This document shows, piece after piece, positions 1 through 32,846 of a stretch of DNA of 32,846 bases. The stretch lies in NCBI GenBank assembly GCA_020073185.1, contig JAIQFT010000047.1, positions 1 through 32,846 of the forward strand. The letters are read 5' to 3'. The translations under genes and the position numbers were made by a program. This DNA comes from Terriglobia bacterium (GTDB taxonomy: Bacteria > Acidobacteriota > Terriglobia > Terriglobales > Acidobacteriaceae). Under the pieces are notes generated by a model. It was not told the DNA's origin. It made no database searches and saw nothing but the letters and a program-made list of their open reading frames with translations. Each line of letters begins with the position of its first letter. The stretch's first letter is position 1.

Positions 1-93
1 AAGCTGTTCTTCCGCCTTGTCCAGCAGGCCGCTGCCGTGGAGCCAACAACTTACAAGGCGATAGTCCGGTCGGCTCAGGCGGGCCGGAGCTGA
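1..93 (+). CDS. C-terminal end of an unrecognised protein (partial)
   Basis: An open frame runs from the window edge to a TGA at 91-93 and encodes 30 residues ending in VRSAQAGRS. The start lies outside the window. No family can be recognised from so short a tail. The neighbouring 600 bases are decayed, so this may belong to a mobile element or be the last gene before it. It could also be a chance open frame. Confidence 0.3.
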   Translation, partial: KLFFRLVQQAAAVEPTTYKAIVRSAQAGRS

Positions 94-665
94 AACCACA
101 ACCCATTGGGGTTACCTGAGCTAAATAGATACCCCTCTATCAGAAATATGTGATTTCCGAACGGGGCCAAGCGCCAATTCTGAAGTTGAAAAGTCAGCCC
201 CTTACGGCCTTGATTTGCGCGGGGTTTTCGGAACAGTCGTCCTGCTCAGAGCCTCTGTGCGGCGCCGGGAGGGGACAGTAAGGCTCAGAGGCAGGCCAGC
301 AGCTGAGAAACCGTCATTTCAAATGCTCTGGCGACTACTTCCAGATCTCGTATGCAAATCTCCTTCTTCCTGTGTTGCGGCAAAGACAGGCAGGCATTGA
401 AGTAATTGAAAACGACGCACTGATTCGGTCACAATCGAAGAACCGGATAGTTGCCGACTGATCGATCAGGACGCCAATTTCACCGAAAATCTCAACCAAC
501 TGATTCTGTTCGAGTTTTAACCGGACAGCAGTGGCCCGCGATAAAGATCTCGCGGTTGTGGAGAGAGTCTCGGGCGAGTGGCAGCGATCGCGGGCCAATA
601 GCCGATTTCTTGTATGGTCGAAATGGTGCCGGCTCATAGGCAGAACAAATTCTTACGACTAGAGG
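94..665. other. Gene-poor decayed region, possible mobile-element remnant
   Basis: No intact gene is visible. One frame is open at 282-458 between two stops (TAA 279-281, TGA 459-461). It reads as plausible protein, with a segment SGDYFQISYAN followed by VLRQRQAGIEVIEND, but it has no start codon and I do not recognise a family. Short open stretches in other frames follow. Base composition is less G+C-rich than in the genes downstream. Together with the recombinase fragment to the right, this looks like the eroded edge of an integrated element. Confidence 0.4.
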
Positions 666-944
666 ATGCGGACGAGGTCATCGGGGCTGTGCGCTGAGGA
701 CCGTGACGAACTGAAATACGAGGGCCGCCTGTTCCATGATTTCCGGCGCACTGCGGTTCGCAACATGGTTCGAGCCGGCGTACCGGAGCGTGTTGCTATG
801 ACGATCAGCGGTCACAAAACGCGTAGCATCTTCGACCGCTACAACATTGTGAGCGAGGCGGACCTGCGCGACGCCATGCAGTGCACGCAAGCCTATCTGA
901 CCACGATCAACGAAAAGCAGCCGCGCTTGATCGGGAGAGCGTAG
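666..944 (+). pseudogene. Tyrosine recombinase (phage integrase) C-terminal fragment
   Basis: The translation from about residue 22 onward is the catalytic C-terminal part of a tyrosine recombinase. It contains the HxxR box in [17 protein letters not shown], the conserved GH in SGHKTRSIF, and the nucleophile tyrosine in FDRYNIV. A full integrase is about 300-400 residues. Here the N-terminal core-binding domain and the first catalytic arginine are missing, and the first ~20 codons do not look like integrase. The protein cannot be active alone. It lies about 100 bp from the 3' end of an initiator tRNA gene, a typical integration target, so it is probably the relic of an element that once integrated there. 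Confidence 0.8.
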
Positions 945-994
945 GGGAAATTTGAGAACACGGACAGAACACGGACATTCAGCCCAAAAGCAAA

Positions 995-1016
995 AGGGGC
1001 CACTTTCGCAGCCCCT
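995..1016 (-). terminator. Rho-independent terminator of the tRNA gene
   Basis: On the minus strand, AGGGGC (1016-1011) and GCCCCT (1000-995) form a 6-bp GC-rich stem around a 10-nt loop. It is followed by TTTGCTTTT. It lies about 30 bp past the 3' end of the tRNA-fMet gene, in the right orientation to end its transcript. Confidence 0.7.
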
Positions 1017-1046
1017 CCGTAATTACCGTGTTTTCAACGAGAACTT

Positions 1047-1123
<77 letters not shown>

Positions 1124-1166
1124 CTGCGATGATAGCAATGAGAGTGGTAATGGTCAAATGCAGCCC

Positions 1167-2153
1167 TCAGTAGCCGCGCTTCTTGTCCACCACATTGAGC
1201 AGCGGTGCGCCGGTGAAGAAGCGGCGCAAGTTCTCGGAAATAAGTGCGTAATGACGCTCCCAAAGTTTGTCGGTGAGGGCCGCGCTGTGCGGCGTGATGA
1301 CCACATTCTCGGTTTTCCACAGCGGGGAATCCGGCGGCAGCGGTTCTTGCTCGAAGACATCCAGCGCAGCGCCGGCAATTCGGCGCTGGCGCAAAGCGTC
1401 AAGCAGCGCGGCCTGATCGACCAGTGCGCCGCGGCTGACGTTGATCAGGTACGCGTCGATTTTCATTTGTCGCAGGCGCTCGTGATTGATCAGGGCGCGC
1501 GTGCGCGGTGTCAATGGAGCGGCGAGCACGATGTAATCCGACCCTTGAAGCATCTCGTCTAATCCACCTGGTCCAAAGACCTTTGTGACCGACGGATCCG
1601 TTACTTCATCGGCGTGCTCGCGGACGGCGATCACCTTCATGCCGAGCCCGGCGGCACGCTTTGCCGTTTCCAGGCCGATGCTGCCCACTCCGACCAGGCC
1701 AAGCGTCGCGCCGGCGATCTCGCGCGGGTGGGGCAACTCCCGCCAGATCTGGCCCTGCGCCCACAGGCTCCGCTGCTGATAGCGGAAGGCCGACGGAAGA
1801 CGTTTCGCCAGGGCAAGCACCAGCGCGATGACATGCTCGGCGACAACCGGACCGTGAACATCGCGCGCGTTGGTCACCACAATGTCGCCGGTAACGACCT
1901 CGGGGAGCATCAGCGCGTGCACTGCGGCAGCGGGTGAATGAATCCAGCGCAGCTTCCGCGCGGCCCGCAGTTGCTCGGAGCGGAGCGACCAGGTAACGGC
2001 GATGTCGGTGTCGCGCAGGTCGTTTTCGATGTTGCCGTATTCCTTCCGCTGTACGACTTCGAGGCCGGGAAAGTCTTTGCGCAGGCGATCGGCGAACCAA
2101 GGTGGCGCTTGCCAGAGCTCGAACGGGTGGTAAACCACAATCAGGATTTTCAT
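1167..2153 (-). CDS. D-isomer-specific 2-hydroxyacid dehydrogenase
   Basis: A 328-residue NAD(P)-dependent oxidoreductase that interconverts 2-oxoacids and D-2-hydroxyacids in the cytosol. The Rossmann motif GLVGVGSIG is mid-protein. The catalytic triad of the family is visible in order: Arg in INVSRGALVD, Glu in FEQEPLP, His in ITPHSA. The sequence most resembles the glyoxylate/hydroxypyruvate reductase branch, but the substrate cannot be read from sequence. The start is placed at ATG 2153 (MKILIVVYHP), which begins the first beta strand; the frame is open 34 codons further upstream but that part is repeat-derived. No clear Shine-Dalgarno sequence precedes the ATG. Confidence 0.9.
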   Translation of the reverse strand: MKILIVVYHPFELWQAPPWFADRLRKDFPGLEVVQRKEYGNIENDLRDTDIAVTWSLRSEQLRAARKLRWIHSPAAAVHALMLPEVVTGDIVVTNARDVHGPVVAEHVIALVLALAKRLPSAFRYQQRSLWAQGQIWRELPHPREIAGATLGLVGVGSIGLETAKRAAGLGMKVIAVREHADEVTDPSVTKVFGPGGLDEMLQGSDYIVLAAPLTPRTRALINHERLRQMKIDAYLINVSRGALVDQAALLDALRQRRIAGAALDVFEQEPLPPDSPLWKTENVVITPHSAALTDKLWERHYALISENLRRFFTGAPLLNVVDKKRGY

Positions 2154-2158
2154 GTGAT

Positions 2159-2281
2159 CACGGAGGCACGGAGACACGGAGAATAAAAGATCAGCCGCAA
2201 ACCATGCAAAGGTCCCCAAAGGAAAACGCAGTCGAGGGCGACCGCGCTCCAACAATTCATATCCCTCCGCGCTCTCGGTGG
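2159..2281. repeat. Intergenic repeat with CACGGAGA octamer array
   Basis: Three head-to-tail octamers (CACGGAGG, then CACGGAGA twice) occupy 2159-2182. At the other end of the same spacer, 2261-2281 holds a degenerate inverted version (CTCCGCGCTCTCGGTGG). The unit therefore has tandem ends in inverted orientation and fills the space between the dehydrogenase and gpmI. Similar CACGGAG-type spacer repeats are, to my recollection, common in Acidobacteriota genomes. It encodes nothing recognisable. Confidence 0.6.
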
Positions 2282-3892
2282 CTAAGTCCCCGGTGGGATG
2301 CGCAGGTCTTTGCCCGTCATGTCCTGCGGTTGCGGGATGCCGAGCATGCCGAGGATGGTCGGCGAGATGTCCTGCAGGGCGCCGTCCCGGCGCAACGAGA
2401 AGCGCTTCCCTTCCTCGCTGACGATGATGAGTGGCACGGGATTGGTGGTGTGGGCGGTGTGGGGGCCGCCGGTGGCGGGGTCAATCATCTGCTCGGCGTT
2501 GCCGTGGTCGGCAGTGACGATGATGGCGCCGCCCTTCTGGCGCACGACGCGGCACAGCTCGCTCAGGCAGGCGTCCACGGTTTCCACCGCCTTGATGGTG
2601 GGTGGAATCTTCCCCGAGTGCCCCACCATGTCGGCGTTCGCGAAATTGACGATGATGACGTCGAACGCCCCTTTCTCCACCGCCTTGACGACGGTCTCGG
2701 CGATGCCGGGCGCACTCATCTCCGGCTTGAGGTCGTAGGTGGCAACCCTGGGCGAGGGCACCAGCGCGCGCTCCTCGCAGGGGAACGGCTGCTCGACGCC
2801 GCCGTTAAAGAAATAAGTGACGTGGGCGTACTTCTCGGATTCGGCGACGCGCAGGTTGCGCAGGTTCAGGTTCGCCATCACGTTCGCCAGGATGTTGTGC
2901 AGTTCTTCCGGCGGCACCACGAAGGGCAGTGTAAACGCCTGGTCGTATTGCGTCATGCACACGTAGTGCAGGTTCTTCGGCGCTTCGCTGCGCGGGATGG
3001 TGGCGTCGAGTGCGGCAGCGTCGGCGAGATCGCTCCCGCCGTTGGGCGCCAGTCTGCTCTCGCGGGCCAGGGCGCGCGTGATCTGGCGGGCGCGGTCGGC
3101 GCGGAAATTGAACATGATGCACGCGTCTTCGTCGCGCAGGGTGGCCAGCGCCTCGCCGCGATTGTCGGTGACTACGAAGGGCAGAACGAACTCGTCGGTG
3201 ACACTGCGGTTGTACGACTCCTTCACGCCCTGCACCGGATCGATGTAGCGCCCACCTTCGCCGATTCCTTTCGCCATGGCGTTGAATGCCTTGGCCTCAC
3301 GCTCCCAGCGCTTGTCGCGGTCCATGGCATAGTAGCGGCCCTCGACGGAAGCGATTTTCCCGACCCCGTACTCGCGCATTTTCTGCTGAAGCTGTTCGAT
3401 ATATCCGGCGCCGCTGGTGGGCAGCGTGTCGCGGCCATCCATGAAGCAGTGGACGAAAACGCGCTCCACGCCGTTCTGCTTGGCCATGCGAAGGAGCGCA
3501 AAAAGATGATTGATGTGCGAGTGCACCCCGCCGTCGGAGAGCAGCCCGAACAGGTGCAGCCGGCGCCCACCGAAGCGCGCCTGCTTCATGGCGCCAAGCA
3601 GGACGGGATGCGTGAATAGGTCTCCCTTCTCGATCATCAGGTCAATGCGGGTGATGTCCATGTACACCACCCGCCCGGCGCCGATGTTGAGGTGTCCGAC
3701 CTCGCTGTTGCCCATCTGCCCGTCGGGCAGGCCGACAAAGCGCCCGCTGGTGTAGATGAGGGTATTGGGATAATCGGTCAGGAGCCTGTCGAAGGTCGGC
3801 TTGCGCGCCAGGGAAATGGCGTTGGCCTTGGACGGGGGAGCGTAGCCCCAGCCATCGAGGATGACGAGGATGAGAGGTTTGGGGCGATTCAT
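2282..3892 (-). CDS. gpmI: 2,3-bisphosphoglycerate-independent phosphoglycerate mutase
   Basis: A 536-residue cytosolic enzyme that interconverts 3- and 2-phosphoglycerate in glycolysis and gluconeogenesis. It belongs to the alkaline-phosphatase superfamily and uses two metal ions (typically manganese). Visible signatures are the N-terminal metal-binding Asp13 in VILDGWGY, the phosphorylated Ser63 in [14 protein letters not shown], and the C-terminal metal-site motifs [11 protein letters not shown] and [11 protein letters not shown]. Length is slightly above the usual ~510-515. The start is ATG 3892 ([15 protein letters not shown]), where family homology begins; an in-frame ATG 26 codons upstream would only add unrelated sequence. 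Enolase, the next glycolytic step, is encoded 1.6 kb away on the same strand. Confidence 0.97.
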
Positions 3893-4113
3893 GGTTAGCG
3901 AGGATTGTAATGGATGCGCGCCGTCCCTGGGGCGCTCGGAATGGCCGATCCAGGGCTCAACGCGGTCCATCTGCGAAAACTATCTTGCTTTACTTGTGGC
4001 GGAGTACGGGGTAGGATCGAACTTGAGTGAGCACTTCCTTTGCTCTTTCAGATCTTCTGAACTAAGTCAGCCCATCTGAAGCTTTTTCCTCTTAGTTGAT
4101 CCGGGAGGTTGAC

Positions 4114-4332
4114 GTGTACGATTTCAGGCCATCACCAAAACCGAAGCCGACAACATTTGCTAGTCCGAAAAGCACTCCTCCAAAAAAGACATCTATACCC
4201 GCCACGGTCCCATCGCCCAATCGGATCAGAGAGCGCGCTTATGAGCTGTTTGAAAGCCGCGGTCGTGAGCATGGCCAGGCCGAGCAGGACTGGCTCAGAG
4301 CCGAGCAGGAAATGCGCGCTCATCAGCGTTAG
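4114..4332 (+). CDS. DUF2934 small protein
   Basis: A 72-residue protein with a proline/lysine-rich, probably disordered N-terminal half and a C-terminal DUF2934-type segment (RIRERAYELFESRG ... AEQDWLRAEQEM). This short helical domain of unknown function is frequent in Acidobacteriota and Proteobacteria. The GTG at 4114 is chosen because GGAGG (4104-4108) lies 5 nt before it; an in-frame TTG at 4096 would place that site inside the gene. It is probably co-transcribed with the next small gene 51 nt downstream. Confidence 0.75.
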   Translation: MYDFRPSPKPKPTTFASPKSTPPKKTSIPATVPSPNRIRERAYELFESRGREHGQAEQDWLRAEQEMRAHQR

Positions 4333-4383
4333 AGAAGCGATCCACCTCCACCCATGCTGCTCCATGAAGCGCGGGAGGGATTT

Positions 4384-4593
4384 ATGAATTGCTTGGAGTG
4401 CACGACTCTCGACCGAACCCTCAAAGCGGCGCTCGCTGAGTACATCGAGGCCCGCTCGGCAGCGTTCTATCGGGTCAGCACCGAATTTGCCGCGATTAAA
4501 CAGGTTGATATGGAGCGCGCCAAGGCCAGCGTGCAAGAGCACGAATTGGTGTGCCCCTTCGCCGCCCAAGGGGGGCCAACTACCCTTACTTAG
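4384..4593 (+). CDS. Small conserved hypothetical protein with CxxC motif
   Basis: A 69-residue protein starting MNCLECTTLDR, with a CxxC pair at the N-terminus and a single Cys in EHELVCPFA near the C-terminus. The middle is predicted amphipathic helix (AALAEYIEARSAAFYR). Start ATG 4384 has GGAGG (4374-4378) 5 nt upstream. The three cysteines could bind a metal or form a disulfide, but no function is known. The layout resembles small hypothetical proteins I associate with Acidobacteriota. It follows the DUF2934 gene on the same strand. Confidence 0.65.
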   Translation: MNCLECTTLDRTLKAALAEYIEARSAAFYRVSTEFAAIKQVDMERAKASVQEHELVCPFAAQGGPTTLT

Positions 4594-4657
4594 GTCGAGA
4601 ATCCCGGCGCCGGAAAGCGGCCGGATAAGCATTCCCGAGGACGACGCGCGCTAGCCT

Positions 4658-5452
4658 ATGCCTAATCTGAGAAGGCAACTTCGAGAGGATCACGCGGAAG
4701 CTGGTATCTCGATCTGGAAAGAGGCTCTGTTTGGAGTCGAACTCCTTCTTTTGCACACCGCCCCGGTTTTTTACGGGCTGGGCGTACCGCGCGGCGACCG
4801 GTCGGCCGTGGTGCTCATTCCGTGCTTTCTCGGTACTGACCCGCAGATGGGTCACTTGCATCATTGGCTTAATCGCATCGGGTACCGGGCATACTTCTCG
4901 CGCATTGGGGTTAATGCGGGATGTCCGAATCTGCTGGTGCGCGAGCGATTGACTCCAACCATCGACAAGGCGCTCGCCGCAACCGGGCGGAAGGTCCATC
5001 TCATCGGGCATAGTTTTGGCGGCGTGATTGCCCGCTCCATTGCCGCCACCCGACCGGAAGACATCGCCTCCGTCATCACTCTTGCTGCCCCGTTCCGTGG
5101 CACCGTGGCTCATCGGAGCATCCTGTGTGCCGCCGAGTCAGTCCGGAGGGAAACCATCGACGAGCACGGCTGCCGGGTTTTATCCGCCTGCTACACGGCA
5201 CGCTGCACCTGCGAATTTGTCAGTTCGCTGCGCCACAGATTGCCTGCTTCGGTGAAGGGAACCGCCATCTACACGCGTGCGGACGGAGTCGTGGACTGGC
5301 GATATTGCCGCACCGGAGTCGACGAGAACGACTTCGAAGTCCCCGGTACGCACCTCGGACTGGTTTACAACTCTTCCGTTTACACCATCATCGCGAATCG
5401 TCTCGTCGAGGCACGAGCCACCACGAGGGCCATCCGGGCGGCCCGCGCGTAA
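4658..5452 (+). CDS. Alpha/beta hydrolase, lipase/PGAP1-like
   Basis: A 264-residue alpha/beta-hydrolase-fold protein. The nucleophile elbow GHSFGG (serine at about residue 118) follows the strand KVHLIG. An acidic residue in TRADGVVDW and a histidine in PGTHLGL are placed as expected for the Asp and His of the triad. The sequence after the elbow (DIASVITLAAPFRGT) matches the 'LaaPh-GT' stretch typical of triacylglycerol lipase and PGAP1-like esterases. A hydrophobic segment near residues 20-45 (ALFGVELLLLHTAPVFYGLG) could be a membrane anchor. Substrate unknown. It is convergent with eno, 33 bp apart. Confidence 0.8.
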   Translation: MPNLRRQLREDHAEAGISIWKEALFGVELLLLHTAPVFYGLGVPRGDRSAVVLIPCFLGTDPQMGHLHHWLNRIGYRAYFSRIGVNAGCPNLLVRERLTPTIDKALAATGRKVHLIGHSFGGVIARSIAATRPEDIASVITLAAPFRGTVAHRSILCAAESVRRETIDEHGCRVLSACYTARCTCEFVSSLRHRLPASVKGTAIYTRADGVVDWRYCRTGVDENDFEVPGTHLGLVYNSSVYTIIANRLVEARATTRAIRAARA

Positions 5453-5485
5453 CCGCCTGTTCATCCCAGAAATCAATCTTCTGAT

Positions 5486-7096
<1,611 letters not shown>

Positions 7097-7606
7097 GTGA
7101 CGCACCACAGCTCCACCCTGAACGTGGGGAATCGCGCGCCGGAGTTTACCCTCGCGTCGGCGAACGGAATGGGCGAAGTGTCGCTCGGGAAACTGCTGCT
7201 GAGCGGGCCGGTGGTGGTCGAATTTCTTCGTGGCACCTGGTGACCGAACTGCGTGCAGCGCATGGCTCAGGTTGAGCCAAGCAAGGAAGAATTGACGGCG
7301 CTGGGAACCTCGCTGGTGTACGTCGCGGCCCAGAAGCGCGGTGGGATGTTCCATCCCGAAAAATATTTCGCTGAGCATCCGATCTCATTTCCATTCCTGC
7401 TCGACGAAGATCGGCGCGTCACCAAGGCGTACGGCGTTTACCACGCCATCGGGTTGGACGCGCTCCGTATCGCGCACCCGGCGACGTTCGTGGTGGAGCG
7501 CGGCGGAACACTTCGCATGATTTATGTCGGCATGGGCCAGAGCGACCGCATGCCGGTACAGGCAATTCTGGAAGTGCTTCGGGCCATCCCGAAGGAGGCG
7601 AAATGA
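7097..7606 (+). CDS. Candidate selenoprotein: AhpC/TSA thioredoxin-fold protein with in-frame TGA (UxxC)
   Basis: Reading from GTG 7097, with TGA 7241-7243 decoded as an amino acid, gives a 169-residue AhpC/TSA (redoxin) protein. It has the N-terminal VGNRAPEFTLASANG, strand VVVEFLRGTW, residue 49 = TGA, then PNCVQRMAQ, and continues to a normal stop. In this family the position after RGTW is the redox-active cysteine of a CxxC/WCPxC site, so TGA replaces exactly that residue (UPNC). Cys52 is the only cysteine. No other stop or frameshift is present, and the gene ends in an ATGA overlap with the next gene. A hairpin with bacterial SECIS geometry follows (see 7260-7282). The expected role is thiol/peroxide redox chemistry. 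The alternative is a Cys codon mutated to TGA. An in-frame stop 18 nt upstream limits the start; there is no strong SD. Confidence 0.75.
7260..7282 (+). promoter_or_regulatory. Candidate bacterial SECIS element
   Basis: TGGCTC (7263-7268) pairs with GAGCCA (7274-7279) around the 5-nt loop AGGTT. An A-A mismatch and two further G-C pairs (7260-7261 with 7281-7282) extend the stem. The loop begins 25 nt after the TGA at 7241-7243, within the 16-37 nt spacing described for bacterial SECIS elements, and carries the GGU apex seen in the fdhF element of E. coli (loop AGGUCU), where SelB binds. The hairpin lies within the coding sequence, as bacterial SECIS elements do. Confidence 0.65.
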
Positions 7607-8334
7607 ACAAGGCATGGGTACTGCTTCTGTGCGTGGCAATGGCTGCGCTGGCGGCGGCGCAAACCGAAAAACCGAGCGCCGCCAGGACGCGGGACAAAAC
7701 TCCAGCGGTCGCGGCGGAAAGACCCGACCTGGCCGCAATTTCTCCGGCGGCGAGCAGTGTGGAGCCCATGGCGGCTCTGCCTGCGGGAACAACGGTAACA
7801 ATGAAGCTGGAGACGCCGATCTCAACCCGTACCAACAAAGCCGGTGATCGCTTCTCCGGCCGCGTAACCGAGGCGGTGACGCTGAACGGGCGGACGATCA
7901 TTCCGGTCGGCGCGGCACTGGAGGGCAAGATCGCGCGCGCCGATGAGCGCCGCCGGATTCGCGGTACCCCGACCATTGACTTGCGACCGGAGACGGTCAT
8001 CATGCCCAGCGGCGACCGCTACGCGCTGAACGCGGTCATCGTGGACACCGACGCGCGGCCTGAGGTGGAGGTCAATGACGAAGGCAAGCTCAAGGGCCGC
8101 GGCCACGACCGTCGTGACTGGGAACAGACCGGGATTGCCAGTGGTGCCGGGGCCATTACCGGCGGCGTGATTGCCGGCGGACACGGCGCGCTGATCGGCG
8201 CCGGCGTGGGCGCGACCGCGTCGGCGGTGCACTGGCTCTGGAAGCGGCGTTCCGCCGAACTGCCCGCGGGAACCGAGATCATCATGGAACTGAGCCGTCC
8301 GATGTCGCTGGGCGCAAGCGGCACCGGCCAATAG
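7603..8334 (+). CDS. Exported protein with glycine-rich transmembrane segment
   Basis: A 243-residue protein with a Sec signal peptide (MNKAWVLLLCVAMAALAAAQ), an Ala/Pro-rich linker and a beta-rich domain (LPAGTTVTMKLETPISTRTNKAGDRFSGRV). The phrase LPAGT.I.M.L..P.S recurs near the C-terminus, suggesting an internal repeat. Residues about 180-212 form a glycine-zipper-like hydrophobic segment (GAITGGVIAGGHGALIGAGVG). Such proteins are common in Acidobacteriota and are probably envelope-associated; no function is known. It overlaps the preceding redox gene by ATGA, so the two are translationally coupled. Confidence 0.85.
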   Translation: MNKAWVLLLCVAMAALAAAQTEKPSAARTRDKTPAVAAERPDLAAISPAASSVEPMAALPAGTTVTMKLETPISTRTNKAGDRFSGRVTEAVTLNGRTIIPVGAALEGKIARADERRRIRGTPTIDLRPETVIMPSGDRYALNAVIVDTDARPEVEVNDEGKLKGRGHDRRDWEQTGIASGAGAITGGVIAGGHGALIGAGVGATASAVHWLWKRRSAELPAGTEIIMELSRPMSLGASGTGQ

Positions 8335-8345
8335 CAGCGATTACA

Positions 8346-9137
8346 ATGAGTGCGGTCACGCGCCTGGCCGCTCTCATGCTGTTTCGACTCACCATCGTTG
8401 TTTGGTTCGTGCTGGCGCTCGCCGCCTGCCAGCGCGAGCCGTATTCCCGCTCCAACAGCGGGTTCTCTTCCCTCGACAAAAAAGTTTTTTACGATTTTCG
8501 CTCCCCTGATCCGGCCACGGACTCCAAGCTCGACGCCGTGACCACGCGGAAGATACTTTCCGCCGTCTTTCCCGCCTACCTGTCCGCCATGCGCGCGTGC
8601 AAGGCCGGCGCGGAGGCAAATCAGCCGGGACAGATTGTTCCCACGATTCGCGGCGCCGCCAAGGGCTCCTTCACCGCCGCCGGACTGCAACAGACCGTGT
8701 ATCTGATTGACGTGGGAGAGTGCAGCCGAGACCCCGTTTTCTCGACCCGCCGCCTGGCGGTGTTCTCCGCGGGCACGTTGACCACCAATGTTGAAGCTCC
8801 CATGGGCGCGGGAATCCTGCGGTCGTACGACCTGAATGGCGATGGCAAGAATGAAGTGCTGTTGCAGGACGGCCATACCGGGCAGGGCGAATTGATCGAG
8901 ATCGCGAAGCTGGTCGAATTCGACAAAGACAAGTTGGTAATCGTCGAAGATTTTGGGCAGATCTACGATGACACCTGCGACACCGATCTGCCTTCGAAAT
9001 CGATCGGCGCCAGCGTGGTGTACCACCTGCCTCCACCCGCCGGCCAAAAGGCGCGCTTTACGGTGGAGCTGTACCGCGCCCCATGTCCGGCGAAAGGTGA
9101 CCCGCCGCAGTGGAGCCGCGTGAGCGGGAAATACTGA
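8346..9137 (+). CDS. Putative lipoprotein of unknown function
   Basis: A 263-residue protein with a lipoprotein signal (hydrophobic LTIVVWFVLALAAC, lipobox LAAC at about residue 27). Residues ~160-175 read YDLNGDGKNEVLLQDG, an Asp-rich calcium-binding-like turn of the type found in FG-GAP/VCBS or EF-hand loops. Cysteines in the mature part (ECSRDP, DTCDTD, APCPAKG) may form disulfides. It starts 11 bp after the previous gene and is likely in the same operon as the candidate selenoprotein. No family recognised. Confidence 0.8.
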   Translation: MSAVTRLAALMLFRLTIVVWFVLALAACQREPYSRSNSGFSSLDKKVFYDFRSPDPATDSKLDAVTTRKILSAVFPAYLSAMRACKAGAEANQPGQIVPTIRGAAKGSFTAAGLQQTVYLIDVGECSRDPVFSTRRLAVFSAGTLTTNVEAPMGAGILRSYDLNGDGKNEVLLQDGHTGQGELIEIAKLVEFDKDKLVIVEDFGQIYDDTCDTDLPSKSIGASVVYHLPPPAGQKARFTVELYRAPCPAKGDPPQWSRVSGKY

Positions 9138-9184
9138 GTTGCCTTGTGCGCCCGAAGCTGGCAGCCTGAGGTCTGCAGCCCCGC

Positions 9185-11467
9185 TTAGCTGAACGCGCTG
9201 TAATTCATCGCCCCGGCCGACATCTCGTCTTCCGATATCACGGCCAGGTCCATCGTGCCTTCCACCGGCAAGGCATCCACCGGCAGCCGGTCGCGCCACA
9301 GGCTGTAGCGCAGGCGCAGAGTCTGGCCAACCCGGGCGCCGAGCAGCGCCAACGGAATCTGGAACTCGAAATTCTTGTACATCGTCACGCGCACCGTATT
9401 GTTGTCGGGAACGCCGGAGCCGGCGATCTCGGTTTCCGAATCCGCCGCGCGCAACCGCCACGACGCGATCGCGCGGTTCTTGATTTTCAATTCCAGGCGA
9501 ACCGATGCTGGAGCGTTGTCGGTAACCATCTGTCGCGCGCCGCCGGGCGCCGCGGCCGCCGCTGGCTGCTCCGGACCGGCGCGATCGCAGGTTGCGATAA
9601 GCTCGAAGTCTTCCTGCGGAATGCCGCCGATGAAATCCAACCGGCCGTACAGAAAATCTTCATCGATCCCGGCATAGATGGCGTCGAGCAGGAAGACTTT
9701 GCCGTGCATGGCGCCGGCTCGGCGGTCGGCAGTGTACATGGCAGCGCCGATCCAGTCGAAGTAGCGGGTGAAGTCGGCGCGCACGCGCGGATGGATGTAC
9801 GCTGTCTGCGGCGCGAACGTGGGGCGCGCAACTCCACCGGCAATCGGCTGCGCCAGGTAAACCGGCGGCGCGGCGCCCAGCGTTTGGTAAACGTTCGACA
9901 GGTGCTTGCGATAGAGTTCGTCGAAGTCGCGGTCGTTGGCGGAGTGGTGCTCCGGGCCATACCACCAGTTCCAGTCGCTGCCCTCGGCAATCAGGATTTC
10001 CTCGAACGCGAGTTGGCGCTTTTCCGCCGGCGCCGCTGGCGCAGCCTGCGCATAGAACGTGCGCGCCGCCGCCAGGTAATCCCACGCCTTGTTGTCCTCC
10101 GGCGCTCCGATCCAGACGTCGAAATTGGCGCTAATCCAGGAACCCGGCACCAGCGAGCCAATCTTGGGCGCGTGGCGATGCCGCTCGATGGCCTCGCTGA
10201 CGGTGACCGCCTCCAGCCACGGGTCGCGTTGCAGCGCGTCGTAGACGCGGCGCAGAAATTCGCGGCCTGAGCGCGGGTAGTATTCCCACGCGTTTTCGCC
10301 ATCCAGAATGATCGGCACCAGCGCGTCCCTTCCCTGCCGCAGCACCGGCTCGGCCGCGCGCTTGATGCTGCCGATGAAGTGGTTGGCGGCGTCCTGCGCG
10401 TTCATCCCCGAGTACACGAAGCCGATCAGGTCCGACAGCGTGTGGTCGCGGAAGACAAGGTTCATGCGGGTCGCACCCTTCTCGTACAAGTACGGAGCGT
10501 AGAGGCGCTCCGCACCGCCAGGCCCGAGCTGACCAAACCCGTCGCGGGCGAAGTTGTAGCCCAGTGTGCGCCCGAGCACGCCTTCGTCGGTCGCCATCCA
10601 GCGAATGCCGGCCTGGGATGCGATCTCCAGCACCTGTTCCGACACGCTGCCCTCCGACGGCCACACTCCGCGCGGACGCTTGCCGAACACGCGCTGGTGC
10701 AGGTCGAGCCCGCGTACCAATTGTTCGCGCGCGTCCTCGGGATGACGGTAGGCACTCTGCGGAAGCGGCAGGCCCGGATGCGAGACCGCGCCCTGGCCGG
10801 TATCGCATACCAACGGCAGGATGGGATGGTAAAACGGCGAGGTCGACATCTCGATCAGGCCGCGCTTGGACGCCGCCGCGTGCGCCGGCAGCACGGCAGC
10901 CATGATCTCGCGCTGCTTGGCGGTGACGAGTTCCTGGTCCTGTCGCGAGTACTTCCGCTCTTTCTTGACCAGCGCCGCGACCTCCGGCTGCTCCAGAAAG
11001 AATTCGTCGAACCAGGCTAGCTGCGAAACCACCTGGAGATCGGTGAAGTCCTGCATCTGGAGAAGGCGCTGCGCGCGCAGCGAATCCTGACCGGCGCCGC
11101 GGAACATATCCCACAACTCGCGATATCGCGGATACCGCCCGATCATGTGCAAGGGATTGGCAAAGAAAAGGTAGTCGAGCGCAAAGCGCCGCTCCTCCGG
11201 CGAGAGCTCTTCCGCAGGCTTGGTGGCGACGTTGAGAAAAGGATCGTGCGCGCTGCCGGCGACGTAGTCCTCGATCTGCGTGATCAGCGAGGGCACCAGG
11301 TTGAAGGTCTGGTGGACATGGGGGAATTCGTCCAGCAGCTTGACCATGCCGTAGTAATCCTTGAGCCCGTGCATCCGCACCCATGGCAGGCGGTACTCTC
11401 CCGTCACTAGGTCCTTGTAGAAGGGCTGGTGCATGTGCCAGAGAATTGCGACGCGCAGAGTGGGCAT
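9185..11467 (-). CDS. Glycoside hydrolase family 57 protein
   Basis: A 760-residue retaining glycosidase of the GH57 (alpha-amylase/amylopullulanase/4-alpha-glucanotransferase) group, acting on alpha-glucans. The N-terminal strand ILWHMHQPFYKD, the nucleophile motif GVWPSEGSVSEQ (Glu) and the acid/base motif RWMATDEGVLG (Asp) are all present. A PYLYEKG/FRDHTLSDLIGF stretch matches the family, and a C-terminal beta-rich domain follows from about residue 560. No signal peptide, so probably cytoplasmic glycogen or maltodextrin metabolism. The start ATG 11467 gives the expected N-terminus. There is no Shine-Dalgarno sequence; a heptamer tandem repeat occupies the position where it should be. Confidence 0.93.
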   Translation of the reverse strand: MPTLRVAILWHMHQPFYKDLVTGEYRLPWVRMHGLKDYYGMVKLLDEFPHVHQTFNLVPSLITQIEDYVAGSAHDPFLNVATKPAEELSPEERRFALDYLFFANPLHMIGRYPRYRELWDMFRGAGQDSLRAQRLLQMQDFTDLQVVSQLAWFDEFFLEQPEVAALVKKERKYSRQDQELVTAKQREIMAAVLPAHAAASKRGLIEMSTSPFYHPILPLVCDTGQGAVSHPGLPLPQSAYRHPEDAREQLVRGLDLHQRVFGKRPRGVWPSEGSVSEQVLEIASQAGIRWMATDEGVLGRTLGYNFARDGFGQLGPGGAERLYAPYLYEKGATRMNLVFRDHTLSDLIGFVYSGMNAQDAANHFIGSIKRAAEPVLRQGRDALVPIILDGENAWEYYPRSGREFLRRVYDALQRDPWLEAVTVSEAIERHRHAPKIGSLVPGSWISANFDVWIGAPEDNKAWDYLAAARTFYAQAAPAAPAEKRQLAFEEILIAEGSDWNWWYGPEHHSANDRDFDELYRKHLSNVYQTLGAAPPVYLAQPIAGGVARPTFAPQTAYIHPRVRADFTRYFDWIGAAMYTADRRAGAMHGKVFLLDAIYAGIDEDFLYGRLDFIGGIPQEDFELIATCDRAGPEQPAAAAAPGGARQMVTDNAPASVRLELKIKNRAIASWRLRAADSETEIAGSGVPDNNTVRVTMYKNFEFQIPLALLGARVGQTLRLRYSLWRDRLPVDALPVEGTMDLAVISEDEMSAGAMNYSAFS

Positions 11468-11470
11468 GGT

Positions 11471-11498
11471 CAGTGACCAGCGGCCAGGGGCCAGAAGG
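11471..11498. repeat. Degenerate 7-nt tandem repeat (CAGNGGC type)
   Basis: Four heptamers in register: CAGTGAC, CAGCGGC, CAGGGGC, CAGAAGG. The array lies just upstream of the GH57 start codon, on the side of its ribosome-binding site. It shares the 7-nt period with arrays at 19193, 23951, 25171, 28347 and 31982. Confidence 0.6.
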
Positions 11499-11640
11499 CA
11501 AGGCCGGGCGGAGTAAGGTTCATTGTAATCTACCGTCGATCATGAGCAGTAAAGAGTAATGCACGCGAGGCGTTGGAGGCAAAACCCCGTGCTAGACTGA
11601 GCCTCGGGACTCGTCGCAAGAGCCGATTCCTGGCGACACC

Positions 11641-13962
11641 ATGCGCATCCTGACCCGCTACATTCTGGGCGAGGTACTCTCGCACGCGCTGATCGCGGCG
11701 GCGGTGTTCACCTTCGTCATCTTTCTGCGGGACCTTGAGCGCATCCTCGAACTGGTGGTGCGCAACAGCGCGCCGCTGCCCAGCGTCGCCGAAATTTTCT
11801 TTTTCACTTTGCCGGGCGCGCTCACCGTCACCGTCCCCATGGCAGTGCTGGTCGGAATCCTGATCGGCCTGAGCCGGCTGGCCGCCGACAGCGAAGTCAC
11901 CGCCATGCGCGCCAGCGGCATCGGCCCGGCAACGTTTGTCCGCATTCTTGCCATTTTCGTAATCATCGCCTGGGTGCTGGCGCTGGCCAACAACCTGTTT
12001 GTCGCGCCGCGCTCGGCGGCCGCGTTCGCACGCCTGCAAAACAAGCTGAAGAGCAGCCAGGTGTCATTTGAAATCCAGCCGCGCGTCTTCTACGAGGACT
12101 TCAAGAACCTTGTCCTCTACGTCCAGGACGCCAGCAGCGCTCAGCGCACGGCGCTGTGGAAAGAGGTGTTCGTCGCCGACATTACCAACCCGTCGGCGCC
12201 CAGGATCACCTTGGCGCAGTCGGGCGTGGCGGTCAGCGAGGGACAGGACAAGTTTCGCCTGCACCTGGAGAACGGCTCGCAGCACGAAACAGCGCCCCGC
12301 CAGCCGGAACAGTACGCCATCTCCACCTTCGCCGAAACCGACATGACCCTTTCGCTTCCCGTAGTGCAGCGGCAGGCCGGCGCGGTCGCTCCCGCGGCCG
12401 AGATGAGCACCAGCGAACTGCTGGAGCGCGTCCGCGACAACGGGCCGCAGAGCCGCGCCTACGCCATCGAGTTCCATCGCCGCCTGGCGCTGCCCACCGC
12501 CTGCATCGTGCTCGCGCTGGTGGGAATTCCGCTGGGGCTTTCCGCGAAAAAGGGCGGCAAGAGCGCCGGCTTCGTGCTCACCATCGGGCTGGTATTTCTG
12601 TATTACTTCCTCTCCCTGGCAGGACTGTCCATGGCGCGCCAGGGCAAGATGTCGGTCGCACTCGGCCTCTGGCTGGGCACCATCGTCTTCCTGGTCGGCG
12701 GGCTGTTTCTGTTGTGGCGCTCCGAGCGTATGCCGCTCAACATCGTTTCCCTGCGCGCCTGGTCGTCCGAGCTGCTTGGCAAAGTGAAGGTGACGGTTCC
12801 GGTGTCCGCGCACGGCGAGGGTGGAGCGTTCGAGCGCGCCGCCAGCCGCAAGCGCATGTTCAGCGCGCGCTTCCCGCTCATCATTGACGACTACATCCTG
12901 CGCGACTTCTTTCTCTATCTCGGGATGATCCTCGGCACCTTCCTGGTGCTGCTGCTGGTATTCACCTTTTTCGAGCTGCTGGGCGACATCGTGCGCAACC
13001 GCGTTCCGCTAATCATGGTCGGGCAGTACCTGATCAACGTTACGCCCTACTTCATCTACAACACTACCCACATCAGCGTGCTGCTGGCGGTGCTGGTCAC
13101 CTTCGGACCGATGCAGAAGGCCAACGAGATCACTGCGATGAAGGCCACCGGCATTAGCATCTATCGCGCGATCCTGCCGGTGATGGTGATCGCCGCCATC
13201 CTCTCCACCGGGCTGTTTTTCTTCGACCAGTTCTACCTGCCCCACGCCAACAAGCGGCAGGACGCCCTGCGCAACCAGATCAAGGGCAAGCCGGCGCAGA
13301 CCTTCCTGCGCCCCGACCGCAAATGGATCTTCGGCCAGCACTCCGACATTTATTACTACGAGTTCTTTGATGCCGACGGGAACCGCTTCGGCAGCATCTC
13401 GGTGTTTGAGTTCGAGCCCAAGACCTTTGAACTGACCAAGCGCATCTACGCCACCCGCGCGCACTGGTCGGATACGCTGCAGAAGTGGGTCTTCGAGCAG
13501 GGCTGGACGCGCTCCTTCCGCGGCTCCGCCATCCAGAGCTACCAGCCTTTTGACGTCGAAACGTTTGCCGAGCTCGGCGAACCGCCCTCGTACTTCAAGA
13601 AGGAAGTGAAACAGTCGTCGGAGATGAATTACGAGGAGCTGAACAACTACATCCACGACCTGCGGCAGAGCGGCTTCGATGTGGTCAAGCTGCGTGTCCA
13701 GTTGCAAAAGAAGTTCGCGTTCCCGATCACCACCTTTGTCATGGCGGTGTTGGCGGTGCCGTTTGCGCTCTCCGCCGGACGCCGCGGCGCGCTGGCCGGA
13801 GTGGCCATCGCGGTCGGAATCGCCGTGGTCTATTTCATTGTTTCCGGCTTGTTTGAGGCGATGGGCAACACCAATCAGCTTCCCGCGGCGCTGGCCGCGT
13901 GGTCGCCGGACCTGCTGTTCGCGCTGGCGGGCGGCTACATGATCCTGAAAGTTCCCACCTAG
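11641..13962 (+). CDS. LptF-LptG fusion permease of the LPS export system
   Basis: A 773-residue membrane protein containing two YjgP/YjgQ (LptF/LptG) permease units in one chain. Unit 1 (about 1-360) starts MRILTRYILGEVLSHAL and has the characteristic LSRLAADSEVTAMRASGIG; unit 2 (about 410-773) starts IIDDYILRDFFLYLG and has MQKANEITAMKATGISIYR. Each has a helix pair, a periplasmic beta-jellyroll segment and a terminal helix pair, joined by a ~50-residue charged linker. In other bacteria LptF and LptG are separate proteins that, with the LptB ATPase, lift LPS from the inner membrane into the Lpt bridge. LptB is not in this window. Convergent with the anti-sigma gene, 2 bp apart. Confidence 0.92.
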   Translation: MRILTRYILGEVLSHALIAAAVFTFVIFLRDLERILELVVRNSAPLPSVAEIFFFTLPGALTVTVPMAVLVGILIGLSRLAADSEVTAMRASGIGPATFVRILAIFVIIAWVLALANNLFVAPRSAAAFARLQNKLKSSQVSFEIQPRVFYEDFKNLVLYVQDASSAQRTALWKEVFVADITNPSAPRITLAQSGVAVSEGQDKFRLHLENGSQHETAPRQPEQYAISTFAETDMTLSLPVVQRQAGAVAPAAEMSTSELLERVRDNGPQSRAYAIEFHRRLALPTACIVLALVGIPLGLSAKKGGKSAGFVLTIGLVFLYYFLSLAGLSMARQGKMSVALGLWLGTIVFLVGGLFLLWRSERMPLNIVSLRAWSSELLGKVKVTVPVSAHGEGGAFERAASRKRMFSARFPLIIDDYILRDFFLYLGMILGTFLVLLLVFTFFELLGDIVRNRVPLIMVGQYLINVTPYFIYNTTHISVLLAVLVTFGPMQKANEITAMKATGISIYRAILPVMVIAAILSTGLFFFDQFYLPHANKRQDALRNQIKGKPAQTFLRPDRKWIFGQHSDIYYYEFFDADGNRFGSISVFEFEPKTFELTKRIYATRAHWSDTLQKWVFEQGWTRSFRGSAIQSYQPFDVETFAELGEPPSYFKKEVKQSSEMNYEELNNYIHDLRQSGFDVVKLRVQLQKKFAFPITTFVMAVLAVPFALSAGRRGALAGVAIAVGIAVVYFIVSGLFEAMGNTNQLPAALAAWSPDLLFALAGGYMILKVPT

Positions 13963-13964
13963 AA

Positions 13965-14729
13965 CTAGCTGTTCGCCTGCTTCAGCAACGCCGCCAGCGC
14001 GCTCACGTCCTCCGGTGCTGCGTCGCTTACGACGAAGTACCTCAGCCCGCCGGCGCTCCAACTGGTCACATTAAAAGACAGCGAGCGCCACGGTTCCGCC
14101 GCTGTCGGCAGCAGTCGCGAGAAGTCCCCGCCCTCCTGCAGGATGAATACCGACAGCCGGTGCTTGCGGACGCCATAAATGAGATGCGCGCCCGGCCGGC
14201 TGTCCAGATAAACCATCCGCCCTCCGTCCAGCGTGAACGGCGAACCCGCGAGTTCCGGCAGGTTGAAGGTGAAGGGCAGCTTGCCCGCGAACCACGGCTT
14301 GACCGTGTGCCGGTCACTGGAGACCACGTCCACCGGCGAGGCGCTGGCCAGCGCGGTGATGTGGCGGTCCACCACGCCGGCGATCAACTGGTTGCGCGCT
14401 GCCGTGCGTGACGGCAGCATGATCGCCAGTCCTAGCCCAATGACGGCCACAGCGGCCAGCGCGAGCCCCAGCGCCCATTGCCATCCGCCGCGCGCCGGCT
14501 TGGCCGCGATCTGCTGCCGGATGCGTGCGCGCAATTCCGGAGGCGCGCTGTAACGCTTGCCCGCCGACGCCGTCACCCGCTTTTGCTGCACGATCTGCAC
14601 CATCTCCGCCGTGCACGCCGGACAGCCCGACAGATGTTCGGCCATGGAGCGCGTCGTCTCCGGCGGGAGTTCCCCGTCGGCGTACGCATCGAGTTTTTCT
14701 TTCCATCCTTCGCAGTTCATGGCTTCCAT
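13965..14729 (-). CDS. Membrane anti-sigma factor with zinc-finger domain
   Basis: A 254-residue protein. The N-terminus carries a zf-HC2/ASD-like zinc-binding domain (Cys in MNCEGWKEKLDAYADGEL and the HxxxCxxC motif in EHLSGCPAC). One transmembrane helix follows at about 88-113 (GWQWALGLALAAVAVIGLGLAIML), then an extracytoplasmic domain of about 140 residues. Such proteins hold an ECF sigma factor at the membrane until a signal releases it. ATG 14729 directly follows the sigma stop codon TAG; a second ATG at 14720 (MNCEGW) is equally possible. Same operon as the sigma gene, which supports the pairing. Confidence 0.88.
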   Translation of the reverse strand: MEAMNCEGWKEKLDAYADGELPPETTRSMAEHLSGCPACTAEMVQIVQQKRVTASAGKRYSAPPELRARIRQQIAAKPARGGWQWALGLALAAVAVIGLGLAIMLPSRTAARNQLIAGVVDRHITALASASPVDVVSSDRHTVKPWFAGKLPFTFNLPELAGSPFTLDGGRMVYLDSRPGAHLIYGVRKHRLSVFILQEGGDFSRLLPTAAEPWRSLSFNVTSWSAGGLRYFVVSDAAPEDVSALAALLKQANS

Positions 14730-15284
14730 CTATCGCCGCGACGCCGTTCCCTTCTTCTGTTCGTATCCGAACTCGATCAGCTTCTGCCGCGCCGCCTTGC
14801 GCGCCCGCGCCAGCCTCGACATCACCGTCCCGATCGGGATCGACAGCGTTTCTGAAATGTCGCGGTACGACATTTCCTCCACGTCGGCCAGCAACAGCAC
14901 CTCGCGGAACGGCACCGGTAGGGCCTCGATCGCCTGCTGCAGCGCCTCGCCGAGGTCCTGCGTGATCACCAGCGTCTCCGGCGTGTGCGAGGTCGCCGGC
15001 GGCAAACGTTCCTCGTCGCCGGGCTCCAGCGGCATTGAGTTCGCATAGCTCAACCCGGCGCGCGAGGTCAGGAACGTGTTGCGCAGGATTTTGAACATCC
15101 AGGCGCGGAAATTCGTGCCCGGCCGGAACGAGCCGAAGCCCTTCAGCGCTTTGGCATAGGTTTCCTGCACCAGGTCCTCGGCGTCCTGACGGTCCTGCGC
15201 CAGCCAGTGCGCGAAGTTATAGAGCGAATCGAACAAGGGCAGGGCCAGCGCTTCGAACTCCGCATTTTTTCCGGCGTCCGGCAA
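14730..15284 (-). CDS. ECF-type RNA polymerase sigma factor
   Basis: A 184-residue sigma-70-family protein with only regions 2 and 4. Region 2 contains DAEDLVQETYAKALKGF and FRAWMFKILRNTF; region 4 contains ALPVPFREVLLLADVEEMSYRDIS and the helix-turn-helix IPIGTVMSRLARARK. The start is a TTG at 15284; no other start precedes region 2, and AGGTGG lies just in front. An autoregulatory promoter is visible upstream (15299-15324) and would give a very short leader. The anti-sigma gene follows directly, and the MPE/cupredoxin/cytochrome operon diverges from it. Confidence 0.93.
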   Translation of the reverse strand: MPDAGKNAEFEALALPLFDSLYNFAHWLAQDRQDAEDLVQETYAKALKGFGSFRPGTNFRAWMFKILRNTFLTSRAGLSYANSMPLEPGDEERLPPATSHTPETLVITQDLGEALQQAIEALPVPFREVLLLADVEEMSYRDISETLSIPIGTVMSRLARARKAARQKLIEFGYEQKKGTASRR

Positions 15285-15298
15285 GTTCCACCTATGCT

Positions 15299-15324
15299 AA
15301 CGGTCGAGCTTGAATTTTATTCCC
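15299..15324 (-). promoter_or_regulatory. ECF promoter of the sigma/anti-sigma operon (leftward)
   Basis: Reading leftward, GGGAATAAA (15324-15316) is followed by 14 nt and then GTT (15301-15299) within CCGTTAGC. The same two boxes with the same 14-nt spacing occur on the other strand at 15343-15368. A GGAA-type -35 and GTT-containing -10 are typical of ECF promoters. The predicted transcription start is only about 8-10 nt before the TTG start codon. Confidence 0.65.
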
Positions 15325-15351
15325 GATTTTTTTTCGCGCCGCGGGAATAAA
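15316..15351. repeat. Inverted repeat formed by two facing -35 boxes
   Basis: TTTATTCCCG (15316-15325) and CGGGAATAAA (15342-15351) are perfect 10-bp inverted copies around a 16-nt centre with an 8-T run. They are best explained as the -35 elements of two back-to-back promoters rather than as a terminator. Confidence 0.8.
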
Positions 15352-15368
15352 TCGGCGGTCGGACGGTT
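15343..15368 (+). promoter_or_regulatory. ECF promoter of the metallophosphoesterase operon (rightward)
   Basis: GGGAATAAA (15343-15351), 14 nt, then GTT (15366-15368) within ACGGTTCTAC. Box sequence and spacing are identical to the leftward promoter of the sigma gene. This strongly suggests that the sigma factor encoded at 14730-15284 transcribes the 15402-17296 operon. Confidence 0.65.
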
Positions 15369-15401
15369 CTACATCCCGATATCCCACAACCGGGAGGAAC
15401 C

Positions 15402-16373
15402 ATGAAAGACCTCGAACGCCGTTCGTTCCTGAAAATTTCCGGCGCCGCCATCGGCATTGGCGTCCTCTACCAGGTGGCGCCGCTGGCCTCCGCCGAAGCC
15501 GCCGAGGCCTTCCGCTTGCTTGGACGCCACAGCGGCGAAGCGGTTACACCTTTTTCCTTCGTGCAACTCAGCGACGCGCACGTCGGCTTCAACGGCCCGC
15601 CCGACCCGCTGGGCACCAAGGCGTTCGAACGCGCGGTCGAGACGGTCAACGCCCTGCCGCAGCAGCCTGACCTGGTGCTCTTCACCGGCGATCTGACCCA
15701 CGACAGCGAGGACAAAGACGTCCACTCCAAGCGCATGCAGACCTTCCGCGAGATCGCCGGCCGCCTGCATACGAAAAAACTGATGTGCGTGCCCGGCGAG
15801 CACGATGCCGGACTCGACGGCGGCGCCCTGTTCCGCGACGTCTTCGGCCCGACCCACTATTCCTTCGACCATCGCGGCGTGCATTTTATCGCCCTCGACA
15901 ACGTCTCGCGCGCCAAGCCCGAGGTCGGTTCGGAGCAAATCGCCTGGCTGAAGAGCGACCTGGCGCGGTTCTCCAAGTCCACGCCCATCGTGCTCTTCAC
16001 GCATCGGCCGCTCTTCGATCTCAAGCCGGAGTGGGAGTGGTTCACCAGCGACGGCGATGATGTCATGAACGTCCTGCAGGCCTACGACAACGTCACCGTG
16101 CTCTACGGCCACATTCACCGCGACGACGAACACGTCGAAGGTCACGTTCACAACTACGCCGCGCGCTCCCTCATCTTCGCTTTCCCCGAGCCCACCGCGC
16201 CGGTCAAAAAGCCGTACCCGTTCGACAAGGACCAGCCGTTTAAGCATCTCGGCATCCGTGTGGTCAGTGCCGCGCCCCAACGCCCCATCGCGGTGCAGGA
16301 CGTCGAGCTCACGCTGCGCGAGTACTCGGGGCTGAACGGGATCCAGCAGATTTTGAAATCGCCCAAGCTATAG
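15402..16373 (+). CDS. Tat-exported metallophosphoesterase
   Basis: A 323-residue calcineurin-like phosphoesterase. The N-terminus is a twin-arginine signal (RRSFLK, then a hydrophobic stretch to about residue 33), so the folded protein acts outside the cytoplasm. Metal-site motifs appear in order: LSDAHVG, TGDLTHD, PGEHD, FTHRPLF and GHIHRD. The third motif is GEHD where the family usually has GNHD, so the bridging-site Asn ligand is Glu here. GGGAGG at 15392-15397 precedes ATG 15402. It is the first gene of an operon with a CuA-like cupredoxin and a cytochrome c, under a predicted ECF promoter. The substrate is unknown. Confidence 0.92.
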   Translation: MKDLERRSFLKISGAAIGIGVLYQVAPLASAEAAEAFRLLGRHSGEAVTPFSFVQLSDAHVGFNGPPDPLGTKAFERAVETVNALPQQPDLVLFTGDLTHDSEDKDVHSKRMQTFREIAGRLHTKKLMCVPGEHDAGLDGGALFRDVFGPTHYSFDHRGVHFIALDNVSRAKPEVGSEQIAWLKSDLARFSKSTPIVLFTHRPLFDLKPEWEWFTSDGDDVMNVLQAYDNVTVLYGHIHRDDEHVEGHVHNYAARSLIFAFPEPTAPVKKPYPFDKDQPFKHLGIRVVSAAPQRPIAVQDVELTLREYSGLNGIQQILKSPKL

Positions 16374-16382
16374 GAGAGGGTC

Positions 16383-16745
16383 ATGCGTTCCAACTACCGC
16401 CGAATCGTGCTCGCCTCGCTGGTCGTGCTCGCCGTCGCGGCCTTGTCACCGCATCGCACGCGCGCGCAGCAGCCGCGGGTCATCAACATCACCGCCAAGC
16501 GTTTCGAATTCAACCCCAACCAGATCACGCTCAAGAAAGGCGAACCGGTCAAGCTGCTGCTGACCTCCGCCGACGTCACCCACGGCTTCTTTCTCAAGCC
16601 GCTGAAGATTGACGAGATTATTGAGCCCGGCAAGACCACCGAGGTCAACCTGACGCCGCAGACCGCGGGCACGTACCTGCTGATTTGCGATCACTTTTGC
16701 GGCGTGAACCACGCGTCGATGAACATGAAGGTCGTTGTGGAGTGA
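16383..16745 (+). CDS. Periplasmic CuA-type cupredoxin
   Basis: A 120-residue exported protein: signal peptide to about residue 28 (ends RTRAQ), then a cupredoxin beta barrel resembling the soluble part of cytochrome c oxidase subunit II. The copper ligands are visible: His in DVTHGFFLK and the Cx3Cx3HxxM motif in CDHFCGVNHASM, which is the binuclear CuA pattern of COX2 and nitrous oxide reductase. It lacks the transmembrane hairpin of COX2, so it is a free or loosely attached electron carrier. It lies 9 bp after the phosphoesterase gene and just before a cytochrome c, a plausible electron partner. Confidence 0.9.
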   Translation: MRSNYRRIVLASLVVLAVAALSPHRTRAQQPRVINITAKRFEFNPNQITLKKGEPVKLLLTSADVTHGFFLKPLKIDEIIEPGKTTEVNLTPQTAGTYLLICDHFCGVNHASMNMKVVVE

Positions 16746-16747
16746 CC

Positions 16748-17296
16748 GTGTGCCGCCGTCTCCCAGCACGTCGGTGCTCGACATCTGCCCGGGTTTGGCA
16801 GATGTGGGTGTTTCGGCCTCTGGTCTTCATCGTTGTCGCACTCGCGCTCACCGCCTGCAGCGTCAGCCCGCCGGGACGCGCCGAAACGGCGGTCATGACC
16901 ACGCTCAAGCGCCGCGTCACCGTCGGCGGCGCCAAAGAAAAGAATCCGTTGCCACCGACTCCGGAGAACGTGGTGCGTGGCCGCCAGGTGTTTTCCTCCT
17001 ATTGCGCTGCCTGCCACGGCCTCGACGGGCAGGCCACCGGCGTGCCCTTCGCCGCCGCCATGTCGCCACCCGTCCCGGATCTGAATTCCCCCCCGGTGCA
17101 GGCATACACTGACGGGCAGCTCAAGTGGGTAATCGCCCATGGGCTCAGCCCGTCGGGTATGCCCGCGGCGCACGGCATTTTGCGTGACGAGGAGATGTGG
17201 GCCATCGTCAGCTTCCTGCGTCACCTGCCCGTCAAGGGCAGCCTCGGCGAACCCGCCATGTACGGTGGCGAACTCCCACAACCTAAGAATCCCTGA
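16748..17296 (+). CDS. c-type cytochrome, probable lipoprotein
   Basis: A monohaem cytochrome c with haem motif CAACH in FSSYCAACHGLDGQATG and a likely axial Met in SGMPAAHG; it ends in a family-typical helix EMWAIVSFLRHLP. A lipoprotein signal is present (FIVVALALTAC). GTG 16748 is chosen because GGAG (16739-16742) stands 5 nt before it and it starts 2 nt after the cupredoxin stop. An ATG at 16802 (MWVFRPLVF) would give a more usual signal length but lies in the right arm of a hairpin repeat and has no ribosome-binding site. It probably exchanges electrons with the CuA protein. Last gene of the ECF-controlled operon. Confidence 0.85.
   Translation: MCRRLPARRCSTSARVWQMWVFRPLVFIVVALALTACSVSPPGRAETAVMTTLKRRVTVGGAKEKNPLPPTPENVVRGRQVFSSYCAACHGLDGQATGVPFAAAMSPPVPDLNSPPVQAYTDGQLKWVIAHGLSPSGMPAAHGILRDEEMWAIVSFLRHLPVKGSLGEPAMYGGELPQPKNP
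16781..16805. repeat. Perfect hairpin repeat ACATCTGCC/GGCAGATGT
   Basis: A 9-bp perfect inverted repeat with the 7-nt loop CGGGTTT, within the start region of the cytochrome c gene. A second, degenerate copy is at 28297-28323 (ACATTTGCC ... GGCAGA). This suggests an interspersed palindromic element, and its right arm supplies an alternative ATG for the cytochrome. Confidence 0.65.
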
Positions 17297-17422
17297 TTCG
17301 CGGGCCAACGAAGTATCGACTCGACCTCGATCTCGACAGTGGCCTTTCCTGAAACCTGCAGCGCGAAGCCGGAAGCCCTTCCTCGCACCCTGGGCTGCTA
17401 GAATCACATCTATATCTCGTCC

Positions 17423-19186
17423 ATGATCAAGCGACTCCGACCTCTGTTCCCGTACGTGAGGAAGTACCGCCGCGGCTACCTCCTCGGCACGCTTTCGGTG
17501 TTGCTGGACAACGGCACCTGGATACTGTTCCCGCTGGTGATCGGGCGCGCATTCGATGACCTGCGAGCCGGCATCACGCGCCAGAAGCTGCTGCAATGGG
17601 CGCTGGTGTTGATCGCCGTCACCGTGGTCAAGGGTGTCTTCCGCTTTCTGACCCGTTGGATCGTCATCGGCATCTCGCGCGACATCGAATTCGACCTGCG
17701 CAACGACCTGTTCCGCCATCTGGAACAGCTTTCCTACTCTTATTACCAGCGCACCCGCACCGGCGACATCATGGCCAAGGCCACCAACGACCTGAACGCG
17801 GTGCGCATGTTGCTCGGCCCCGCGATCATGTACTCGGCCAACACCCTGGTGTTCACGGTCGGCGCGCTGGCATTCATGATCACCCTCAGCCCGCGCCTCA
17901 CGCTCTATGCTTTCGCGCCGCTGCCCATCGTCAGCATCATCGTGCAGTATTTTGGGAGGCGTATTCACGAGCGCTTCGAGCGCATCCAGGCCATGTTTTC
18001 CGAGATCTCCGCCCACGCACAGGAAAACTTCTCCGGCGCGCGCATCCTTCGCGCCTTCGCCCAGGAAGACGCGGAGATCGCCAGCTTCGAAAAGGCGAAC
18101 CAGGAATACATCCGCCGCAGTCTCAGGCTGGTGCGGCTGATGGGCATGCTGTGGCCGACCCTGGAATTTCTGCTCGGCTTCGCGGTTGTCCTGGTGCTCT
18201 GGCTGGGTGGGCGCGAAGTGCTGCTGGGCCGCATGACCGTCGGCAGCTTCGTCGCCTTCAACACCTACATGGTGCAACTCACCTGGCCGGTGATTGCGCT
18301 CGGATGGGTGATCAACATCTTCCAGCGCGGCACCGCTTCCATGGCGCGCATCGATGAAATCTTTCAGCAGCAGCCCGAAATCGCCGATGTCGCATTTGTC
18401 CATGGCGATGGAGCGCAATTTCCCGAGAGTGCGCTTCCGATCCACGGCGAACTCGAATTCCGCAACTTGAATTTCAGTTACAACGGCACGCCGGTGTTGA
18501 AGGGCATCAATCTCACCATTCCCGGCGGCAGCAGCCTGGCCATCGTCGGCCCGACCGGCTCCGGCAAATCCACTCTGGTCAGCCTGATTCCCCGCGTTTA
18601 CGACGCCTCCGAAGGCTCGGTCCTGGTTGACGGCCGTCCTATCCGCGAGTATCCCCTGGCCTGGCTGCGCAAGAATATCGGCTTCGTGCCGCAGGAAACG
18701 TTTCTTTTCAGCGACGCAGTACGGGAAAACATAGCCTTCGGCGTGGAATCGGCTACCGACCTCGCCGTGCGTCAAGCCGCCGAGGGCGCCAATATGGCCC
18801 AGGAAATCGAGGGCTTTCCCGAGAAGTACAACACCATGGTCGGCGAGCGCGGCATCACCTTGTCGGGAGGACAAAAACAGCGCACCGCGATCGCCCGCGC
18901 TCTCATTCGCGATCCGCGCATCCTGGTGCTCGACGACGCGCTCTCCAGCGTCGATACCTACACGGAAGAGAAAATCCTTAACCACCTGCACGAAGTGATG
19001 CGCGGCCGCACCACTATTTTCATCTCCCACCGCGTCTCCACTGTGCGCAACGCCGACCGTATCGCCGTCCTGTTCGACGGCCGCATCGTCGAGTTGGGCA
19101 CGCACGAAGAGCTGCTCTCGCTCAACGGCTACTACACCGACCTCTACAACAAGCAGTTGCTCGAAGAGGAGTTGGAAACGGTCTAA
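17423..19186 (+). CDS. ABC exporter half-transporter (MsbA/multidrug type)
   Basis: A 587-residue fused permease-ATPase. An ABC transmembrane domain occupies about residues 1-300 (six helices, with IEFDLRNDLFRHLEQLSYSYY as the typical coupling region). The nucleotide-binding domain has Walker A GPTGSGKST at ~376, signature LSGGQKQR at ~480, and H-loop ISHRVS. Walker B reads LVLDDALSS: the catalytic Glu is replaced by Asp, as in the degenerate site of heterodimeric exporters. Such a protein normally pairs with a second, intact half-transporter, but none is adjacent here. The substrate may be a lipid or drug. A possible -10 (TAGAAT, 17399-17404) lies upstream. Confidence 0.9.
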   Translation: MIKRLRPLFPYVRKYRRGYLLGTLSVLLDNGTWILFPLVIGRAFDDLRAGITRQKLLQWALVLIAVTVVKGVFRFLTRWIVIGISRDIEFDLRNDLFRHLEQLSYSYYQRTRTGDIMAKATNDLNAVRMLLGPAIMYSANTLVFTVGALAFMITLSPRLTLYAFAPLPIVSIIVQYFGRRIHERFERIQAMFSEISAHAQENFSGARILRAFAQEDAEIASFEKANQEYIRRSLRLVRLMGMLWPTLEFLLGFAVVLVLWLGGREVLLGRMTVGSFVAFNTYMVQLTWPVIALGWVINIFQRGTASMARIDEIFQQQPEIADVAFVHGDGAQFPESALPIHGELEFRNLNFSYNGTPVLKGINLTIPGGSSLAIVGPTGSGKSTLVSLIPRVYDASEGSVLVDGRPIREYPLAWLRKNIGFVPQETFLFSDAVRENIAFGVESATDLAVRQAAEGANMAQEIEGFPEKYNTMVGERGITLSGGQKQRTAIARALIRDPRILVLDDALSSVDTYTEEKILNHLHEVMRGRTTIFISHRVSTVRNADRIAVLFDGRIVELGTHEELLSLNGYYTDLYNKQLLEEELETV

Positions 19187-19192
19187 GCGCCC

Positions 19193-19258
19193 TTGGCTTC
19201 TGGCTGTCAGCTTTTAGCCAGATGAGACTCAAGCTAAAAGCTAAGAGCTAACGGCCAA
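19193..19258. repeat. Inverted pair of 7-nt tandem repeats
   Basis: The left array (19193-19220) has heptamers TTGGCTT, CTGGCTG, TCAGCTT, TTAGCCA. The right array (19231-19258) has AAGCTAA, AAGCTAA, GAGCTAA, CGGCCAA. The two are imperfect inverted copies around a 10-nt centre and could form a long hairpin. The structure fills the gap between the ABC gene and the methyltransferase and ends 4 bp before the latter's start codon. Confidence 0.7.
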
Positions 19259-19262
19259 TGAC

Positions 19263-20026
19263 ATGAAGCGCCTGGTCACACCCGAGTTGTTGGACACCGA
19301 CGCAGTTCCACCCGCCGAAGTGCAGCGGACGCTCTCCGATCTGCGGCGCATCAACCGCTGGTTCGGCGGCATCAGCACCACGCGCCAAATGCTGGCGAAG
19401 GCCCTCGCCCGCAGTCTTCATACCCCCGATTGCCCCGCCCTCGAAAGACCCGGGGAAGCCTGCCCTGAGCGTGGTCGAAGGGCCGCGACAGGGTGGGGGC
19501 TTTCTTCCGGCAGCCCAGAACTCACCCTGCTCGACGTCGGCGCCGGTTCCGGCGACGTCTCTCTCGCCGCTGCCCGCCAGCTCCGGTCACAAGTTCAGAT
19601 CCAGGTCACTCTGCTCGACCGCATGCCCGACACCTGCCGCGCAACGGTGTCGGCACAGTTGCCGCCGATGCTCTGGCGCTCCCGTTTCGCGACGCTAGCT
19701 TTGACCTCGTCGCCTGTTCCCTGCTCATCCATCATCTCGAGCGTCCGGAAATTGTGCGCTTCGTCAATGAAGCGCTGCGCGTCGCGCGCGTGGCCGTCCT
19801 GCTGAACGACCTGCGCCGCCAACCTCTGCATCTCGCGCTCATCTACGCCGGATTCCCGCTGTTCAGCCGCGTGACGCGCCACGACGGCGTTGCCTCCGTG
19901 CGCCGCGCCTACACGCCGGAAGAAATCAGATCCATTCTGCGTGAATCCGGCGCAGCTTCCGTCGAAGTCGAAAATCACTACCTCTACCGCATGGGCGTTC
20001 TGGTGTGGAAGCGAGCCTCGCCATGA
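19263..20026 (+). pseudogene. SAM-dependent methyltransferase, frameshifted
   Basis: A class I methyltransferase split over two frames. The first frame (from ATG 19263) gives the N-terminal helix region and SAM motif I (TLLDVGAGSGDVSLAAA). After LLDRMP at about 19625-19635, similarity moves to the -1 frame, which reads LPRNGVGTVAADALALPFRDASFDLVACSLLIHHL (motifs II-III) and runs to TGA 20024-20026. A single missing base near 19630 explains this. It is either a recent pseudogene or a sequence error. The N-terminal part also carries an in-frame ~70-bp palindromic insert (19430-19498). It overlaps the downstream FAD reductase by ATGA, which suggests a functional operon until recently. Methyltransferase/FAD-reductase pairs often accompany type III polyketide synthases; none is present here. 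Confidence 0.8.
19430..19498. repeat. In-frame palindromic element, copy 1 (in methyltransferase)
   Basis: This segment begins TTGCCCCGCCCT and ends CAGGGTGGGG. It matches 26444-26511 without gaps at 45 of 68 positions by hand count, with the longest identical blocks at the ends and centre (AGCCTGCCC). The ends are imperfect inverted repeats (CCCCGCCCT/AGGGTGGGG). It encodes an Arg/Gly/Pro-rich insert before SAM motif I. The core resembles the interspersed CCTGAGC...TCGAAGGG palindromes known from many bacterial genomes. Confidence 0.7.
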
Positions 20027-21117
20027 GCGCCTACGAGATCGCGATTATCGGCGGTGGCCCGGCAGGAACCTCGGCGGCCACCACCGCGGCGCGACTCGGC
20101 GCGCGCGTGCTCCTGTTGGAGCGCAGCCGCCTGCCGCGGCATAAAGTCTGCGGTGAATTCATTTCCGCCGAGTCGCTCGGATTGCTACGCGCGTTGCTCG
20201 ACGGCACGCCCGGCTCCCTGCTGCTCGCCGATGCCCCGCGCATGCACACCGCGCGCATTTTCCTGGACGGCGCCGTCCTTCAGGCGCCACTGCCTGCGCC
20301 TGCCGCCAGCATCGAGCGCTATGCTCTCGATATCGCGCTGTGGCGTGCCGCCGAATGCGCCGGAGCAGACGCCCGCATGAAAGTCGCTGTGGAGAAGATC
20401 ACGCGCTCTAACCAGCACTGGCGCCTACGCACCACTGGCGGTGATTTCGACGCGAGTTGTGTTGTAGACGCGACCGGCCGCTGGTCCAACCTGCGGCCCG
20501 CCATCATGCCCGTTCGCTATTTCGCGGGTGTCAAGGCGCATTTCGAAACCACCGTCGCCGAACCCGATACCGTGGATCTCTACTTCTGGCGCGGCGGCTA
20601 CTGCGGCGTCAGCCGGGTTAATCGCAATGAGGTAAACGTCTGCGCCTTGATCGACTCCAGCGCACTACGCCGCGGCGGCAAGCAGCCGCTGCAGCACATC
20701 TTCGACTCTCATGCTGACCTTCGCCACCGCAGCCTGCCCTGGAGGCAAAGCACCGATGTCGTCATCACCTCGCCTCTCCTGTTTCGTGGCCTGATTCCGC
20801 AAAGTGACGGCGTGGTGCGCGCCGGCGACGCCGCCGGGTTCATTGATCCCTTCACTGGCGACGGCATTTCCCTCGCGCTGCGCACTGGAGCCCTGGCTGC
20901 CGAGTGCTTATGTTGCGTCTGGCAGGATGGATGTGCCGTCGAAGCGGCCGCGCGCGATTATGCAACCACTTACTCACGTCAGTTTGCCAAGCTGTTTCGG
21001 CGCACCGCGCTCCTGCGCCGAGCGCTGGCAATCCCTGGGCTATTACATGCGGCTCGCTGGGGAATTATTCGGCGGGAGATGTTGGATTTCTTGATCAAAG
21101 CGACCCGCGCAGCTTAG
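20023..21117 (+). CDS. FAD-dependent oxidoreductase, geranylgeranyl-reductase-like
   Basis: A 364-residue flavoprotein of the UbiH/geranylgeranyl reductase superfamily. It has the N-terminal dinucleotide-binding motif IIGGGPAGTSAA, the HKVCGEFIS motif after the second strand, the DATGRWS motif mid-protein, and the second FAD motif GDAAGFIDPFTGDGISLAL. ATG 20023 (MSAYEIAIIGG) overlaps the methyltransferase stop as ATGA. Likely roles are hydroxylation or double-bond reduction of a lipid, prenyl or polyketide product made with the neighbouring methyltransferase. The exact substrate is unknown. Confidence 0.9.
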   Translation: MSAYEIAIIGGGPAGTSAATTAARLGARVLLLERSRLPRHKVCGEFISAESLGLLRALLDGTPGSLLLADAPRMHTARIFLDGAVLQAPLPAPAASIERYALDIALWRAAECAGADARMKVAVEKITRSNQHWRLRTTGGDFDASCVVDATGRWSNLRPAIMPVRYFAGVKAHFETTVAEPDTVDLYFWRGGYCGVSRVNRNEVNVCALIDSSALRRGGKQPLQHIFDSHADLRHRSLPWRQSTDVVITSPLLFRGLIPQSDGVVRAGDAAGFIDPFTGDGISLALRTGALAAECLCCVWQDGCAVEAAARDYATTYSRQFAKLFRRTALLRRALAIPGLLHAARWGIIRREMLDFLIKATRAA

Positions 21118-21321
21118 CTCTTCCTGAAGCCTTCATCCGACAGCGGTCTGAGACTTTGCTCTGGGTGGCGCAGACCTTCAGGTCTGCAGTCGAACCGTTG
21201 GCGTCATTCCGGCTTCAGCCGCTGAGGTACAGGAGCGGCAACTACACTCCTCTTCTGTCGTTAGGGGACGCTCTCTCCACATTGCTCATCGCTATTCTTG
21301 GGCCGCCTTGCGCATTTTCGC
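21118..21321. repeat. Intergenic REP-like sequence with GCAGACCT palindrome
   Basis: No gene is seen between the convergent FAD reductase and methyltransferase. At 21170-21187, GCAGACCT and AGGTCTGC form a perfect 8-bp palindrome around TC. It is followed by CCGGCTTCAGCCGCTGAGG (21209-21227). A GGCTTCAGCC core recurs at 27044-27053. These look like parts of dispersed palindromic repeats. Confidence 0.5.
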
Positions 21322-21999
21322 CTACCGTACGACGATCACTTCGCGCACGTTATCCCGGGCGAGAAAGAACTTCAGCGAGGCAAATTCGCGGAACAGATTC
21401 TCGATGTGGCGGTTATTGAACACGCGCTGCAGCCGGAATCTCGCTGATCCACTGCCTGCCGTCGGTTGCAGTTGCAACGTGTCGTTGCCGGTGATGTGAT
21501 AGCGATAATGCGGTGCGTCCGGTCCGGCGTCGCGGGTATGGAAGTAGGCCAGCAGGATGCCGCCCGGCTTGAGCAGCGCGCACAGGCGTTCCACCACCGG
21601 CTTCACCAGCGCCTCCGGCAGGTAGTCGGCCACGTCCCAGCACAATACCGCGTCGAACACCTGACCCTGGTAGGCAAGGCTTTCGCGCAGGAAGCGCGCC
21701 GCGTCAATGATCTTCTTGCCGTCGGGTCCGGGCACCAGCAACTGCGAATCGTGCGCCGCCTCCAGCAGATCCTCGGTGCAGACTTTGTGCCCCATGCCGG
21801 TCAGGCGCGAGATGTTCGCCGCCGAAGTGCTTCCCAAGTCGAGGATGCACAGCCCTTCCTTCCCGGAAATTGACTTGGAGAATTCGTTGAGCCCGCTGGA
21901 GCGCCGGCTGATCCGCGACGCCGACGGTGGGGCGCTGGTTTCGCTCTGGGCGGCACTTCCGCGGAACAGCTTGAAAAGATTGTGCGTCACCGAACCCAT
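21322..21999 (-). CDS. Class I SAM-dependent methyltransferase
   Basis: A 225-residue protein. After a ~45-residue Ser-rich N-terminus, the SAM motif I reads CILDLGSTSAANISRL, motif II is around FDAVLCWDVADYLPE, and post-II is LKPGGILLAYFHTRD. The acidic end of motif I (E/D plus GxGxG) is altered to DLGSTSA, which still fits a SAM site. Substrate unknown. It is transcribed toward the FAD reductase, and the bactofilin gene lies 69 bp upstream on the same strand, so the two may be one unit. Confidence 0.8.
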   Translation of the reverse strand: MGSVTHNLFKLFRGSAAQSETSAPPSASRISRRSSGLNEFSKSISGKEGLCILDLGSTSAANISRLTGMGHKVCTEDLLEAAHDSQLLVPGPDGKKIIDAARFLRESLAYQGQVFDAVLCWDVADYLPEALVKPVVERLCALLKPGGILLAYFHTRDAGPDAPHYRYHITGNDTLQLQPTAGSGSARFRLQRVFNNRHIENLFREFASLKFFLARDNVREVIVVR

Positions 22000-22068
22000 G
22001 CCATCACGTCTTGGGGATGAAGCTCATTCTGCTCCGGCGCCGGCAAAAGCGCAACGCGCCGCCGACGG

Positions 22069-22605
22069 TTACCTCTTTGGCTCCAGCAACGACGGTTGCG
22101 CCGCACTGGAAGATAAGGTACTCGACACACCGGCTGCCGCGGCAACCGGCTTCGCCGCAGGCTTCGCTTCCGCCTTCTCCTCCCGCTGGATGTCGATCGT
22201 ACCCTTGAAAAACGCGCCGTCCTCCACGATCACCCGCTGGGTTACGATATTGCCCACGTGGATCGCCGACTTTTTCAGCTCCACTCGGTCGGCATTGACG
22301 TTCCCGTCTACCTTGCCGTGGACCACGACATCGCGGGCCCGGATATGTGCGCGCACCCTGCCGTGTGGCCCGACCGTTAGGTTGTGTCCACGCAGCTCCA
22401 CGCTGCCCTCGACCTCGCCGTCCAGGTACAGGTCTTCGCTGCCTGACAACTCGCCCTTCACCAGGACGGACTTGCCGATGTGCGCAACTTCGGAACGGAA
22501 TTCGTTAGCGGATTTTGGCGTTTCCACAGCACGGACCTCCTTGGGGATAAGAGAGCTGGCTGGCATCGAGGGAACTATTTCATCGTCTTTGCGTGCTTTC
22601 CACAT
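22069..22605 (-). CDS. Bactofilin
   Basis: A 178-residue cytoskeletal protein. The central bactofilin beta-helix (about 40-135) shows the regular short-repeat pattern (IGKSVLVKGELSGSEDLYLDG, then EGSVELRGHNLTVG, VHGKVDGNVNADRVEL). Flanking tails are disordered; the C-terminal tail is Ala/Lys/Glu-rich. Bactofilins polymerise without nucleotide and organise cell-shape or envelope functions. ATG 22605 is chosen because GGGAGG stands 5 nt upstream; the frame is open 24 codons further but has no ribosome-binding site. Confidence 0.92.
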   Translation of the reverse strand: MWKARKDDEIVPSMPASSLIPKEVRAVETPKSANEFRSEVAHIGKSVLVKGELSGSEDLYLDGEVEGSVELRGHNLTVGPHGRVRAHIRARDVVVHGKVDGNVNADRVELKKSAIHVGNIVTQRVIVEDGAFFKGTIDIQREEKAEAKPAAKPVAAAAGVSSTLSSSAAQPSLLEPKR

Positions 22606-22996
22606 GCAACCTCCCGCTGTGTTACTGAGACCGGGGTCACCGACGAGCGCCAAGACCACCGGCACTGCAGAGTTCACGGGCGCAGGCGAGGAGACCGCAG
22701 AAGCTTCTGCTGACTATATCCAACCGCGTCACGGGCGGCAATCCGGTTCTTACCCACCGTTGGTCGCGATGCGGACGCCCTACAACGCTGCCTTGCGGTT
22801 GGGGGATGTTGTCCCTCTTGCCCGCAACCGCCAACCTGAAAAACACCGGCGCCGGCATGGCTCCGGGGTGGCGCCGACGGGTAATTCGTTAGTATACACA
22901 CTGTCCTTACCTTAATGGGCCGTGACCATCCATCTTGAGCAACGGAGACCCTCTTTTGCTCGTCTACAATAAGAGGAACAGCATTCCAGGGGTCTG
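22606..22996. other. Intergenic region between divergent bactofilin and lipoprotein genes
   Basis: No gene is found in these 390 bp. A 7-bp inverted repeat CGGCGCC/GGCGCCG encloses 16 nt (about 22849-22878). A possible -10 box TACAAT (22965-22970) precedes the rightward gene by 27 bp, without a convincing -35. I looked for riboswitch signatures on both strands and recognised none. Confidence 0.35.
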
Positions 22997-23893
22997 ATGC
23001 TGACACTAACGAGAAGAGCGGCGTTCGGATTCAAAATCGCCGGCATCGTGTTGCTGGCGGCGTGTGCGGGGGCGTCACAGGCCCCGCCCAAGTCCGATCT
23101 GCCCGCCAATCCGGCCGACCTGGTCCGCCAAGCCGTCAACAACGAGTTGAAGGCCGACGCCGACAATACCCACTACACTTTCCGGCTTACCAAGAAACTG
23201 CCCGACCGCACTGAAACCCGCGAGATGATCGAAACCGACCACGGGGTCATTGGCCGTCTGCTTCTGCTCAACGGCAAGCCGCTCAGCCCCGCCGACCGTG
23301 AGAAAGAAGATAAGCGCTTGCAGCGCCTGCTCACCGACCCGCAGCAGCTCGCGCAAAAACAAAGGAGCCAGAAGGACGATGACCGCCGCACCCGCAACAT
23401 GGTCGCCGCCCTGCCCGACGCCTTCCTTTACGAATACGCCGGCGCCGAGTACCAGGAGCCTTGGGGCGAGTTGGTCACGCTGAAATTCAGGTCCAACCCC
23501 GACTTCGACCCGCCGCACCGCGAGACCATGGTCTACAGGGGCATGGAAGGCGCCATGGCGATCGCCGTACCCGCCTATCGCATCGCCAAAATCGAAGCCA
23601 GGCTGGTTAAGGACGTCAATTTCGGCTGGGGCATCCTCGGCCACCTCGATCAGGGCGGACACTTCGCCTTCGAACAGAAGCCGGTTGAGTCCAATCCCAC
23701 GCACTGGGAACCCGCGCACATGCTCTTGAACTTCACCGGCAAGGCGCTGATATTCAAGACCATTAAGATCAACGACGACGAAACCACCTCCGACTACCGG
23801 CCTGTCCCCGACATGACCGTCGCCCAGGCGGTGGAACTGCTCAAAAAGCGCGATGGCGAAGTCGCCCAGAACAACGGCAACGGAACGAAGTAG
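22997..23893 (+). CDS. Putative lipoprotein, conserved hypothetical
   Basis: A 298-residue exported protein. The signal ends in the lipobox LLAAC at about residue 22, so lipidation is likely. The mature part begins with a Pro-rich linker, then a helical region (ADLVRQAVNNELKADADNTHYTFRLTKK), a Lys/Arg/Asp-rich stretch near 110-130, and a beta-rich C-terminal half with GHLDQGGHFAFEQKPV. The overall plan resembles outer-membrane lipoprotein-sorting-like proteins of Acidobacteriota, but there is no clear LolA motif. Function unknown. Confidence 0.85.
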   Translation: MLTLTRRAAFGFKIAGIVLLAACAGASQAPPKSDLPANPADLVRQAVNNELKADADNTHYTFRLTKKLPDRTETREMIETDHGVIGRLLLLNGKPLSPADREKEDKRLQRLLTDPQQLAQKQRSQKDDDRRTRNMVAALPDAFLYEYAGAEYQEPWGELVTLKFRSNPDFDPPHRETMVYRGMEGAMAIAVPAYRIAKIEARLVKDVNFGWGILGHLDQGGHFAFEQKPVESNPTHWEPAHMLLNFTGKALIFKTIKINDDETTSDYRPVPDMTVAQAVELLKKRDGEVAQNNGNGTK

Positions 23894-23950
23894 TTTCAGT
23901 CTCAGTTTCGTAACGGGCGGAGCGCGTTCGCCCTCTCACGCACGCCACCG

Positions 23951-23978
23951 ACAACCGATTACCGGCAACCGATAACCT
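23951..23978. repeat. 7-nt tandem repeat at the end of the MenC-like gene
   Basis: Heptamers ACAACCG, ATTACCG, GCAACCG, ATAACCT in register. The last codons and the stop of the gene at 23959-25071 lie inside the array, so its C-terminal VIGCR is encoded by repeat sequence. Confidence 0.65.
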
Positions 23979-25071
23979 CTCTCCTCACCGTCAACTTCTC
24001 AATCAACTCATCGCGCACGCGGTATCCGGTGCCCGCCGCCTCCGGCACGTTGATCATTCCCTCGCGCGTGACCTCCACCTCCGGCTCGATAATGTCCTCT
24101 TTCCAATAGCGCTTCGAGGCCGACACGTCCCCCGGCAGCCGGAAATTTTCCAGGGTCGAGAGCGCGATGTTGTGCGCCCGCCCGATGCCCGTCTCCAGCA
24201 TCCCGCCGCACCACACCGGCACGTCATGCGCGCGGCAGAGGTCGTGCACGCGCACCGCCTCGCTAAATCCGCCCACGCGTCCCACTTTGATGTTCACGAT
24301 CCGGCACGCCCCCAGGTGCAGCGCCGCCTCCGCATCGCGCGCGTGTCGGATGGACTCATCCAGGCAAATCGCGGTCTTGATCTGCTTCTGCAGCCGCGCG
24401 TGAAAAAAGAAGTCGTCGTTCCACAGCGGCTGCTCCATCATCAGCAGCCCGAATTCGTCGAAACGCTGGAGGTGCTCGACATCGTCCATGCGGTACGCCG
24501 AGTTGGCGTCGCAACTCAGCAAGATGTCCGGCCAGCGCGCGCGAATCCGCTCCAGCACCTTGAGGTCCCATCCCGGCTTGACCTTGACCTTGATCCGCCG
24601 ATACCCCGCCGCCAGCTCCGTCTCGATCTTCTCCAGCAACTGCTCGACGGAATCCTGAATGCCGATTGACACCCCGCACTCGATCTGCCGCCGCGTTCCA
24701 CCCAGCAATTTCCATAGCGGGACATTTTTCTCCACCGCTTCGGCCGCCCACAGCGCATTCTCGATCGCGGCCTTCGCCATGCGATGGCCTTTGACCTGCG
24801 CCAGCAGTGCCGGGCATTCCTGCGCGGTCGCAAATTCCCGACCCAGCACCTGCGGCGCCAGGAACTTCGCCAACGTCACCCACGCTGAATCCACCCACTC
24901 GCTGCTGTAAAACGGATTCTCCCCCGCGACGCACTCGCCCCAGGCATTCAGCCCGTCGCCGTGCAGTGTGACCAGTAGAATGGCGCGCTCGGTGGTCCGC
25001 CCAAAGCTGGTCTCAAAAAAATGTACCAGCGGCATCCGAATCTCGCGCAGCGTGATAGCTTCAATCCTCAT
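23959..25071 (-). CDS. MenC-like enolase-superfamily enzyme (OSBS / N-acylamino acid racemase)
   Basis: A 370-residue member of the muconate-lactonizing subgroup of the enolase superfamily. The catalytic lysine pair is in RIKVKVKPG, metal ligands are in LSCDANSAY, MEQPL and CLDES, and the second base is in VNIKVGRVGG. It resembles the type of MenC that makes o-succinylbenzoate for menaquinone and whose relatives racemise N-succinyl-amino acids. The neighbouring gene is a GNAT acyltransferase and no other men gene is in the window, which favours the racemase role, although both activities can coexist in one protein. Confidence 0.85.
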   Translation of the reverse strand: MRIEAITLREIRMPLVHFFETSFGRTTERAILLVTLHGDGLNAWGECVAGENPFYSSEWVDSAWVTLAKFLAPQVLGREFATAQECPALLAQVKGHRMAKAAIENALWAAEAVEKNVPLWKLLGGTRRQIECGVSIGIQDSVEQLLEKIETELAAGYRRIKVKVKPGWDLKVLERIRARWPDILLSCDANSAYRMDDVEHLQRFDEFGLLMMEQPLWNDDFFFHARLQKQIKTAICLDESIRHARDAEAALHLGACRIVNIKVGRVGGFSEAVRVHDLCRAHDVPVWCGGMLETGIGRAHNIALSTLENFRLPGDVSASKRYWKEDIIEPEVEVTREGMINVPEAAGTGYRVRDELIEKLTVRREVIGCR

Positions 25072-25085
25072 TCGTATCTTGGCAT

Positions 25086-25170
25086 CATTTGCGAAAGTTA
25101 AATGGGTGTCATCCCGAGCGCAGCGAGGAACCTGGTGTTGTGCATGCTGCAGCCTTGCCGCACAATCTCA
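25086..25170. repeat. Interspersed repeat GTCATCCCGAGCGCAGCGAGG type
   Basis: The spacer between the MenC-like and GNAT genes carries a GTCATCCCGAGCGCAGCGAG stretch at 25108-25127. This sequence class is, from memory, widespread between genes in Acidobacteriota and other soil bacteria. No gene is present here. Confidence 0.4.
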
Positions 25171-25198
25171 CTGGCAACTGGCCACTAGCCACTCCCAT
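25171..25198. repeat. 7-nt tandem repeat at the end of the GNAT gene
   Basis: Heptamers CTGGCAA, CTGGCCA, CTAGCCA, CTCCCAT. The GNAT stop codon (TAG at 25187-25185) lies within the array, so this gene, like its neighbour, ends inside a heptamer repeat. Confidence 0.65.
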
Positions 25199-25982
25199 AA
25201 CCCCACTCCTCGTCCCACTTCCCCAGCCGGAAGCTTCCGTTCCCATCCTGATCCCGCCTGAACCCCAGCGCCGCCAAGCCGCGCGAAAACGCCCCGACCA
25301 GCAGCTCCCGGTTACGCTCTTGCACCGCCGCCGCCCGTCCACGGTCCGCCTCCGACGACTTCCAGTCGTTGATCTCCGCCGGCACAGTCACTGTCTCCTT
25401 CACGGCAAACTCAGGCAGCCCGCCGCTTCCCAGTGCCTCCTCCACCCGCTTCGACCGCAGCCACCACTCCGCCACCAGCCGGTCGGTCGGCAAGCCGCCG
25501 TGCAGCGGCGACGCCGTCGTCCCGTACTGGTTGATGTTGTACCGCCGCGCAATCGCCCCCAGCCGCTCCAGGTTGAGGTGCGCGTTCTTGATCTCCAGCG
25601 GATCAAACGTCCACTCGATCAGCTCGAACCCGCGCGCCAGCGCATCTTCGCGCTGCAACAGCTTGATTCGCCTCCCCACGCCGCTGTTGCGATGTCCCAG
25701 CCGCACCGCCAGCATGTGCGAGTGCAAGTACGCGTGCCCGCCGCGCACACCGGGAATGGCCAGTGCGAACCCCACCAGTTCGTTGCCGTCAAACGCTCCC
25801 AGCACCTGGCCGCCGATTTTCCGCGCCACGATGAATAGCCGCAGCGGGATCAGGTCGGCGTCGGTAAATCCCCACACTTCCTTTTGCAATTCGACGCAGG
25901 CCAGCAGTTCACCCTCCGTCTCGCACGGCCGTACGACCGCACGCTGCGCTACGTCCGCTCCTGCTGTTTCGACTCCTGCCAT
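25185..25982 (-). CDS. GNAT-family acyltransferase (COG3375-like)
   Basis: A 265-residue protein with an N-terminal GNAT fold: VELQKEVWGF, then LGAFDGNELVGFALAIPG and SHMLAVRLGHRNSGVGRRIKLLQ, where the last segment is the acyl-CoA pyrophosphate loop. It continues with FELIEWTFDPLEIKNAHLNLERLG, characteristic of the COG3375 group. ATG 25982 has GGAG 5 nt upstream and overlaps the end of mazG by 34 bp. In Geobacillus kaustophilus a GNAT succinyltransferase works with an N-succinylamino acid racemase of the MenC family to convert D- to L-amino acids. The same pairing here suggests, but does not prove, such a route. Confidence 0.8.
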   Translation of the reverse strand: MAGVETAGADVAQRAVVRPCETEGELLACVELQKEVWGFTDADLIPLRLFIVARKIGGQVLGAFDGNELVGFALAIPGVRGGHAYLHSHMLAVRLGHRNSGVGRRIKLLQREDALARGFELIEWTFDPLEIKNAHLNLERLGAIARRYNINQYGTTASPLHGGLPTDRLVAEWWLRSKRVEEALGSGGLPEFAVKETVTVPAEINDWKSSEADRGRAAAVQERNRELLVGAFSRGLAALGFRRDQDGNGSFRLGKWDEEWGYGSG

Positions 25983-26908
25983 AGCGACTCCATCTCCTGC
26001 AGCGTGGCCTCCGGCAGCTTCTTGCCGCGCTCGCGCATGCGCTCCTCCATCCACTGGAAGCGCCGACGGAATTTGCGGTTCGTCTTTCGCAGCGCCGACT
26101 CCGGATCGAGCGACAGATAGCGCGCGATGTTTACTAGCACAAAGAACAGGTCTCCGACTTCGTCTTCCAGCCGCGCCCGCAATTCCTCCGCGATGTGCAA
26201 CCCGCTCGCGCCCGCGACTCCCCGCTGCGGCGGACGCGGCCCCGGCGCCGGATAGTCCTTCAATTGCTCGCGCAGCTCTTCCGTCTCCTCGTGCAGCTTG
26301 TCGAACAGCCCGCCAATCTCCGGCCACTCGAATCCGACGTGCGCCGCCCGCGAGCTCAGCTTGAACGCCTCCAGCAGCGACGGCACGCCCGACGACACGC
26401 CCGCCAGCACCGAATCTTTTTTCTCCTCCTTGGCCTTCTCCGGTTGCCCCACCCTTGTCGCTCCCGGTGGAGCCTGCCCCGAAGCGTTGTTAGGGGGAGC
26501 GGCAGGGTGGGTTTTTTCCAGACGCTTCTTCTTCTCCTCCGCCTTCAACGCCTCCCAGTTGCGCAGCACGTCGCCCGCGGTCTCCGCCTTCACGTCGCCG
26601 AAAACATGCGGATGCCGGTCCACCAGTTTGTTCGACAGCCGGTCGAGCACCTGGTCAATCGAGAAGCGCCCTTCCTCTTGCGACATCTCCGCGTAGAACA
26701 GCACCTGCAGCAGCAGGTCGCCCAACTCGCCCTCGAGCTCGTCCCAGTCGCGATTATCAATCGCCTCCAGGACCTCGTAGGTCTCCTCCAGCGTGAAAGG
26801 TTTTATGGAATCGAAGGTCTGCTCGCGGTCCCACGGACATCCGCCCGGGGCTCGCAGCCGCGCCATGATCTGCACCGCGCGCTCAAATCGTTCGCCAGTA
26901 GTCGCCAT
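25949..26908 (-). CDS. mazG: Nucleoside triphosphate pyrophosphohydrolase MazG
   Basis: A 319-residue enzyme hydrolysing NTPs/dNTPs to NMP and pyrophosphate, a housecleaning role. Two MazG domains are visible: the first with CPWDREQTFDSIKPFTLEETYEVLEAID, GELGDLLLQVLFYA and HPHVFGD; the second with KLHEETEELREQ and EDEVGDLFFVLVNIARYL. Typical length is ~260; the excess comes from a Pro/Gly/Ala-rich insert between the domains (encoded by 26444-26511) and a second Pro-rich stretch (YPAPGPRPPQRG). ATG 26908 (MATTGERFERAVQIM) is the start where homology begins. First gene of a probable mazG-GNAT operon. Confidence 0.93.
   Translation of the reverse strand: MATTGERFERAVQIMARLRAPGGCPWDREQTFDSIKPFTLEETYEVLEAIDNRDWDELEGELGDLLLQVLFYAEMSQEEGRFSIDQVLDRLSNKLVDRHPHVFGDVKAETAGDVLRNWEALKAEEKKKRLEKTHPAAPPNNASGQAPPGATRVGQPEKAKEEKKDSVLAGVSSGVPSLLEAFKLSSRAAHVGFEWPEIGGLFDKLHEETEELREQLKDYPAPGPRPPQRGVAGASGLHIAEELRARLEDEVGDLFFVLVNIARYLSLDPESALRKTNRKFRRRFQWMEERMRERGKKLPEATLQEMESLWQESKQQERT
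26444..26511. repeat. In-frame palindromic element, copy 2 (in mazG)
   Basis: It begins TTGCCCCACCCT and ends CAGGGTGGG. It aligns without gaps to 19430-19497 at 45 of 68 positions. It encodes, on the minus strand, the linker AAPPNNASGQAPPGATRVG between the two MazG domains. Terminal inverted repeats CCCACCCT/AGGGTGGG are exact over 8 bp. Confidence 0.7.
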
Positions 26909-27039
26909 CGCTCCTAATCTAAACGACGCCTGCATCGAGCGCCACATTGTCTGATCGGGCGATCGGATAGTCCTTTGCTTCGTGACACAAAGGCAAACCG
27001 GTCGCTCGCGAAATGCGTGGTACAGGTACTCGCGTGGAG

Positions 27040-27105
27040 CAAGGCTTCAGCCCTAGTGGAATGAGGGAAAAAATATCTGGGCCTTAGCCCCCGAGTAAGC
27101 GGCCA
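27040..27105. repeat. Intergenic sequence with GGCTTCAGCCC / GGGCCTTAGCCCC motifs
   Basis: Within the 207-bp gap upstream of mazG, the stretch AAGGCTTCAGCCCTAGTGG is followed by CTGGGCCTTAGCCCC. These motifs are like palindromic spacer repeats I associate with Acidobacteriota. The rest of the gap shows no gene. Confidence 0.35.
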
Positions 27106-27115
27106 AGCAAGGGCA

Positions 27116-27307
27116 TCAGTCTGGCAGGGCGCACCACGAATGTACGTTGCTTGCGCCGGAGGCCGGTGGCGCTGTGATGTGCCACTCCTTGTCTCTGGCA
27201 TTCCACCATCCGATTCCGTACGAGATATTTCCGCCGTCATCGGTCATCCTCAAGGCAACAACCTGGCCGTCAAAGGGGTAGCTAATTCCCAAATTTGTCC
27301 ATTTCAT
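27116..27307 (-). CDS. Small hypothetical protein (DUF551-like pattern)
   Basis: A possible 63-residue protein starting MKWTNLGISYPFDGQVVALR and ending HSWCALPD. The pattern W-N ... P-DG-V ... GWWN...W.I ... W..LP recalls DUF551-type small proteins of phage origin, but the match is only by eye. No ribosome-binding site is evident, and starts further upstream at 27325 or 27361 are possible. Its composition is less G+C-rich than its neighbours, which would fit acquisition by transfer. Divergent from the next gene. Confidence 0.45.
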   Translation of the reverse strand: MKWTNLGISYPFDGQVVALRMTDDGGNISYGIGWWNARDKEWHITAPPASGASNVHSWCALPD

Positions 27308-27402
27308 AGCTGAACTATATCTCATGCGTTTGCATTTTTTTCTACCATCGTGGCCGCGCACGGGGCAAAATGGTCAGCAAAGCTAGCGTAAAGGTGTTCA
27401 AA

Positions 27403-28221
27403 ATGCGCCAGTCCCAATTTCTGGGTTGCGTGGTTCTCCTGTTTTCCTTGTCGGTCACCGGCCAGTCTGCACCTAAGCAGTCCTCGTCGAAAAAGCCCAA
27501 TTCGGCGCAGCAGACGAATGTTCCCAAGACGCTACCTGCGGACTCCGCGGGCTTCGACGATCCGACCCCTGCTCCGCCTGTATCCAGGAAGGCGAAGCCC
27601 ATTTTTATCCGCCGGACTTTCGGCCCGGAAGACTGCGCAGATAGGGTCAGCGTTGCGGCAGCGACATTGACTCGCATACGTAAGCAGCGGCGTGAATTGT
27701 TGCTTTCAATGTCGGAATCATCCCTAGACGAACTGGCCGCTGCCCTTCGGGTATTCGAGGCCAGTACACAGAAGGATGTTTCTCTCACGCAGCTTGAGGA
27801 CTGGCACGAAGTGGCGAAGCGGTGCTATGGCAGCGCTCTGGACGACTTCCGAGGCAGCAATCAGGGGAGGATAGATGCTCCTGTTCGCGTTCTCCTGCTG
27901 GTTGAGGAAGAGAAGTCGACACGTACGCAATTGACGATGGAAAGCAATCAGATCGCAGGTAAGAACGAGACGGACCGGCGGGAAGCTTTGTACATCACGC
28001 TCGTGGACAAGTACAACGCACTGGTGCGCGATTACAACTCGATGTTACAGAGCGCCCAGCAGTACTACGTTCTCGATATGCAGTTCCACTCTCTGGTGCA
28101 GTCGTACTTTTCAAGGCCCGTCGTTGTCCCGACGTTCCCCATCCTTCCACCTCCTCAGCAGAGCATCTACTGTTCGAGCAATAGTTGGCCTGGCGGGATG
28201 ACGTTCACGACCTGCCATTAG
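27403..28221 (+). CDS. Secreted protein of unknown function
   Basis: A 272-residue protein with a signal peptide (MRQSQFLGCVVLLFSLSVTGQS). A Ser/Pro/Lys-rich linker to about residue 65 precedes a predominantly helical domain (RIRKQRRELLLSMSESSLDELAAALRVFE, then ALYITLVDKYNALVRDYNSMLQSAQQYY). It ends in a Pro-rich tail with two cysteines (SIYCSSN and TTCH). ATG 27403 is preferred over 27370 because AAGGTG stands 7 nt upstream and the signal peptide starts there. No family recognised. Composition is less G+C-biased than its surroundings. Confidence 0.75.
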   Translation: MRQSQFLGCVVLLFSLSVTGQSAPKQSSSKKPNSAQQTNVPKTLPADSAGFDDPTPAPPVSRKAKPIFIRRTFGPEDCADRVSVAAATLTRIRKQRRELLLSMSESSLDELAAALRVFEASTQKDVSLTQLEDWHEVAKRCYGSALDDFRGSNQGRIDAPVRVLLLVEEEKSTRTQLTMESNQIAGKNETDRREALYITLVDKYNALVRDYNSMLQSAQQYYVLDMQFHSLVQSYFSRPVVVPTFPILPPPQQSIYCSSNSWPGGMTFTTCH

Positions 28222-28541
28222 TCACGAAGTTGGTCGCCATCACCCGTCCTAGCCTGAGTTTGGCTTGGCGGGTTTGAGCATTTGCGCTGGTGCCCCACAT
28301 TTGCCCGCCATTGGCAGACTGGGATAAGCAAAACTCACCCGCCCTCACAACTCGAAACTCGCAACTCGGTACAATCCGCACACTGCGTTTCGCTCCGCTC
28401 CACTGCAAAATGCAGCGGTCCGCCCCACCATTCCAATCTCGAAGCGACCTAACTCCTTATTCCTCAATCGCCCCTCCCCCATCGCGCTTGTGCCCTCAGC
28501 GTGCACTTACTCAGGATGAAGTTGTCGGAAAAGGAGACCGT
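28222..28541. other. Intergenic region upstream of the redox cluster
   Basis: These 320 bp hold no gene. They contain a degenerate copy of the ACATCTGCC hairpin (28297-28323) and a heptamer array (28347-28374). The promoter of the cluster must lie here, but I see no confident boxes. Confidence 0.5.
28347..28374. repeat. 7-nt tandem repeat (GAAACTC type)
   Basis: Heptamers ACAACTC, GAAACTC, GCAACTC and a decayed GGTACAA in register, about 170 bp before the GcvH-like gene. Confidence 0.65.
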
Positions 28542-29207
28542 ATGTCGATCCTGTTTGTGCTGCTGACCTTCCTGCTCATCATGTCGATCACGTACTTCTT
28601 GCGCCGCGAGCAGCCCGCGGCCGCGGTGCAGCCCCGGGTTTATACCCAGCCGCCGGCGCCCAGCATGATGCACGATCAGGGTTTCGACGTGCCCAAGGGC
28701 TACTGCTTCCACCCCGGCCACACCTGGGTGCTGGATGAGGGCCGCCAGAACGCGCGCATCGGGGTAGACAGCCTCGGCGCCCATCTGCTCGGCAAAATCG
28801 ATCGCGTCGAAGTCGTCGGGCTCAACCGCTGGGTCCGCCAAGGGCAGAAGCTCTGCACCATCACCCGCGACGGCCTCAGCGTGGATCTGCTCTCGCCCAT
28901 CGAAGGCGTGGTCGTTTCCGTCAACCAGGACGCTGTCAAAGACCCCAACGTCATTCTCAATGACCCGTACAAGGCCGGCTGGATCTGCGTCGTCAAGTCG
29001 CCGGAGATCACCACCAACCTCAACAACCTGCTGCAGGGAGCCCTGGTCGGCTCGTGGATGCAGAACTCGGTCCGCCGCCTGTCCACCATGACTTCCAGGC
29101 TCGGCGTCGCCGCCGCTGCCGATGGCGGACTTCCCGTCTCCGGCCTGCTGGCGCAGTTGGAGCCCGGCGCGCAGCGCACCATGATTCGCGAGTTTTTCTT
29201 GACCTAG
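28542..29207 (+). CDS. Membrane-anchored GcvH-like protein lacking the lipoyl lysine
   Basis: A 221-residue protein. Residues 1-20 are a single transmembrane helix (MSILFVLLTFLLIMSITYFL). After a Pro-rich linker comes a glycine-cleavage H-protein fold (about 53-155): FHPGHTWVLDEGRQNARIGVD, LGKIDRVEVVGLNRWVRQG, LLSPIEGVVVSVN, and LNDPYKAGWICVVKSP. In H protein the lipoylated Lys stands in ESVKAVSDLYSP; here the aligned residues are TRDGLSVDLLSP, with Gly111 at the Lys position. So it cannot carry lipoate there. AAGGAG 6 nt before ATG 28542 fixes the start. First gene of a cluster with an Fe-S protein, HybB/NrfD and a GDH-like protein. Confidence 0.85.
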   Translation: MSILFVLLTFLLIMSITYFLRREQPAAAVQPRVYTQPPAPSMMHDQGFDVPKGYCFHPGHTWVLDEGRQNARIGVDSLGAHLLGKIDRVEVVGLNRWVRQGQKLCTITRDGLSVDLLSPIEGVVVSVNQDAVKDPNVILNDPYKAGWICVVKSPEITTNLNNLLQGALVGSWMQNSVRRLSTMTSRLGVAAAADGGLPVSGLLAQLEPGAQRTMIREFFLT

Positions 29208-29259
29208 TGGGACCGATAGGAATTCAGGCCCTGATGTCGTACTGCCTGGGAGGCTAGAG

Positions 29260-30021
29260 ATGAGCAAGCAATCCAAAGCGCTGTTGATTGATATCACCAA
29301 ATGCATCGGCTGCCAACAGTGCTCCGTCGCCTGCAAAGCGGGACACCAGCAGCCGGGCGATCCCGAGCCGACGCTCTCCGCCACCGCCTTTACGGCGATC
29401 GAGCCGCGCGGCGAGAAGTTTGTCCGCCGCATGTGCATGCACTGCGAAGATCCGTCTTGCGCCAGCGTCTGCCCGGTCGGTGCCATCGTCAAGACCGCTC
29501 AGGGCGCCGTACGCTACGACGGCCACAAGTGCATCGGCTGCCGCTACTGCATGATCGCCTGCCCCTTCAGCGTGCCCAAGTACGAGTGGAGCAAGCTGGC
29601 GCCCTACGTCACCAAGTGCGACATGTGCGCCGAGCGCGTCCTGGCCGGCAAGCAGACCTTGTGTGCGGAAGCCTGCCCCACCGGCGCCACCACCTTCGGC
29701 AATCGCGAAGACCTGCTGATGGAAGCGCACAAGCGCATCGTCGAGAACCCCGGCACTTACGTGGCGCGCATCTACGGCGAGAAGGAAGTCGGCGGCACTT
29801 CCGTCTTCTATATCTCCGACGTGCCCTTCGAGCAGCTCGGATTCATCGAGCCGCCCATGAACCAGCCCATGCCGACGCTCTCGGCCGCCGCGCTGGGTGA
29901 AGTGCCGACCGTGGTCACCATCGGCGGATCGCTGCTTGCCGGCCTCTATTGGTTCACCCAGCGCCGCCGTGAAGTCGCCCTGGCGCGAGTGGCCGAGCAG
30001 GACGAAAAGGAAAGGAACTGA
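29260..30021 (+). CDS. Four-cluster [4Fe-4S] ferredoxin-like subunit with C-terminal membrane anchor
   Basis: A 253-residue HybA/FdnH/DmsB-type electron-transfer subunit. Four cysteine groups are visible: CIGCQQCSVAC, CMHCEDPSCASVC, CIGCRYCMIAC, and CDMC...CAEACP, enough for four [4Fe-4S] clusters. A C-terminal helix (about 208-230, VTIGGSLLAGLYWF) anchors it in the membrane as in FdnH. There is no Tat signal. GGGAGG precedes ATG 29260. Such subunits shuttle electrons between a molybdopterin or NiFe catalytic subunit and a membrane quinone-reactive partner, here the HybB-like protein 3 bp downstream. No catalytic subunit is in the window. Confidence 0.93.
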   Translation: MSKQSKALLIDITKCIGCQQCSVACKAGHQQPGDPEPTLSATAFTAIEPRGEKFVRRMCMHCEDPSCASVCPVGAIVKTAQGAVRYDGHKCIGCRYCMIACPFSVPKYEWSKLAPYVTKCDMCAERVLAGKQTLCAEACPTGATTFGNREDLLMEAHKRIVENPGTYVARIYGEKEVGGTSVFYISDVPFEQLGFIEPPMNQPMPTLSAAALGEVPTVVTIGGSLLAGLYWFTQRRREVALARVAEQDEKERN

Positions 30022-30024
30022 GCC

Positions 30025-31191
30025 ATGTCGCAGATCATGAAAAAAATCACTTTGTGGCGTGCCATTTCGGCGGTCATTTTTGCCGCCGGACTCTGGGCCA
30101 CCTACCTCCGGTTCTTCGCCGGATGGCGCGCGGCCACCAATCTTTCTGACGGCCAACCCTGGGGCATCTGGGTGGGCGTCGCCACTCTCTGCGGCGTGGG
30201 CCTTTCCGCCGGCGGCTTTGCCATTGCCGGCGCCGTCTACCTGCTCGGGATGGAGCGCTACCACGCCATCTCCCGCGCCTCGGTCATGATCGCCTTCCTC
30301 GGCTACCTCTCCGTGGTTGCCGGATATGCCTGGGAGCTCGGACTACCATGGAATTTCTGGCACCCGCTGGTCATGTGGAACCGTAAGTCGGTGCTCTTCG
30401 AAGTCGTCTGGTGCATCATGCTCTACACCACCGTGCTCGCGCTGGAGTTCTCGCCTGCGCTGCTGGAGAAGATTCCTCATCAGCGCATCCGCGAGTTCCT
30501 GCTCGAGTGGCAACATCGCGTGCTCATTGGCTTGGTGCTGATCGGCGTTCTGCTCTCTTCCTTGCACCAGTCGTTCCTCGGCGGCTTGTTCATCATCTTC
30601 AAGGGCAAGGTATATCCGCTCTGGTACAGCAATTATCAGACGACGCTGTTTTACCTCTCGGCGATCCCTGCCGGATTTGCCATGGTCATTATTGCCCTCT
30701 ATCTCTGCCACCGTTCGCTGGGCGTGAAACTTGACTTAGGCATCCTCAAGGATTTCAGCCGGGTCATCACTCCCCTGCTGGTGATCTTCGGCTTGTTCCG
30801 TTTCGCCGACCTCGTCCGCCAGGGCGCCGGCCATTACTTCTTCCTGCCGCGCTCCGAAACCTTTTACTTCTGGCTGGAGATGGCGCTCTTCATCGTCGTA
30901 CCCGTGGTGCTGTTCAACCTGAGGAAGGTGCGCGAGACGCCCATCGGCCTCTACTGGGCCAGCGCAATTACCGTGATGGGCTTCATCGCCCATCGCATCA
31001 ACGTCTCCATCACCGCGCTGGAGCGCGCCACCGGCACCCACTACGTTCCCAAGTGGTCGGAGCTGGCAGTAACCGTCATGCTGGTCGCCGCCGCAGTCAT
31101 CGCCTTCCGCTGGGCGGTTCTGCACCTGAAGATTTTCCCGCGCGTCGAACCGCGCACCCGCTGGCTGGCCGAACCGGCCGATGCGGATTAA
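30025..31191 (+). CDS. HybB/NrfD-family quinone-reactive membrane subunit
   Basis: A 388-residue polytopic protein with about ten transmembrane helices and the HybB/NrfD pattern: FAGWRAATNLSDGQPWGIWVG, GVGLSAGGFAIAGAVYLL, VAGYAWELGLPWNFWHPLV, LSSLHQSFLGGLF, and FIAHRINVSITALE. Family members exchange electrons with the quinone pool and lack haem, working with a four-cluster Fe-S subunit such as the one 3 bp upstream. Likely partners are a formate dehydrogenase, hydrogenase or sulfur-compound reductase, but the catalytic subunit is missing here. Confidence 0.93.
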   Translation: MSQIMKKITLWRAISAVIFAAGLWATYLRFFAGWRAATNLSDGQPWGIWVGVATLCGVGLSAGGFAIAGAVYLLGMERYHAISRASVMIAFLGYLSVVAGYAWELGLPWNFWHPLVMWNRKSVLFEVVWCIMLYTTVLALEFSPALLEKIPHQRIREFLLEWQHRVLIGLVLIGVLLSSLHQSFLGGLFIIFKGKVYPLWYSNYQTTLFYLSAIPAGFAMVIIALYLCHRSLGVKLDLGILKDFSRVITPLLVIFGLFRFADLVRQGAGHYFFLPRSETFYFWLEMALFIVVPVVLFNLRKVRETPIGLYWASAITVMGFIAHRINVSITALERATGTHYVPKWSELAVTVMLVAAAVIAFRWAVLHLKIFPRVEPRTRWLAEPADAD

Positions 31192-31197
31192 CCATCG

Positions 31198-31294
31198 CCG
31201 GCTCCCGGGACGTGGACCTAGGCAGCACGTCCCGCGCGAGCCGGCAGCCTCCGGGCGGCGCCGCTTCGCAGGGGGGAACCGGCTCCGCCCGGAG
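31198..31294 (+). promoter_or_regulatory. Two consecutive strong hairpins in the nrfD-GDH-like spacer
   Basis: Hairpin 1: CCGGCTC (31198-31204) pairs with GAGCCGG (31238-31244), and GGGACGTG (31207-31214) pairs with CACGTCCC (31226-31233). Hairpin 2: CTCCGGGCGG (31249-31258) pairs perfectly with CCGCCCGGAG (31285-31294). There is no T-run, so they are not classic terminators. They could lower read-through, protect the upstream mRNA from 3' exonucleases, or be a structured RNA. No known riboswitch matches. Confidence 0.6.
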
Positions 31295-31377
31295 CGTTAT
31301 GAATTGCGAAAAGCCCCGTAGGGACGGCACGAAAATGGCCCGGTACTGCAGCGCCGGGAAAGATCCAGGAGGTCATC

Positions 31378-32631
31378 ATGAACCCCGCCGACCTTCTCCC
31401 TCCCGAACTCATGGAAGAGGATCCCTTCCTTGACTCCATCGCGCAACTGGAAGAAGCCGCGCGCGCCCTCGACCTGGAAGACTGGATCGTGCAGCGCCTC
31501 AAACACTCCGAGCGCGAAATCACCGTCAATCTGCCCTTGTTGCGCGACTCCGGCGACGCCGCCATCTCCACCGGCATTCGTGTCCAACATTTTCACGGAC
31601 GCGCCGGCTGCCTTGGCCCTGTGCTGCTGGCCCCCGACGCGCATATCGCCCAACTCCGCCCCCTCGCCCAGCACCTCACGCTGCAATGCGCGCTTTTCGA
31701 TCTGACGCTGGGCGGCAGCGCCGGCGCCATCGTCTGCGATCCCGCGCAACTCTCCGAGCGCGAACTTCGCCACCTGGTTCGCGATTACCTCGCCGCCCTC
31801 GATATCCGCGCCGACATCTTCGCGCCCACCGAGTTCGCCGCTGCCTGGACTAGCCGCCATATTGCTCCAGCCGCCGTGGTCGGCAAGCCCGCCGTTCTCG
31901 GCGGACTGCCCGATCCCGCCGCCGCCATCGCCGCCGGATGGTTCACTCTCATCTCTGAAGCCTTCACCGCGCAACCAACCCCAGCCACCAGCCATCAGCC
32001 ACCCAGATCCGCGCTTGACAGCCACCGCATTTCCCTGCAGGGATTCGGCCCGGCGGCCGCTGCACTTGCGCGCCTGTTGCATGACGCCGGCGCCCGCATT
32101 GTCGCTGTCGCCGACAAGTCCGGCGGGCTGTTTGCCGACCGCGGTCTCGACCTGGCCGCCATCTCCGCCCACGTCGCCAAGCAGGGCATGGTCTACGGCT
32201 TCGACGGCGCCGAGCCTGTGCGTAACTCCGACGTTCTCGAATCCGCCTGCGACCTGCTCATCACCGCCGCTGCCGAGCGCCAGCTCAATGCGCAGAACGC
32301 CTCGCGGGTTCGCGCCCCGCTCATCCTCGAAGCGGTTCACAACGCCGTCACACCCGCCGCCAGGTGCACTCTGACCTCGCGCGGCATTACCGTCATCCCC
32401 GATCTGCTCGGCGCTGCCCCCCGGACCCTCGCCTGGTTCGCCGAGTGGCAACACGCCATCCACTGCTCCGGCCCCGAGCAGGCGAACATCGAATCTGCCA
32501 TCTGCCAAAAGTTGAGCGCCGTTTTCCAGCGCGCCCGCAGCGCGGCGCTCGCCCACAACGCCGATCTGGCCCAAGCCTGCCTGCTGCTCGCGCTGGACAA
32601 GCTTGGCACCAACTTGCGCCTCACCGAATAG
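31378..32631 (+). CDS. Glu/Leu/Phe/Val dehydrogenase-like protein lacking catalytic residues
   Basis: A 417-residue protein with the two-domain plan of glutamate dehydrogenase. The first domain keeps the framework (GIRVQHFHGRAGCLGP, LTLQCALFDLTLGGSAGAIVCDP, ELRHLVRDYLAALDIRADIFAP). The Rossmann domain starts ISLQGFGPAAAALARLL and has VAVADKSGGLF. But the four active-site positions are changed: the Lys of GPxKGG is Leu79, the Lys of MTxKxA is Gln103, the Lys of GGxKGG is Ala115, and the Asp of APD is Thr151. It probably still binds a nucleotide but cannot deaminate glutamate. A 7-nt repeat is inserted at the domain junction. AGGAGG stands 5 nt before ATG 31378. Confidence 0.85.
   Translation: MNPADLLPPELMEEDPFLDSIAQLEEAARALDLEDWIVQRLKHSEREITVNLPLLRDSGDAAISTGIRVQHFHGRAGCLGPVLLAPDAHIAQLRPLAQHLTLQCALFDLTLGGSAGAIVCDPAQLSERELRHLVRDYLAALDIRADIFAPTEFAAAWTSRHIAPAAVVGKPAVLGGLPDPAAAIAAGWFTLISEAFTAQPTPATSHQPPRSALDSHRISLQGFGPAAAALARLLHDAGARIVAVADKSGGLFADRGLDLAAISAHVAKQGMVYGFDGAEPVRNSDVLESACDLLITAAAERQLNAQNASRVRAPLILEAVHNAVTPAARCTLTSRGITVIPDLLGAAPRTLAWFAEWQHAIHCSGPEQANIESAICQKLSAVFQRARSAALAHNADLAQACLLLALDKLGTNLRLTE
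31982..32002. repeat. 7-nt tandem repeat inside the GDH-like gene
   Basis: Three heptamers CAGCCAC, CAGCCAT, CAGCCAC in register, encoding the Pro/Thr/Ser/His-rich PATSHQPP at the junction of the two GDH-like domains. Three units of 7 nt (21 nt) keep the frame. Confidence 0.65.
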
Positions 32632-32719
32632 GTTTCCTAATTTGGGTTTCCCGTTGTGGTATTGCGGCCGCGCCGTTTCTGTTTGCTATCTGCGCCGCTG
32701 CGCGCAGACTAGAGCGGAT

Positions 32720-32846
32720 TCATGGTTGCTGTACCCTGTAGCCGCAGTGGCGGAACCAAGCGACAGCGTTGTCGGCAGTAATCGACGAGATCGCTTCCGC
32801 AGCGGCCTGTTCCAGGGCTTCCGCAAGTCGTGCTTTGGCACTGCGG
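32720..32846 (-). mobile_element. IS630-type transposase, C-terminal end (partial)
   Basis: The minus strand from the window edge encodes 41 residues, ending ISSITADNAVAWFRHCGYRVQQP and then TGA (32722-32720). The pattern ...I..ITA.DA..WFRHCGY is the conserved C-terminus of IS630-family DDE transposases. The rest of the element is outside the window. It lies about 90 bp after the GDH-like gene and may have interrupted the redox cluster. Confidence 0.75.

Follow-up and report, generated by a model that had tools for sequence, protein, structure and literature searches.

The locus and its reading frame

The window, by which we mean the whole stretch of 32,846 nt analyzed here (contig JAIQFT010000047.1 of a Terriglobia bacterium), carries a gene for a redoxin-like protein whose reading frame is crossed by an in-frame TGA. 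The features of the locus are listed below.

5486..6976, minus strand: divergent upstream gene for enolase (TIGR01060, 682.7 bits; the match begins at residue 64 of the longest ORF)
7061..7089, plus strand: promoter-like block, TTGTGC (7061-7066) and TAAAGT (7084-7089) with 17 nt between them, its end 7 nt upstream of the GTG
7097..7606, plus strand: predicted selenoprotein gene running from a GTG start codon to a TGA stop; 169-residue product with a redoxin domain and Sec at residue 49
7241..7243, plus strand: TGA, predicted Sec codon for residue 49, shared by all 26 close relatives and by 13 of the 15 distant matches
7250..7252, plus strand: TGC, Cys52 of U-P-N-C, the predicted resolving Cys, invariant in the 26 rows of protein alignment A1
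7263..7279, plus strand: SECIS-type hairpin by published bacterial SECIS rules, TGGCTC-AGGTT-GAGCCA, loop at 7269-7273
7603..8334, plus strand: downstream gene of 243 aa, overlapping the preceding stop as ATGA

Between 7097 and 7606 on the plus strand, the frame contained no stops besides the TGA at 7241-7243 and the terminal TGA at 7604-7606. The 169-residue product obtained by reading through the first TGA matched Pfam Redoxin (PF08534, E 3.8e-19) and AhpC-TSA (PF00578, E 1.5e-18), and both matches spanned the TGA. Residue 49 and Cys52 form the active-site motif W-U-P-N-C. The product therefore combines the UxxC motif with the PF08534/PF00578 domain, the two features that define the Redoxin/Prx-like thiol:disulfide oxidoreductases. 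An initial annotation of this DNA had stated that readthrough unites one redoxin domain with no further defect, that a Cys lies at +3 from the TGA, and that the ATGA coupling downstream is intact. All three statements agreed with our analysis, in which the terminal TGA overlapped the next ATG (7603-7605) within 7603-7606. The truncated ORF, given there as 118 residues, was however 117 aa long when called mechanically, starting from GTG 7253. A standard gene caller would report the enzyme as two pieces, and the window protein stayed below the cut-off of every NCBIfam model, so that mis-annotation of this gene is likely.

For the 243-aa downstream gene, no Pfam or NCBIfam match passed the cut-off; a match to Gly-zipper YMGG in Pfam was weak and sub-threshold. 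Its homologue follows the selenoredoxin gene in at least 22 of the 26 close relatives described below, and an enolase homologue lies upstream in at least 19 of the 26. These neighbor counts are lower bounds, because the loci reach about 1.5 kb on each side and some stop at contig ends.

Conservation of the TGA and the selenocysteine machinery

Close relatives were defined by a match of E 1e-39 or better, which was found in 26 of 200 genomes of the order, the window's own genome included. A contig scan added the contig of L051, the sole locus it returned, so that the close relatives, not counting the window gene, numbered 26. Each of them carried TGA at the identical codon. L046, one of the 26, had a frameshift downstream of the TGA and was excluded from A1; the other 25 were 50-88% identical to the window protein. 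Twelve positions were invariant in all 26 rows of A1: R45, G46, T47, W48, residue 49, C52 and R55, and also Q58, I125, A126, P128 and A129. No Cys form was observed at the residue-49 column among the close group, which suggests that Sec is functionally needed there.

Among the matches listed, the strongest below the close group were CPYC proteins with 38-42% identity (L047-L050). In a profile search of 396 genomes of the phylum, 19 matched at E up to 1e-20, four of them belonging to the close group. The column was TGA in 13 of the remaining 15 (L056-L067 and L070) and TGC in two CPFC proteins (L068 and L069); because the column of L068 is TGC, the TGA counted in its match sits elsewhere. An in-frame TGA at the redox-active position is thus conserved among homologues. 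The initial annotation had given Cys as the family's residue at this position. This holds for the wider redoxin superfamily, as represented by the CPYC and CPFC proteins, but Cys was not observed there in the close group.

Other variants were seen at the margins of this set. The distant relative L066 (position 1630) reads FYRGFW-U-GAC instead of UPNC. Among the matches listed, seven weaker redoxin matches of 30-34% identity had one in-frame TGA each (G124, G098, G004:C113, G023, G007, G123 and G079:C125), and these are possibly further selenoredoxin families.

In five pairs of genes, dN/dS was 0.20-0.42 before the TGA and 0.13-0.58 after it. The highest values came from the nearest relative, L051 (0.42 before and 0.58 after), where they are only moderately low and few changes have accumulated. 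As judged from these ratios, purifying selection acts on both halves of the gene in each of the five pairs, and the half after the TGA is constrained in frame.

These results bear on whether an ordinary CxxC redoxin gene has here been interrupted by a nonsense mutation or by an error of assembly. The halves of the gene are separated by a single in-frame TGA alone, the window's genome is a draft in 121 contigs, and L046 is frameshifted after the TGA, as such an origin would allow. The TGA, however, occupied the identical codon in all 26 close relatives, whose aligned proteins were 50-88% identical to that of the window, selection acts on both of its flanks, and the gene is associated with Sec genes across genomes, as described below. 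We rejected a pseudogene or an assembly error on the conservation of the TGA in independent copies and on selection, and consider that there is hardly any chance of either. TGAs at random positions in decayed frames, which the initial annotation had named as the mark of a pseudogene, were not seen in the 26 close relatives, save for the frameshift after the TGA in L046.

The assembly that contains the window is 4.66 Mb long, with a listed completeness of 100% and a contamination of 0.03%. It contained tRNA-Sec (66.8 bits, anticodon tca, over the cut-off), selB (366 bits, cut-off 242), selA (555 bits, cut-off 268) and selD (365 bits, cut-off 125). The search for these four genes had been proposed in the initial annotation, where absence of selB or selC would have spoken for a pseudogene; all four were present in the same assembly, which is the Sec machinery of a bacterial selenoprotein producer. 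Across the sample of 200 genomes, with selA matches counted at E up to 1e-20, selA was found in 25 of the 26 genomes with a close orthologue, and the 26th (G144) had selB over the cut-off. Among the 174 genomes without a close orthologue, 64 had selA (Fisher p = 3e-9, a value that ignores phylogeny).

The selD gene of the same genome (L018, C65:6893-7837) has its own in-frame TGA in the context AAG-U-ASK, that is U-A-S-K, of UxxK type. This agrees with the entry for SelD as UxxK in PMC13188914, and SelD itself is probably a selenoprotein in this genome.

TGA is decoded otherwise in some bacteria, so the codon could in principle be read as another amino acid such as Trp, or by near-cognate readthrough. 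The 117-aa downstream ORF also has a GTG at 7253, from which a second half could be translated separately and cooperate with the first. However, TGA terminates the window gene and the genes of several relatives, which indicates that it is a stop in these genomes, and tRNA-Sec, SelA, SelB and SelD are all present. The site, moreover, is the redox-active Cys position of the CxxC relatives. A non-Sec reading or two cooperating halves therefore seem very improbable. The initial annotation had proposed true Sec decoding, and the machinery genes together with the TGA in all 26 close relatives support this. With a probability of about 0.95, we consider 7097-7606 to be an intact selenoprotein gene whose UGA would be read as Sec. 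SelB, bound to the hairpin, would bring Sec-tRNA to UGA 49, and the product would be a 169-residue Trx-fold protein with a Sec49-Pro-Asn-Cys52 active site.

The SECIS-type hairpin and the upstream region

Hairpins were scored with a scripted, contiguous-stem version of the published bSECISearch rules, with an energy rule of -7.5 kcal/mol; the rules for bacterial SECIS elements are given in section 5 of PMC13188914. The hairpin reported earlier as GGCTC-AGGTT-GAGCC, with its loop 25 nt past the TGA, was located at 7263-7279 at that same distance. Its most stable contiguous form has an extra A-T pair and a 3-nt GGT loop at 26 nt, and at -9.0 kcal/mol it agrees with the published rules including the energy rule. 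When the same peptide was recoded synonymously, an equal or better hairpin appeared in 9 of 300 recodings, so that a chance origin is unlikely, though possible for one gene alone.

The recoding and energy test took in 34 TGA loci, leaving out six TGA loci identified afterwards. The recoding fraction had a median of 5.8% and was at most 10% in 22 of the 34. The limit of -7.5 kcal/mol was reached with a contiguous stem in 16 loci and missed in 18, and a contiguous hairpin was absent in five. L066 is without a contiguous hairpin by the scripted rules.

In these genes, the synonymous codons of the hairpin are biased toward pairing. Of the 26 Ala codons in the stem, 20 were GCT, compared with 61 of 473 in the remainder of these genes, and all 26 Glu codons of the stem were GAG, compared with 147 of 271 outside it; p-values for this bias are optimistic, because the sequences are related. 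A C/A mismatch in the stem, arising from a GCC codon, was found in five of the 27 close loci (L029, L033, L034, L035 and L038). Covariation within the close group was weak, the observed score being matched by 31 of 500 shuffles, and the stem had two paired changes, one in L044 (G-C to A-U) and one in L039 (U-A to C-G). Consensus folding of the alignment with RNAalifold reached only -4.2 kcal/mol. When pairing was scored in a fixed register over 40 TGA loci, 10 of the 13 distant loci had 0-3 of the 6 pairs. In four loci, L060-L063, a stem of 6 bp with a 4-nt loop is shifted by one base from this register; it was found by the script in L061 and L062 and by eye in L060 and L063, and its arms differ (TCGCGC/GCGCGA or TCTCGC/GCGAGA-like), with the same AGTT or GGTT apex.

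Upstream of the gene, 22 of 27 loci contained TTGnnn and TAnnnT separated by 17 or 18 nt, with 7-10 nt between the second element and the start codon. The tighter pattern TTGT-N18..21-TAnAGT was present in 20 of the 27 loci, against a mean of 0.025 loci in mononucleotide shuffles; this shuffle figure applies to the tighter pattern and not to the loose form, and the 27 loci are related, hence the 20 are not independent cases. A generic sigma-70 scan of 6980-7130 called no promoter. An additional TGGTTC lies upstream of the promoter-like block in 13 of the 27 loci. We also considered a selenium regulon and rejected it: the strict upstream pattern, the one form searched, occurred only once in the window's own genome.

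The position of the conserved block 7-10 nt from the start codon suggests a leaderless or nearly leaderless mRNA, and the block may be a leaderless-mRNA promoter or a conserved regulator site. From the spacing, transcription would probably start at the start codon or a few bases upstream of it. We offer, as a tentative model, that this redoxin subfamily is Sec-only in the close group and found here only in Sec-using genomes, and that its mRNA starts at the start codon or no more than a few bases away from it. If this is true, Sec insertion must operate on a leaderless message, and stop-or-Sec at codon 49 would control the enzyme together with the coupled downstream gene. The predicted start would allow SECIS decoding to be tested on a message of this kind. 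Our literature search, which listed 8 of 659 papers, found no description of leaderless bacterial selenoprotein mRNAs, an absence that is not firm.

Likely chemistry and relation to known families

The best solved relatives by profile were the Bcp thiol peroxidases 2cx3 (E 4e-16) and 2ywn (E 5e-13), followed by ResA 3c71 (E 9e-12). Residue 49 aligned with a Ser of Bcp 2cx3 and with the first Cys of the ResA CPHC motif, while Cys52 aligned with the Cys of 2cx3, which we take to be peroxidatic, and with the second Cys of ResA. The invariant P128 fell, in all 26 rows, on the Arg column of Bcp, presumably the catalytic Arg, and on a Pro of the thioredoxin family protein 3kcm, which we assume to be the thioredoxin cis-Pro; the ResA alignment stops short of this column. 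The AlphaFold2 model, a confident one (pLDDT 86.1, pTM 0.86), has a helix beginning at residue 50. No signal peptide was seen by eye in the 169-residue protein, and the selenoredoxin is therefore probably cytosolic.

Provided that the protein is a selenoprotein, thiol:disulfide exchange is the chemistry that we favor somewhat from these alignments. Sec49 would act as the nucleophile, and Cys52 would resolve the selenenylsulfide. The Pro at the Bcp Arg column makes a thiol:disulfide selenoredoxin of the dithiol type somewhat likelier than a classical peroxidase; this reading is weakened by the best solved relatives being Bcp and not ResA. A selenoprotein acting as a peroxiredoxin-type selenoperoxidase would fit the higher rank of 2cx3 and 2ywn over 3c71 and the placement of Cys52 on the Bcp Cys in the 2cx3 alignment. 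Against it, the Bcp Arg column is Pro in all 26 rows, Sec occupies the site that is Ser/Thr in Bcp, and known Sec-Prx are listed as TxxU in PMC13188914. We regard a selenoperoxidase as possible, with less than even odds. The TxxC-type motif and active-site Arg of Bcp/PrxQ peroxiredoxins were not found in the 26 rows of A1.

The thiol:disulfide selenoredoxin proposed here would be a widely conserved selenoprotein in a lineage scarcely mentioned in the available parts of the selenoprotein reviews PMC13188914 and PMC9312934, in which the string "acidobacteri" had no match. Acidobacterial selenoproteins as such are not new: PMC1794560 gives a count of four, in three families, and PMC12013277 names three known selenoprotein genes of Occallatibacter riparius. 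No description of the present acidobacterial redoxin subfamily was found in the literature, although this absence is not firm.

Compared with known systems, the window protein is covered over nearly its whole length by its best solved-structure match, the Bcp/PrxQ protein 2cx3. It differs from Bcp/PrxQ in having Pro and Sec at the Arg and Ser/Thr positions, and it scored 33 bits against NF006960, where the cut-off is 140. The GTW-C-P-x-C of the ResA/TlpA-type proteins aligns with its GTW-U-P-N-C, Sec replacing Cys, and the score against NF002854 was 42 bits for a cut-off of 170. ResA is membrane-anchored, whereas in the window protein no signal peptide was seen by eye. The SelL-related redox protein model NF040769 gave weak matches to every one of the 26 members of A1, the window protein scoring 45.3 bits, below the curated cut-off of 120. 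The motif of SelL is UxxU, unlike the single Sec in UxxC found here.

The nearest counterparts are two predicted selenoprotein families (published representatives HEU0032618.1 and WP_010940744.1), compared here by domain and motif. With the Prx-like thiol:disulfide oxidoreductases (PF00578, UxxC/UxxU), the window protein shares PF00578, UxxC and the likely chemistry. With the Redoxin family protein (PF08534, UxxC), which PMC13188914 and PMC9312934 tabulate among predicted selenoprotein families, it shares its best Pfam domain and UxxC. Redoxin selenoproteins of the UxxC type are thus already known, and the window gene is, by its sequence, very probably a well-supported new member.
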